Shown: in pieces, positions 1 to 64,000 of the stretch | How the letters are laid out: each line of letters starts with the position of its first letter | How positions within the stretch are numbered: the stretch's first letter is position 1 | DNA from: an uncultured Clostridia bacterium | Lineage (GTDB): Bacteria; Bacillota; Clostridia; Oscillospirales; Acutalibacteraceae | Assembly (NCBI GenBank): GCA_947369085.1 | Contig: CANBJR010000004.1 | Coordinates: 1 to 64,000, forward strand | Reading direction: 5' to 3' | DNA: 64,000 nt | Position numbers and translations under genes: made by a program | The notes under the pieces: model-generated | Told to the model about the DNA's origin: nothing | Database searches by the model: none | The model's input: only the letters and a program-made list of their open reading frames with translations

Positions 1-677
1 AAACAGGGCTTTACTACCTTATGAGCCGTTACTATGACCCTGTAACACACCGCTTCATAAACGCTGACGGTTATTTTCAGTCTGGCAGTAATATTTTAGA
101 TACTAATATGTCTGCGTATTGCAGGAATAATCCTATTTCTTTTGTTGACCCAACGGGTGAATACACTTGGAAACAAATGCAAATTGATATTTCTACAGGA
201 AACTCAGATTATGATATTACATATGTGACCAAAGCTCAGAGAATGGGACTTGCAGAGAACGATGAATTTTTTATAACCAATGACGGATATATATATACTT
301 ATTCAAATGTTTTTTACGCAATCAATAAATCAGTACATATTAGTGCCGGTGCAGGATTTGGAATAGGTCATGGAATTCAAATTTTTGGACCTATAGAAAT
401 AGAAACATATTTTAAAATGAATTTGGTACAAATTGATATGACCCCATCTGGAGATTTTTACGGCGGAACAGGTTGTTCTACAGGAGCAGGAATCCCTTTC
501 TTATCGTGGGATAATTCTGCATTTAGAATGAATGGCACATTATATGCTACTGATAATAATACGATTCCTAATACTTTTTCAATTTTATCACATAACGATT
601 ATAAATTGCTTGGATATTCAGTTGATGTATATGTAAATCTTGATGAGTTTAATAAAGCACTGAGAGGATTAATTTAA
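1..677 (+). CDS. RHS repeat-associated core C-terminus with variable tip (5' truncated by window edge)
   Basis: TGLYYLMSRYYDPVTHRFINADGYFQSG...NNPISFVDPTGEY is the RHS core end motif (DPxG), followed by a unique tail. Open from base 3; the ORF-track Met at 21 is internal. Confidence 0.85.
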   Translation, partial: TGLYYLMSRYYDPVTHRFINADGYFQSGSNILDTNMSAYCRNNPISFVDPTGEYTWKQMQIDISTGNSDYDITYVTKAQRMGLAENDEFFITNDGYIYTYSNVFYAINKSVHISAGAGFGIGHGIQIFGPIEIETYFKMNLVQIDMTPSGDFYGGTGCSTGAGIPFLSWDNSAFRMNGTLYATDNNTIPNTFSILSHNDYKLLGYSVDVYVNLDEFNKALRGLI

Positions 678-1193
678 ATGAAAAATAAACTTAATATCAA
701 TAAATTCAACGTGTTTTCAATTTTAATATTTGTTATATATATATTCTCATTATTTATAAAAGTTCCTTTGAATTTATACACAATAATAATATTTGGATTT
801 ATTATTATTAGTGTAATATTAATTACGCTAATACTATCAATTGATAGTATTAAAAATCCATTATCAAAATTTGAATACAAAAATTACAAGATGCCTATAT
901 TTTATTTTTTGATAAGCGGAATAATTTCAGTTCCAGATCAAATCTTAATTTTTTCTAATAATTTTAATGAATACCAATGTTTACCAATGATATTACTTAC
1001 TCTATTGTGGGTTATCTCATTTTCAAATATTGCAAGCAGTACATATATAAAATTTAGAAGTAAGAACAAAGTAGAAACATTTATACTGATGTTGTTATTA
1101 CTACTGCTAATTATATTCTTATTAGTTAGAACTATATTGATTTTATTTGGTATATTTTGGACTGAAAATTGTAATTTTATTTTGTTAAAGTAG
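678..1193 (+). CDS. Multi-pass membrane protein, putative immunity protein of RHS tip 1
   Basis: ATG directly after the tip stop codon (677/678). Hydrophobic segments; position matches a toxin-immunity pair. Confidence 0.5.
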   Translation: MKNKLNINKFNVFSILIFVIYIFSLFIKVPLNLYTIIIFGFIIISVILITLILSIDSIKNPLSKFEYKNYKMPIFYFLISGIISVPDQILIFSNNFNEYQCLPMILLTLLWVISFSNIASSTYIKFRSKNKVETFILMLLLLLLIIFLLVRTILILFGIFWTENCNFILLK

Positions 1194-1227
1194 AACTGTG
1201 GACGGTTATATTTTTTGAAGTTTTGTT

Positions 1228-1270
1228 AGATTTTTGGCGGTTTTGCGTTTTAACAAAACCGCCAAATCTA
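1228..1270. repeat. Cassette-boundary hairpin AGATTTTTGGCGGTTTTG-N8-CAAAACCGCCAAATCT
   Basis: Long inverted repeat between cassette 1 immunity gene and the cassette 2 RHS core. Related copy at 3161-3197. Confidence 0.8.
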
Positions 1271-1309
1271 AAAAAACAAAATCTTTTTTTGCATTTATAA
1301 TGCAACAGT

Positions 1310-1858
1310 GTGCGTATCAGCAAGACAGTTAACGGCGTGAAATACACATATGCATATATAAACGGCTTGCTGATGTATGAAACACGAGGAAATGCAAAAT
1401 TCTACTATTCCTACGATGCAAACGGAACACTGTATTCGGTAAAGTATACGCTGACGGATTCTTCAGATTTAATGACCTACTATTTCACCCACAATTCAAG
1501 AGGAGATATAGTAGGAATCTACAACGGAGCAGGACAGCTAAGAGCACACTATGAATATGATGCATGGGGCAACACGCTGTCTGTAACCGACCAGAACGGC
1601 AACGCAATTACAAGCGCAACACACATAGGCAATCTGAATCCGTTCCGTTACAGAGGTTATTATCTTGATACAGAAACAGGGCTTTACTACCTTATGAGCC
1701 GTTACTATGACCCTGTAACACACCGTTTTGTCAATGCTGACGGTTACTTCCAGTCGGGAGAAAATGTACTTGATTCAAATATGTCTGCTTATTGTGGCAA
1801 CAATCCAATAATGAATTCTGATCCGACTGGACAATGGATAATAAAAAAATGCTATTAA
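1310..1858 (+). pseudogene. Displaced RHS core fragment plus start of tip 2 (frame-disrupted in A7 tract at 1843-1849)
   Basis: RHS YD-repeat/core protein ...YRGYYLDTETGLYYLMSRYYDPVTHRFVNADGYF...NNPIMNSDPTGQW. Skipping one A fuses it in frame with the 1890-2381 ORF. Confidence 0.7.
1319..1708 (+). repeat. 390-bp RHS core direct repeat, copy 1
   Basis: Identical base for base by eye to 3245-3634 (offset 1926). Its 3' part is also identical to window positions 1-35 and beyond. Confidence 0.95.
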
Positions 1859-2381
1859 ATGGGTACAAAAAAATATTATCACCCCAATAGTGAAAACTAT
1901 AAAAAATGCAATGTCAAAGGTTAACCTAACTTACACGAAAGGAATTAGTGTTAGTGCTTCTCCAAGTGTCTTTGCTTTTGGAGCCCAGGGAGGAGTATCA
2001 ATAGATACAAAAGGAAATGTTGCAATTCAAGGTACTTTTTCTACAGGTCTCACAGGAGGTAGCCCAGGAGCTGCAGTAACTTCATTTAATACAATAACAA
2101 ATGCACCTAATATTGACAGTCTTAATGGAATGTCTTATCAAATAGGTGCATCCGGGGGAACTGTAATTGAAGGTGTACCAATTGTAGCTATTGCTGATTT
2201 TAATCTTATTCCTGGACAAACAAATAACGATTTGTATTATGGTGGAACTGTAGGAGCCGGTTTTGGAACTCCTGGAATTGAAGGACATGTAACAATGTCG
2301 AATACTGTTACTTGGGATGAAACTAAATTTAATGTTTTTGATGTTGCGGAGAAAATTGATAAAACAATAGAGGAGTGGTAA
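1859..2381 (+). CDS. RHS tip 2 (putative toxin domain), continuation of the 1310 ORF after frameshift
   Basis: ORF 1890-2381. In-frame upstream translation NAIKWVQKNIITPIVKTIKNAMSKVNL continues from DPTGQWIIK if one A is removed. Confidence 0.5.
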
Positions 2382-3091
2382 TTTTGAAAGTAAGATGTGG
2401 AATAATTATTTTTTTATTTGCAATAGTTTTGACATTGAGTTTTTCTTTAAATGCTGTTGCTATGACAACAGGTTTTGAAGTTAATCCAGTGGAAACGGAT
2501 AATAATATTGGTATAAAGATTGAAAATAAAGAATATCATTCTGTCTCTATAAAATGTTTTGATGTTAGTGATACAGGATTAATAGCTATCGGAACAGATG
2601 AAGGCAGTGAAAAACACGTAAATCTTTACGATAATAACGGTACATTCAAATATGGATATTCATTTACTGATTACGGAACTTATGGTGTAGGTTTTGATGA
2701 TGAAAATATTTTAATATATATTTCAAGAGGTGAAACAGTTTATTTGGTTGACAGACAAGGTAATTGTCTCGAAAAATGTGATATCATAAATAATATCGAA
2801 AACAATTCATACTGGAATAATGTTGTTTTTGCAAAAACAAAAGAGTCAAGTGGAAATAAGTATTATCTTTCAAAGAGTCCAGGTTTATTGGGTATGGTTT
2901 CTCCGTTTTACTCACGACTGATAAAAAAAGAATTAAATGGAGAAGAAACGATTTTATTAGATGTAAGTAATGAACATGATGTATATATCACTTCATTAAT
3001 TATTGTTTCTATTATAGTAATTAGTATATCTATAGTAGTCGTTAAAAATTTTGGTCAAAAAATAAATCTTCACTTTGATAAGAAATATTAG
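2375..3091 (+). CDS. Putative immunity protein of RHS tip 2 (signal/TM at N-terminus, C-terminal TM)
   Basis: Overlaps the tip stop codon by 7 nt. N-terminal and C-terminal hydrophobic segments. Confidence 0.45.
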   Translation: MVILKVRCGIIIFLFAIVLTLSFSLNAVAMTTGFEVNPVETDNNIGIKIENKEYHSVSIKCFDVSDTGLIAIGTDEGSEKHVNLYDNNGTFKYGYSFTDYGTYGVGFDDENILIYISRGETVYLVDRQGNCLEKCDIINNIENNSYWNNVVFAKTKESSGNKYYLSKSPGLLGMVSPFYSRLIKKELNGEETILLDVSNEHDVYITSLIIVSIIVISISIVVVKNFGQKINLHFDKKY

Positions 3092-3160
3092 CAAATGATA
3101 TGTGTCAAACAACAAGTAAAAAACACAGGTGATAGTTATATATTTGATCTCATAAATTTG

Positions 3161-3197
3161 ATTTCGGCGGTTTTGCATATAAACAAAACCGCCGAAT
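3161..3197. repeat. Cassette-boundary hairpin ATTTCGGCGGTTTTG-N8-CAAAACCGCCGAAT
   Basis: Inverted repeat related to 1228-1270 and located at the same relative site. Confidence 0.8.
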
Positions 3198-3241
3198 GAC
3201 AAAATTTAAGTCCTGTTTATAGATAAAACACCAGCGTTTTT

Positions 3242-4366
3242 GTGAGCAAGACAGTTAACGGCGTGAAATACACATATGCATATATAAACGGCTTGCTGAT
3301 GTATGAAACACGAGGAAATGCAAAATTCTACTATTCCTACGATGCAAACGGAACACTGTATTCGGTAAAGTATACGCTGACGGATTCTTCAGATTTAATG
3401 ACCTACTATTTCACCCACAATTCAAGAGGAGATATAGTAGGAATCTACAACGGAGCAGGACAGCTAAGAGCACACTATGAATATGATGCATGGGGCAACA
3501 CGCTGTCTGTAACCGACCAGAACGGCAACGCAATTACAAGCGCAACACACATAGGCAATCTGAATCCGTTCCGTTACAGAGGTTATTATCTTGATACAGA
3601 AACAGGGCTTTACTACCTTATGAGCCGTTACTATCGCTTTGTTAATGCTGACGGATATTTTCAATCGGGTGGAGATGTGCTTGATGCTAATATGTGCTCT
3701 TATTGTGGAAATAATCCGATTTCTTTTGTTGGTCCAACGGGTTGTTGCTATTGGGCTGCAGGTAAATGGCGTCATGATAGCTGGGAATATAAAGGCAATT
3801 ATAAGCGAAAACCAGCACCTGGTACAATAAATAGCGATTTAACTCCTATTGTTATTGATGGGACTAATACTGGTGCAAGTATTCTTACAGATGCATTGAC
3901 TAATTCAGCAAAATCTTATGTTTCAAATGCAGCAAGACCAGTTAATATAGGTGCAGGTTCATATGGTAAAAGTTTGGCTTCTCAACTGAATAAAATTGAT
4001 AAATTTAGTTCAGGGGCAACAAAAGTATTCAAAGGTATTGGTAACTTTACTAGTGCGGCAAGTGTAGCGTTAGATGTAGGTACTGGAATATACGATAATA
4101 TTCAAGCTGGTTCTTCATGGGATAAAATTGCTTGCGATGCAAGTGTGGATTTATTTATTTCCGGAGGAAGTGTTCTATCTGCTGGTGCTGCTGGTAGTGC
4201 TATAGGAACTTTTGTAGGCTCGATATGTCCTGGACTTGGCAACATTGTTGGTGCAGGAGCGGGATTTTTTATTGGAGTAGGATTTTATATATTTACTGAT
4301 GTTATACCATATAATGGAAAAACAGCAAGAGCGTGGGCAAAGGAAGGTATAAATAGTTTATGGTAA
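3242..4366 (+). CDS. Displaced RHS core plus tip 3; tip is a Gly/Ala-rich hydrophobic, putative membrane-acting toxin
   Basis: Same 390-bp core, then a unique tail with VDLFISGGSVLSAGAAGSAIGTFVGSICPGLGNIVGAGAGFFIGVGFYIF. 5-codon deletion (DPVTH) relative to the other copies. Confidence 0.75.
   Translation: MSKTVNGVKYTYAYINGLLMYETRGNAKFYYSYDANGTLYSVKYTLTDSSDLMTYYFTHNSRGDIVGIYNGAGQLRAHYEYDAWGNTLSVTDQNGNAITSATHIGNLNPFRYRGYYLDTETGLYYLMSRYYRFVNADGYFQSGGDVLDANMCSYCGNNPISFVGPTGCCYWAAGKWRHDSWEYKGNYKRKPAPGTINSDLTPIVIDGTNTGASILTDALTNSAKSYVSNAARPVNIGAGSYGKSLASQLNKIDKFSSGATKVFKGIGNFTSAASVALDVGTGIYDNIQAGSSWDKIACDASVDLFISGGSVLSAGAAGSAIGTFVGSICPGLGNIVGAGAGFFIGVGFYIFTDVIPYNGKTARAWAKEGINSLW
3245..3634 (+). 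repeat. 390-bp RHS core direct repeat, copy 2
   Basis: Identical to 1319-1708. Confidence 0.95.
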
Positions 4367-5001
4367 ATCGAGGCAACATTTTTTCATTTTTAAATTATAA
4401 TTATACGCCATTCAGTAGAAAGCAATGTTTAATAAGAATATTATTGATTTGGATATTGAGTTTGTTGTGCTTGATTGGTAAATTCTCTTTGATTTTGATG
4501 TGTATATTGCTATTTTTTAATATTGTAATTAGTACGGTATTTAGCGTTTTAATAATTAGATTTTCAAACACCAAAATATCACGTTACTTATGTGATGGAC
4601 TGTTTTGTTTATACATAGCAATAATTCTTAACATATCTTCGTATAAGGTTTTAACATTGATAATAACGATAAACTGGATTTTATCTTTGATTTTCTTAGC
4701 ACTTTTAATTTTATGCGTTTGTGTTTTTCTAGTATTAGTTTTTTATTATATCAAGTCAGATAAATATAATATTCAATCAAAAACTAAAAAATCTCTGATT
4801 TTTCCTTTTTTAGGTGCGGGGATTGGTCTAATATCGGCTAAGTTTTTTTTAAAAGATATTGCAAGCGATAATGCTGTTTTTTTAGTATCAATGATTCTTT
4901 TGTTATTATCATTTATAATAAGTATTGGAAGCCTTAATTTGCTTAAAGCCTTTCTGATAATATATTTAAAAAAGTTAGATAATGATATTATTGATAGCTA
5001 A
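4360..5001 (+). CDS. Polytopic membrane protein, putative immunity protein of RHS tip 3
   Basis: Overlaps the tip 3 stop by 7 nt (ATGGTAA). Multiple TM-like segments. Confidence 0.5.
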   Translation: MVNRGNIFSFLNYNYTPFSRKQCLIRILLIWILSLLCLIGKFSLILMCILLFFNIVISTVFSVLIIRFSNTKISRYLCDGLFCLYIAIILNISSYKVLTLIITINWILSLIFLALLILCVCVFLVLVFYYIKSDKYNIQSKTKKSLIFPFLGAGIGLISAKFFLKDIASDNAVFLVSMILLLLSFIISIGSLNLLKAFLIIYLKKLDNDIIDS

Positions 5002-5106
5002 TTATTATAAGATTTCGGCGGTTTAGATTCGAAACAGCTTAAAAAATAAGCCAAATGTTCAAGTCCTACGTACTATTAGTTATACATTATAAAGGAGAAT
5101 GTAAAT

Positions 5107-5430
5107 ATGCGTAAATTATGGAAAATACATATTGGATTAGTAATTGGATTTTTAGTTGCATTTTTATCAGTCTTGTTTTTAGTAGTTGTTTCCGATAAAA
5201 GATTTAATGCATTTATTCCAATGGTAGTGTTTTTAACGTGTGAATATTTGATAATAAATTTTTTGAAGGACGATTTTCTCACAAAAGAATTTAAAGAAAA
5301 AGCAAAGAGAGAGTTTAATGATTATAACTATCGTTCTATAGTAATTTATAGAGGAGTTTTTAAATTTGCATTAGGTGCATGTATAGTGCTTATACCGATT
5401 ATGTGGGCAATGGCTTTTATTACAAATTAA
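5107..5430 (+). CDS. Small membrane protein, possible orphan immunity gene
   Basis: RBS AAAGGAG upstream; two to three hydrophobic segments; position in RHS island. Confidence 0.5.
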   Translation: MRKLWKIHIGLVIGFLVAFLSVLFLVVVSDKRFNAFIPMVVFLTCEYLIINFLKDDFLTKEFKEKAKREFNDYNYRSIVIYRGVFKFALGACIVLIPIMWAMAFITN

Positions 5431-5526
5431 TCTAGACAGGGCAAGATTACTGAAAATTTATTGAGATAATCCATAGGAATGTCGTGGTGAATGGATGTAA
5501 TAACTTGCTTATAGGAGGAGGTAAAA

Positions 5527-6009
5527 ATGTACAGTTTGTTTTCTAAAAAATATGAATATGTTTTAAGAGAAGAAAGACAAGAATTTTTAGTTAATTTAAA
5601 AAATGCTTGTGAGAAATCTTCTTTGTATGTAGAGAAATATATTGATAAAGATTTTATAGGAAATGTGACAGATGAAAGTTTTACAATTAAAGCGGTGCCT
5701 TCTTCAGGCAGACGAGGAATTTTTAATCCGATAATATATGGCAGTTTTATTGAAAATAACGATACAAAAAAATTATTTGTCACTATGAAATTTGCTCCGT
5801 TTGACTATGTATCTTTATTAATCGCTCTTTGTTTCTTTTTTGAACTTATAATATATTTGCGTTCATTTGAGAATGACTTAAATTATTTTATTTATTTAAT
5901 ACCACTTTTTATTTTTATAGCTATAAGTGTTTTTGGCTTTTTAGTAGCAAACATTAATTTTAGAGAGGCTAAAGAACGTTTAGAAAGCATTTTGAACAAG
6001 AATATGTAG
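5527..6009 (+). CDS. YcxB-like membrane protein, possible orphan immunity gene
   Basis: RBS TAGGAGG. Central two-TM segment FDYVSLLIALCFFFELIIYL/YFIYLIPLFIFIAISVFGF. Confidence 0.5.
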   Translation: MYSLFSKKYEYVLREERQEFLVNLKNACEKSSLYVEKYIDKDFIGNVTDESFTIKAVPSSGRRGIFNPIIYGSFIENNDTKKLFVTMKFAPFDYVSLLIALCFFFELIIYLRSFENDLNYFIYLIPLFIFIAISVFGFLVANINFREAKERLESILNKNM

Positions 6010-6124
6010 GCAGGTAATATTTCTTCATATAATGGTGCAGGAGTTCAAGTGGGTGCAAAAACAATTGGGTTATCTTATTGTATTAAATCATATTCGCCTT
6101 ATTATGCACATAGTCCGGTTTATG

Positions 6125-6169
6125 TACAGAGGTTATTACCTTGACACCGAAACAAGTTTGTACTATATA
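6125..6169 (+). pseudogene. Degraded RHS core remnant (YRGYYLDTETSLYYI)
   Basis: Translation of 6125-6169 matches the core motif YRGYYLDTETGLYYL but is not in any long ORF. Confidence 0.75.
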
Positions 6170-6176
6170 AAACAAA

Positions 6177-6207
6177 AATCAGCCGAATTTTTCGGCTGAT
6201 TTTTTAA
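6177..6207 (+). terminator. Rho-independent terminator
   Basis: AATCAGCCGAATTTTTCGGCTGATT followed by TTTT. Confidence 0.8.
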
Positions 6208-6287
6208 TTGCTTTAAGAACTTTTAATACCAAAATTAAAAGGACAAATATCTTTCGTTTATGACAGGAAATAACCCAGTTATTTCCG

Positions 6288-7058
6288 TCATATCCTTTTC
6301 TGTAAATAATATCTGCAATGACCTTTCGGGCAATCCTTTAATGTTCCGAAAATCTCATAGCCGTGCTTCAAATAAAAATCCTTTGCCTGAAAGTCAAACG
6401 TGTCGAGATGAATAAGACAGCAGCCTTTTTCTTTTGCAGTATTCTCAACATATTCCAGCATCTTTGAACCAAAGCCTTTATGCCGATAATTTTCGTCAAC
6501 CCACAGGATATCAATATAAAGAACATTCCAGCAGTACATTCTTGCAGCACACCCTGAGATAATATCTCCGTTTGTGTTCAGTATTTTTTTATTTATGTTT
6601 TCAAAATAAATTTGTTGTGTAGCAGGGACTTTTGACAAATTGTATTCAACAAGTTTGTTACAGATATAATCCTCGTCTTTTTTCTTGCAATTGTCAACCG
6701 TAAAATCAACCGAAAGTTCAATACCGATCGCACCGTATTTTTCTTCATGTTCTTTTGAGTAATAAACATACATATCATCGGGCTTTGCATTGTCAATATC
6801 TTCCTTAGTATATCCGCATTTCAGAAGAGGGAGGTTATTATACAATTCAGAAAAATTTTTGAATTTATGCAAAGCTGTTACCGTAGAAAAAATTTTTCTT
6901 CCATTGTCCTCAATATTTGTAAAAACTATTGTATCTCCAATGCTGATTGCTTTTCGTTTTTCGTCATTCAATCTTAATTCAATTGTTTTCTTACCTGAGC
7001 GTATCATTTCAAATGGTTCACCGAACAGATTCATATAATGTTTCATTGTATCCCTCAT
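6288..7058 (-). CDS. ASCH domain - GNAT acetyltransferase fusion protein
   Basis: N-terminal LFGEPFEMIRSGKKTIELRLNDEKRKAISIGDTIVFTN is ASCH-like; C-terminal VLYIDILWVDENYRHKGFGSKMLEYVENTAKEKGC is the GNAT acetyl-CoA motif. Confidence 0.8.
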   Translation of the reverse strand: MRDTMKHYMNLFGEPFEMIRSGKKTIELRLNDEKRKAISIGDTIVFTNIEDNGRKIFSTVTALHKFKNFSELYNNLPLLKCGYTKEDIDNAKPDDMYVYYSKEHEEKYGAIGIELSVDFTVDNCKKKDEDYICNKLVEYNLSKVPATQQIYFENINKKILNTNGDIISGCAARMYCWNVLYIDILWVDENYRHKGFGSKMLEYVENTAKEKGCCLIHLDTFDFQAKDFYLKHGYEIFGTLKDCPKGHCRYYLQKRI

Positions 7059-7136
7059 AAATAGACTTACTGATTTAATTATATCATAAACAAGCTTTTA
7101 AAAACAATACTTATGCCTTGTTTCTAAAAAAACTAA

Positions 7137-7298
7137 AAGTCAAGGAAAGTCAAAAATATTTAAAAATTGAGTTAAAACGAGAATAATCAAGAATACGAGA
7201 GTATAATAAAGAAAGTATATAAATTATTGACTTTTATTGACTTTGACTTTATCTGACTTTATAACTATAATAAAATCAAAGGTCAGGAAAGGACAAAA
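7137..7298 (+). promoter_or_regulatory. ctsR operon promoter region with multiple CtsR-box-like heptad repeats
   Basis: -35 TTGACT 7243-7248, 17-nt spacer, -10 TATAAT 7266-7271. Heptad pairs AGTCAAGGAAAGTCAAA (7138-7154), TTGACTTTTATTGACTTTGACTTTATCTGACTTT (7227-7260, reverse orientation) and GGTCAGGAAAGGACAAA (7281-7297). Confidence 0.75.
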
Positions 7299-7426
7299 AG
7301 AGTGGCTGAAATGTAATCAGCCGCTATATTAATGAAACAACATCAAGCCCCGTCAATGACCTGTTATATAAAAGCAATACCGCACAAATCAGTGCGGCAT
7401 TGCTGAAATTGAAATGAGGCGATTAT

Positions 7427-7876
7427 ATGAGAATGAGCGATTTGGTAGCTCAATATATTATGCAAATGCTCGACGAACAAAACGGCAGTGCCGAAATCCA
7501 GCGAAATGAGCTTGCCGGTAACCTCGGCTGTGTGCCGAGCCAGATTAACTACGTTATTACTTCACGGTTTACCCCTGAACAAGGATATATTGTAGAAAGT
7601 CGAAGAGGCGGCGGAGGTTACATACGCATCAGTCGTGTAAAAATGGATAGAGGCACGGCAATTATGCATATAATAAACTCTGTAGGTGCAACACTTGAAA
7701 AGGCTACAGCTGAGGTAATGCTCAACAATATGCTTCAGCGCAATATGCTCCAGCTTCAGTCGGCAAAATTAATTGCGGCGGCGCTATCGGACAGAACGCT
7801 TTCGCAGGTTGAGCAGGACAAACGAGATACGGTAAGAGCAGATTTATTTAAAAATATGCTTCTGATCATTGAATAA
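7427..7876 (+). CDS. ctsR: Transcriptional repressor CtsR
   Basis: Sequence and operon context: MRMSDLVAQYIMQMLDEQNGSAEIQRNELAGNLGCVPSQINYVITSRFTPEQGYIVESRRGGGGYIRI. Confidence 0.97.
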   Translation: MRMSDLVAQYIMQMLDEQNGSAEIQRNELAGNLGCVPSQINYVITSRFTPEQGYIVESRRGGGGYIRISRVKMDRGTAIMHIINSVGATLEKATAEVMLNNMLQRNMLQLQSAKLIAAALSDRTLSQVEQDKRDTVRADLFKNMLLIIE

Positions 7877-7899
7877 AAATTTATTAGGAGGTTTTATTT

Positions 7900-8406
7900 A
7901 TGAAATGTCAGAAATGCGGCGCAAACAATGCCAACACACATGTCAAAACAATCATAAACGGTGAATTCAAGGAATACGACCTTTGCAGTGAATGTGCAAA
8001 GAAAATGGGATATACAAATGTTTTCGGAGATATGGAAGATGAATTTTCAAACTTCCTCGGCAGCTTTTTCGGAAATGTGCTTCCTGCCAGAACTCAGGCT
8101 ACACGCTGTGAGTTCTGTGGCAGCACTTATTCGGATATCGCAAAGTCAGGCCACGTAGGCTGTGCAAACTGCTATAACATATTTGCAGATGAGTTATTCC
8201 CGTCAATAAGAAGAATTCACGGCAATACTACCCATTGCGGCAAAAACAGCAGGCTTGCCGAAAAAGCGAAACAGTCTAAGCCAGCCGAAGAAACCAAAGA
8301 GGATAAAATTAAGAGATTAAAATCAGAGCTTGACAAGGCTGTTAAGGAACAGAATTTTGAACATGCGGCAGAGTTAAGAGATAAAATCAAGGAATTGGAG
8401 GCATAA
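7900..8406 (+). CDS. mcsA: McsA, activator of protein-arginine kinase (CxxC zinc motifs, UVR domain)
   Basis: MKCQKCGANNANTHV... C-terminal UVR motif; between ctsR and mcsB. Confidence 0.95.
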   Translation: MKCQKCGANNANTHVKTIINGEFKEYDLCSECAKKMGYTNVFGDMEDEFSNFLGSFFGNVLPARTQATRCEFCGSTYSDIAKSGHVGCANCYNIFADELFPSIRRIHGNTTHCGKNSRLAEKAKQSKPAEETKEDKIKRLKSELDKAVKEQNFEHAAELRDKIKELEA

Positions 8407-8410
8407 GAAA

Positions 8411-9400
8411 ATGAGCAATGATGTTGTAATTTCAACCAGAATAAGGTTTGCACGAAATCTAAAAGATTATCCGTTTCCCTGCAAATTAAATTCCCAGGGC
8501 AGGGAAAAGGTAATTGAAAAGGTCAAGAACGCTGTCAAGAAGAGCAACAGTCCTGTAGCCTCCGATTTTTCGTTCATCAAAATGAGTGAACTGACTTCCT
8601 CGCAGAGTGTATCGCTTGTTGAAAAAAGGCTTGTAAGTCCCGAATTTATCAGCGATACAGACGGACGTGCACTTTTAATCAGCAAAGACGAATCTTTTAG
8701 TATTATGATTAACGAGGAGGACCATATCAGACTTCAGGTAATTACAAAGGGATTGTCGCTTGAACAGGCATATGACACAGCCGATAAGCTTGATACTTTG
8801 CTTGATGAAAATCTTGATTTTGCCTTTGATGAAAAGCTCGGTTACCTTACGCAGTGTCCGACAAATCTCGGTACGGGTATGAGAGCCTCTGTAATGCTTC
8901 ATCTTCCTGCACTCGAAAAGAGCAGGGCAATCAACCGTATTGCAGGCAATCTCTCAAAGCTCGGACTTACCATAAGAGGCGCGCACGGTGAAGGCACAGA
9001 GCCAAAGGGTGCGTTGTATCAGCTTTCAAATCAGGTAACTCTCGGTATTTCCGAAAAGGCGGCAATCGAAAACCTTAAAAATATTACAGAACAGCTTATT
9101 GCTCAGGAAAATCAGGCAAGAGAAAGACTTTGTTCAAGCATTGATATTCAGGACGCAATCAGCAGAAGCTTAGGTATTCTGCGTTCGGCACTTGTAATTT
9201 CGCATGACGAGGCTTTAAAGCTTTTGTCAAACGTTCGACTCGGCATTGTGTCTAAGCAGATTTCCGATGTATCAAGTGAAACAATAGATAAGTTAATGCT
9301 TGCAGTTGAACCTGCAACCTTGACTGTATCGCTTAACAAAAATCTGTCGGCTCACGACAGAGATATTGAAAGAGCAAAGCTTATAAAAGCAGAGCTTTAG
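8411..9400 (+). CDS. mcsB: Protein-arginine kinase McsB
   Basis: Phosphagen-kinase-like: DVVISTRIRFARNLKDYPFP, GLTIRGAHGEGTEPKGALYQLSNQVTLG. Confidence 0.96.
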   Translation: MSNDVVISTRIRFARNLKDYPFPCKLNSQGREKVIEKVKNAVKKSNSPVASDFSFIKMSELTSSQSVSLVEKRLVSPEFISDTDGRALLISKDESFSIMINEEDHIRLQVITKGLSLEQAYDTADKLDTLLDENLDFAFDEKLGYLTQCPTNLGTGMRASVMLHLPALEKSRAINRIAGNLSKLGLTIRGAHGEGTEPKGALYQLSNQVTLGISEKAAIENLKNITEQLIAQENQARERLCSSIDIQDAISRSLGILRSALVISHDEALKLLSNVRLGIVSKQISDVSSETIDKLMLAVEPATLTVSLNKNLSAHDRDIERAKLIKAEL

Positions 9401-9438
9401 CAGTATATTAAAAACATAAGATAAAGCGAAAGAGGGTA

Positions 9439-11898
9439 ATGACTATGTATGAATTCAGAGGATTTACACAAAAAGCAAATAAAGCGCTTAATCTCGCAAT
9501 AGAATCCGCACAGGATATGGGTCATAATTACGTTGGCACAGAACACATACTTCTCGGACTATTAAGTGAAGGTACGGGCGTAGCAGCAGCGGCTCTTGAA
9601 CAGTGCTCAGTAACAGAAGATGCCCTCAGAAATAAAATCAGCACAACAGACGGCTCTGGAATGAAAACAACGCTTACTCCCGATGACTTCACACCGAGAA
9701 CAAAGCGTGTACTCAAAGCCGCAATGCTTGCTTCGGCAAGAATGGGCAACAATTACGTCGGCACAGAACACCTTCTCCTCGCCGTGATTTCCGAGAGTGA
9801 CAGTTACGCAGTGTCATTTTTGCACGAACTTGGCGTAAGTGAAAATGCAATTGCGCAGGCAGTTGCTGGCGGACTTCAAAACGGCGGTCATGAGAATGGA
9901 TTTTCCGAAGAAAACGGAGGATTTTCTGTATCTGACGACAACGGTAAGGGTGGCTCGGCGCTTGAAAAATTCGGCAGAGATTTGACCAAAGCCGCCAAAA
10001 ACGGTGAAATTGACCCTGTAATAGGACGTGAAAAGGAAATTGCACGCGTTATTCAGATTTTGTCACGCCGTACAAAAAACAATCCCGTGCTTATCGGTGA
10101 ACCGGGCGTAGGTAAAACTGCCGTGGCAGAGGGACTGGCACTTGAAATTGCTAACGGAAATGTTCCCGAAATACTCAAGGATAAAAAGGTTGTCAGTCTT
10201 GACCTTACCGGTATGATAGCAGGTGCAAAATACAGAGGCGATTTTGAGGAGAGAATTAAGGCGGCAATTGACGAGGTTAAAAAGTCAAACGACACAATTC
10301 TTTTTATTGATGAGCTTCACACAATTGTAGGAGCAGGTGCGGCTGAAGGAAGTGCAGACGCCGCAAATATCTTAAAGCCGTCGCTTGCAAGGGGCGATTT
10401 TCAGGTAATCGGCGCAACAACGCTTAACGAGTACAGAAAATATATTGAAAAGGACGCTGCTCTTGAACGACGTTTTCAGCCCGTGAAAGTAGGCGAGCCT
10501 ACTTTGGAGCAGACTGTAGAAATTCTTAAAGGTTTGCGTGACAGCTACGAAGCACACCACAAGGTAAAGATTACCGACGAGGCAATCAACGCCGCAGTAA
10601 CGCTTTCTTCACGCTATATTGCCGACAGATACCTCCCCGATAAGGCAATTGACCTTATTGACGAGGGCGCGTCAAAGGTAAGGCTTGCAGCGTTGACTTC
10701 ACCGCCTAATGTAAAGGAGCTTGAGGACAGAATTGCCGACTTTGAAAAGGAAAAGGCAAGCGCCGTAAATGAGCAGGATTTTGAACGTGCCGCAAAGCTG
10801 CGTGATGAGCAGAAAGAGGTTCAGACTCAGCTTGACAACGCCAAAAAGGAATGGCAGGAAAGACAGAAAAACAGCAGCGGTGAGGTAACTGCCGAGGATA
10901 TTGCAAAAATCATTTCCGACTGGACAGGAATACCTGTTGTTCAGCTCACGAAAGAGGAGAGTGAACGTTTGCTCAATATGGAGCAGGTTCTTCACGAGCG
11001 TGTTATCGGTCAGGACGAAGCAGTTTCGGCAATCTCAAGAGCTATCAGGCGCGGCAGAGTAGGGTTAAAAGACCCGAAACGTCCCGTAGGTTCATTTATT
11101 TTCCTCGGACCCACAGGCGTAGGCAAAACTGAGCTTTGCAAGGCACTTGCACAGGCTGTGTTCGGCGATGAAAATGCAATGCTAAGACTTGATATGAGTG
11201 AATATATGGAAAAGCACACGGTGTCAAAGCTTATCGGCTCACCGCCCGGATATGTAGGTTTTGAAGAGGGCGGACAACTCACCGAAAAGGTAAGAAGAAA
11301 GCCGTATTCGGTAGTGCTTTTTGATGAGATTGAAAAGGCTCATCCCGACGTGTTCAATATGTTGCTCCAGATTCTTGAGGACGGCAGACTTACCGACTCG
11401 CAGGGCAGAACGGTTGACTTTAAAAACACGGTAATTATTATGACATCTAATGTGGGTGCTCGACTGATTACCGAAAAGCAAAAGGCACTTGGGTTTATTT
11501 CTGACGAAAATGAAAAGGAGCAGGATAACAAGAACATCAAGGAGCTTGTAATGGGCGAACTTCAAAATGTTTTCCGTCCCGAATTTCTAAATCGTGTTGA
11601 TGATATAATCGTTTTCAACAAGCTTACACAGGACGAAATAAAGCAGATAGCTTCAAAAATGCTTGACGTTCTTGCAAAGAGACTTGAAAAGCTTAACGTA
11701 AAAATCACCTTTTCCGACGAAGCAGTAACGGCAATCGCCGACAAAGGATTTGATGAAAACTACGGAGCAAGACCCCTGCGCAGAGCAATCCAGAGTGAAA
11801 TTGAGGACGTACTGTCAGAAAAAATGCTTGAGGGCAGTGTTAAGGAAAATTCTTCGGTAGTTTGCTCCTATAGCGACGGCAAGTTCACATTTGAATAA
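9439..11898 (+). CDS. clpC: ATP-dependent Clp protease ATP-binding subunit ClpC
   Basis: Two Clp-N repeats, two AAA+ Walker A motifs (GEPGVGKT, GPTGVGKT), UVR motif. Confidence 0.97.
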   Translation: MTMYEFRGFTQKANKALNLAIESAQDMGHNYVGTEHILLGLLSEGTGVAAAALEQCSVTEDALRNKISTTDGSGMKTTLTPDDFTPRTKRVLKAAMLASARMGNNYVGTEHLLLAVISESDSYAVSFLHELGVSENAIAQAVAGGLQNGGHENGFSEENGGFSVSDDNGKGGSALEKFGRDLTKAAKNGEIDPVIGREKEIARVIQILSRRTKNNPVLIGEPGVGKTAVAEGLALEIANGNVPEILKDKKVVSLDLTGMIAGAKYRGDFEERIKAAIDEVKKSNDTILFIDELHTIVGAGAAEGSADAANILKPSLARGDFQVIGATTLNEYRKYIEKDAALERRFQPVKVGEPTLEQTVEILKGLRDSYEAHHKVKITDEAINAAVTLSSRYIADRYLPDKAIDLIDEGASKVRLAALTSPPNVKELEDRIADFEKEKASAVNEQDFERAAKLRDEQKEVQTQLDNAKKEWQERQKNSSGEVTAEDIAKIISDWTGIPVVQLTKEESERLLNMEQVLHERVIGQDEAVSAISRAIRRGRVGLKDPKRPVGSFIFLGPTGVGKTELCKALAQAVFGDENAMLRLDMSEYMEKHTVSKLIGSPPGYVGFEEGGQLTEKVRRKPYSVVLFDEIEKAHPDVFNMLLQILEDGRLTDSQGRTVDFKNTVIIMTSNVGARLITEKQKALGFISDENEKEQDNKNIKELVMGELQNVFRPEFLNRVDDIIVFNKLTQDEIKQIASKMLDVLAKRLEKLNVKITFSDEAVTAIADKGFDENYGARPLRRAIQSEIEDVLSEKMLEGSVKENSSVVCSYSDGKFTFE

Positions 11899-11925
11899 TA
11901 GTTAAATACAGATGAATTTATAGCG

Positions 11926-11957
11926 AAAAGGCAGGCTCATTTTGAGCCTGTCTTTTC
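11926..11957 (+). terminator. Rho-independent terminator after clpC
   Basis: CAGGCTCATTTTGAGCCTG followed by TCTTTT. Confidence 0.75.
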
Positions 11958-12002
11958 AATTTGAAATATAGTTTTAAAATTATAATTGTATTTGTATAAC
12001 GA

Positions 12003-12026
12003 AAAAGGGCAGATATGAATCTGCCC
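12003..12026 (-). terminator. Terminator of V-ATPase operon
   Basis: GGGCAGATATGAATCTGCCC; T-rich on the minus strand. Confidence 0.7.
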
Positions 12027-12033
12027 TCAAAAA

Positions 12034-12690
12034 TCAATGTGCGGAATAGTTATGTGCCTTGTCAAGCAACATATCTTTGACCTTCATCAGCCTTGTTCGG
12101 CTGCTGCGGTCGTTTTCCTCAAGTTTCATTGAAATATATTTTATTGTTTCCTGGTAGCGTGGAATCATAACGTGTTCAAGAGAGTTTACACGTCTGCGTG
12201 TTTTTTCAATTTCTGCCGACATCATTTCACAGCTCTTTTCTATCTGAGCAAGCTTTATAAGGTCGGGCAGCAACTTTTCAAGCGACATTACCGCATCGTC
12301 AAGCTCAAAAGACGTGAACGCAAAGCCGTAAGGAAAAATATCACCCTTATCGTTTGTTCTTGTGCCGGCTGTAAAAACAGGCGTTTCTACACTCATAATA
12401 TTGTGCGAATCAACGTCAATCGTCACTTGTTGCTTTGGTGACATCAGCGAAGCATCAAGCGCCTGTTTAGACATAACTGCGCTTGCATTAACAAAGTGAG
12501 CGTTGCAGTCTGAAAGCTCCTTTTCAATTTTTTCACGCAGTTCACGGTTTTCTTTTACAAGGTCAAGAAACTGGCGCATAAGTTCGTCACGCTTATCCTT
12601 TAACATCTTATGTCCCCGCACGGCAGTTGTAAGCTGTTTTTTAAGCTTCGTCAACTGCATTCGTGTGGGATTCACATTCATAATTGCCAT
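12034..12690 (-). CDS. ntpD: V-type ATP synthase subunit D
   Basis: MNVNPTRMQLTKLKKQLTTAVRGHKMLKDKRDEL; operon context. Confidence 0.95.
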   Translation of the reverse strand: MAIMNVNPTRMQLTKLKKQLTTAVRGHKMLKDKRDELMRQFLDLVKENRELREKIEKELSDCNAHFVNASAVMSKQALDASLMSPKQQVTIDVDSHNIMSVETPVFTAGTRTNDKGDIFPYGFAFTSFELDDAVMSLEKLLPDLIKLAQIEKSCEMMSAEIEKTRRRVNSLEHVMIPRYQETIKYISMKLEENDRSSRTRLMKVKDMLLDKAHNYSAH

Positions 12691-12711
12691 AAATCAGCAC
12701 CCTCAATGCAG

Positions 12712-14085
12712 TTATTGTTTGCCGTAAAATTCGTCAAGCATATCGTCCTTGATACGTTTCAGCTCGCTTCTCGGGAGAATCTGCAACAGTTTCCAACCGA
12801 TGTCGAGTGTTTCTTCAATCGAACGGTTGTTGTCATAACCCTGCGAAACGTATTCTCTTTCAAATGCCTCGGCAAATTCGGCATACTTCTTATCCATATC
12901 GGTAAGCGCCGCTTCACCGAGAATTACCATAAGCTCTCTTGCGTCCTTACCTCTTGCATATGCTGCAAAGAGCTGGTTCATAGTAGCCGCATGGTCTTTT
13001 CTTGTTCGCTCGGGTCCGATACCCTTGTCTTTAAGACGTGAAAGTGAGGGAAGAACGTCAATAGGCGGAGTTACACCCTTTCGGTAAAGCTCACGTGAGA
13101 GAATAATCTGACCCTCTGTAATGTAGCCGGTAAGGTCGGGAATCGGATGAGTTTTATCGTCCTCAGGCATTGTAAGAATAGGAATAAGAGTGATTGAGCC
13201 GTCTTTTCCTTTCAAACGTCCTGCACGCTCGTAAAGAGTTGCAAGGTCAGTGTACATATATCCGGGATAACCTCGTCTGCCGGGAACTTCCTTTCTTGCG
13301 GCGGAAACCTCACGCAGAGCATCGGCATAGTTTGTAATATCCGTCATAATAACAAGCACGTGCATACCAAGGTCAAATGCGAGGTATTCAGCGGCTGTAA
13401 GCGCCATTCTCGGAGTAGCAATACGCTCAATTGCAGGGTCGTTTGCGAGGTTTACAAACATAACTGTTCTGTCAATTGCGCCTGTTTCCTTAAAGGACTC
13501 AACAAAGTAGTTTGACTCCTCAAAGGTGATACCGATTGCGGCAAAAACAACGGCGAACTGCTCATTTTTGCCCCTGACTGCCGCCTGCTTTGCAATCTGT
13601 GCGGCAAGCTGTGAGTGGGGAAGACCCGAAGCTGAAAAGATTGGAAGCTTCTGACCTCTTACAAGCGTATTAAGTCCGTCAATTGCGGAAATACCTGTCT
13701 GAATAAATTCCTGCGGATAGTTTCTTGCTGCAGGGTTCATCGGAGTGCCGTTAATATCAAGCCGCTTCTCGGGAATCAGCGCAGGACCGTCATCAATCGG
13801 GTTTCCAAGACCGTCAAATACTCGTGAAAGCATATCGGGAGAAACGGGAAGCTCCATTGACCTGCCCAGGAAGCGCACCTTTGAACCTGCAAGGTTGATA
13901 CCTGCCGCAGACTCAAAAAGCTGAACAAGAGCATTGCTGCCGTCTACTTCAAGTACCTTGCAGCGGCGTGTTTCACCGTTTGGAAGCTCAATCTCGCCGA
14001 GCTCGTCATATTTTACGTCCTCAACGTCGCTGATCATCATAAGAGGGCCTGCAACCTCTCTTATTGTACGGTATTCCTTCGGCAT
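12712..14085 (-). CDS. ntpB: V-type ATP synthase subunit B
   Basis: [30 protein letters not shown]; non-catalytic nucleotide-binding subunit. Confidence 0.97.
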
Positions 14086-15860
14086 TAGTCATCACTCCTT
14101 TTCAGTACATCTGCAATTTCGCTGTCAAGCTGTGCCTCAATTTGTTCAAACTCGTCATTTATCTTATCTTCGGGTTCGTACTTAAAACGTCCGATTCTTT
14201 CACGAACAGGAATATTTACAAGCATTTCAATATCTCCGCCCTTGTTAAGTCCGTCAAGAGCCTTGTCGTAGTAGCTTAAAATTGCACGCATCATAAGCAC
14301 CTGTTTTTTAAGCGAGGTGTAGGTGTCGGTTGGGTCAAAAGCGTTCTGGTGCAGGTAGTCTTCACGAATTGAACGTGCTGATTCAAGCTTGAGCCTGTCG
14401 GGAGCAGAAAGTGCATCCATACCGACAAGGTTTACAATTTCCTGCAATTCCGATTCGTCCTGAAGCAAAGCCATAAGTCTGCCGCGAAGCTCCATAAAGT
14501 CGTTAGCGGCATTTTCTTTGTACCAGTCGGCAAGCTGGTCTGTATAGAGCGAATAACTTGTCAGCCAGTTGATTGCAGGGAAGTGGCGTTTGTACGCAAG
14601 ATTTGCGTCAAGTCCCCAGAATACCTTTACAATTCGCAGAGTAGCCTGCGAAACAGGCTCTGAAATATCGCCGCCGGGAGGTGATACTGCACCGATAACG
14701 GAGAGTGCGCCTTCGGTATCCTCACTGCCGTTTACTATAACTCGTCCTGCTCTTTCGTAGAACTGTGCAAGACGGCTGCCGAGGTAAGCAGGATAACCCT
14801 CTTCACCGGGCATTTCTTCAAGTCGACCCGACATTTCACGCAGAGCTTCTGCCCAACGTGAGGTGGAGTCAGCCATAAGTGCAACCGTGTAGCCCATATC
14901 ACGGAAGTATTCAGCAATAGTAATACCTGTGTAAATTGAAGCCTCTCGAGCCGCAACGGGCATATCGGAGGTGTTTGCAATAAGCACGGTTCTTTCCATA
15001 AGCGAGTTGCCTGTTCGTGGGTCTTTAAGTTCGGGGAATTCGTTTAAAACGTCTGTCATTTCGTTGCCGCGCTCACCGCAGCCGATGTAAACGATGATGT
15101 CGGCTGCCGCCCATTTTGCAAGTTGGTGCTGAACGACTGTTTTACCCGATCCGAAAGGTCCCGGAACAGCGGCTACACCGCCCTTTGCAAGAGGAAACAG
15201 CGTGTCAATCGGTCTTTGACCTGTAGTAAGAAGAATGTCGGGAGAAAGCTTTCTTTTGTACGGTCTGCCCACACGAACAGGCCATTTTGTAAGCATTTTA
15301 ACCTCGGCTTTATCCTTGCCGCTGTTGATTACAGCAATAACCTCGTCAAGTGTAAAGTCGCCGTCGCTGATTTTTTCAACAGTACCCTCAATCTTGTTGG
15401 GTACGAGGATTTTGTGTAGAACAGCATGAGTTTCCTGAACAGTGCCGAGTACGTCGCCCGACACGACTTTGTCACCGTTCTTTACGCTTGCTGTAAAGTG
15501 CCATTTCTTGTTGTGGTCAAGAGAGGGTACGTCGACTCCTCTTTTAAGATTTGTTCCTGCGACCTTCATAATTTCGTTAAGAGGACGCTGAATACCATCG
15601 TAAATTGAACCGATAAGTCCCGGTCCAAGCTCAACCGAAAGCGGTGCGCCTGTTGATTCAACGGTTTCGCCGGGACCAAGTCCCGAAGTTTCCTCATAAA
15701 CCTGAATGGAGGCTTTGTCGCCGTGCATTTCAATTATTTCGCCGATAAGACGCTGACTGCTTACCCTGACAACGTCAAACATATTTGCATCACGCATTCC
15801 GTCTGCAATTACCAGAGGACCTGCGACCTTTGTAATTATTCCTGTTTTCAAATTATACAC
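14085..15860 (-). CDS. ntpA: V-type ATP synthase subunit A (catalytic)
   Basis: [19 protein letters not shown]-loop; long non-homologous insert region typical of A subunits. Confidence 0.97.
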
Positions 15861-15861
15861 C

Positions 15862-16194
15862 TCAATCGTTGAAGATAATATCGGAGCCGACAGCCTGTTC
15901 TACAAACGATGACAGGCGTTTTAATCCTGTACCCGTATTGCCCTTTACACCGGGAACGGGGATAATAGCGGGAGTCAGCTTTTCTTCATAGCGGCTGCGC
16001 TCTTTTTCAACCGAATCAAATAATTCTTCGGTAAGAAAAATAACAGCGTAATTGTCACTGTCTGCAATATTGCGTAGAAGGTGCGGACAATCTTCGACAT
16101 TTTCGCAGGGATAGATGTCTATTCCTATTGCGCAAAAGCCCTTTATGCTCTCGCTGTCGCCGATTGCGGCAATGTTTTTAGCCATAAATTTCAC
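15862..16194 (-). CDS. ntpG: V-type ATP synthase subunit F (NtpG in Enterococcus hirae naming)
   Basis: Size, location between the C/d subunit and [19 protein letters not shown] motif. Confidence 0.9.
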
Positions 16195-17149
16195 GCAGCC
16201 TTTCTCTTATTGTGTCCGTGCCTGTTTTTGTTCTTAAACCGCTTGCAATAATGTGGATAACCTTTTTTTCAGCCTCGCAGCCAAGGTAATATCCAAGCAG
16301 CGGATCGGCACCCTCGCTTGCACGTTTGCAGCTTTCCTTTGCAGCTATAATCAGTCTGTTGTCAACAAACCTTTCAAATGCAGACGGAGATTTTTTGTAT
16401 TCGCTTATTGCTTCGCTGCAGCCGTATTCACTGTATTTTGAAAGCTCGTCAACGAGAGAATCAATGCCCTTTAGGGCGGCTGAAATTACCGAGCTTTTTC
16501 TGAAATCGTCAACATCGCACATAGCTTTAAGCAGATAATCCATACTTGTGCCTGTGCGGGCGCTGCGAAGAGCAATTTTTATGTTACTGTAAAAAACATA
16601 GGTTTTAAAATAAGTTTTAAGAAACTGAGAACTGAAGCTTTCGGCAGATGAAATCATTTTTTCCATAAGCGCTTTGTCAACTAAAGCATCACTCATTCGT
16701 GCATCTCCGGTGTGGGCAAGCGTTTCGTAAGCCTCGTCAGCCGCTTTTTCAATCCAGTCGGGGAGAAGTGAAAACTTCCTCTTTTCAACAGCCTCTTTGA
16801 GCGTTTCAACGCTGATTGTAAAAGGCTTAATAATTAGCTCGCCGTAATTGCGGTCAGCCATTGTGCCCTTTAAAACAACCTTAAGATTGTGAACGTCGTT
16901 TTGATAGAAAAACGGATTGAAAATTTCAAAATCCGGAGCAACGCTCTTTAGGTATTTCCACATGGATTCTGTATGGCTGTTGATGATTTCATCAACATTT
17001 TTGCCGTCGCCGTAGCCTTTGTCGGACAAAAGCCTTGCAAGCTCGTCTTCGTCCTTGCAGGCAAGAAGCCTGTCAATGTCCGCATTTGTAAAAAGCGAGG
17101 TTTCCTTTGCACGTACGGAGCCTATGGAAAATTCATATGATAATGCCAT
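16178..17149 (-). CDS. ntpC: V-type ATP synthase subunit C/d (AC39 family)
   Basis: V0D/AC39-like helical protein, operon context. Confidence 0.92.
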   Translation of the reverse strand: MALSYEFSIGSVRAKETSLFTNADIDRLLACKDEDELARLLSDKGYGDGKNVDEIINSHTESMWKYLKSVAPDFEIFNPFFYQNDVHNLKVVLKGTMADRNYGELIIKPFTISVETLKEAVEKRKFSLLPDWIEKAADEAYETLAHTGDARMSDALVDKALMEKMISSAESFSSQFLKTYFKTYVFYSNIKIALRSARTGTSMDYLLKAMCDVDDFRKSSVISAALKGIDSLVDELSKYSEYGCSEAISEYKKSPSAFERFVDNRLIIAAKESCKRASEGADPLLGYYLGCEAEKKVIHIIASGLRTKTGTDTIRERLREIYG

Positions 17150-17160
17150 TGAATTCCTCC

Positions 17161-17742
17161 TTACTGTGCAAAAAGCTCACGATTTATCAGATCTTCGAGT
17201 TCGCCGCTTTTTTCGCTGATTATTGCGGCAAAGTCCATATTTTCTTCAATATCACCGCATTTTAAGACAAATCCGCCTGTAATATCCGCTGTAGTTTTGC
17301 TTACTTTTGCGTTTAGTCCCAACTCTGAAAGCCTGTTTTCAAAGTCGGAGGGCAGGCGGGCAATGTCCTTTGAGTTAAGCATAATTTCGCCTGATTTGCC
17401 CTTAAGTTTTGAAGCAAGCTTGTAAATTATTTCAAAATATTGCTTATCGTCAAGGCTTGTAAGATAAGCAAGAATTTTTGACATGGTAATGTCAATTTCC
17501 TTGCGGCGCCTTTTGAGCAAAGCATTTCTTACAGCAAGCTCGGCGCTGCTTTTTGAAGAAGCAGTCATCTGCTTTACCCTGACTTCAGCCTTTTTTGCAA
17601 TTTCGAGGGCTGCCTGTTCAGCCTGCGCTTTGCCGTCTGCAAGAATCTGCGAACAGGTTTCTTCGGCTTTTGCGTTTATTGCTTTTATGTTTTCGTCGCA
17701 GTCTGACTTTATGCGGTCAAGAATTTTGTCGCCGCCGTTCAT
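17161..17742 (-). CDS. ntpE: V-type ATP synthase subunit E
   Basis: Coiled-coil N-terminus, operon position between K and C. Confidence 0.9.
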   Translation of the reverse strand: MNGGDKILDRIKSDCDENIKAINAKAEETCSQILADGKAQAEQAALEIAKKAEVRVKQMTASSKSSAELAVRNALLKRRRKEIDITMSKILAYLTSLDDKQYFEIIYKLASKLKGKSGEIMLNSKDIARLPSDFENRLSELGLNAKVSKTTADITGGFVLKCGDIEENMDFAAIISEKSGELEDLINRELFAQ

Positions 17743-17772
17743 ACAGACCCCACCTTTCTGTTCATAATTTTA

Positions 17773-20228
<2,456 letters not shown>

Positions 20229-20261
20229 TTTTCTATCACCACACTTTGTGATTGACTAAAG

Positions 20262-20573
20262 TCAGTCAATAAGGTAATTTACTGCATTTTTGATTACATT
20301 TGAGCGGTTCTTTTCTGCGGTTTCGGAAATTTTATTACATTTTATTTCCGATAATGCAGAGGCTTCTTCAAGCTCCTTAATGCCGTCTGCTTTTGCTTTT
20401 TCAAACATAGCCTGTGCTTTCTTCTCAGCTTCGGCTTTTGCATATTCAATCAGCTTTTCGCAGTCTTTCTTAGCCTGCAAAACTGCTTGCTCTGCCTTGG
20501 CTTTTGCTTCGGCTTCACGCTTTTTGCAGTTGTTTTCGGCATTTAAAACGGCGTCCAACATATCTTTAGCCAT
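20262..20573 (-). CDS. V-type ATP synthase peripheral stalk subunit (G/H type; NtpF in E. hirae naming)
   Basis: Ala/Lys/Glu coiled coil, first gene of the operon. Confidence 0.75.
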   Translation of the reverse strand: MAKDMLDAVLNAENNCKKREAEAKAKAEQAVLQAKKDCEKLIEYAKAEAEKKAQAMFEKAKADGIKELEEASALSEIKCNKISETAEKNRSNVIKNAVNYLID

Positions 20574-20883
20574 AATTCATCTCCTTACTTAAAAAAAAGA
20601 GGTTGTGTGTTGTATGAATAAATATATTTTAAATACTTATAAACTCAAATATAACATATTTTTAGTAAAAAATCAATCATTATTTATAAAAATATTGTGT
20701 GTATTTTGGTCAAATTATCTGTTTTGTTGGGATTTAGCTTATAATAAGTAATTAAAAGTCAAAAAAAGGCAGTTCTTTTCGACTTGAATTTATACAATCT
20801 TAAATGAAAACTATTGAAAAAAACAAAATATTTTGCTATTCTAACATTATAAATAAATTTAATTTTAAAAGGCGACGATAATA

Positions 20884-21360
20884 ATGGCTGAAATCAAAAC
20901 TAATGTTATGAGAATACTCGAAAAAGAGGGCATTGAATACATTGCTCACGAATATCCGTATGGAAAAGAAGCTGTTGACGGGGTGAGCGTTGCAAAGCTG
21001 CTCGGTCAGAATCCCGAATATGTTTTCAAAACGCTTGTCACAAAGGGAAGTAAGGACTACTATGTTTTTGCAATTCCCGTGGCAGAAGAACTTGATTTGA
21101 AAAAATGTGCCAAAAGCGTGGGTGAAAAGTCGGTAGAGATGATTCATGTAAAAGATATTACAAAGGTTACGGGTTATGTAAGAGGCGGTTGTTCTCCGAT
21201 TGGAATGAAAAAGCATTACAAAACGACGTTTCACATTACGGCGCAGGAAATTCCGCAGATTATCGTCAGCGCAGGCAGAATCGGCAGTCAGATTGATTTA
21301 AAACCGAGCGAGCTTATCCGCCTTACAGACGGACAGTGTGCTGATATTATAAAAGGATAA
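20884..21360 (+). CDS. ybaK: Cys-tRNA(Pro)/aminoacyl-tRNA deacylase YbaK/EbsC
   Basis: TNVMRILEKEGIEYIAHEYPYG...VFKTLVTKGSKDYYVFAIPVAEELDLKK; GGCSPIGMKK. Confidence 0.93.
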   Translation: MAEIKTNVMRILEKEGIEYIAHEYPYGKEAVDGVSVAKLLGQNPEYVFKTLVTKGSKDYYVFAIPVAEELDLKKCAKSVGEKSVEMIHVKDITKVTGYVRGGCSPIGMKKHYKTTFHITAQEIPQIIVSAGRIGSQIDLKPSELIRLTDGQCADIIKG

Positions 21361-21414
21361 TTTTTAAAGCTCAACTTGCCGAAAATGTAAGTATATTTTA
21401 TGTAAAACTAATAA

Positions 21415-21447
21415 AAAGGGGCGAACAGAATTAACTGTTCGCCCTTA
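21415..21447. terminator. Bidirectional terminator
   Basis: GGGCGAACAGAATTAACTGTTCGCCC between convergent genes. Confidence 0.75.
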
Positions 21448-21453
21448 TGTCAG

Positions 21454-21765
21454 TTATACAAACTTTACTGCAGTACCGTATGCAAGCACCTCAGCAGCCT
21501 GCTGAAGAACTGACGCAGATGTATATCTTACACCTACGATTGCGTCAGCGCCCATTGCCGCAGCCTGGTCTATCATACGCTGAGTTGCAATAGCTCTTGA
21601 CTTTGCCATCATCTCAGTATACGACTTAAGTTCGCCGCCTGCCATTGACTTAAAACCCTGCCCCAGGTCGCTGAACATATGCTTTGACTGAATTGTATTG
21701 CCCGTAACAATCCCGAGTGTTGCGCAGTTTTTGCCTGAAACTGTTTCTGTAGTAACTAAAATCAT
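21454..21765 (-). CDS. YbjQ/UPF0145 family protein
   Basis: TETVSGKNCATLGIVTGNTI...AMGADAIVGVRYTSASV is the YbjQ signature. Confidence 0.9.
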   Translation of the reverse strand: MILVTTETVSGKNCATLGIVTGNTIQSKHMFSDLGQGFKSMAGGELKSYTEMMAKSRAIATQRMIDQAAAMGADAIVGVRYTSASVLQQAAEVLAYGTAVKFV

Positions 21766-21812
21766 TTTGCCACCTCATATATTTTATTAACAATATTTTA
21801 CAATATATTGCT

Positions 21813-24800
21813 TTACTCGTCAATAGTTTCAAGCTCGCTGTCTGCAATTTTTCGAAGCTCTTTTTTGTTGAATGCATCATAAATTACGGGAATTATGTAC
21901 AACGTCATAAATGTTGCGTAAATCAGACCGCCTATGCAGACAATTGCAAGCGGCTGCATCATTTCGGCGCCTGTTCCGAGTCCGACAGCCATTACAGAAA
22001 GTCCGAGAATTGTTGTGAGAGCCGTTATTAGGATAGGTCTCATTCGTGTTTTGCCTGCCTCAACAATCGCTTCAACACGCTCTTTTCCGCCACGGCGCAG
22101 TCTGTTGATGTAGTCAACAAGCACAATACCGTTGTTTACGATAATACCGCAAAGCATTACGAAGCCGACAAGCGAAACAACGCTGACGTCAAAGCCTGTT
22201 ATAAGCAGACCGAGAAATCCGCCCGTGAACGCAAGAGGAATTGTAAACATAATTATAAACGGTGATTTAAGGCTTTGGAACTGGGCAACCATTATAAGAT
22301 AGATTAGCACTATACCGAGCAGCAGCATAAGTACAAGCTGTGACATTGCTTCCATTGTAGCCTTGTTGCTTCCTGCATATTCAATTGAACAGCTTTTAGG
22401 AAGGTCGTAATCTTTAAACAGCTTTTCAACTTTATTTGAAACGTCCGTAAGGGTGTAGCCGTTCTTTAATGTGCCTGTGATTGAAAGATAGCGTTTCTGG
22501 TCCTGACGTTTGATTACATCTATTGTTTCCGACTTTGAAATATCGGCAATTGAAGAAAGAGAGGTCGTTTTTTCGTTTTCTTCAAGGTCTGTATAGTTTA
22601 TGTCAATGCTGCCGATTGTATCGGGAGTTACACTTTTGCTTTCATCTTTTACGATTACAACATCAATGCTGTTGCCTTCGTCATTAGTAAGCGTTGTAGA
22701 GGTTTTTTTGCTTGCAACCGCAGACGCTATCTGCTGATATACCTGAGCAACGGTAAGCCCCTTTTCAGCAGCCTTTTCCTTGTCTACACTTACCTTAATT
22801 TCGGGAGAAGTTGCGCCTACTCCGCTGTCGGTTTCAAGAATTCCGTCAACAGTTTCAAGCTGTTTAGCCATATCCTCGGCAGTTTTCTTGAGTGTTTCTA
22901 TATCATCGCCGTAAAGCGTGATTTCTATGCTTCCGTCACCGAGAAGTGTTGACATTGAGCTTGTAGATGAGCTGCCGCTCACGCTGATTTCACCTTTTAT
23001 TTTCTTGAGATCGTCGTTTAATCTGTCGCAAATTTCGGAGCTCTTTTTAGTATATTCTTCTTTAAGAACACCGTAAGCAGTTACACTGCCCGTATCTGCC
23101 GACGATGTACCAGACATACCCATAAGGCTTGTGTTGTTTCCTGTCATTACGCCGACAATTTCAAATTCGTCATATCCGTTAAGTATATTATTAATCTGTT
23201 CGGCTGTATCAATTGTTTCTTCAAGCGTTGCGTTGTCGTCAAGCTTTGCAGAAACCTCAACCTCTGTACTGCTCATATTCGGCATAAAGCTGAATCCCTT
23301 TGCAATTGAACCAAACATACTTGCGGCAAGCAACAAAATTACGGTGAGAATTGCAAATACCTTGTGTCGTAGTACAAAACGCAGAGATTTTTCATAGCAT
23401 TTAATGATTTTGCTGTTCTCGGGATTTTTTTGCTGTTTGATTTTACGAAGCATTCTTTGCCCCATAGCAGGAACAAGTGTTAATGCTATGATAAGACTTG
23501 CAAGCAGTGAGTATGCAATTGTGAGCGCCATATCGACAAAAAGCTGTCTTGTAATTCCCTCGACAAAAACAATCGGCAGGAACACGCATATTGTAGTAAG
23601 TGTTGAAGAAGCAATTGCACCTGCAACCTGTTTTGCCCCGTTAAGTGACGCCTGAATCGGAGAATATCCTAGCCCTCTTAAACGGTAAATGTTTTCAATT
23701 ACAACTACCGAGTTGTCCACAAGCATTCCAACGCCGATTGCAAGACCCGAAAGCGAAATCATATTCAGTGTTACACCGCTGAAATACATAAGTACGATTG
23801 CGAAAATAACGCTTATCGGAATTGAGCAGGCTACTATTATTGTCGGTTTAATGTCGCGCAAGAACAAAAACAGAATTATTATTGCCAGAATTGCACCCAG
23901 AATCAGGTTCTGGAGCACGCTGTCAATAACAATTGAAATGTAGTCGCCCTGACTGTAGAGGTTAGTAAATTTAAGTCCTGTATTTTCTTTGCTTAACTCT
24001 TCAAAAGCAGTGTTTATGTTTTCACAAACAGTAGAGGTTGCAATGTCGCTCTGCTTTGAAAAGCTGAGTAAAACCCCTTCGTTACCGTTGATTTTGGCAT
24101 AAATTTCATCAGAATTGTCTTTAAGAAAAACATCTGCAACATCGTCAAGAGTTATAACTCCTATACCGTCAATTTTGGTGTCAAAAAGCGCAAGGCTTTT
24201 TAGCTCTTCTTCATTGTCAACCTTATCACCGACACGCACCATATATTTATTGTTTTCGTCATCGGTAATATAGCCTGCGGGCATTGAGAAATTCTGAGCA
24301 GTAAGGATATTTGAAACGTTTTCAAGCGTGACAGTATTGTTCATATCCGCCTTGTTTTTTGCCTTGTCCTTTTGCTCTTTTAGGGTGTCGATTGAACCTT
24401 GAACCTCGTTTTTTGCCGAGTCAAGCTGTGTTGCAGCACTCTGTACTTCACTTTGCTTTGAAATGAGAGTTGAAAGTGCAGACGACATTTTAAAGTCGGC
24501 GCTTGACTGTTGTTTTGAGATGGTAGCAAGCGCACTGTCAACAGAAACCGACTTGTCGTCAAGTCCGCTTATTGCAGTGTCAAGCTGTGCTATGCCGCCA
24601 TTTATTACTGCGATTTTGTCTGTCAGCTCTTTAAGCGAGGAGTCAAGATTTGAGGCGTCTGTTCCAAGTTCTGCAAGTGTTTTGTTAATCTTCTCAAGCG
24701 AGCTGTCAACCGTTGAAAGAGCCGCATTTGTTGACTCAATTGCAAGCGCAAGTCCTTCTTTTCTTATATTATAGGGTTTTAACTGTTCGTCAATTTCTTC

Positions 24801-25850
24801 AAGCTGTTTTTCAAGCTGTTTATATTCTTCGCTTTCCTTGTCAAGGGAAGCCATCTGTTTTACTATATTAACATAATTGTCGTTTATCTGATTAAGGGTA
24901 TTTAGCGTATCGGTGAGCTGTTGCTTTTGTGCAAGCAACTGTTCGTATGAGGATTTGATTGACAAAAGCGCCTGATAAGCCGTTTCAAGTGTTTGCTTTG
25001 TCTGTGTAAGAGATGATTTTTGGTCAAGAAGCTGCATTTTTGCAGATAAAAGCTGTGTTTTTCCGCTTTCAGCGTTCTTCTGAGCCTGTGCAAGCTGAGA
25101 TGCCGCCGATTCCTGTTGAGCGTTAATTTGCTCAATAGATGAACTTATTGTCTGATTTCCGCTTTCGGCTTTATTGATATTTTCGTCAATTTCCTTTTTG
25201 GCGCTGTCAAGCTTTTCCTCTGCGTCAGAAAATTGATCGTCAAGCGCTGCTGAAATTTTTATGTTGAGCGCATCTATTTTTTTCTGGGAAACTACAATGT
25301 TTTCTTTTTCCACAACAACACCTTTGTCTGAAACAGAGGCTACGCCGTCGATACCCTCAAGCTTATTTATAAGCTCGTTGCTGACATATTCGGAAAGCTC
25401 GTTTCTTTCTTTGCCCTCATATTCAACAGCTGTCATTGCAACAGGAAGAATACTCGGATTTGCTTTGATAAGATAGGGCGTACCTACTTCGTCGGGCCAG
25501 CTGTCCGATATTGTGTCAAGGCTTGAACGTAAATCAACAGTTGCCGTGTCCATATTTGTGCCGTCCTCAAATTCAATAATGAGTACCGAGTAGTTTTCGG
25601 CAGAATTTGATGTTACTTCCTTAACGTCGTCAATAGTTGAAATAGACTGCTCAAGTGGTTTGCTTACGGTTGCTTCAACAATTTCCGGGAGTTGCCCGCC
25701 GTAAGTTGTCATAATCATCGCATATGGAAAGTCCATATTTGGCATTAAATCGGGCGTCATTTTAAGAAACGACACAATGCCGAGTACTATGATGATTACA
25801 ATGCTGACAAAAACTGTCATTGGTTTTTTTACGCTGAATTTTGATAGCAT
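21813..25850 (-). CDS. RND-family efflux transporter permease with large coiled-coil insertion
   Basis: AcrB-like TM and porter motifs (SVKKPMTVFVSIVIIIVLG; GLAIGVGMLVDNSVVVIENIYR). Residues ~201-505 are Gln/Ser/Leu coiled coil. Confidence 0.92.
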   Translation of the reverse strand: MLSKFSVKKPMTVFVSIVIIIVLGIVSFLKMTPDLMPNMDFPYAMIMTTYGGQLPEIVEATVSKPLEQSISTIDDVKEVTSNSAENYSVLIIEFEDGTNMDTATVDLRSSLDTISDSWPDEVGTPYLIKANPSILPVAMTAVEYEGKERNELSEYVSNELINKLEGIDGVASVSDKGVVVEKENIVVSQKKIDALNIKISAALDDQFSDAEEKLDSAKKEIDENINKAESGNQTISSSIEQINAQQESAASQLAQAQKNAESGKTQLLSAKMQLLDQKSSLTQTKQTLETAYQALLSIKSSYEQLLAQKQQLTDTLNTLNQINDNYVNIVKQMASLDKESEEYKQLEKQLEEIDEQLKPYNIRKEGLALAIESTNAALSTVDSSLEKINKTLAELGTDASNLDSSLKELTDKIAVINGGIAQLDTAISGLDDKSVSVDSALATISKQQSSADFKMSSALSTLISKQSEVQSAATQLDSAKNEVQGSIDTLKEQKDKAKNKADMNNTVTLENVSNILTAQNFSMPAGYITDDENNKYMVRVGDKVDNEEELKSLALFDTKIDGIGVITLDDVADVFLKDNSDEIYAKINGNEGVLLSFSKQSDIATSTVCENINTAFEELSKENTGLKFTNLYSQGDYISIVIDSVLQNLILGAILAIIILFLFLRDIKPTIIVACSIPISVIFAIVLMYFSGVTLNMISLSGLAIGVGMLVDNSVVVIENIYRLRGLGYSPIQASLNGAKQVAGAIASSTLTTICVFLPIVFVEGITRQLFVDMALTIAYSLLASLIIALTLVPAMGQRMLRKIKQQKNPENSKIIKCYEKSLRFVLRHKVFAILTVILLLAASMFGSIAKGFSFMPNMSSTEVEVSAKLDDNATLEETIDTAEQINNILNGYDEFEIVGVMTGNNTSLMGMSGTSSADTGSVTAYGVLKEEYTKKSSEICDRLNDDLKKIKGEISVSGSSSTSSMSTLLGDGSIEITLYGDDIETLKKTAEDMAKQLETVDGILETDSGVGATSPEIKVSVDKEKAAEKGLTVAQVYQQIASAVASKKTSTTLTNDEGNSIDVVIVKDESKSVTPDTIGSIDINYTDLEENEKTTSLSSIADISKSETIDVIKRQDQKRYLSITGTLKNGYTLTDVSNKVEKLFKDYDLPKSCSIEYAGSNKATMEAMSQLVLMLLLGIVLIYLIMVAQFQSLKSPFIIMFTIPLAFTGGFLGLLITGFDVSVVSLVGFVMLCGIIVNNGIVLVDYINRLRRGGKERVEAIVEAGKTRMRPILITALTTILGLSVMAVGLGTGAEMMQPLAIVCIGGLIYATFMTLYIIPVIYDAFNKKELRKIADSELETIDE

Positions 25851-25877
25851 GCTTGTAACTCCTGAAAGATAAATTAA

Positions 25878-26489
25878 TTATTGAACTGCGCCGTTCTTGA
25901 TTATTTCAAGCTTGCGCAGATAATTTTTTCTGATTATATCGCAGTCCATTCCTACTACAAAGACGTCAAAAATTGAGTTTTTAAGTACCTGCGTAAGAAT
26001 TTGTGAGAGAAATCTGACATCATCGTCGCTTCTATATTTGAGATTATCTTTGTTAAATTGCTTTGATAATTCCTGCAATGAAGCAAAGCCGTCAAATCTG
26101 TTGAGCATATATTCTGAAATCAAATCGTCGTTTGCACGGAGGTTTTTCAACAGATTTTTAAGAAGTGTCTTTTGCTTTTTGTCATTGCCAAATTCTGCTA
26201 TTATGTCAAACAGCTTTTCATATGTATAGAAAATATCGCCGTTTGAGTATTGTATTGCCTTGCGGCAGCGCGCAACCGAAATATCTATGAAGGTTTTAGT
26301 AAGCACTTCAACAAGGTCAACCTTATCGTCAAAATATTGATAAAAGCTTCCTCTTGAAATATTAGCCGCTTTTATTATGCGGTTTATGCTGATTTTTTCT
26401 GTAGAAGAGCTTGAAAACTCATTCATAGTAGCGTTTATAATTCTTTGCCTTTTTTTCTCGGGAAGATTGTAAAATGTCTTTTTAATCAC
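25878..26489 (-). CDS. TetR/AcrR family transcriptional regulator
   Basis: N-terminal HTH ISINRIIKAANISRGSFYQYFDDK. Confidence 0.93.
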   Translation of the reverse strand: MIKKTFYNLPEKKRQRIINATMNEFSSSSTEKISINRIIKAANISRGSFYQYFDDKVDLVEVLTKTFIDISVARCRKAIQYSNGDIFYTYEKLFDIIAEFGNDKKQKTLLKNLLKNLRANDDLISEYMLNRFDGFASLQELSKQFNKDNLKYRSDDDVRFLSQILTQVLKNSIFDVFVVGMDCDIIRKNYLRKLEIIKNGAVQ

Positions 26490-26512
26490 AATTAGCCGCC
26501 TCCTAATTATTG

Positions 26513-26571
26513 TGACAACTTATCATATGAACACTTGTCATAATTATAATTCCATTAAAATTCAATGTCAA
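26513..26571 (-). promoter_or_regulatory. tetR-RND promoter with overlapping operator
   Basis: Minus strand -35 TTGACA (26566-26571), 17-nt spacer, -10 TATAAT (26543-26548). Imperfect palindrome TGACAACTTATCATATGAACACTTGTCA at 26513-26540. Confidence 0.75.
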
Positions 26572-26641
26572 TATTTTCGGACAATTGTATTGTGAAAGTT
26601 TTATGAATTTTGGGTGAGAAACTTGTGTAAAACAACAAAAA

Positions 26642-26664
26642 GCAGGACGGTTTAACCGTCCTGC
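26642..26664 (-). terminator. Terminator of O-antigen-ligase-like gene
   Basis: GCAGGACGGTTTAACCGTCCTGC; minus strand followed by TTTTT. Confidence 0.75.
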
Positions 26665-26675
26665 AAGAAAAACTG

Positions 26676-28289
26676 TTATAATTGCACACTGTCTGTTTTA
26701 CCTCGGGAAACTGCCTCTGTAATAGCGAGAAACAGAATAAACAGAGGAGTTGTAATCGGCTGGGCAATGTTTACAACGGCTTGCACCGAGTAGCAGATAA
26801 CCGCAGAAACGCATACGATTGAAAGCGGATTTGAAAATGATTTTTTTACCGCTCTTGCAATTGTTCCTCCTACAATCGACAAATACGCAATAAGTCCTGC
26901 GGCACCTATCGTGATAAGGTAGTTAAGATATTCATTGTGAGCCGCGTTTGTCGAGGTGTCGCCAAACTTGGAAAGCTCGCCGAAATACGGCGCAAAAGCA
27001 TAGTAGAAAGTGTCGGGGCCCGTGCCGAAAAGTTTTTGCAGGAATGAAAAATCACCGAAAATTTCAAAAGATTTTATCCACATAAAGCCTCGGTGCGTGC
27101 CCCAGCGCTCGTTAAAACGCAAAATCGAGGTAAAGCCGCCAAGCTCAGTTTCGGTGTCAAAACAACTGAAATACATCACAGCTGACATAACGGCAATAAC
27201 TATGGTGGCAAAAAGAGAGCCGAGAATAATCGGAACAGCTTTAGGAAGTGTAAGATTAGGTTTTTTAATGTCAATTACATAAAGCAAACCCGTAATCACG
27301 GCAGAAATTCCGATTAATACAAATCCTATATTTGACTCGACAAACAGCTTTTGAAACTGATCGATATCCTTTGTTTCGCAACCGAAGGACTGAGTGAGAA
27401 TAAGGGTGAAAAATCGCAGAATCTTTGCCGAAGCAAGCATAACGGTAAGGCAGAGAAAATATCTTTTTAGTCTTGAAATTTTTCTTGAATACCAAATCAG
27501 CATAACAACAAGGAACACGCTGATTCCAAGAATGCCAGAATCACTGTCGGCTGTCATAAGAGCCATAAATCCCAACGCAGAAGATACAAGATAGAATATT
27601 CTGTACATTGTGTTTTTTGTGTGTACCGACATTGTAATGACAACGGGCAGCATAACGCAGATAAAGCTTGACATAAGGTTTTTGTTGCCTATGGTTGAAG
27701 TAAAGTCCTCAATTGTCGAGGGGTCAAGCTGTGTGTACATACCAAGCGGGTCAATGTAGCAGAAGTTGAGCACCGACAAAAGATAAACAACCGCCGAGCC
27801 TGCCGCAAGCGCAACAAAAACGTATTCCATAAAGTGGTAACAGCGTGTAATGACAAAGTAAATTCCAACATAAAATACCATCAAAACAAGGCCGTTATTT
27901 CTTCCGCTCATAGAGCCGAAAAGTGCGTCGGTTGTTTGATTTGAAAAGATAGTTGAAATTATGCAGACAATAAGAAACGCAATCATTGCCCAGTCGGTAA
28001 ACGAAAATTTCAGAGATGCACCGCATTCACTTACAGCCATTTCAGGCGGGCTGTCTTGTTTATTGCCACCGTATGCAAAATAAAGCATAACAGCCTCGGC
28101 TATAATTACAACTCCTGTCAGTGCAAGGAAAAAGTAGTATTTGTCGTGGCGAATGTTAAAATATGCATTAGACGCAAACAGCGGAAAAACGGTAAACATC
28201 AGCACAAGGTAGTAGCTTAGTACGGCGTGCCTTGTGGAGTATTTTTCCACGAGCTTTGGGTTTTCGTTGTTCTTTTTAATATTGCTCAT
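26676..28289 (-). CDS. O-antigen ligase / Wzy-like polymerase family membrane protein
   Basis: ~12 TM segments and a large extracytoplasmic loop; GTGPDTFYYAF...AHNEYLNYLITIGAAGLIAY is the Wzy_C/WaaL signature. Confidence 0.85.
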   Translation of the reverse strand: MSNIKKNNENPKLVEKYSTRHAVLSYYLVLMFTVFPLFASNAYFNIRHDKYYFFLALTGVVIIAEAVMLYFAYGGNKQDSPPEMAVSECGASLKFSFTDWAMIAFLIVCIISTIFSNQTTDALFGSMSGRNNGLVLMVFYVGIYFVITRCYHFMEYVFVALAAGSAVVYLLSVLNFCYIDPLGMYTQLDPSTIEDFTSTIGNKNLMSSFICVMLPVVITMSVHTKNTMYRIFYLVSSALGFMALMTADSDSGILGISVFLVVMLIWYSRKISRLKRYFLCLTVMLASAKILRFFTLILTQSFGCETKDIDQFQKLFVESNIGFVLIGISAVITGLLYVIDIKKPNLTLPKAVPIILGSLFATIVIAVMSAVMYFSCFDTETELGGFTSILRFNERWGTHRGFMWIKSFEIFGDFSFLQKLFGTGPDTFYYAFAPYFGELSKFGDTSTNAAHNEYLNYLITIGAAGLIAYLSIVGGTIARAVKKSFSNPLSIVCVSAVICYSVQAVVNIAQPITTPLFILFLAITEAVSRGKTDSVQL

Positions 28290-28555
28290 CTTATTTGCCT
28301 TTCAATAATATGCTGTAGTTTTATATGATTATTACTTTAACAAAGATATGTATCGGTAAGATAGACGATAATTTAGATTAGTTTGGAGTGTTGAGAGTGG
28401 AGCGTGGAGTTTTGGTTGAGTGGATAGGTTGCAATAATTCAAAAGTTTAAAGCCCGAATTAATTTATATGCGGTGTTGCCGGTCGAGTGCCTCGACACGC
28501 AAATTTTAAACGTTGACTTTTCTCACAGACTTTATTAATTACACTACATCATAAT

Positions 28556-28579
28556 GTAGGGAACGGTCAAGACCGTTCC
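28556..28579. repeat. REP-like palindrome GTAGGGAACGGTCAAGACCGTTCC
   Basis: GGAACGGTC-AA-GACCGTTCC hairpin with GTAGG flank. Confidence 0.8.
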
Positions 28580-28608
28580 GATTACCTATAGGTTAGCTGT
28601 AAACCCAC

Positions 28609-28632
28609 GGAACAGTCAAGACTGTTCCCTAC
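28609..28632. repeat. REP-like palindrome GGAACAGTCAAGACTGTTCCCTAC (opposite orientation)
   Basis: GGAACAGTC-AA-GACTGTTCC hairpin with CTAC flank. Confidence 0.8.
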
Positions 28633-28857
28633 ACTGAAATGCTAAACGTCACCAACATATCGACATAAATTCAGCAAACAAACCTTTCCACACAACACGC
28701 ACTATTATAAATTCGGAAATTTGCCAGTCGAGGCACTCGACCGACCATTAACTCCACTCTCCACACTCATATAAATTATTATTAGTTAATTAAAAGTAAT
28801 ATCTATATAATTGATAGCTATTTAATTTTATACTGTATGACCCATATTGTCAATAAA

Positions 28858-28893
28858 ATCGGCTCAAAGTTTCACAATAAAACCTTGAGCCAA
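28858..28893 (-). terminator. Terminator of ABC transporter operon
   Basis: GGCTCAAAG...CTTGAGCC, T-run on the minus strand. Confidence 0.7.
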
Positions 28894-28898
28894 AAAAA

Positions 28899-29708
28899 TT
28901 ATTTTGCATATTGATTGAATCTTGATAAAAATGCCTGCGTTCTCGGATTCTGCGGATTGCCGATAACCTGTTCGGGAGTGCCCTCCTCAGCAATTACGCC
29001 GTCAGCCATAAATATGATTTTGTCCGCTACATCACGTGCAAATTCAATTTCGTGAGTAACAACAATCATAGTGCTGTCAGAGGACTTAAGTCCCTTTATT
29101 ACGTTGAGCACTTCGCCCGTAAGCTCGGGGTCAAGCGCCGAGGTCGGCTCGTCAAAGCAGAGTACGTCAGGATTCAGCGCAAGCGCCCTTGCAATTGCAA
29201 CACGCTGCTGCTGACCTCCGCTTAAATTACAGGGATAAGAGTCCTTCTTTTCGGAAAGACCTACCTTATCAAGCAGTGAAAGAGCATTTGTTTCAATAAG
29301 TTCCAAAGCCTCTTTATAGCTTTTTGCACCCATAAATTCTCCGCTCGTTTTTATCTGCTCTTTTGCAAGCATCCTTGGAGCAAGGGTAATGTTTTCAATC
29401 ACCCTGTACTGCGGAAAAAGATTAAACGACTGAAAAACAAGTCCGAAATGAAGTCTGTTTTTTCTTATTTCAGCGTCGCTTGCTTTGGTTTTGCTTCCGC
29501 AGTCAAGCAGGGCGTTGCCGTTTACCGTGATTTTTCCGCCTTGCGGTGCTTCAAGAAAATTAAGACATCTCAAAAGCGTTGTCTTGCCGGAGCCTGAAGA
29601 ACCGATAATCGCCAGAACCTCGCCCTTTTCAAGCGAAAAGCTTATATCTTTTAAAACCTGAGTTTTTCCAAAGCTTTTTTGTATATTTTCAACCTTTAAC
29701 AGCGACAT
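28899..29708 (-). CDS. Amino-acid ABC transporter ATP-binding protein
   Basis: Walker [10 protein letters not shown], signature [15 protein letters not shown], polar amino-acid uptake type. Confidence 0.95.
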
Positions 29709-29720
29709 ATCTGTTCCTCC

Positions 29721-30371
29721 TTAACCCTTGTAGTAATCGAGCTTTTTCTCGATAAATGAGAAGAGAAGCGTCAGTATTCCGCAGAAAGCAAGGAAGAAAA
29801 CAGCCGAGTAGAACAAAGGCCAGATAAGACCTTCCATTGAAAAATCCTTTGCGTTCATCAGTATTTCGGGAATTGCAATTACGCTTGCGAGAGAGGTGTC
29901 CTTAACAAGGGTAATAATTTCGTTGCCGATTGGAGCGGTAATTCGCTTTACAACCTGCATAAGAACTACCTTGAAGAAAATCTGCGATTTCTTCATTCCG
30001 AGTACTTGTCCTGCTTCGTACTGACCTTTTGGAATTGATTCAATTCCGCCGCGGTAAATTTCCGAAAAGTATGCCGCATAGTTAATTACAAATGCAATTA
30101 ACGCAGCGTGCATTCTCTGAAAGTTAAAGCTTCCGTTTGATACAAGAGGCGGAATGTAGAACACCACAAAAAGCTGGAGCATAAGCGGAGTTCCTCTGAT
30201 AATCCACACAAACGCCTTCGTAAGCCATTTAAGGGGCTTGAACCTTGACATTGAGCCCATAGAAACTATGAGTCCCAGCGGAAGTGCAAGCAAAAGTGTA
30301 ATTGCAAATATAAAACAGTTATCACCAAAGCCCTTTAAGAGCTGCCCGGTAACATTGATAAATTCGTTCAT
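29721..30371 (-). CDS. Amino-acid ABC transporter permease (HisM/GlnP type)
   Basis: VWIIRGTPLMLQLFVVFY; EIYRGGIESIPKGQYEAGQVLGM EAA loop. Confidence 0.95.
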   Translation of the reverse strand: MNEFINVTGQLLKGFGDNCFIFAITLLLALPLGLIVSMGSMSRFKPLKWLTKAFVWIIRGTPLMLQLFVVFYIPPLVSNGSFNFQRMHAALIAFVINYAAYFSEIYRGGIESIPKGQYEAGQVLGMKKSQIFFKVVLMQVVKRITAPIGNEIITLVKDTSLASVIAIPEILMNAKDFSMEGLIWPLFYSAVFFLAFCGILTLLFSFIEKKLDYYKG

Positions 30372-30393
30372 TATCCCAAATCCGTTTCGTAGC

Positions 30394-31263
30394 TTACTTT
30401 GCTTTTACAAGAAGAAGATTCTGAAGACTGTACTTCTTGGCAATTTCCTCAAGTTTGCCGTCGTTTGCAACATCCTGAATAGCGTTGTTTATTTTCTCCA
30501 GAGTTTCAGTATCGCCCTTGCGAAGCGCAATACCATACTGCTCCTGTGCAAAGTCCTTGCCTTCAACTACCTTAAGATCAGCGTAGTCTGTACCGTTGGC
30601 AATAGTTCCGATTGACATTACGTAGTCAATGACTGCAATATCAGCTGTGCCCGACTTTACTTCAAGAAGTGCCTTTGCCTGTGAGTCAACAGAAACGTAG
30701 TTTGCCTCCTTAAAGAACTCGTCGCTTTCTGCAACTTCCTCGCCTGCTGATTTTTTTTCTGCAACAACAGTAGCGCCCTTAACAGCCTCTGCTTTTGCAA
30801 ATTTATCAGCATTTTCAGCCTTTGTTACCATAACCTGTTTGTTTTCCATATAGGGTGTGGAAATTCCCATATTTGTCTGTCTGTCATCGGTAATTGTGAG
30901 TCCGTTCCAGATACAGTCGATAGTCTTTGCATTAAGCTCAACTTCCTTTGAATCCCAGTCGATTTTCTGGAAAGTAGCTTTTACTCCGAGCTTTTCGCAT
31001 ACGCTCTGAGCAAATTCAGTTTCAAAGCCTGTAAGCTCGCCGTTTTCATCCTTGTAGTTCATGGGCTCAAAATATGTAATGCCGATAACAAGGTCGCCCT
31101 TGTCCTGAATGTAGCTCCAGTCGCCTGTTGCGCTTTGTGAATCTGAATTGCCTTTTGATGCTTCAGATACTGATGACTGTCCGCTGCAGCCTGCAAGAGC
31201 TGTTACAGCCATAAGCGCTGAAAGAATGAATGCAGTAAGTTTTTTCATTAAAATCTCCTCCAA
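30394..31263 (-). CDS. Amino-acid ABC transporter substrate-binding lipoprotein
   Basis: Lipobox TALAGC; SBP family 3 motif GDLVIGITYFEPMNYKDENGELTGFETEFAQSVCEKLG. Confidence 0.95.
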   Translation of the reverse strand: MEEILMKKLTAFILSALMAVTALAGCSGQSSVSEASKGNSDSQSATGDWSYIQDKGDLVIGITYFEPMNYKDENGELTGFETEFAQSVCEKLGVKATFQKIDWDSKEVELNAKTIDCIWNGLTITDDRQTNMGISTPYMENKQVMVTKAENADKFAKAEAVKGATVVAEKKSAGEEVAESDEFFKEANYVSVDSQAKALLEVKSGTADIAVIDYVMSIGTIANGTDYADLKVVEGKDFAQEQYGIALRKGDTETLEKINNAIQDVANDGKLEEIAKKYSLQNLLLVKAK

Positions 31264-31443
31264 TAAAATAGTAATCCTATTATAACATTATCACGTTAGC
31301 AAAGTAAAGTGTTTTTTAATACAAAATAAATAATATTGGTAAGAAAATATTGTAAAAAGTCCTTGATATATAATAATGCAGTATGATAAAATATATATAA
31401 TATTCAACAGTATGTATTAAAAATAATTAAAAGAGGTATTTTT

Positions 31444-32655
31444 ATGAAAAAACTACTTTCTGTATTGCTTGCATTGGCAATGGTATGTTCATTTGCGGCA
31501 TGCTCGTCGTCAAACAGCAGTCAGACAACAGAAACAACCGTTTCTTCGCAGTCCGAAACCTCAGCTGAGACTGTCAGTACCGAGCATAACAAGGAAAAGC
31601 TTGAATGGGTTGACTATGGCGAATACAATCTTGAAGAGGACGTTCCTGCAAAGAACGTAATCCTTATGATTGGCGACGGAATGGGCAAGAATATTATCAA
31701 AGCCTCCGAGGTTGTAAAGGGCGATAAGCTTGTTATGAGCGGAATGAAATACAGAACGGACGTTACTACATACTCGCAGTCGGTAACAAACGGCTATGCA
31801 GAGTTTACTGACAGCGCAGCGTCGGCAACGGCTATGAGTACAGGTGTTAAAACTCTCAACGGCTGTATAGGCGTTGACCCTGACGGAAACAAGCTTGAAA
31901 CAATCTGTGAATACGCTCAGTCGTTTGATATGGAAACAGGACTTGTTGCAAGGCAGGTTGTAAGCCACGCGACACCTGCCGGAATGGTTGCCCACAACAG
32001 CTCAAGAGATAACTATCCGCAGATTCTCCGTGAAATGGTAAAGGCTAATGTAAATGTAATGTTCGGCGGAGGTTCACAGTACTATACAAATCCTAAGGTT
32101 AAGAAAGCTATTGATGATAATAAATATAAGTATATCACCAAGGTTGATGAACTTGAAGCCCTTAACAAGGATGATGACAAGGTGCTCGGAATGTTTGCAT
32201 ATGACAATATGGGAGCTGCTGATATGGCACCGTCGCTTACAAAAATGACTTCAAAGGCGCTTGATATGCTCGATAACGACAAGGGATTTTTCCTGATGGT
32301 AGAGGGCAGTAACATCGATACCTACGAAAGTAAGTGCGATATGGAATCAACCCTCGGTCAGATGCAGGACTTTGACAAGGCAGTTGATTATGTTCTTGCG
32401 TGGGCAGAAAAACACCACGGAACGCTTGTTATTGTAACAGCCGACCACGAAACAGGCGGTGTAACGCTTCCTGATAATCCCAAACCCGAAAATATTAACG
32501 ACAGTTGTTTTACCTCGGACGGCGAGCATACAAACACGGACGTATGGTTGTTTGCAAGCGGTGCGCAGTCAAAGGAGCTGTGCGAAAAAGATGTTATTGA
32601 CAACACCGACATCGCAAAATATATGCGCAAAGTGCTTTCAGACTCACATAAATAA
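31444..32655 (+). CDS. Alkaline phosphatase family lipoprotein (PhoA type)
   Basis: Lipobox SFAAC; active site DSAASATAMSTG; VTADHETGG. Confidence 0.93.
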   Translation: MKKLLSVLLALAMVCSFAACSSSNSSQTTETTVSSQSETSAETVSTEHNKEKLEWVDYGEYNLEEDVPAKNVILMIGDGMGKNIIKASEVVKGDKLVMSGMKYRTDVTTYSQSVTNGYAEFTDSAASATAMSTGVKTLNGCIGVDPDGNKLETICEYAQSFDMETGLVARQVVSHATPAGMVAHNSSRDNYPQILREMVKANVNVMFGGGSQYYTNPKVKKAIDDNKYKYITKVDELEALNKDDDKVLGMFAYDNMGAADMAPSLTKMTSKALDMLDNDKGFFLMVEGSNIDTYESKCDMESTLGQMQDFDKAVDYVLAWAEKHHGTLVIVTADHETGGVTLPDNPKPENINDSCFTSDGEHTNTDVWLFASGAQSKELCEKDVIDNTDIAKYMRKVLSDSHK

Positions 32656-32678
32656 TTTAAAATATGGTTTCCGAACAA

Positions 32679-32707
32679 TTGACAATTGGAAGATTATGTG
32701 ATATAAA
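32679..32707 (+). promoter_or_regulatory. Promoter of ABC-F leader
   Basis: TTGACA (32679-32684), 17-nt spacer, TATAAA (32702-32707). Confidence 0.7.
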
Positions 32708-32739
32708 GTAAAAGAAATCTATTTGAACGGAGTGAAAAA

Positions 32740-32760
32740 ATGAGAAATCTTTTCTGCTGA
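32740..32760 (+). CDS. Leader peptide MRNLFC (attenuator uORF)
   Basis: ATGAGAAATCTTTTCTGCTGA preceded by CGGAGTG RBS, upstream of a terminator and an ABC-F gene. Confidence 0.6.
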   Translation: MRNLFC

Positions 32761-32945
32761 TTTTTATTTAAAGGTAAATAAAGTAACGGTGTATCCGTTT
32801 GCTTTACTGCGCCTTTTAGCGGAAAAGTTCTTGTTTTTGCTCGTGTTGATTTGTTTCTCTGATATTGCTATGCTTATATTCCGTCAAGTGGGAAAAGTTT
32901 TTGATTTTTCTATGGAATATCAGCATTGAGAGATTCCCTGTGTTT

Positions 32946-32987
32946 TACGGGCGGCAGAGCTTTTCTGCTGTCCGTATTTTATTTTTT
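32946..32987 (+). terminator. Leader (attenuator) terminator
   Basis: UACGGGCGGCAGA-loop-UCUGCUGUCCGUA stem then TTTTATTTTTT, 13 nt before the ABC-F start codon. Confidence 0.85.
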
Positions 32988-32999
32988 AGGGGGAATTTT

Positions 33000-34496
33000 A
33001 TGTCACTAATTGTTATTTCAAACCTGACCTTTGCTTATGACGGCAGTTTTGACAATGTTTTTGAAAATGTAAATTTACAGTTGGATACCGACTGGAAGCT
33101 CGGTTTAACAGGAAGAAACGGCAGGGGAAAGACTACTTTGCTAAGACTTTTAATGGGAAAGTACGAGTACAAGGGGAGCATTTATTCAAGCGTTGAGTTT
33201 GAGTATTTTCCGTTTGAGGTGAAAGATAAGTCAAGACTTACTTACGAGGTTGCAGAAGAAATCTGCCCCGATTATGAATACTGGAAGCTTGTAAGAGAGC
33301 TTAATTTTCTTGAAGTAAACGAGGAGGTGCTTTACCGTCCGTTTAAGACGCTTTCCAACGGCGAGCGTACAAAGGTGATGATGGCGCTTTTGTTTATCAA
33401 GGACAACAGATTTTTGCTGATTGACGAACCTACCAATCATCTGGATATGGAGGGCAGAAGAATTGTCAGTAAATACCTCAACTCAAAAAAGGGGTTTATC
33501 CTTGTTTCGCACGACAGAACCTTTCTTGACGGCTGCACGGACCACATTATGTCAATAAATCGCAGTGATATTACAATAATGAAAGGTAATTTTTCGCAGT
33601 GGTTTGAAAATAAGGAAAGACAGGACAGCTTTGAGCTTGCCGAAAACCAGAAGCTTAAAAAAGAGATTAAACGGCTTGAAAAGACTGCAAGGCAAAAGTC
33701 GGAGTGGGCAGACAGGTCGGAAAGGAAAAAGATTGGATTTGACCCGTTAAAGGTTGAGAAAAGTATTAGCAGACGTGCTTACGAGGGTGCAAAGTCAAAA
33801 AAGATGATGAAGCGCTCAAAGCAGATTGAACAACGAAGTTTTCAGGCGGTTGAGGAGAAGTCAAAGCTTCTTAAAAATTTAGAGCGTGAAGATGATTTAA
33901 AAATCACGCCTATTGAATATGTAAAAGGCACGCTTGCAGAATTTGAAAACGCAGCAATATCCTACGACGGCAGAACAGTTTGCAGTAATGTAAACTTTAA
34001 AATTGAAAAAGGCGACAGAATTGCACTCTGCGGAAAAAACGGCAGCGGAAAGTCAAGCGTAATAAAGCTGTTGTGCGGAAATAATATTGATTACAGCGGC
34101 AGAGTGTTTGTCGGAAGCGGGCTTGTAATTTCATATGTTGTGCAGGATACAGACGGCTTGTCGGGCAATCTGAAGGATTATGCCGAACAGATGAATATTG
34201 ATGAAAGCCTTTTTAAGGCAATTTTACGCAAACTTGATTTTCAAAGGACGCAGTTTGATAAGAATATGCAGGATTTCAGCGGAGGTCAGAAGAAAAAGGT
34301 GCTGATAGCCGCAAGCCTTTGTCAAAAGGCACACTTATATGTGTGGGACGAGCCGCTGAATTTTATTGACGTTATTTCAAGAATACAGATTGAAAAGCTT
34401 ATTAAGAAATTTAATCCTACAATGCTTTTTGTAGAGCACGACGCCGCTTTTTGTGAAAACACCGCAAATAAAACCGTGATACTCAGCAATGATTAG
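33000..34496 (+). CDS. Lsa/CplR-like ABC-F ribosomal protection protein
   Basis: Two ABC domains without TMDs; closely resembles the Lsa family as recalled (NWKLGLxGRNGRGKTTLLRLL, WDEPLNFIDV, MLFVEHD). Start corrected from 32865 to 33000. Confidence 0.85.
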   Translation: MSLIVISNLTFAYDGSFDNVFENVNLQLDTDWKLGLTGRNGRGKTTLLRLLMGKYEYKGSIYSSVEFEYFPFEVKDKSRLTYEVAEEICPDYEYWKLVRELNFLEVNEEVLYRPFKTLSNGERTKVMMALLFIKDNRFLLIDEPTNHLDMEGRRIVSKYLNSKKGFILVSHDRTFLDGCTDHIMSINRSDITIMKGNFSQWFENKERQDSFELAENQKLKKEIKRLEKTARQKSEWADRSERKKIGFDPLKVEKSISRRAYEGAKSKKMMKRSKQIEQRSFQAVEEKSKLLKNLEREDDLKITPIEYVKGTLAEFENAAISYDGRTVCSNVNFKIEKGDRIALCGKNGSGKSSVIKLLCGNNIDYSGRVFVGSGLVISYVVQDTDGLSGNLKDYAEQMNIDESLFKAILRKLDFQRTQFDKNMQDFSGGQKKKVLIAASLCQKAHLYVWDEPLNFIDVISRIQIEKLIKKFNPTMLFVEHDAAFCENTANKTVILSND

Positions 34497-34510
34497 AAAG
34501 TCTGAGCATA

Positions 34511-34540
34511 GAAAAAAGCCACCCTTTTACGGGTGGCTGC
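34511..34540 (-). terminator. Terminator downstream of khpA
   Basis: GCCACCCTTTTACGGGTGGC, minus strand followed by TTTTTTC. Confidence 0.75.
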
Positions 34541-34542
34541 TA

Positions 34543-34776
34543 TCAGTCAATTTCAACCATAATCTTTTCATCGCTGCGAATTGCCGCACTGCGGGCAATT
34601 GTGCGGATAGCCTTGGCAATTCTGCCCTGCTTGCCGATTATTCTGCCCATGTCGTTCTCTGCAACGTGAATGTGATAAACGGTTGTGCCGTCCTCTGTCG
34701 GTGCGTCAGCTTCAACGTTCACCGAATCGGGATCGTCAACAAGACCTTTTGCGATTATAGCAAGTAATTCCTGCAT
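34543..34776 (-). CDS. khpA: KH-domain RNA-binding protein KhpA
   Basis: HVAENDMGRIIGKQGRIAKAIRTI KH motif; next to rpsP. Confidence 0.95.
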   Translation of the reverse strand: MQELLAIIAKGLVDDPDSVNVEADAPTEDGTTVYHIHVAENDMGRIIGKQGRIAKAIRTIARSAAIRSDEKIMVEID

Positions 34777-34802
34777 AACATAAGTCCTTTCCTGCTTCGC
34801 AA

Positions 34803-35057
34803 TTATTTAATTACGCCGTTTTTCTTAAGAAGTGCCTTTACTGTATCTGTGGGCTGTGCACCGTTAGCAATCCACTTCTTAACAGCCTCCTCGTCAACCT
34901 TGAACTCGCTGGGGTTCTTAAGGATGTCGTATGTTCCGATTTCCTCAATGAAACGACCGTTTCTTGGATATCTGGAGTCTGCAACTACTACTCTGTAGAA
35001 AGGAGCTTTCTTTGAACCCATTCTTCTGAGTCTGATTTTTACTGCCATGATTTTCAC
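34803..35057 (-). CDS. rpsP: 30S ribosomal protein S16
   Basis: [39 protein letters not shown]. Confidence 0.98.
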
Positions 35058-35123
35058 CTCTATAAAATTAATTAAAATATATATTCACCAAAAGCTTGGA
35101 TGAATGACTTGTTTTACCGATTA

Positions 35124-36494
35124 TTATTTCATTGGCGGCATTCCGCCCATAGGCATTCCGCCGAGGCCCGGAAGCATATTTCTCTTTTTCTTCTTGCCGT
35201 TTTTGCCTTTTGATTTTAACTGCTTCATCATCTTCTGCATCTGCTCAAGCTGTTTGATAAGGCGGTTGACTTCTTCAACCGTTCTGCCCGAGCCTGCCGC
35301 AATTCTGCGTTTCCTTGACGGATTCAAAACAGATGGATTGCTTCTTTCTTCCTCGGTCATTGATAGGATAATAGCCTGAACCCAGTCAATTTGTCTGTCG
35401 TCAATATCAACGTCCTCAAGCTGTTTGCCAAGTCCGGGAATCTTTGCAAGAATACCCTTTAGCGGTCCCATCTTTTTGACCTGTTCAAATTGCTCGTTTA
35501 AGTCGTTAAAGTCGAATTTGTTGGACATCATTTTTTGAGCCATCTGTTCGGCTTTTTTTTGGTCAATTTTGCTCTGTGCGTCCTCAATAAGGGTTAGAAC
35601 GTCGCCCATTCCGAGAATACGGCTTGCCATACGGTCGGGGTGGAAAACCTCAATATCTTCAAGTTTTTCGCCAGTGCCTGCAAATTTAATAGGTTTGCCT
35701 GTAACAGCTTTAACGGAAAGAGCCGCACCGCCTCTGGTATCACCGTCAAGTTTTGTGAGAATTACGCCTGAAATTTCAAGAAGCTCGTTAAAGCTCTTTG
35801 CAACGTTTACAGCGTCTTGACCTGTCATAGAGTCAATTACAAGCAGAATTTCGTCAGGATTAACCTCGGACTTAACCTCTTTAAGCTCATTCATAAGAGC
35901 TTCGTCAATGTGAAGTCTGCCTGCGGTGTCAAGAATTACTACATCGTTGCCGTAGTCCTTTGCTTGTTTGATTGCGGCTTTAGCAATCTTGACGGGATTT
36001 TCTGTTCCCATTTCAAACACGGGAACGCCCGCCTTGCCGCCGACAACCTTTAACTGGTCAATAGCAGCGGGACGGTAGATGTCGCATGCAACAAGCAGAG
36101 GTCTGCGATTTTGCGCTTTAAGCATTTTTGCAAGCTTAGCCGCATGAGTTGTTTTACCTGAACCCTGCAAGCCGCAGAGCATAATTACTGTCGGAGGTTT
36201 TGATGCAAATTCAATTCTTGCGCCCTCTCCGCCCATAAGAGAAGTTAGCTCTTCGTCAACTATTTTTATTACCATCTGCGCGGGGGTAAGACTTTCCATA
36301 ACGTCCTGACCTACCGCACGTTCGGTAACCTTGTTTGTGAAATCCTTGGCAACCTTGTAGTTTACGTCGGCTTCAAGCAGTGCGAGCCTTACCTCACGCA
36401 TAGCTTCTTTAACGTCGCTCTCGGAAAGCTTGCCTTTGTTCTTCAATTTTTTGAATGCGTTGCTTAGTTTGTCTGCAAGTCCTTCAAAAGCCAT
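35124..36494 (-). CDS. ffh: Signal recognition particle protein Ffh
   Basis: [24 protein letters not shown], Met-rich C-terminus. Confidence 0.98.
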
Positions 36495-36505
36495 AAAATT
36501 TCCTC

Positions 36506-36856
36506 TTATTCTTTAAGTGTGTCTGCCGTTCTTTTAATTTTGCCGGCAAGCGCTTTTATGTTGTTGTCGTGTGAATTGTCAAAGATTTCCTGCGCAACGG
36601 CTGAAATTTCTTCAAGTCCCTTTTCAAGTTCGCAGAATCTTTTGTAAAGGCCGAGCTTTTTTTCATAATCAAAAAGCTGTTGCTCACATCGTTTGATGCT
36701 GTCGCGCACGCCTTGCCTTGTAATTCCCGTCTGGTCGGCAATTTCGGCAAGCGACAAATCGTCGTTGTAGTAAAGGTCGATTGCCTTTCTGCCCGACGGC
36801 TTCAAAAGCTCGCCGTAAAAGTCAAACAGCAGTGAAACTTCAATGTTCTTTTCCAT
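36506..36856 (-). CDS. ylxM: YlxM family SRP-associated HTH protein
   Basis: LFDFYGELLKPSGRKAIDLYYNDDLSLAEIADQTGITRQGVRDSIKR. Confidence 0.93.
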   Translation of the reverse strand: MEKNIEVSLLFDFYGELLKPSGRKAIDLYYNDDLSLAEIADQTGITRQGVRDSIKRCEQQLFDYEKKLGLYKRFCELEKGLEEISAVAQEIFDNSHDNNIKALAGKIKRTADTLKE

Positions 36857-37234
36857 TTTTTCAGCTCCCTGCCGTACAAAAACGAAATGAGATGTAAAGT
36901 AAATTTCTTTACACCAACGAAATTATAATACATACCGACTGTTTTGTCAAGAAATTTCTGTAAAAAAGCTGTTTCTGTATTTTGTATGATATAGGTATGG
37001 ATATTTTCTCGAATGAGTTTTATTAAAGAACAGTGCATTTTAAACGCTGTAAGTACAACATAAGCAGTATGATTTTTCGCCCGAATTGAAGATATAACAA
37101 TAAATATTACAAACAAGACTTTTTTATAACTTGCGTTTTCGTCACATTTTACAAAAATTAAAATTTTAGTTAAAAAAGCTATTTTTTATGAGTTTTTATT
37201 TTGCATTTGTGGTATAATTGTTTTGTTAAATTAG

Positions 37235-38212
37235 TTGAAACAGGAGTTTTGCCTTACGGAACAAATTCTGAATATTGATAGAATGGAAAGCGCAGTTGCC
37301 CTTTTTGGAAGTTTTGACGAGAACATAAAACTTATCGAAAAGGAGTTCGGCGTTCGTATAACCTGCCGTGACAGCGAGCTTAAAATCGACGGCGAGGCTG
37401 AAAGCGTGTCAAAAGCAGGCAGGGTGATTGAAAGCCTTTTGCGCCTGATTAACCGAGGAGAATTGCTTTCGGAGCAAAACATTCGCTACTGCATTTCACT
37501 TGTCAATGACGACAGCGAGGAAAAAATTGAACAGCTTGCAGGTGATTGTATCTGCATTACTTCGAAGGGCAAGCCGATTAAACCAAAGACAATCGGTCAG
37601 AAGCGTTACTGCAATATGATTGCCGATAACACAATTACAATCGGCGTAGGTCCTGCCGGAACAGGCAAAACCTACCTTGCGGTTGCAATGGCGGTTACTG
37701 CGTTTCGCAGTAAACAGATTAACAGAATTATTTTAACCCGTCCTGCTGTTGAAGCAGGTGAAAAGCTCGGATTTTTGCCCGGCGACCTGCAAAGCAAGGT
37801 TGACCCTTATCTTCGTCCGCTGTATGACGCTCTGTTTGATATGCTCGGAGCAGAAACGTATCAGAAATACGTTGAGCGGGGTAATATTGAGGTTGCACCT
37901 CTTGCGTATATGCGAGGCAGAACGCTTGATGACAGCTTTATAATACTTGACGAGGCACAGAATACAACAAGTGAGCAGATGAAGATGTTTCTTACACGTC
38001 TCGGATTTAACTCCAAAATGGTAATTACGGGCGATATTACGCAGATTGACCTGCCCAGAGGAGCTAAAAGCGGACTAAAAGACTGCATTAAAATTCTGAA
38101 AAACATTGAGGGAATAGGAAGTTGTACGTTTGATGAGCGTGACGTTGTGCGCCATAGACTTGTTCAGGATATTATCAAAGCTTATGCAAAGTATGAAAAC
38201 ACAAGGACATAG
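37235..38212 (+). CDS. phoH: PhoH family protein
   Basis: GPAGTGKTYLAVAMAVTAF...FIILDEAQNTTSEQMKMFLTRLGFNSKMVITGD. TTG start. Confidence 0.95.
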   Translation: MKQEFCLTEQILNIDRMESAVALFGSFDENIKLIEKEFGVRITCRDSELKIDGEAESVSKAGRVIESLLRLINRGELLSEQNIRYCISLVNDDSEEKIEQLAGDCICITSKGKPIKPKTIGQKRYCNMIADNTITIGVGPAGTGKTYLAVAMAVTAFRSKQINRIILTRPAVEAGEKLGFLPGDLQSKVDPYLRPLYDALFDMLGAETYQKYVERGNIEVAPLAYMRGRTLDDSFIILDEAQNTTSEQMKMFLTRLGFNSKMVITGDITQIDLPRGAKSGLKDCIKILKNIEGIGSCTFDERDVVRHRLVQDIIKAYAKYENTRT

Positions 38213-38283
38213 TAAATTTAACATAACGCAATTGGGTATCGGGTTATGTTTAAATATAAAATCTGTTGAAAGGAATGGTTAAA

Positions 38284-38796
38284 ATGGCAGATAACAAAAT
38301 AAGAGTAGTGATAACGAACAAACAAAAGACAGTAAAAATCCCTACGGGAATAAGAATGCTTGTGCGCCGTTGTTGTAACGCAGTGCTTCAGATGGAAAAA
38401 TTTGAAGGACCTGCCGAAATCAGCGTTACCTTTACTGATAACAAAGGCATAAAAGAGCTTAACAGTCAGTATCGCAACAAGGATATTGAAACAGACGTGC
38501 TTTCATTCCCGATGGGTGAAAACGGCGTTTATGATACCGATATGGAAACGGGAGCAAAGATTCTCGGCGATGTTGTAATTTCAATGGAAAAGGCAAGAGA
38601 TCAGGCTGAGCTTTTCGGACATTCTCTCCAAAGAGAGGTTGGCTATCTTACTGCTCACAGCGTGCTTCATCTTCTCGGCTATGACCATATGGAGAACCTT
38701 GAAAAAGTAAGAATGAGAGAGAAAGAAGAGCTTGTTATGGAACAGCTCGGACTTCCTGCCTCATCAAGCTACATAGTTGATGACGCTTTGATTTGA
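38284..38796 (+). CDS. ybeY: rRNA maturation RNase YbeY
   Basis: HSVLHLLGYDH metal-binding motif. Confidence 0.96.
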   Translation: MADNKIRVVITNKQKTVKIPTGIRMLVRRCCNAVLQMEKFEGPAEISVTFTDNKGIKELNSQYRNKDIETDVLSFPMGENGVYDTDMETGAKILGDVVISMEKARDQAELFGHSLQREVGYLTAHSVLHLLGYDHMENLEKVRMREKEELVMEQLGLPASSSYIVDDALI

Positions 38797-38797
38797 T

Positions 38798-39286
38798 ATG
38801 AAAAAACAGATTTTAAGCTTTAAATGTGCCTTTCGAGGTATATGGTACACGGTTAAAAGTGAGAGCCATATGAGGTTTCATATGGTAGCGGGATTTTACG
38901 TTCTGTTGTTTTCTCTTTTTTATGATTTCTCGGTTGCTCAGACTGCTTTGTTGATTATTCTGACAGCGCTTATTATGGCTGCCGAAATTGTAAACACCTG
39001 TATTGAAGAGCTTTGCAATCTGATTTCTGACAGATACGAACCGCTTATCAGAGTTGCAAAAGATACTGCGGCGGGGGCGGTGCTTGTTCTGTCAATTGCG
39101 GCTGTAGCCGTAGCCGCAGTTTTCTTTCTCGATTTTGACGTGCTTTACGGGATTTTTCTTTTCTTTAGCGATAATCCCTTTTTGCTCGTACTGCTTTTAA
39201 TTTCAGCCGTTTTTTCGGTTGTTTTTGTAAAGCTCGGCCCTGTCAAAATCAAGGAAAAGCTTTTGCGCCTAAAAGTAAAGAAATAA
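38798..39286 (+). CDS. dgkA: Diacylglycerol/undecaprenol kinase family protein
   Basis: AAEIVNTCIEELCNLISDRYEPLIRVAKDTAAGAVLV. Confidence 0.93.
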   Translation: MKKQILSFKCAFRGIWYTVKSESHMRFHMVAGFYVLLFSLFYDFSVAQTALLIILTALIMAAEIVNTCIEELCNLISDRYEPLIRVAKDTAAGAVLVLSIAAVAVAAVFFLDFDVLYGIFLFFSDNPFLLVLLLISAVFSVVFVKLGPVKIKEKLLRLKVKK

Positions 39287-39341
39287 TAAAAGGGGCATAC
39301 TGTATTCGGTTTGCCCCGAATTTTTGTATAAGAGGTAATTG

Positions 39342-40250
39342 ATGAATACTAACGATAAATCCGCTTTTGTCGCTATAGTCGGCAGACCGAATGTTGGCAA
39401 AAGCTCAATACTAAACAGACTTCTCGGACAGAAAATCGCAATTGTTTCAAGCAAGCCGCAGACCACCAGAAACAGAATTACGGGTGTGCTTACAGACGGT
39501 GAATATCAGCTTGTTTTCTTTGATACGCCCGGTATGCATAAACCCAAAAATTCACTGGGCAAGTATATGGTGCGTTCCGTAAATGAATCCGTAGGCGGAG
39601 TTGACTGCTGTATGCTCGTTGTTGAGGCAGACAAAGAACCCGGAAACACGGAGATTGCGCTCATTGAAAAATTCAAGGCACTTGAAATGCCTGCAATTCT
39701 TGCCATTAACAAAATTGATATGCTCAGGGAAAAAGACGCTTTGATGAAGCAGATTCTTGACTACACAAAGCTCTATAATTTTGAGGCTGTCGTGCCGGTA
39801 AGCGCACAGGACGGCAGCGGTATGAGCGAACTTCTGGACGAGCTTAAAAAGCAGTCGAGTGAGGGAGGTCATTACTTTGACGATGATACTCTCACCGACC
39901 AGCCCGAAAGGGTAATTGTAGCCGAGATTATCCGTGAAAAGATTTTAAGACTCTGTGACAAAGAAATTCCGCACGGTACTGCTGTTGTAATCGAAAAAAT
40001 GAAAACAAGGGACAACGGTATTTTGGATATTGACGCAACTATTTTCTGTGAGCGTGACACGCATAAGAGAATAATTATAGGAAAAAGCGGCGCAATGCTC
40101 AAAAAAATCAGCACGTTTGCCCGTCAGGATATCGAAAACTTTTTTGACTGCAAGGTGTTTTTGCAGACGTGGGTAAAGGTAAAAGAGGATTGGCGCAACC
40201 GTGCGCAGATTTTGCAGAATTTCGGTTTTGATGAAAAGAATTTTGATTGA
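39342..40250 (+). CDS. era: GTPase Era
   Basis: GRPNVGKSSILNRLLGQKIAIVSSKPQTTRNRI; C-terminal KH domain. Confidence 0.97.
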   Translation: MNTNDKSAFVAIVGRPNVGKSSILNRLLGQKIAIVSSKPQTTRNRITGVLTDGEYQLVFFDTPGMHKPKNSLGKYMVRSVNESVGGVDCCMLVVEADKEPGNTEIALIEKFKALEMPAILAINKIDMLREKDALMKQILDYTKLYNFEAVVPVSAQDGSGMSELLDELKKQSSEGGHYFDDDTLTDQPERVIVAEIIREKILRLCDKEIPHGTAVVIEKMKTRDNGILDIDATIFCERDTHKRIIIGKSGAMLKKISTFARQDIENFFDCKVFLQTWVKVKEDWRNRAQILQNFGFDEKNFD

Positions 40251-40720
40251 TGAGAGCAGTATTAACTAAAGCGGTGTTTTCCGATTGCGGACAAATCCAT
40301 AAAATGCAGGTTTCGGCATTTGCTGAACTGCTTGAAAAATATCGTGACTATGAAACAAATCCTGCGTCGGAATCACTTGAAAAGATACAAAATAAATTCA
40401 GCCAATCCTTTACCGATTATTATTTTATTATGCTCGGAAATACAAAAATCGGCGTTATGAGAGTAGTAAGATTAAGCGACACAGTTTGCAGAATATCGCC
40501 GATGTTCATTTTGCCCGAATATCAGAATAATGGCTATGCTCAATATGCTTTGTCGGCTGTTGAAAAGTTATATCCTAATGTAAATGAATGGCAGCTTGAT
40601 ACTATAAAAGAAGAAAGCAAACTTTGCTGTTTGTATGAGAAATGCGGATATACTCCGACAGGCAAAGAAGAAGTCATAAAAGACGGAATGACGATTGTTT
40701 ATTACCGCAAGCAGGTTTAG
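40247..40720 (+). CDS. GNAT family N-acetyltransferase
   Basis: FILPEYQNNGYAQYALSAVEKLYP acetyl-CoA motif; overlaps era stop by 4 nt. Confidence 0.85.
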   Translation: MMRAVLTKAVFSDCGQIHKMQVSAFAELLEKYRDYETNPASESLEKIQNKFSQSFTDYYFIMLGNTKIGVMRVVRLSDTVCRISPMFILPEYQNNGYAQYALSAVEKLYPNVNEWQLDTIKEESKLCCLYEKCGYTPTGKEEVIKDGMTIVYYRKQV

Positions 40721-40750
40721 AATTATGTAAAGCTATAGACTTATTCCAAT

Positions 40751-40776
40751 GTAGGGAACGACCCTTGTGTCGTTCC
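40751..40776. repeat. REP-like palindrome GTAGGGAACGACCCTTGTGTCGTTCC
   Basis: Reverse complement matches 41064-41089 with one mismatch. Confidence 0.85.
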
Positions 40777-40805
40777 TAATGGTTAAAATACCAAGGTGAG
40801 ATTTT

Positions 40806-41300
40806 ATGCCTTTCTTTAGCAGAAAACCGCAACGTCTGAAAAATTATGATTATTCCCGGAATAATGCGTATTTTCTTACAATATGCACGCAGAATAAAAA
40901 ACATATTTTAGGAAGTATTGCAGATGGAAAGATGATTTTAAGCGAGTTCGGCAAACAGGTTGATAACCGTATTTTAAATATTGAAAAAATATGCGGCACC
41001 AAGATTGAAAATTACGTGATTATGCCTAATCATATTCATACTTTGCTTTTGATTGACGGTATAGGAACGACACAGGGGTCGTTCCCTACAGTATCTCGGA
41101 TTTTGCAGAAATTAAAATCTGTTACAACATTAGATTATATTATCGGTGTTAAATCAGGTTTATATGAACCCTTTGAAAATAAAATCTGGCAAAAATCTTT
41201 TCACGACCATATTATCCGCAATAAAAATGATTATTTGAAAATTTGGGAATATATAGAAAACAATCCTCTCAAATGGAATTTGGATTGCTACTATAATTAA
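40806..41300 (+). mobile_element. REP-associated tyrosine transposase (RAYT, Y1_Tnp/IS200-like)
   Basis: RNNAYFLTICTQNKKHILGSI...ENYVIMPNHIHTLLLIDG (HUH pair HIH); no IS ends apparent. Confidence 0.9.
41064..41089. repeat. REP-like palindrome GGAACGACACAGGGGTCGTTCCCTAC inside the RAYT coding sequence
   Basis: Inverted near-identical copy of 40751-40776; translated in frame as GTTQGSFPT. Confidence 0.9.
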
Positions 41301-41366
41301 AATATCCAGAATCTGCTTTATATAAAATCGCACTATCCGAAAACAATAAATTCGGAGGTGTTTTAA

Positions 41367-41540
41367 ATGGACGACTGGTATATGTGGCAGGCGTTTTTTA
41401 CAACGGGAAATGTTCTTGATTACCTTCGCTACAAGAGTATTCAGAACGCAAAGGACACCGGTGCTGACACCGTTTCAAGGGAGGAAACCGATGAAATTCC
41501 GGACAGAAGGACTTATAATCAAGGAACAGAATATCGGTGA
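41367..41540 (+). CDS. yqzL: YqzL-like small protein (57 aa)
   Basis: MDDWYMWQAFFTTGNVLDYLRYKSIQNAKD... with GGAGGTG RBS; between era and recO as yqzL in Bacillus. Overlaps recO by 50 nt. Confidence 0.65.
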   Translation: MDDWYMWQAFFTTGNVLDYLRYKSIQNAKDTGADTVSREETDEIPDRRTYNQGTEYR

Positions 41541-42234
41541 GCAGGACAAGCTTGTTTTTGCCCTTACAAAATCTAACGGCGTAATAAAAGCGTTTGTCAG
41601 AGGTGCAAAAAACATCAAAAACCAAAAGTGCGCCTCTACTTCGCTGCTTTCATATTCCCGACTCACGGTTTACAAGGGTCGGGACAGCTACATAATAGGT
41701 GATGCGCAGACAATACGCATATTTTCAAAGCTTAGAAGCGACGTCAAAAAAATGTGTCTTGCGCAGTATTTTTGCGAGCTTGCGCTCACAATTTGTCCGA
41801 GAGAGCAAAAGTCGGAGCTGTTTTTGAGCCTTATTCTGAATTCTCTGTACCTGCTCGGCGAAGAAAAGCGCAGTGCGCAGTTAATTAAGCCGTGCTTTGA
41901 AATGCGCCTTGCAAGTATGGCGGGTTATATGCCTGACCTGCGAATGTGCAGGCATTGCGGAGAGTACTGCCCCGATACAATGTATTTTTTACCAAAGCTC
42001 GGGATGCTTGAATGTGCAGATTGCCACAATAAAAACGGAGAAATTGCAATAGGGCTTAATCCGTCAGCACTGACTGCACTTCGTCACACGGTTTATGCAG
42101 ACGATGACAAGCTGTTTTCATTTTCACTTTCACCGCAGGGGCTTGAAGTGCTCAATCAGGCAAGCGAAAGCTATTTAAAATACAGATTCGAAAAGGATTT
42201 CAAAACATTGACGTTTTATAAAATGATAAGTTAA
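41491..42234 (+). CDS. recO: DNA repair protein RecO
   Basis: TEGLIIKEQNIGEQDKLVFALTKSNGVIKAFVRGAKN; Cys zinc site CRHCG...CADC. Start corrected from 41410. Confidence 0.95.
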   Translation: MKFRTEGLIIKEQNIGEQDKLVFALTKSNGVIKAFVRGAKNIKNQKCASTSLLSYSRLTVYKGRDSYIIGDAQTIRIFSKLRSDVKKMCLAQYFCELALTICPREQKSELFLSLILNSLYLLGEEKRSAQLIKPCFEMRLASMAGYMPDLRMCRHCGEYCPDTMYFLPKLGMLECADCHNKNGEIAIGLNPSALTALRHTVYADDDKLFSFSLSPQGLEVLNQASESYLKYRFEKDFKTLTFYKMIS

Positions 42235-42243
42235 GGATAAATT

Positions 42244-44607
42244 ATGAACAGACATTACAAAACACTTGAACTTGATAAAATGCTTGAACGTCTTGCAGGC
42301 AGAACCAATCTTGACGATGCCCGTGAAATGGCGCTCAGACTTGAACCGCAGTTTGACCTGAAGAAGGTTCAGCTTTTATTAAAGCAGACCGATGACGCAG
42401 TCGTACTAAGCGGAAAATTCGGTGCGCCGTCATTCGGCGGAGCAGAAAACTGCGCCAATCAGCTCAGACGTGCGCAGGCGGGCGGCTGTCTTTCGACAGG
42501 CGAGCTTTTAAAAATTGCGCAGACATTGAGGATAATCCGCACCGTAAAGGAGTGGCACTCAAGGTTTGCAAACACCGAAACAGCGCTTGACATCTATTTC
42601 AGCGGACTGATTTCCAATAAATTTCTTGAGGAAAAAATTACCTCTGCAATTCTGAGCGAGGATGAAATCGCCGACAGCGCAAGTACGGCTTTATCGGATA
42701 TTCGGCGAAAAATCCGCACTGCTTCTTCAAAAGCAAGAGAGATTCTCGATAAAATTATCCACAGCTCAACGTACATAAAATACCTTCAGGACGCTATAGT
42801 AACTCAGCGTGACGGACGGTATGTTGTGCCTGTAAGGAGCGAATGCCGCAACAACGTACCGGGACTTGTGCATGATACCTCGTCAAGCGGTGCGACTTTA
42901 TTTATTGAGCCAATGGGAGTTGTTCAGGCGAACAACGATATTAAAATGCTGAAATCAAAAGAGGAGGAGGAAATTGAGCGAATCCTCTTTGAATTGTCGG
43001 CAAATGCAGGTGACTTTGCCGATACAATAATCAGAAGCTACGAAAGTCTTGCAAATCTAAACCTTATTTTTGCCAAGGCAGACCTTGCGTATTCAATGAA
43101 GGCGTCAATGCCGATTATGAATGACAGGGGTATGGTGGATATCAAGCAGGCAAGACATCCGCTGATTGATAAGGACAAGGTGGTTCCTGTTGATATTGTA
43201 CTAGGGAAGTCCTTTGATACTCTCGTAATTACAGGTCCGAATACAGGCGGCAAAACCGTTACGCTTAAAACACTCGGCTTGCTTACTCTTATGGCTATGT
43301 GCGGACTTCTTGTACCCTGCGCAGACAATAGTGAATTGTCTGTTTTCAGGCGTGTTCTTGTAGATATAGGCGACGAGCAGAGCATTGAACAGTCGTTGTC
43401 AACATTTTCGGCGCATATGACGAACATTATTCAGATTATCAAGCTTGCAAACGCAGGCTCACTCTGCCTTATAGACGAGCTTGGTGCAGGAACAGATCCT
43501 GTTGAGGGTGCGGCGCTTGCTATTGCAATTCTTGAAAAGCTTCGAACCCGTCATGCAAAAATTGCCTCAACTACCCACTATGCAGAGCTTAAAGAGTTTG
43601 CGCTCCGCACAGAGGGCGTAGAAAACGGTTGTTGTGAGTTTGACGTTGCAACGCTTAAACCAACCTACAGGCTTTTAATCGGCGTACCGGGCAAGAGTAA
43701 TGCGTTTGCAATTTCAAAAAGACTTGGGATGGATTTTGAAATTGTTGACAGGGCACAGGAGCTTGTTTCTTCCGAGAGCAGACAGTTTGAGGATGTAGTA
43801 GAAAAACTTGAAAAGCGCCGCCAGAGCCTTGAAAAACAGCTTGAAAACGCAAACAGACTTACTGCAAAAGCAAACACGGAAAAGCAGAAGGCAGAAAACG
43901 AAATGCTAAAAGCCAAAAAGGATGCAGAGCGTGAAATTGAGCGTGCAAAACAGGAGGCACAGCGCATAATTTCAAAAACAAGGGCGCAGGCTGACGCACT
44001 TGTCGAAGAGCTGGAAAAGGCGAGAAAAGCAAAAGAAATGAGTGCTGAGGCTCGTACAAAGCTGAAACGCGACATTGACAAGATGGAGGCGCACGCCGAC
44101 CCGATTCAGGCTAAGAAAACACCGAATGAGGAATACAAGCTGCCCCGTCCGCTCAAGGTCGGCGACAGTGTGCTGATTTATGATATTGACAAAAACGCAA
44201 CAGTGCTTGCGCCGCCCAACAAAGAGGGACTTGTGCTTGTACAGGCAGGAATTATAAAAACAAGAGTTGATATTAAGAATCTGAGGTTATTAAAATCGCA
44301 GAATAAGCCTGTAACAAGTCAGTTTTCAAGCAGGCGCAATGTTCCGAGCAGAATGGACGTTCGCCCCGAAACGGAGATTGACGTAAGGGGAGAAACTGCG
44401 TTTGACGCAATCAATATTGTTGATAAGGCAATTGACAACGCAGTTTTGTCGGGAGTAAGCAAAATCACGATTATCCACGGCAAGGGAACGGGAGTTCTCC
44501 GCCGTGAAATCAATCAGTATCTAAAGTCAAATAAATCGGTCAAGAGCCACCGCCTCGGCGTATTCGGCGAGGGCGAGGACGGCGTTACAATTGTTGAACT
44601 GAAATAA
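42244..44607 (+). CDS. mutS2: Endonuclease MutS2 (with Smr domain)
   Basis: ITGPNTGGKTVTLKTLGLLTLMAMCG; C-terminal Smr IDVRGETAFDAINIVD...IIHGKGTGVLR. Confidence 0.97.
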   Translation: MNRHYKTLELDKMLERLAGRTNLDDAREMALRLEPQFDLKKVQLLLKQTDDAVVLSGKFGAPSFGGAENCANQLRRAQAGGCLSTGELLKIAQTLRIIRTVKEWHSRFANTETALDIYFSGLISNKFLEEKITSAILSEDEIADSASTALSDIRRKIRTASSKAREILDKIIHSSTYIKYLQDAIVTQRDGRYVVPVRSECRNNVPGLVHDTSSSGATLFIEPMGVVQANNDIKMLKSKEEEEIERILFELSANAGDFADTIIRSYESLANLNLIFAKADLAYSMKASMPIMNDRGMVDIKQARHPLIDKDKVVPVDIVLGKSFDTLVITGPNTGGKTVTLKTLGLLTLMAMCGLLVPCADNSELSVFRRVLVDIGDEQSIEQSLSTFSAHMTNIIQIIKLANAGSLCLIDELGAGTDPVEGAALAIAILEKLRTRHAKIASTTHYAELKEFALRTEGVENGCCEFDVATLKPTYRLLIGVPGKSNAFAISKRLGMDFEIVDRAQELVSSESRQFEDVVEKLEKRRQSLEKQLENANRLTAKANTEKQKAENEMLKAKKDAEREIERAKQEAQRIISKTRAQADALVEELEKARKAKEMSAEARTKLKRDIDKMEAHADPIQAKKTPNEEYKLPRPLKVGDSVLIYDIDKNATVLAPPNKEGLVLVQAGIIKTRVDIKNLRLLKSQNKPVTSQFSSRRNVPSRMDVRPETEIDVRGETAFDAINIVDKAIDNAVLSGVSKITIIHGKGTGVLRREINQYLKSNKSVKSHRLGVFGEGEDGVTIVELK

Positions 44608-44705
44608 TTGCAGAACGGTTCTCGAAAACTTTTTGGCAGGCTTCACGGACGTTCAAAAAGTTTTTACAGCGGAATATAAATTAAAGCAGGAAATGGAGCG
44701 AAAGT

Positions 44706-45221
44706 ATGAAGAAGCAATACCTTGATACGGGAAAAATCGTAGGTACTCACGGAATAAAGGGCGAAGTGAGGATTGAGCATTGGAGCGATTCTCCCGAGTT
44801 TTTATGCGCTTTTAAAAAATTGTATCTTGATGAAAACGGACAAAGCTTTATCAAAGTAAAATCCCGTCCGCACAAGAATATAGCTCTTGCTAAAATCAAG
44901 GGCGTTGATACCATAGAATCCGCCGAAAAATTCAGAGGAAAGATTGTCTATATCAATCGTGATGATATTGTTCTTGACGAAGGTGTATATTTTGTTCAGG
45001 ATTTAATCGGGCTTGAGGTAAAGGACGCCGGCAGCGGTGTTGTTTACGGTGAAATTACAGATGTTCTGAGGACGGGTGCAAACGATGTCTATGAAATCAC
45101 AGACAGCGAAAATAAAAAATACTTTGCACCTGTTATTGACGAAGTGGTTGAAGAAATCAACGTTGACGGCGGTTTTGTGCTTATTCGCCCGATGAAAGGA
45201 ATATTTGATGATGAGGATTGA
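44706..45221 (+). CDS. rimM: Ribosome maturation factor RimM
   Basis: DTGKIVGTHGIKGEVRIEHWSD...YFAPVIDEVVEEINVDGGFVLIRP. Confidence 0.96.
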   Translation: MKKQYLDTGKIVGTHGIKGEVRIEHWSDSPEFLCAFKKLYLDENGQSFIKVKSRPHKNIALAKIKGVDTIESAEKFRGKIVYINRDDIVLDEGVYFVQDLIGLEVKDAGSGVVYGEITDVLRTGANDVYEITDSENKKYFAPVIDEVVEEINVDGGFVLIRPMKGIFDDED

Positions 45222-45894
45222 TATAATAACCTTATTCCCCGAAATGTTTGAGCCTGTTTTAAACGAGAGCATAATCGGCAGAGCGCAGAAAAGCGGTGCA
45301 ATTGAAATTGTATGCCACCAGCTTCGTGATTATGCCTTTGACAAGCACAGGCGGGTTGACGATACTCCCTACGGTGGCGGAATGGGTATGCTTATGAAGG
45401 CCGAACCGATTGCGCTTTGCTTTGAAGATATATGCAAACAGACAGACCAAAAACCTCATTTCGTTTATATGTCGCCGCAGGGAAAAACGCTGACCCAAAA
45501 ACATTTAAAGGAACTTTCAAATATTGAAAACATATGCATTTTGTGCGGTCATTACGAGGGTGTTGACCAACGGCTGTTAGATACCTTTATTGATGAAGAA
45601 ATTTCTATAGGCGACTATGTGCTTACGGGCGGTGAACTGCCTGCAATGGTGTTTGCCGACGCACTTGCACGAATGGTTCCCGGTGTGCTTTCAAATAATG
45701 AGTGCTTTACCGAGGAAAGCCACTTTAACGGACTTTTGGAATATCCGCAGTACACAAAGCCGTCAGAGTGGAGAGGCATAGAAGTTCCCGAGGTGCTTTT
45801 AAGCGGGCACCACGCAAATATAGAAAAATGGCGCAGGGAAAAAAGCCTTGAGGTTACACAGCAAAAGCGCCCTGATTTGCTGAATGATAACTGA
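45205..45894 (+). CDS. trmD: tRNA (guanine-N1)-methyltransferase TrmD
   Basis: RIDIITLFPEMFEPVLNESIIGRA; EISIGDYVLTGGELPAMV. Confidence 0.97.
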   Translation: MMMRIDIITLFPEMFEPVLNESIIGRAQKSGAIEIVCHQLRDYAFDKHRRVDDTPYGGGMGMLMKAEPIALCFEDICKQTDQKPHFVYMSPQGKTLTQKHLKELSNIENICILCGHYEGVDQRLLDTFIDEEISIGDYVLTGGELPAMVFADALARMVPGVLSNNECFTEESHFNGLLEYPQYTKPSEWRGIEVPEVLLSGHHANIEKWRREKSLEVTQQKRPDLLNDN

Positions 45895-46099
45895 TATTCG
45901 TTATTTATGTATGAAAATTTTAATCAAATCTTGTAAAATTGCACAAGAAACGATTTGATTTTTTGACTTCAAGTGAATATTAATACGAAATTATTTTAGT
46001 ATATTGACCTTGATAATAAAAAAGATTATAATAAGTATTAAATCAAGCCTTTAAGGTTTTTTCGGTTTAAATTATAATGTGTCAGAGAGGGTTTTCAAA

Positions 46100-46363
46100 A
46101 TGTATGTTAAGGAAGTTTTAGTTCAGAACAAAGCCGGCTTACACGCTCGCCCGGCAACTTTCTTTATCCAGAAGGCTAACGAGTACAAGTCAACAATCTG
46201 GGTTGAGAAGGAAGAGCGCCGTGTTAACGCAAAGAGTCTTCTTGGCGTACTTTCACTCGGTATTATCGGAGGAACAGAAATCAAGATTATTGCTGACGGC
46301 TCGGACGAAACCGAGGCTGTTGAAGGTCTTGTTGCTCTTGTAGAATCAGGTTTTACTGAATAA
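46100..46363 (+). CDS. HPr family phosphocarrier protein
   Basis: NKAGLHARPATFF with His15; NAKSLLGVLSLG with Ser46. Start corrected to 46100. Confidence 0.93.
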   Translation: MYVKEVLVQNKAGLHARPATFFIQKANEYKSTIWVEKEERRVNAKSLLGVLSLGIIGGTEIKIIADGSDETEAVEGLVALVESGFTE

Positions 46364-46385
46364 TTGTAAACTCACAGCATTTTTA

Positions 46386-46415
46386 GGGCGGAATTATCCG
46401 CCCTTTTTGTTTTTT
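46386..46415 (+). terminator. Terminator after HPr gene
   Basis: GGGCGGAATTATCCGCCC then TTTTTGTTTTTT. Confidence 0.85.
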
Positions 46416-46431
46416 GGAAGTTGGTGAAATT

Positions 46432-48267
46432 ATGAATCCTAAAATGCAGCAGCTGCGCAAAAAGGCAATGGCTTTGCCGCTTTTGCCGGGTGTTTATATT
46501 ATGCACGGTAAAAGCGGAGAAATTATATATATCGGTAAGGCAAAGGCACTTAAAAATCGTGTCAGCCAGTATTTCGGCTCGCAGAATAATCACGCCGAAA
46601 AGGTACGCAGAATGGTTGACAATGTGGACGACTTTGAGTATATTATCACCGACAGTGAGTTTGAGGCTTTAATTCTTGAATGCAGTCTTATAAAACAGCA
46701 CACGCCTAAGTACAACATTCTGTTAAAGGACGATAAGGGATACAGCTACATCAAGTTAAGTGCGGGCGACTGGGGCAAGCTTTCTTATGTTCTTCAAAAA
46801 GCGGACGACGGAGCGCAGTATATCGGCCCGTACAAGAGCAGTTACTATGTAAAAAGTGCAGTTGAGGAAGCAAACAAAATTTTTATGCTCCCGACCTGCA
46901 ACAGGCGTTTCCCGCAGGACTTCCGCAAAGGCAGACCTTGCCTTAACTACCACATTAAGCAGTGTATGGCGCCCTGTACAGGCAGAGTGAAGCTTAAAGA
47001 TTACAAAGAAAGTCTTGCACAGGCGCTTGATTTTTTAAAGGGTGGTTCATCAAACTCGATTAAGCAGCTTACTGCACAAATGGAAGAAGCGGCAGAAAAT
47101 CTTGAATTTGAACGTGCCGCAAGAATACGTGATAAGATAAACGCAGTGAAAAAGATGGGAGATAAGCAAAAGGTTGTCGCCAACAGGGTGCTTGATGAGG
47201 ACGTTGTTGCAAGCTTTACAGACAACGGTAAAATCTGCTTTCAGGTTTTCCGCTTTGAGGGCGGCAGACTTTTTGACCGGGAAAGTTTCATTTTTGACAG
47301 CGGCGACAGCGAAAGCGAATACGAGGAATTTTTGCTTGGCTACTACACAATCAGAAATGATATTCCAAAGAATATTGCGATTGACAGGGGATTTGATGGT
47401 ATAGATGCAATTTCACAGTGGCTGAGTGAAAAAAGAGGCAACAAGGTTAATGTAACTGTTCCGCAAAGGGGAGAGCAGGCACAGCTTGTTTCAATGTGCC
47501 GTTCAAATGCCGCAGAAGCGCTTGCACAGAAAAAGGGTGCAACGGTGCGTGAATTCGGTGTGCTTGAAGAACTTAAAGAAACTCTCGGACTTGAAAAACT
47601 GCCTGAATATATAGAATCCTACGATATTTCAAACCTTGCAGGAACAGAAAACGTTGCGGGAATGATAGTTTATAAAAACGGAAAGCCGCTTAAATCGGCG
47701 TATAGAAAGTTTAAAATCAAAGGCTTTGAGGGTCAGGACGACTATGCTTCAATGGCTGAGGTTATTTCACGCCGATTTGACGAATACTATAAAGCAGACA
47801 ACAAATCAGAGGGCTTTGGAAGGCTTCCCGATTTAATCTTGCTTGACGGCGGAAAAGGACAGGTTGCGGCTGTTAAACAGGTTCTTGAAAAAATGAACAT
47901 AACCGTACCTCTTTTCGGTATGGTAAAGGACGACAGACACCGCACCCGTGCAGTAACGGGTGACGGTGGAGAAATTGCAATCAGCTCAAAGCGTGCGCTT
48001 TTTACCTTTTTAAGCAAAATGCAGGATGAGGTTCACCGCTTTGCAATCGGTTATCACCATGCACGCAGGAGCAAAAACACCTTTAAAAGCTCGCTAACAA
48101 ATATTGACGGTGTGGGAGAAGTCAGGGCAAAGTCGCTGTTAAAATACTTCAGAACGATTGACAATATTTCAAAGGCTGATTTAGAGGAACTTGAAAATGC
48201 ACCTAAAATGACAAAGGATACTGCACTTGCAGTTTACAAATATTTCCACTTGGAAGACAAAGAGTAA
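46432..48267 (+). CDS. uvrC: Excinuclease ABC subunit UvrC
   Basis: LPLLPGVYIMHGKSGEIIYIGKAKALKNRVSQYF (GIY-YIG), UVR, RNase H-like C-terminal domain. Confidence 0.97.
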   Translation: MNPKMQQLRKKAMALPLLPGVYIMHGKSGEIIYIGKAKALKNRVSQYFGSQNNHAEKVRRMVDNVDDFEYIITDSEFEALILECSLIKQHTPKYNILLKDDKGYSYIKLSAGDWGKLSYVLQKADDGAQYIGPYKSSYYVKSAVEEANKIFMLPTCNRRFPQDFRKGRPCLNYHIKQCMAPCTGRVKLKDYKESLAQALDFLKGGSSNSIKQLTAQMEEAAENLEFERAARIRDKINAVKKMGDKQKVVANRVLDEDVVASFTDNGKICFQVFRFEGGRLFDRESFIFDSGDSESEYEEFLLGYYTIRNDIPKNIAIDRGFDGIDAISQWLSEKRGNKVNVTVPQRGEQAQLVSMCRSNAAEALAQKKGATVREFGVLEELKETLGLEKLPEYIESYDISNLAGTENVAGMIVYKNGKPLKSAYRKFKIKGFEGQDDYASMAEVISRRFDEYYKADNKSEGFGRLPDLILLDGGKGQVAAVKQVLEKMNITVPLFGMVKDDRHRTRAVTGDGGEIAISSKRALFTFLSKMQDEVHRFAIGYHHARRSKNTFKSSLTNIDGVGEVRAKSLLKYFRTIDNISKADLEELENAPKMTKDTALAVYKYFHLEDKE

Positions 48268-48337
48268 AATTTTGTTGTAAAATATGGTGTAATGTGTTAT
48301 ACTTACAGCAGAAAATATATTTTAAAGGAACAGTACT

Positions 48338-48886
48338 ATGCGTGTAATCACAGGTTTTGCAAGAGGCAGACGTCTTGAAACCCTTGAGGGAGAGGACGTA
48401 AGACCTACTACCGACAGAATTAAAGAAGCTGTTTTTTCAATTATCCAGTTTGAAACCGAGGGAAGGGCGTTTCTTGATTTGTTTGCAGGCTCGGGACAAA
48501 TGGGTATTGAAGCGTTAAGCAGAGGCGCAAAAACAGCCTCTTTTGTTGACAACTCCAAGAAATCTCTCGATACGGTTAAGAGAAATCTTAAAACAACTAA
48601 GCTTGAACAGAACGCAAAAACCTTTGCAATGGATTATCAGAGCTTTGTTTCAATGTGCAGCGAACGCTTTGATATTGCGTTTATTGACCCTCCGTACAAA
48701 ACGGGAATGCTGCAAAAGGCGCTTGAGCTTGTGCCCGAGATTATGAACGAAACAGGCGTAATTATAGCGGAAAATCCGCTTGATGAAGAAATTTTGTCGA
48801 ATTACGGTAATTTTGTACTTGACAGACAGTATCGCTATGGTAAAATAAAAATAAGTACATTCAGACATAAGGATTTTGTGCAATGA
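48338..48886 (+). CDS. rsmD: 16S rRNA (guanine(966)-N(2))-methyltransferase RsmD
   Basis: MRVITGFARGRRLETLEGEDVRPTTDRIKEAVFSIIQ; DPPY. Confidence 0.96.
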   Translation: MRVITGFARGRRLETLEGEDVRPTTDRIKEAVFSIIQFETEGRAFLDLFAGSGQMGIEALSRGAKTASFVDNSKKSLDTVKRNLKTTKLEQNAKTFAMDYQSFVSMCSERFDIAFIDPPYKTGMLQKALELVPEIMNETGVIIAENPLDEEILSNYGNFVLDRQYRYGKIKISTFRHKDFVQ

Positions 48887-49374
48887 ATAAAACGGTAATT
48901 TGTCCAGGCAGTTTTGATCCGGTCACTCTCGGTCATGTTGACGTTATTAAGCGTTCGGCAAATATGTTTGACCGGGTTATTGTCGGCGTGCTTGTGAATT
49001 CCTCAAAAACCCCGTGCTTTTCTATTGATGAGCGAATAGGATTTTTAAAAGAGGTTACGCAGGACATTCCGAATGTTGAGGTTGTAAGCTTTGACGGCTT
49101 GCTTGCCCAGTATTGTAAAGAAAGAAATGTTGACGCAATTGTAAGGGGTTTGCGTGCGGTTTCGGATTTTGAATACGAATTTCAGATGGCTATTACCAAC
49201 AAAAAGCTCAATCCTCAGCTTGAAACAATTTTTCTTATGGCAAATTCGGAGTCTATGTATCTTAGCTCAAGTATGGTTCGTGAGGTTGCCTCAATGGGCG
49301 GAGATATCAGCAATTTCGTGCCAAAATGTATTCACGACAGAATAGTAAAAGGAATTTCAAATATCAAGAAATAA
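48883..49374 (+). CDS. coaD: Phosphopantetheine adenylyltransferase
   Basis: ICPGSFDPVTLGHVDVIKRSA; ESMYLSSSMVREVAS. Confidence 0.97.
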   Translation: MNKTVICPGSFDPVTLGHVDVIKRSANMFDRVIVGVLVNSSKTPCFSIDERIGFLKEVTQDIPNVEVVSFDGLLAQYCKERNVDAIVRGLRAVSDFEYEFQMAITNKKLNPQLETIFLMANSESMYLSSSMVREVASMGGDISNFVPKCIHDRIVKGISNIKK

Positions 49375-49411
49375 ACTTAATTCAGATTGGATTATATAAG
49401 GAGTGGAAAAA

Positions 49412-49876
49412 ATGAAAGTTGATGATTTAATTCTACAGCTTCAGGACGTTATCAGCGATGCAAAGTCAATGCCGTTTTCAGGCGGAAAGGTTATGGTAAG
49501 CAGCGATGAAATCTATGATATTATCGACCAGATTCAGGACGCTATGCCTGCCGAGGTAAGACAGGCAAAGAATATTGTTGCTGACAGAAAGCAGATTCTT
49601 ACCGAGGCTAACCGTGAGTCTGAAAACATAATTAGAGCCGCCGAAGAACGCAAAAAGGCAATGCTTAATCAGAATGAGATTGTCAGAGAGGCTCAGGCAA
49701 AGGCAAAAGAAATTGTTGACGATGCAAAACAGAAGTCAGCCGAAATCAGAAAGGCTGCCAATGTTTACGTTGACAGCATCATCAGACGTACAGAGGACAG
49801 CATATCTGCTCAGCTTGATGAAATTAAGAAAACAAGAGCAAATATTTTAAATTCTCAGAAGTCAAAACAGAATTGA
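49412..49876 (+). CDS. Coiled-coil protein (ATP synthase b/DivIVA-like helical), function unknown
   Basis: Long Ala/Lys/Glu helices after coaD; start corrected to 49412. Confidence 0.7.
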   Translation: MKVDDLILQLQDVISDAKSMPFSGGKVMVSSDEIYDIIDQIQDAMPAEVRQAKNIVADRKQILTEANRESENIIRAAEERKKAMLNQNEIVREAQAKAKEIVDDAKQKSAEIRKAANVYVDSIIRRTEDSISAQLDEIKKTRANILNSQKSKQN

Positions 49877-49894
49877 TAAATTATTAAGTGAAAG

Positions 49895-49932
49895 AACGCT
49901 GAATTGCAGAAAATGCATTTCAGCGTTTTTTT
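49895..49932 (+). terminator. Rho-independent terminator
   Basis: AACGCTGAATTGCA-loop-TGCATTTCAGCGTT then TTTT. Confidence 0.8.
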
Positions 49933-50083
49933 ATCAAAGATTAAATAAATGTTTTATATATTCGGAATATAAGTTTTAGTAATTTCCGATTATAAAATAG
50001 CTTAAAAAAACTGTAAAATATTATTTTATCCTTTTATATGCTAAAATATTTCAAAATATTAATTAATTTATATTGACTTTTGA

Positions 50084-50335
50084 TATAAATATGATAATAT
50101 AATTACAAAGAGCTCTTTTAACACATTAAGACAAAATTATGATAGAAGTAATATTGAGTTATCGTATCTGGACTATTATGGTGGTTTAGTAGCATCATCA
50201 TGGTCTGATAATTATACAAAACTTCAGGAAGGAATTACTTGTGGCGGACAATACGATAACAACGATAATCTGGTTGGAACTTATTATTGTAGTGTCGGTA
50301 ACATAGTTAATTTATGGTATCTCGTATGTTATTAA
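50084..50335 (+). pseudogene. Open but startless coding fragment, possible degraded toxin tail
   Basis: YKYDNIITKSSFNTLRQNYDRSNIELSYLDYYGGLVASSWSDNYTKLQEGITCGGQYDNNDNLVGTYYCSVGNIVNLWYLVCY stop; no ATG/GTG/TTG in frame. Confidence 0.35.
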
Positions 50336-50958
50336 ATAAATTAAAATACTGGGTTTTAGTGTTTATAATTACTGTATTATCAGTTGCCTTATATGGTTGC
50401 AGCAGTAATTCTCCAAATATTGAAAACACTACGTCAAAAGATGAAGATACTACTGTTGCTGAAACTTCAACAGTTAATGAATACGAAACTTTCTTAGAGG
50501 ACGGCTCTAAATACAATATCGACCTTACGGCAAAATATAACGAAAAGGAAAACACCATTGATACAATCCTTACAAACAACACCGAGAATCTTCATGTTTT
50601 TCAAGAGTCTGAGCATTTTGTCTACAAGCAAAATGGCAACAAATGGGATAATATTACATTTAGTTATGGTGCTTTAAGCACGTGGAGTCCTGAAGTAGCA
50701 TTGCCTATAGACGGAGAAAATACACTACATAATTCTATACCTGCATATCCTTCCTCTAACGACAACGGAAACGACATAAACGAAGCGAGGAAAACAAAAT
50801 ATTTCACTCCGGGAAAGTATAAAATTGCCGTTAGGGTAAGCGTTTGCGACCCGTTGGAGTATATGGAAATAAATAATGACGGTAAAATGGAAACCTTTCC
50901 GCGTTATGACAAAAACAGATTTACATTTTTGAAAGAGGCTTATTTTATTGTTGAATAA
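50314..50958 (+). CDS. Lipoprotein of unknown function
   Basis: TM/signal followed by lipobox VALYGC; start at 50314 or 50326. Confidence 0.75.
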   Translation: MVSRMLLNKLKYWVLVFIITVLSVALYGCSSNSPNIENTTSKDEDTTVAETSTVNEYETFLEDGSKYNIDLTAKYNEKENTIDTILTNNTENLHVFQESEHFVYKQNGNKWDNITFSYGALSTWSPEVALPIDGENTLHNSIPAYPSSNDNGNDINEARKTKYFTPGKYKIAVRVSVCDPLEYMEINNDGKMETFPRYDKNRFTFLKEAYFIVE

Positions 50959-50985
50959 GTACGTTCTACATTACAATTAAAAAAT

Positions 50986-51025
50986 TACGGCTGTTTTACC
51001 AAAAAGGTGAAACAGCCGTATTGTT
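50986..51025. terminator. Bidirectional terminator
   Basis: TACGGCTGTTTTACC-AAAAA-GGTGAAACAGCCGTA. Confidence 0.7.
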
Positions 51026-51042
51026 ATACTTAACTATATTTT

Positions 51043-51546
51043 TTAAATTATAAAGAAAAACAATACTCCAACCGTTATGCTCAACAGCATTGCGGCGAGA
51101 ACATCTCTTATAAAGTGAACGCCTGCAAGGATTCTTGAAAGTGAAATCAGAAACGAAACAGACAATGCGGCAATGCCAAGCTCAACATTTATATAGAAAA
51201 TTGCAAATGAAATTATAAATGCGCTTGCTGTGTGTCGGCTGGGCATACTCTGCCCTGTTGTTGTTTTGCCGAAAAGGGAGGACGTGTTGTATTTTTCATA
51301 AGGTCTTTGTTCGTTAATTATCTTTCGCAAAGCCGTTACAAGCAAAAACACGCCGAGAGGAACAAGGATTATTTTAAAAAGGTCGGTAGGATTGCTGAAA
51401 AACACATAGACAATCAGCACGGGATAGCCGATGAACAGCACAAGCGGCAGAAAGACGTAGCAAAATTTCAGCGTATTTAAAGCCCAATTTCGCTCTCTAA
51501 AAAAATTGATAATCCGTTTGTAGTTCTTCTCGGTAATTTTAAACAT
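51043..51546 (-). CDS. PAP2 family phosphatase
   Basis: KIINEQRPYE...SMPSRHTASAF...RILAGVHFIRDVLA triad motif. Confidence 0.93.
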   Translation of the reverse strand: MFKITEKNYKRIINFFRERNWALNTLKFCYVFLPLVLFIGYPVLIVYVFFSNPTDLFKIILVPLGVFLLVTALRKIINEQRPYEKYNTSSLFGKTTTGQSMPSRHTASAFIISFAIFYINVELGIAALSVSFLISLSRILAGVHFIRDVLAAMLLSITVGVLFFFII

Positions 51547-51587
51547 CTCCGTTTATGTTGATTTTCGTTTTTATTCTAACATATGAG

Positions 51588-53420
51588 TTAAACTATTTCA
51601 ACATTGTATTTTTCAAACCAGCAGTCAAGCTCAATGATATAAGCAAGAATCTGCGGAGCCTGCATAAGCTGACCGTACCACGGAGTTGTGATTGCGTCGG
51701 GGTTTTCAATAATACGCTCAATTGATTTTTTGTTGAGAATTTCTGTGAGTTGATTTTTCTTTTCGAGAATTAATTTTACCCTTTTTACACATTCATCAAA
51801 GTAAACGGGATTGTGAGTTTTGGGATACGGGCTTTTCTTTCGCCAGCAGATTTCCTTTGGCAGAATATCCTCAAACGCTTTTCTTACGATTCCTTTTTCA
51901 CGGTTGCCGTAAGCCTTTAAGCTCCAGGGCATATTGTAGGCGTATTCAACAAGTCGGTAGTCGCAGAACGGTACTCTTACTTCAAGACCGCTGAACATTG
52001 AACACCTGTCCTTGCGTTCAAGCAGACATTGCATAAACCAGTAGAAGTTTAAGAAGAACATTTCTCTCATACGTCTGTCTGTTTCACTGTCGCTTTTTAG
52101 CTTCGGTGCAAGATTTATGGTGTCAAGGTATCTTTGGCGCACGTATTCCTCGCCGTTTTTCAGTATTCCGTCTTTTAGAATAAACCTGCGTACGTCCTGA
52201 CTTTTTGACCAAGGAAAGCAGTCGTCAAAAAGTATGCTTTTGTCGTGATACCAGGGATAGCCTCCGAACAGCTCGTCGGCACATTCGCCCGAAAGAGCAA
52301 CGGTGTAGTTTTGCTTTATCTCTTTGCAGAACAGCAAAAGTGACGAGTCAACGTCAACGTATCCGGGCAAATCTCTTGCCTCAACGCTGTTGTAGAGTGC
52401 GTCTACAAGCGCTTTGTTGTCAAGAATGACCTCGCGGTGGCGGGTGTCGGCATTGTCAGCCATCATTGAAATATATTCGTAGTCGGCGTTCGGCTGAAAG
52501 CGGCTTTTTTTAAAAAATTTTTCGTTGTCACGGTATTCAACCGAGTAGGTGTTGATTTTTCCGAGCTTTCGCTCTTTGTAATATTCGGAGGCGGTTTTTA
52601 CTATAATACTGCTGTCAAGCCCTCCCGAAAGGAAAAAGCAGAGAGGAACATCGCTGACAAGCTGTCGCCTTATTGCGTCAGTCAAAAGACTTCTCGTCTT
52701 TTCAATAGTATCATTTTCACTGTCGGTATGCTCTTTTGCTTCAATTCTGTAGTATTGCTCACGGCATAGAATGCCGTTTTTGTAAATTGCACATACACCG
52801 GGGTTAAGCTCGTGCACTCCTTTGAACACTCCGCAGGACGGAGTTCTTGCAGGGCCGAGGAAAAAGATTTCGTTAAGCCCCTGTTCGTCAATTTTGGGCT
52901 TTACAATTGTACTTGCAAGCAGTGCTTTGATTTCCGAGCCGAAAATCAATCCGCCCTTGTACTCGTAATAAAAAAGCGGCTTAACGCCTATTTTATCCCT
53001 GCAAAGGAAAATTGACCTGTCACTGCTGTTGAACACTGCAAACGCAAAAATCCCGTTGAGCTTATCCGCACACCGAGAACCGTATTTGATATACATTTTA
53101 AGTACAACCTCGGTATCGCTGTGCCCCCTGAAATGAAAGCCGTCAGCACGAAGCTGTTCACGCAGAGCCTCGGTGTTGTAAAGCTCACCGTTGTAGACAA
53201 TTGTATATGTCTTTCCTTCGTGGGTTACCGACATAGGCTGTTTGCCGTTTTCGCGGTCAATTACAACAAGCCTGCGGTGAATAAGTGCAGTGTTTTTATT
53301 GATATAAATTCCGTTTTCATCGGGACCTCGTTTATCAAGCGTTTGTGACATATTGTTGAGCAGTTTCATCCTCATACTCATATCAGCGTCACGTTCAATC
53401 CAGCCTGCTATTCCGCACAT
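51588..53420 (-). CDS. asnB: Asparagine synthase (glutamine-hydrolysing)
   Basis: MCGIAGWIE N-terminal nucleophile; FFLSGGLDSSII PP-loop. Confidence 0.96.
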   Translation of the reverse strand: MCGIAGWIERDADMSMRMKLLNNMSQTLDKRGPDENGIYINKNTALIHRRLVVIDRENGKQPMSVTHEGKTYTIVYNGELYNTEALREQLRADGFHFRGHSDTEVVLKMYIKYGSRCADKLNGIFAFAVFNSSDRSIFLCRDKIGVKPLFYYEYKGGLIFGSEIKALLASTIVKPKIDEQGLNEIFFLGPARTPSCGVFKGVHELNPGVCAIYKNGILCREQYYRIEAKEHTDSENDTIEKTRSLLTDAIRRQLVSDVPLCFFLSGGLDSSIIVKTASEYYKERKLGKINTYSVEYRDNEKFFKKSRFQPNADYEYISMMADNADTRHREVILDNKALVDALYNSVEARDLPGYVDVDSSLLLFCKEIKQNYTVALSGECADELFGGYPWYHDKSILFDDCFPWSKSQDVRRFILKDGILKNGEEYVRQRYLDTINLAPKLKSDSETDRRMREMFFLNFYWFMQCLLERKDRCSMFSGLEVRVPFCDYRLVEYAYNMPWSLKAYGNREKGIVRKAFEDILPKEICWRKKSPYPKTHNPVYFDECVKRVKLILEKKNQLTEILNKKSIERIIENPDAITTPWYGQLMQAPQILAYIIELDCWFEKYNVEIV

Positions 53421-53441
53421 AAAATTTACCTCCGTAATAAG

Positions 53442-54557
53442 TTATATATTATCTTTTTGTTTGATAGATTTAATTGAATATAAAAAGCATACTGCAACTC
53501 CGATAAGTGCTGCGGCGGAAATTACCGTTCCTCCGTAAAACTGTGATGTTTCAACCGTTGATGTTGAAAATACCTCTGTACTCCCTAAAAAGCACATTGC
53601 ACCGAAGTGAGTGAGCAAAGCGGTAATAATGCCTTGAATAATTCTTATGCAAAAAAATAAAAGTTTATTTACATTTACTTTTCCCAAAGCTGAGTAAATC
53701 TGAAAATGAACACATAATCCGCCGAACCCTATTGCAAAGGCTGTCATTTCAAGTGTGCAGTTTTTCGACATACCGTCCGCAGCCGAGCACACCTCAAGCA
53801 GACAGCAAAGCATATTTTCAGCCGATTTATCGCTGATTATCTGCCCGATAATTTCAATGAAAGCTGAGAATAAAACAACAAAAGCACATATGCTGATGAT
53901 TCCTTTTGTGCTTTCCAACGCCGACTCCACAACTGCTGTTCCGATTGAACAGGAGGGTGCAGGCGGTTTGTTGCAAAAGTAATTTTCATTTTTGCGCTTG
54001 TCAAAAAAATTTATTATAATTCCGAGCAGAATTACCGAAATAATCTGCGAGCATAAAATTATCGCTCCTATGGTTTTACTGCCGTAAAGCGAAGCGCCGA
54101 CAAAATTAATAATAAATCCCGGTCCTGCGCACACGGCAAACAAAGACGCCTTCTGCGCTTCTTTTTGAGAAACAGCTCCTATTTTTGCAAGCTCTGAAAT
54201 TCCCTTTGCACCAACGGGATATCCTCCGAGGACGGAAAGCAGAATAACAGGAGCAAAACTGCCCGAAAGACCGAAAAGTTTTTTTGTAATTTTCCCCATC
54301 GGTTTGGCGAATTTTTGCGCCAGACCGCTTTTTACAATAAAAGACGATGCCGCCATAAACGGAAACAGCGATGGTATTAAAACATTAAGGCAAAGGCTGA
54401 TTCCGTTCAGAGCGCCCTTTGAACAGCTTTCGGAGAAAATCAGAATTGAACCGCAGACAGCAAAAGCCGATAACGCCTTGAAAACCGTTCCTGCTTTTCC
54501 GACTGCTGCACTAATATACATATCAATCACCACTAATATATATGATTGAATATGCAT
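53442..54557 (-). CDS. ylbJ: Sporulation integral membrane protein YlbJ family
   Basis: LNVLIPSLFPFMAASSFIVKSG; LSVLGGYPVGAKGISEL gate motif. Confidence 0.85.
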   Translation of the reverse strand: MHIQSYILVVIDMYISAAVGKAGTVFKALSAFAVCGSILIFSESCSKGALNGISLCLNVLIPSLFPFMAASSFIVKSGLAQKFAKPMGKITKKLFGLSGSFAPVILLSVLGGYPVGAKGISELAKIGAVSQKEAQKASLFAVCAGPGFIINFVGASLYGSKTIGAIILCSQIISVILLGIIINFFDKRKNENYFCNKPPAPSCSIGTAVVESALESTKGIISICAFVVLFSAFIEIIGQIISDKSAENMLCCLLEVCSAADGMSKNCTLEMTAFAIGFGGLCVHFQIYSALGKVNVNKLLFFCIRIIQGIITALLTHFGAMCFLGSTEVFSTSTVETSQFYGGTVISAAALIGVAVCFLYSIKSIKQKDNI

Positions 54558-54579
54558 AAAAATAAATAATATAAAATTT

Positions 54580-54864
54580 TTGGGAGAGATTTTTTTGCAG
54601 AAAAATAAGGATAAACATAACTCGGGCGGTTATGCGCCTTTTGGTCTTGATATGGGAGGTATGCCCACGATAGAAATGCTCGGCAACAGGCGCATTACGC
54701 TTGAGGGATCAACTGGGATTTTGCTTTATGAGAGCAACAACATAAAGATTAATACAAACAAAATGGTCGTTTCGTTTTGCGGCAGAGGGTTGTGCGTGAG
54801 GTGCATTTCCTGTTCGTGCGTAGAGATTGACGGGTTTGTCACACAAATTGAGTTTCTTACATGA
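54580..54864 (+). CDS. yqfC: YabP/YqfC family sporulation protein
   Basis: PTIEMLGNRRITLEGSTGILLYESNNIKINT; immediately before yqfD. Confidence 0.88.
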   Translation: MGEIFLQKNKDKHNSGGYAPFGLDMGGMPTIEMLGNRRITLEGSTGILLYESNNIKINTNKMVVSFCGRGLCVRCISCSCVEIDGFVTQIEFLT

Positions 54865-54873
54865 TACTAATCT

Positions 54874-56097
54874 GTGATTAAAAGCGGATTTTTTCAGAGT
54901 TTAGAACGGGGTGATTTTATGTTAGTGCAGTTTATCAGATTTTTCAGAGGATATGTTGACTTTACTGCAAGCGGAAAGTTTCCCGAGCGTTTTCTCAATA
55001 TAACTTCACGCTACGGAATTAACCTATGGAATGCAAAGCCTTCAAAAAAGTCTATTAACGCTTCTATGTATATAAGCGACTACCGAAAAATACGCCTTGC
55101 GGCAAAAAAATCAGGCGTAAAAACAAAAATGTCGTCTAAGCACGGACTTCCGTTTGTTGTAAATAAATACAAATCGAGAATAGGAATCCCGATTGGCACA
55201 GTTGCAGGAATAATTCTGATTGCGGTGCTGTCAAATTTTATCTGGTCAGTCAGCATTATCGGGGCGCAAACCGTCAGCGAAACAAAAATTAAGCAGGTAC
55301 TGTCGAAAAACGGGGTTGAAACAGGATGTTACAAAAACAACCTTGACGTGCAGAAAATTGAGCGTGATACAATGCTTGAAATTGATGAAATCGGCTGGAT
55401 GAGCGTTAATATTACGGGCAGTATTGCGTCAATTGAAATCAAGGAAAAGGCAAAAAAACCAAAAATTGATTCAAATACAGCTCCGTGCAACGTAAAAGCA
55501 AAATGCGACGGAGTAATTACGAATATAAAAGCGAAAAAAGGTGAGGTGCAGGTAAAAAAAGGCAGTGGGGTAGCAAAAGGAGATTTGCTTGTAAGCGGTA
55601 TAATCGAAACGAAAATGAACACCATACAATATGTGCGCGCAAACGCAGAGATGTTTGCCGACGTCATATATAAAAAAGAGTCATCCATAAAAAGCGACTA
55701 CGAATACACCTTCCCGAACGGTGAAAAAACTTATCGGGACAGAGCTTTTTTGATGTGGTTTGAATTTCCGTGCAGTATGTCGTTTTCATCATACGAAAAC
55801 TCTGTTTACAGCGAAAATTCGCAGAACGTAATTTGTAACGATGTAGTACTTCCGATTGGAATAAAAACAAAAATGCAGTTAAATTTAAAGAGTGTTGAAA
55901 AGAAGCTTACAAAAACTGATGCGGAAAAAATTTTTATGAACGATTTACTGCTTTTTGAAACGTTTGAAAAACCTAAAAGCAAGGTTGTCAGCCGAAAAGT
56001 AAACGTCAGCAAAACAGGCGATGAATACTGTTGTAAAACCGATTATGTTTTTAATGAAAATATTGCGTACAGCGAAGAATTCAGCGTGACAGATTAA
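54874..56097 (+). CDS. yqfD: Sporulation protein YqfD
   Basis: FFRGYVDFTASGKFPERFLNITSRYGINLWNAK; VSIIGAQTVSETKIKQVLSKNGV. Confidence 0.92.
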   Translation: MIKSGFFQSLERGDFMLVQFIRFFRGYVDFTASGKFPERFLNITSRYGINLWNAKPSKKSINASMYISDYRKIRLAAKKSGVKTKMSSKHGLPFVVNKYKSRIGIPIGTVAGIILIAVLSNFIWSVSIIGAQTVSETKIKQVLSKNGVETGCYKNNLDVQKIERDTMLEIDEIGWMSVNITGSIASIEIKEKAKKPKIDSNTAPCNVKAKCDGVITNIKAKKGEVQVKKGSGVAKGDLLVSGIIETKMNTIQYVRANAEMFADVIYKKESSIKSDYEYTFPNGEKTYRDRAFLMWFEFPCSMSFSSYENSVYSENSQNVICNDVVLPIGIKTKMQLNLKSVEKKLTKTDAEKIFMNDLLLFETFEKPKSKVVSRKVNVSKTGDEYCCKTDYVFNENIAYSEEFSVTD

Positions 56098-56162
56098 ATA
56101 ATATATGTTAAAATAAAATATTATAAGTTTATAAGTAATTTTTTTAATTAGGATTTGATTTT

Positions 56163-56936
56163 ATGAGAATACTTTGTATAGGTGATGTTGTAGGAAGCAT
56201 TGGCTGTAACTTCCTGCGCAGTAAACTGCCGACAATCAAAAAAATTAAGGCGATTGATTTTGTGGTTTGCAACGGTGAAAATTCCTCAGACGGCAACGGT
56301 ATAACTCCAACCTCTGCAAAATTTCTATTTGACAGCGGTGTTGACGCAATCACTCTCGGTAACCACACGTTCCGCCGTAAAGAAGCATATGAGTATATAG
56401 ACGAAAGTCCGTTTGTTGCACGTCCTGCAAATTTCCCCGAAAAAACAACTCCCGGTACGGGCATACTTAATATTGATACAGGCAGAAGAATAATTTCCGT
56501 TATTAACGTAATGGGAAATATGTGTATGGACAACAACCTCAACTGTGCCTTTGAAACAGTCGACAAAATGCTTGAAAGGGCAGAGGGCAAAATAAAGATT
56601 GTTGACTTTCATGCCGAAACTACAAGTGAAAAGCGTGCAATGGGTTATTATCTTGACGGCAGAGCTTCTGTTGTTTTCGGCACTCATACGCACGTTCAGA
56701 CATCCGACTGCCAGATACTTCCCAAAGGTACGGGCTACATTACCGACGTCGGAATGACAGGTACGATTCATTCCGTGCTCGGCGTTAAAACCGAAATTAT
56801 CATTGAAAAGCTTAAAACAAAGCTTCCTGCCCGCTTTGACCTTGCAAGCGGCGAATGTAAAATGGAATGCTCGTTATTTGACGTAGATGAAAAGACAGGT
56901 TTGTGCATAAGTGCTGAATCTTTGCGCATAGAATGA
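56163..56936 (+). CDS. ymdB: YmdB/TIGR00282 family metallophosphoesterase
   Basis: MRILCIGDVVGSIGCNFL...VVCNGENSSDGNGITPTSAKFLFDSGVDAITLGNH. Confidence 0.94.
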   Translation: MRILCIGDVVGSIGCNFLRSKLPTIKKIKAIDFVVCNGENSSDGNGITPTSAKFLFDSGVDAITLGNHTFRRKEAYEYIDESPFVARPANFPEKTTPGTGILNIDTGRRIISVINVMGNMCMDNNLNCAFETVDKMLERAEGKIKIVDFHAETTSEKRAMGYYLDGRASVVFGTHTHVQTSDCQILPKGTGYITDVGMTGTIHSVLGVKTEIIIEKLKTKLPARFDLASGECKMECSLFDVDEKTGLCISAESLRIE

Positions 56937-57047
56937 GCGATTGGGGCAATAATTGGTTGTTTTATCTATTGCAAAAAAAGGTTAAAGACGTTATAATATA
57001 AACAACTATCGTGTAAAAAGTTTGTACATTAAAAAGGATGTGCTATT

Positions 57048-58685
57048 ATGATTAACGGAGAAATTCTAAAACAGGCTGTTATTTCAGGTGCAAATAATAT
57101 CAGCCGTCAGAAAAACAGAATTAACGATTTAAATATATTCCCTGTTCCTGACGGTGACACGGGTACAAATATGTCAATGACTATTATGTCGGCGGCAAAG
57201 GCACTTGAGGATTACAGCGGTACAAGCGCAGGCGAGGCGGCAGGAATTGTAGCATCTGCGATGCTTAGAGGTGCAAGAGGCAACTCCGGCGTAATTACTT
57301 CGCTTATTTTCAGAGGCTTTGCTCAGGGTCTTAAAGAAATGGAAGAAGTAAACGGCAAAAACCTTGCGGCGGCGCTTGGAATCGGTGTTGACGCTGCATA
57401 TAAGGCTGTTATGAAGCCTACAGAGGGTACAATCCTTACCGTTGCAAGAATGGCTTATGAAGCAGGTGTTGAAGCCGCAAAAGAGGACAGCAGCACAGTG
57501 TTTGTATGGCAGGCAATCTGCGACAAGGCAAACGAAGCACTTGCAATTACGCCCGAGCTTTTGCCCGTCCTTAAAAAAGCAGGCGTTGTTGACGCAGGCG
57601 GAAAAGGACTTTGCGTAATCTTTGAGGGAATGCTTTCTGTAATCAAGGATGGCGTGATGATTGAATATGATGATTCTGCCGAGGTTACTGTCGACACCTT
57701 TGACAGTGCGGCAGCTGAGTTTGACGAAGATATAAACTTTACCTATTGTACTGAGTTTATTGTCGGAAGAGAGTCTGAGGATACCGACCCGCAATTACTT
57801 CGTGAATATCTTGAAACAATCGGCGACTGCGTAGTTGTAGTAAGCGATGAGGAAATTATCAAGGTTCATGTTCATACAGAACAGCCGGGCAATGCGCTTA
57901 CAAAGGGACTTGAGTTTGGTCAGCTTCTCACCACAAAGGTTGAGAATATGAAGGAACAGCATAAAAACGCCAAGAAAGCTAAAAAGGCCGAAAAAGAAGT
58001 ATTTACTCCTGCCGAGCCTGTTGATGACATCGGCTTTGTGGCTGTTGCGGCAGGCGATGGCTTAAAGGAACTTTTCAAAGACTTAGGCTGTACAAACGTA
58101 GTTTCGGGCGGCCAGAGTATGAACCCCAGTACCGATGATATTTATGAGGCTGTAATGGCTACTCCTGCAAAGAATGTAATTGTTCTTCCGAATAACAAGA
58201 ATATCGTTCTTGCGGCTGAACAGACTGTTCCTATGGTCACAGACAGAAACGTTGTAATCGTTCCCACACGCACAATTCCGCAGGGAATGACGGCTATGCT
58301 CAATTTTGACCCCGAGATTTCAGCCGAAAGCAACGCACAGCTTATGATGGATTCCGCACAGAGCGTGGGTACGGGACTTGTAACATTTGCCGCACGCAGC
58401 AGTGAGTTCGGCGGAAAGAAAATAAAAGAGGGCGACATTATTGCTCTTGAAAACGGCAAGCTCACAATTACCGAAAAGAGTGCTGTAAAGGCTCTTGTAA
58501 AGCTTGCTAAAAATATGGTAAACCGTGACACCTCATTTATCACTCTCATTTACGGCGAGGAAGTAAGCGAGGAGGACGCAAACACAGCGTACGAGGAGCT
58601 TCGTGATAAGTTCGGCTCACGCACGGACATTTCGCTTGTCAAGGGCGACCAGCCGGTTTACTATTTCATTTTAAGTGTTGAATAA
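57048..58685 (+). CDS. fakA: DAK2/DhaL domain fatty-acid kinase FakA-like (YloV)
   Basis: INDLNIFPVPDGDTGTNMSMTI; GGQSMNPSTDDI. Confidence 0.92.
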   Translation: MINGEILKQAVISGANNISRQKNRINDLNIFPVPDGDTGTNMSMTIMSAAKALEDYSGTSAGEAAGIVASAMLRGARGNSGVITSLIFRGFAQGLKEMEEVNGKNLAAALGIGVDAAYKAVMKPTEGTILTVARMAYEAGVEAAKEDSSTVFVWQAICDKANEALAITPELLPVLKKAGVVDAGGKGLCVIFEGMLSVIKDGVMIEYDDSAEVTVDTFDSAAAEFDEDINFTYCTEFIVGRESEDTDPQLLREYLETIGDCVVVVSDEEIIKVHVHTEQPGNALTKGLEFGQLLTTKVENMKEQHKNAKKAKKAEKEVFTPAEPVDDIGFVAVAAGDGLKELFKDLGCTNVVSGGQSMNPSTDDIYEAVMATPAKNVIVLPNNKNIVLAAEQTVPMVTDRNVVIVPTRTIPQGMTAMLNFDPEISAESNAQLMMDSAQSVGTGLVTFAARSSEFGGKKIKEGDIIALENGKLTITEKSAVKALVKLAKNMVNRDTSFITLIYGEEVSEEDANTAYEELRDKFGSRTDISLVKGDQPVYYFILSVE

Positions 58686-58821
58686 AACAAATTACGGGCA
58701 TGATATTGTGTCATGTCCTATAATTTTAATAAAATGCTTTTAAACATTCGGGAAAACAGCTCGGAAGTATCCGTTTGTATACCCGAATTACTGCGGCAAT
58801 ATGCCGCCTATAGGTATCAAA

Positions 58822-60867
58822 ATGGCTTCACTTTATAAAATGCCGATTTCAAATTTAAACGGTATAGGCAAAAAACGTGCCGAGTTGTTTGCAAAACTTG
58901 GAATTAACAGTGTAGGAAGTCTGCTCAATTTCTATCCCCGTGCCTATGAGGATTGGAATACGGTTGAAAATATTACAGATTTGCAGTACGGAAGTTTGTG
59001 TTGTATAAAAGCGGTGCTTGGTACCCCGATTTCGGATTCCCGAATCAGCGGAGGACGGATTATTTCAAAGGGTATGGTGTATGATGACACAGGCTCTTTG
59101 CAAATTGTGTTTTTTAACAACAGATACATAAGTTCTATGTTGAAAGGCGGAGAAGAATATTTCTTTTACGGAAGAATAACTGCCGACTCCTATGGTGCTC
59201 AGATGATAGCTCCCACGTTTTCACTTGCAAGCGAAGGGACAAAAATTCACCCTGTTTACCGTCAAACAGCTGGATTGGTAAGCAAGACAATTTCAAATGC
59301 TGTTAAGCAGGCGCTTTCGCTTTTGCCAAAATCAATAAACGACCCTCTACCGGAACAGGTAAGGGATATTTTTGATTTGTGCGGTTTAAGGCAGGCTCTG
59401 AACGATATACATTTTCCGAAAAACAGGGAGCACCTTGAAAAAGCGCGTAAGCGCCTTGTCACAGAAGAACTTGTCGTGCTTAATCTGGGAATGAGAAATC
59501 TGCGTGAGCACAGCAGGGGAGAAAGCGGAGTAAAAATTACAGAAAGCTTTTCCTCTGAATTTGAAACGCTTTTGCCGTTTTCTCTAACCAATGCTCAAAA
59601 AAAAGCAGTTTCCGACTGCGTGAAAGATATGCTTACAAAGAATTCGGCTATGAACAGGCTTGTTCAGGGCGACGTGGGTTCGGGTAAGACTGCCGTTGCG
59701 GCTTCGGTGTGCTATACCGTTGTCAAAAACGGCTTTCAGGCGGCATTTATGGTTCCTACTGAGATTCTTGCAGTTCAGCACTACGAAACATTTACAAAGC
59801 TTTTTGAAAACACCGGAATAAAAGTTGCACTGCTTACGGGTGCGCTTAAAGAGTCGGAGAAAAAGAGCGTAAGACAGTCATTGGCTGATGGAGGAATCGA
59901 CCTTGTAATCGGCACTCATGCACTTATAACCGACAAAACCGAGTTTAAAAATCTCGGTCTTGCCGTAACGGACGAACAGCACCGTTTCGGAGTAGCACAG
60001 CGTGCAAAGCTACTTTGCAAGGGTGAGAATCCACACCTGCTTGTAATGAGTGCAACACCGATTCCCAGAACGCTCGGTCTGATAATTTTCGGCGACCTCG
60101 ACATTTCTGTAATTGACGAGCTTCCGCCGTCGCGAAAGCCGGTTAAAACCGTTCTTATGAGTGCTTCTCAGCGTAAGCGGATATATAATTTTATAAGAAG
60201 TGAAATCGCATCAGGCAGACAGGCGTATATCGTCTGCCCGCTTGTTGAGGAGGGTGAGCTTGACAACGTGGCGTCAGCCGAGGAATACGCCGCTGAGCTT
60301 ATGCTAAAGGAATTTTCCGACATTCCTGTCGGAATAGTTCACGGCAAGATGAAACCAAGTGAAAAGGACGAGGTAATGGAAAAGTTTGCCTCGGGTGAGT
60401 TTTCGCTTCTTGTTGCGACAACAGTAATCGAAGTGGGCGTTGACGTTCCGAATGCCTCGGTTATCGTTATTGAAAATGCAGAGCGTTTTGGACTTTCTCA
60501 GCTTCACCAGCTAAGAGGCAGAGTGGGCAGAGGTCAGTTTCAGTCTTACTGTATTCTCATAAGCGATAAAACGACTGCGACAACAAGGGCGCGTCTTGAG
60601 GTTCTTTGTTCAACAAACGACGGATTTAAAATTGCCGATGAAGATTTAAAAATGAGAGGACCGGGCGACTTTTTCGGAGAGCGTCAGCACGGACTGCCGC
60701 AGATGACAATAGCCGATTTTGCGGATACAAAAAGTCTTGAGCTTTCGCAGAAAATTGCCGATTATATAAGTTTTACCTACAAAGATATCCGCTGTGATGA
60801 GTTAAGGCTTTTAAGGGCAGAAATTGACAGGCTCTTTGAGCGAGGCGGACAGAATACGCTTAATTAA
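58822..60867 (+). CDS. recG: ATP-dependent DNA helicase RecG
   Basis: RLVQGDVGSGKTAVA; QLRGRVGRG; LKMRGPGDFFGERQHGLP. Confidence 0.97.
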   Translation: MASLYKMPISNLNGIGKKRAELFAKLGINSVGSLLNFYPRAYEDWNTVENITDLQYGSLCCIKAVLGTPISDSRISGGRIISKGMVYDDTGSLQIVFFNNRYISSMLKGGEEYFFYGRITADSYGAQMIAPTFSLASEGTKIHPVYRQTAGLVSKTISNAVKQALSLLPKSINDPLPEQVRDIFDLCGLRQALNDIHFPKNREHLEKARKRLVTEELVVLNLGMRNLREHSRGESGVKITESFSSEFETLLPFSLTNAQKKAVSDCVKDMLTKNSAMNRLVQGDVGSGKTAVAASVCYTVVKNGFQAAFMVPTEILAVQHYETFTKLFENTGIKVALLTGALKESEKKSVRQSLADGGIDLVIGTHALITDKTEFKNLGLAVTDEQHRFGVAQRAKLLCKGENPHLLVMSATPIPRTLGLIIFGDLDISVIDELPPSRKPVKTVLMSASQRKRIYNFIRSEIASGRQAYIVCPLVEEGELDNVASAEEYAAELMLKEFSDIPVGIVHGKMKPSEKDEVMEKFASGEFSLLVATTVIEVGVDVPNASVIVIENAERFGLSQLHQLRGRVGRGQFQSYCILISDKTTATTRARLEVLCSTNDGFKIADEDLKMRGPGDFFGERQHGLPQMTIADFADTKSLELSQKIADYISFTYKDIRCDELRLLRAEIDRLFERGGQNTLN

Positions 60868-60963
60868 AAGATGTATTCATTTTTTTGAATGCACGGCTTG
60901 CCGTGCTTGCAGTAACCAAAATTGGTAATACATCAACTTAAATAAAGGAGAGAAAACCGACTG

Positions 60964-62313
60964 ATGAAAAGAAAGTCAATCAAAATATTTTCACTGCTTT
61001 TTGTACTTATTATTATAATTTCGTCATCAATAGTTTCGACCGTGGCAGTTTCGTATCCGAACGATGTTAAAACGCAATCGGATTCCATTCTTCTTGTCAA
61101 TATGGACACGGGACAGGTGGTTTTTGAAAAAGACGCCGATTCCAAACGCTACCCTGCATCAACAACTAAAATTATGACTTACATAATAGTTGCTGAAAAC
61201 ATAGATGATTTTGAAAACACTCGTGTGCCTATTAAACAGTCTGTTCTTGATGTGCTTAAGGATACTGGAAGTTCGCTTGCAAGCGTTGAGGACCACGTGG
61301 GCAAAGATATGAGTGTAATTGACCTTCTCTACAGTATGATGGTTCCCTCAGGCAACGATGCCGCAATGGTGCTTGCCGACTACGTGGGCGGAGGCAATGT
61401 TAACAGCTTTGTAAAGCTTATGAATGATAAGGCTGAGGAGCTCGGTTGTAAGAACACTCATTTTGAAAATCCCGACGGACTTCACGACGACAATCACTAC
61501 ACAACGGCCCGTGATATGTACAAAATTGCAACCTATGCTCTCACTCTCCCGAAGTTTTCTGAGATTACAAATACAACCGCCTATACCTGCGAAGGTGACG
61601 ATTATCCGCTTGTTACAACGAACTACTTAATCGACCCGAACAACGGCGGAGATTATTACTATATGTATGCAAAGGGTATAAAGACAGGCACAACTGACCA
61701 GGCAGGCAGATGTCTTGTAACAACAGCAACAGCCGATGGGTATTCTTACATAGCAGTACTTCTGCACGCTCCGTACAAGGAGGGTGTAAGCGAGGAATAC
61801 GGAACAATGACCGACGCCGCTGACCTTTTCAGATGGGCGCTGACAAGTCTGGAACTTGAAACAGTTGCAACTCAGTCAACACCTGTGTGCGAAGAAAAGG
61901 TAAATCTTGCTTGGGGCAGGGACTCGGTTTTGCTTGTTCCTGACAAAAATTTAAGCGCCATTGTGCCGAAAGATTTGGACAAAGATGAAATGATTGTTGA
62001 AACAGATGTTCCCGAAAGCATTGACGCTCCAATTGATACCGATACCGTTGTTGGAAAAGCCGTAATTTATTATAAGGGCAGTGACGGTAAAAAGCAGGAG
62101 ATAGCAAAGGTAAATCTTGTTTCAAGTGAAAAAATTGAAATGAGCGGAATACTCTTTGTTTTAAACGTAATTACAACGGTGTTTAAGTCCTACTGGTTCC
62201 TTGTAATTATCGGAATTATCGCAGTAATTCTTATCTGCTACTTCATATCTTCAAAGATAAACAAAAAACGCAGTAAAAAGAACCGAAAGGTAAAGCATTA
62301 CCGTAACCTGTAA
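60964..62313 (+). CDS. D-alanyl-D-alanine carboxypeptidase (serine-type PBP, DacF-like)
   Basis: PASTTKIMT (SxxK), SGNDAA (SxN), KGIKTGTT (KTG); C-terminal TM. Confidence 0.93.
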   Translation: MKRKSIKIFSLLFVLIIIISSSIVSTVAVSYPNDVKTQSDSILLVNMDTGQVVFEKDADSKRYPASTTKIMTYIIVAENIDDFENTRVPIKQSVLDVLKDTGSSLASVEDHVGKDMSVIDLLYSMMVPSGNDAAMVLADYVGGGNVNSFVKLMNDKAEELGCKNTHFENPDGLHDDNHYTTARDMYKIATYALTLPKFSEITNTTAYTCEGDDYPLVTTNYLIDPNNGGDYYYMYAKGIKTGTTDQAGRCLVTTATADGYSYIAVLLHAPYKEGVSEEYGTMTDAADLFRWALTSLELETVATQSTPVCEEKVNLAWGRDSVLLVPDKNLSAIVPKDLDKDEMIVETDVPESIDAPIDTDTVVGKAVIYYKGSDGKKQEIAKVNLVSSEKIEMSGILFVLNVITTVFKSYWFLVIIGIIAVILICYFISSKINKKRSKKNRKVKHYRNL

Positions 62314-62450
62314 TATTGCAAAGCCTATATATGATTTTATTCGGTTAGTATAATAAAAAAGTTTATTACAATAATGTAAATAATTCTTTACTTGAATTTT
62401 GTTCTGTATGTGTTATAATTGCTTTAGAGAATAATTACAGAGGTGATTAT

Positions 62451-62909
62451 ATGAAATGTCCGTACTGCGGTTATGAAGAAAGCAAGGTAATTGATTCACG
62501 TTCTGCCGATGACGGCGAAAGAATCCGCAGAAGGCGTGAGTGCCTTAATTGCGGCAAGCGTTTCACAACCCACGAGGTTATTGAAACTGTGCCGATAATC
62601 GTTGTAAAGCGTGACAAGTCACGTGAGGTTTTTGATCGCAACAAGCTTACGGCAGGTATTCTTCGTGCCTGTGAGAAACGTCCCGTTTCAATTCAGCAGA
62701 TTGAGTCAATTGTCGATTCAATTGAGGCAAAGCTGCAAAGCAGTCTTGACAGAGAAATCACGTCTATGCAAATTGGCGAGCTTGTTATGGAAGAAATCAA
62801 AAATGTTGATGAAGTTTCCTATGTTCGTTTTGCCTCTGTTTATCGCCAGTTCAAGGACATAAACACCTTTATGGAGGAGCTTAACAAGCTTTTGACCGAG
62901 AAAAAGTAA
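62451..62909 (+). CDS. nrdR: Transcriptional repressor NrdR
   Basis: [42 protein letters not shown]. Confidence 0.98.
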
Positions 62910-62925
62910 ATTGTATTTTAAATTT

Positions 62926-62957
62926 GCCCGAGCAATTCTGTATTGTTCGGGCGTTTT
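62926..62957 (+). terminator. Rho-independent terminator after nrdR
   Basis: GCCCGAGCAAT-loop-ATTGTTCGGGC then GTTTT. Confidence 0.8.
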
Positions 62958-63025
62958 ATATTGTTGACTATTGACGCTGTGTTGTATAGATGATATAATA
63001 CAAATGGACAAGGAGATGTTGAATA

Positions 63026-63442
63026 ATGAAAAAAGCAATATTTATAGTTTCTATTGTTGCAGTTATTGCCGTCTGTGCAGTGCTTTCGGTATTCTTTTTT
63101 TGCTCACCGTCTGTAGTAAATGTTTCTAATGAAACAAGCGCAGAGCTGACATACATTTATGATGACAAAAATATTCAAACTACACTTGAAGATAACGACT
63201 TAAATGCGCTGTGTGATATGTTTGAGGGGAAAAAGACATATTTGATTTCTCCGTTCGACACCCCGTCATGCGGCTTTGATGAAAATGTATCAGTGAAAAT
63301 CGGAAACAATGTTTTTATGCCTGCCTGCGATACTTGCACAACAGTGAAAACCGGTTTTGTTTATTTTAATATTTCGGATAAAGAGCGTGGCAGACTTGAA
63401 GAAATATTCGCAAAATACGGCGCGACATTTCCGTGTGTATGA
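63026..63442 (+). CDS. Membrane-anchored hypothetical protein
   Basis: Single N-terminal hydrophobic anchor; Cys-rich C-terminal half. Confidence 0.65.
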   Translation: MKKAIFIVSIVAVIAVCAVLSVFFFCSPSVVNVSNETSAELTYIYDDKNIQTTLEDNDLNALCDMFEGKKTYLISPFDTPSCGFDENVSVKIGNNVFMPACDTCTTVKTGFVYFNISDKERGRLEEIFAKYGATFPCV

Positions 63443-63689
63443 TTTTACAGAAAATACGACAAGTTTAAGTAGAATTTCGACGAACGTTTGTTTGTAATAT
63501 TTTCGAGGGTTTTGTAACCTTTTAAAATTCAAAATAAAAATTGACACCGAATACACAGGATCATTTTTGTGTATTCGGTTGTTTTTATTCTTAAAAGGAA
63601 TATAAATTTGAAAATCAAGAGAAAAAATTGCAAAATTATGAAAAAATTAATTATTTTGTAAATTTTATTTCTATTGCCGTAACTTTTGC

Positions 63690-63755
63690 TTGATTTTTTT
63701 AAAACAATAGAGTATAATTATATCAATCAGTGGCACATTGTGTCATTTGGTGACT
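63690..63755 (+). promoter_or_regulatory. mraZ promoter with MraZ-box-like direct repeats
   Basis: TTGATT (63690-63695), 17-nt spacer, TATAAT (63713-63718); GTGGCA, GTGTCA, GTGACT at 63730, 63740, 63750 (10-nt period). Confidence 0.65.
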
Positions 63756-63807
63756 GAATACATCGTTTTTCATTGATTTTTAAGCTTATGTGACGGAGGT
63801 GGGCAGA

Positions 63808-64000
63808 ATGTTTTCGGGAATGTCAAATCATTCGATTGACGCAAAAGGAAGAATTGTTTTGCCTGCAAAATTCCGCGAAGAGCTTGGAAGCACATTTTAC
63901 CTTGCACGAGGCTTTGGAAATTGTTGTATTCAGGCTATGTCTGCCGACCAGTTCAATTCAATCTGTGCAAAGATTCTTGAGTTGCCCGCCGACAAGGCTA
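63808..64000 (+). CDS. mraZ: Transcriptional regulator MraZ (3' truncated by window end)
   Basis: MFSGMSNHSIDAKGRIVLPAKFREELG; RBS GGAGGTG. Confidence 0.95.
   Translation, partial: MFSGMSNHSIDAKGRIVLPAKFREELGSTFYLARGFGNCCIQAMSADQFNSICAKILELPADKA

Follow-up and report, generated by a model that had tools for sequence, protein, structure and literature searches.

REP-type GTAG hairpins occur within the coding sequences of RAYT transposases far above chance across the family. In the gene under study, which lies in the 64-kb stretch of DNA analysed here (the window), one REP of a convergent pair, with GTAG on the coding strand, is found in the 5' leader, while the other, with GTAG on the template strand, is found inside the coding sequence. 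The reading that we favour and consider probable from the sequence comparisons below is that of a REPtron whose convergent REP pair lies partly within the gene. The pair would be the sequence that the transposase itself recognises; a constraint on the nucleic acid would preserve it, and it would serve as a linked seed substrate, perhaps with feedback as a second role.

The features of the locus are the following.
40751..40776, plus strand: left REP, found by motif search, with its GTAG foot at 40751-40754, an 8-bp stem and a 6-nt loop.
40793..40800, plus strand: putative ribosome binding site AAGGTGAG, picked by eye from the sequence.
40806..41300, plus strand: RAYT (TnpA-REP) coding sequence, 164 amino acids, from profiles, alignment and fold.
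40914..40937, plus strand: equivalent of site A (see below), a turn between strands 36-39 and 42-45 in the model.
41031..41039, plus strand: HuH motif H76-I77-H78, from the alignment.
41064..41089, minus strand: right REP, at site B within the coding sequence, with its GTAG foot at 41089-41086 on the minus strand; it encodes GTTQGSFPT.
41250..41252, plus strand: codon of the catalytic tyrosine Y149, from the alignment to 4er8.

An earlier note on this DNA had taken the gene for a RAYT, and this is now supported by several findings. The 164-amino-acid open reading frame matched Pfam Y1_Tnp above its curated cut-off (E = 1.3e-6), and NCBIfam REP_Tyr_transpos just under its cut-off of 80 (71.1 bits, E = 8.8e-20). 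The protein has the Y1 HuH transposase fold, with the HuH motif and a single tyrosine; its predicted model is confident (pLDDT 88.9), and it resembles E. coli TnpA-REP (4er8) in sequence and in fold (Foldseek TM 0.61). W128, Q129, D134, H135 and R138 align with the residues of the E. coli enzyme whose roles in reading GTAG are described in the available text of PMC6006769. Furthermore, GTAG-tagged REPs adjoin the gene and are dispersed in its genome, as is the mark of a RAYT. We infer that this RAYT recognises the REP within its own gene.

The right REP consists of GGAACGACACAGGGGTCGTTCC (41064-41085) followed by CTAC (41086-41089). An inverted copy of GGAACGACACAGGGGTCGTTCC with one mismatch is present at 40755-40776, preceded by GTAG at 40751-40754, and ends 29 nt 5' of the start codon. 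Each REP thus has GTAG at the 5' foot of an 8-bp stem with a 6-nt loop, and the two face each other; they differ only at one loop position, the stems being identical. Allowing up to three mismatches, they are the only matches in the 64-kb window, and shuffled versions of the window gave none. The coordinates and the open reading frame (40806-41300) bear out the earlier description of a palindrome that is in frame in the RAYT, encodes GTTQGSFPT downstream of the HuH motif and has an inverted, one-mismatch copy upstream. The idea of a REP doublet spanning the 5' half of the gene also holds, the stretch 40751-41089 having the layout of a REPIN, with inverted REPs and GTAG at both outer ends. In the model, the internal REP encodes a predicted surface loop, which precedes helix 96-116.

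The palindrome is a genuine REP, as had been supposed: the 26-nt motif, tagged with GTAG, was found at 16 places in the 2.18-Mb genome with up to three mismatches (none with the reversed sequence as a control), and several of these copies form convergent doublets about 53 nt apart (GTAG-REP...REP-CTAC). Another genome of the genus (G001) contains 43 copies, many of them as doublets; among the other 38 genus genomes searched, 37 had none and one had a single copy. Of the copies whose surroundings could be read, that in the RAYT is the only one lying in a reading frame that stays open for 150 nt in both directions, one copy at a contig edge being unjudgeable. The exact window REP was not found in viral contigs. 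Distant RAYT matches numbered one in phages and four in plasmids, all below 60% identity.

A protein search of the window's genome (G000) revealed no second full-length copy of its RAYT. Remnants of a second RAYT are present at C26:30258-30485 (L282), C29:17-133 (L281) and C23:34296-34412 (L280). The C26 remnant contains, in frame, a REP of its own that differs from the window's, GTAGGGACACGGCACGCCGTGTCC, the other strand of which reads GHGVPCPY and which has a facing partner 171 nt away. The C29 and C23 remnants stop inside the gene near the REP position, as though the assembly had broken at a repeat. G001 has 43 copies of the REP, yet no RAYT was found in it; the gene may have been lost or may lie in a gap, since several REP copies border a run of N or the end of a contig. 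A pair on contig C41 of that genome, with the same spacing as in the window (313 nt), was considered as an orthologous RAYT and rejected, the interval being a scaffold gap of N. At the locus of G001 corresponding to window positions 40249-41339 (C22, L226), era and recO are adjacent, and the GNAT-like gene and the RAYT of the window are both missing. G001 has a REPIN between recO and mutS2 that is missing from the window.

The survey of relatives drew on homologs from genome contigs, on 391 genomes of the class and on extra regions, and yielded 161 distinct near-full-length RAYT domains. These were chosen for their resemblance to RAYTs from the genus of the window, so that the sample is not random; they come mainly from Clostridia, and most of the genomes are MAGs. 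At least one strict GTAG hairpin was found in the gene's own coding sequence in 119 of the 161, compared with a mean of 2.3 genes and a maximum of 7 in 50 rounds of synonymous-codon permutation. In total, 202 hairpins were present, against 2.4 expected from synonymous-codon shuffles. A relaxed detector confined to two sites found site A filled in 91 genes, site B in 119 and both in 81 (expectation, 1.2 for A and 2.6 for B).

We considered the possibility that the hairpins are a by-product of constraint on the loop peptides. Gly, Pro and Thr are abundant in the loops, and codons for these residues are able to pair, but synonymous shuffles, which leave such peptides unchanged, gave 2.3 genes instead of 119 and refute this explanation; stems also persist while peptides differ. 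We give it practically no credence. The earlier note had named as telling against its proposal a situation in which homologs encode the same peptide without the palindrome and the motif is not repeated. We found instead that many homologs retain the site-B palindrome while sequence and peptide change, and that the motif is repeated.

Mapped onto the protein alignment, the hairpins lie at two fixed sites. Site A is a turn after the first strand, before the HuH motif and before the first helix; site B is a loop that follows the HuH strand and leads into the next helix. The orientation was '+' at site A in 79 of 80 cases and '-' at site B in 107 of 119, and 70 genes had A+ and B- together; the binomial P for orientation is tiny, though P values here are nominal, the genes surveyed being related and not independent. 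A '+' REP was found at site B in 12 genes, 10 of which also had a '-' REP there (double-foot REPs or whole REPINs, mainly outside Clostridia). In three non-clostridial genes (L072, L074, L084), whole REPINs with different left and right REPs are in frame at site B. The REP at site A is nearly always in one reading phase, whereas all three phases occur at site B, indicating that the latter has probably been filled more than once.

The window gene has no REP at its site-A equivalent (40914..40937), where many relatives carry a '+' REP. More generally, an upstream '+' REP was present in 16 of the 38 genes with B and without A, but in only 2 of the 70 with both (P = 4e-7). Genes with neither showed a weak tendency to a flanking '+' REP upstream and a '-' REP downstream (18:10 and 10:17, respectively; P = 0.06). 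It thus seems that the convergent pair is the constant and that its position varies: both REPs outside, as in the classic REPtron; the left outside and the right inside, the intermediate state of the window gene; or both inside. Genes with both A and B are scattered across the whole family tree, implying many changes on a tree whose bootstrap support is not fully settled, and the scatter arises in part because the strict detector misses weak stems.

The RAYT of L046 (1505-2027) groups with that of the window in this not fully settled tree; it contains an identical 26-nt REP, but at a third loop of the gene, which lies after the first helix and ahead of the HuH strands. This, together with the many genes lacking one or both in-gene REPs, indicates that A and B are not used without exception. 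Site A of L229 (G429:C22; 57-nt period) and site B of L227 (G281:C50; 51-nt period) each contain three REP units in tandem and in frame, creating long repeat peptides within the transposase. Sites A and B therefore also simply tolerate insertions, and the tandem units and the alternative loop of L046 indicate that REPs do enter RAYT genes.

In the 70 A+ B- genes, the similarity between A and B was 0.91 within a gene and 0.535 between genes. For 44 genes, the nearest relative was less than 70% identical; B of the same gene matched A better than did that of the relative in 37 of these, equally in 2 and less well in 5. Peptides vary between genes while the stems persist. In pairs of genes with 70-80% identity, identical residues shared the same codon in 0.95 of REP codons and in 0.58 elsewhere; for this test it is enough that a hairpin is detected in one gene of the pair. 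The REP detector used throughout demands pairing and so inflates apparent conservation. Codon identity and stem matching point to constraint acting on DNA or RNA, or else to repeated copying between the sites.

Such constraint might reflect autoregulation of the mRNA as the main role of the REPs, either a 26-bp RNA duplex or local hairpins limiting translation or binding the RAYT. Consistent with this, 63 of 70 genes have A paired with B in their minimum-energy folds; in the window, the leader REP pairs along its whole length of 26 nt with the REP inside the gene, so that the start codon is enclosed; and the REP codons are conserved. An IS200 transposase is regulated by a hairpin in its 5' leader. 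Yet, pairing between A and B follows automatically from their being inverted copies and by itself is no evidence of function; the putative ribosome binding site is not buried by the REP duplex; and the GTAG feet are kept, though RNA pairing alone does not need them. We know of no RAYT that binds RNA. As the main role, mRNA autoregulation appears improbable to us.

With few exceptions, the REPs that we searched for were common only where the genome's own RAYT carries them. GTAGGGGAGCGCATTGCGCTCCC was confined to the three tested genomes that have it in their RAYT; the three genomes with GTAGGGACGANCATNGNTCGTCC in their RAYT each contain about 40 copies of it, and among the other 21 genomes it was present only in two (5 and 3 copies). 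In G034 and G012, where the in-gene pair spans 168 nt, all 14 dispersed doublets (16 of 16 with the two RAYT genes included) consist of one A-type and one B-type REP, like the in-gene pair. The in-gene segment was considered as the origin of these dispersed REPINs and discarded, their interiors being unrelated to the gene in both genomes; no dispersed copies of an in-gene A-B interior were noticed in the genome searches. In G228 (92% complete) and G343 (96%), the in-gene pair is the only genomic match with up to three mismatches, and in G229 it is nearly the only one. Abundant REPs are thus unnecessary for an in-gene pair. A past REP population or a recent arrival of the gene is possible in G228 and G343.

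These data also bear on another explanation, in which the RAYT, in moving REPs, inserts some of them into its own gene, where they persist, devoid of function, only if the protein tolerates an insert in a loop. In-gene REPs would then match those of the host because these are what the enzyme moves. The three reading phases at site B, the tandem arrays of L227 and L229, the alternative loop of L046, the whole REPINs at site B in some non-Clostridia and the location of both sites at turns or loops in the model all agree with it. Passive insertion does not account, however, for the fixed and opposite orientations at A and B, for the two genomes without any REP outside the gene, or for a left REP that is either upstream or at A and rarely at both. 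Moreover, no other gene was clearly hit among the REP copies examined in G000 and G001. We hold this explanation, which is close to a suggestion in the available text of Quentin et al. (PMC6006769), to be unlikely. The related proposal in the earlier note, a REP inserted into a tolerant linker of its own transposase, is upheld as regards the predicted surface loop, but leaves unexplained the two sites with their opposite orientations, the matching stems and the genomes in which the pair is the sole copy.

The internal REP of the window is itself an instance of an already published phenomenon. In the available text of Quentin, Siguier, Chandler and Fichant (2018, PMC6006769), in-frame REPs in the tnpA-REP gene, generally between HuH and the tyrosine, are a feature of subclass 2.4, which is mainly cyanobacterial and Bacteroidetes, and are suggested to be of little impact because they lie in a peripheral extension. 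The window gene resembles this subclass in having an in-frame REP between HuH and Tyr, a GTAG foot and also flanking REPs; the comparison made here is one of REP features. The site before HuH, the fixed facing orientation, the stem matching, the presence of the left REP at either of two places and the in-gene pairs that lack dispersed counterparts were not found in the available passages of PMC6006769 and PMC3733652.

Comparison with other systems helps to delimit the arrangement. The E. coli TnpA-REP (4er8) REPtron shares the HuH-Y1 fold, the catalytic residues, the aligned GTAG-reading residues and a genomic REP family, but its REPs flank the gene, whereas in the RAYTs described here the coding sequence contains one REP of the pair or both. 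REPINs and BIMEs share the doublets of GTAG-REP and inverted REP-CTAC, dispersed in the same genomes; unlike them, the in-gene pair encloses coding sequence, and what lies between its two REPs bears no relation to the interiors of REPINs dispersed in the genome. Rickettsia palindromic elements and other intragenic REPs, reported for other genes by Di Nocera et al. (2013; available text of PMC3733652), are likewise palindromes translated in frame; they sit in genes for repair, replication and so on, whereas here the host is the gene of the presumed recognising enzyme. Finally, IS200/IS605 elements (TnpA of IS608 and ISDra2) have a Y1 HuH fold and hairpin ends with a tetranucleotide foot. Their ends flank the whole element, while the right hairpin of the window is inside the coding sequence, and hairpins so placed could not mobilise an intact gene.

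We return to the REPtron with a partly internal pair. Convergent REPs that normally flank a RAYT would have come to lie within its coding sequence; many related RAYTs have the left REP in the gene as well, and their coding sequence itself then holds a REPIN-like unit. The pair would be the putative recognition sequence of the transposase, retained through a constraint on the nucleic acid that is supported by codon conservation, intact stems, the matching of A and B and persistence in the absence of dispersed copies. Its most likely use would be to ensure that the gene always travels together with an intact cognate substrate, and in some hosts the linked pair may seed dispersed REPINs. A second role may be feedback, the enzyme binding its own single-stranded DNA or its mRNA.

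The arrangement bears on how REPs remain matched to their transposase and on how a REP family arises in a new genome. We tentatively suggest, as a broader possibility that we would not yet call probable, that in a large group of RAYTs a pair of transposon ends has evolved into a conserved and functional component of the gene's coding region, being coding sequence and target at once, and that such a gene is a self-contained, self-seeding source of REPs, which could be inherited or transferred without any outside REP. These genes form a natural set of coding sequences apparently under protein and hairpin constraint together, and synonymous recoding offers a clean way to test what the REPs do for the RAYT. 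Should a REP family be founded by the in-gene pair, RAYT genes would bring their own substrate along, and the genomes that have only the in-gene pair would be starting points for watching REP seeding.
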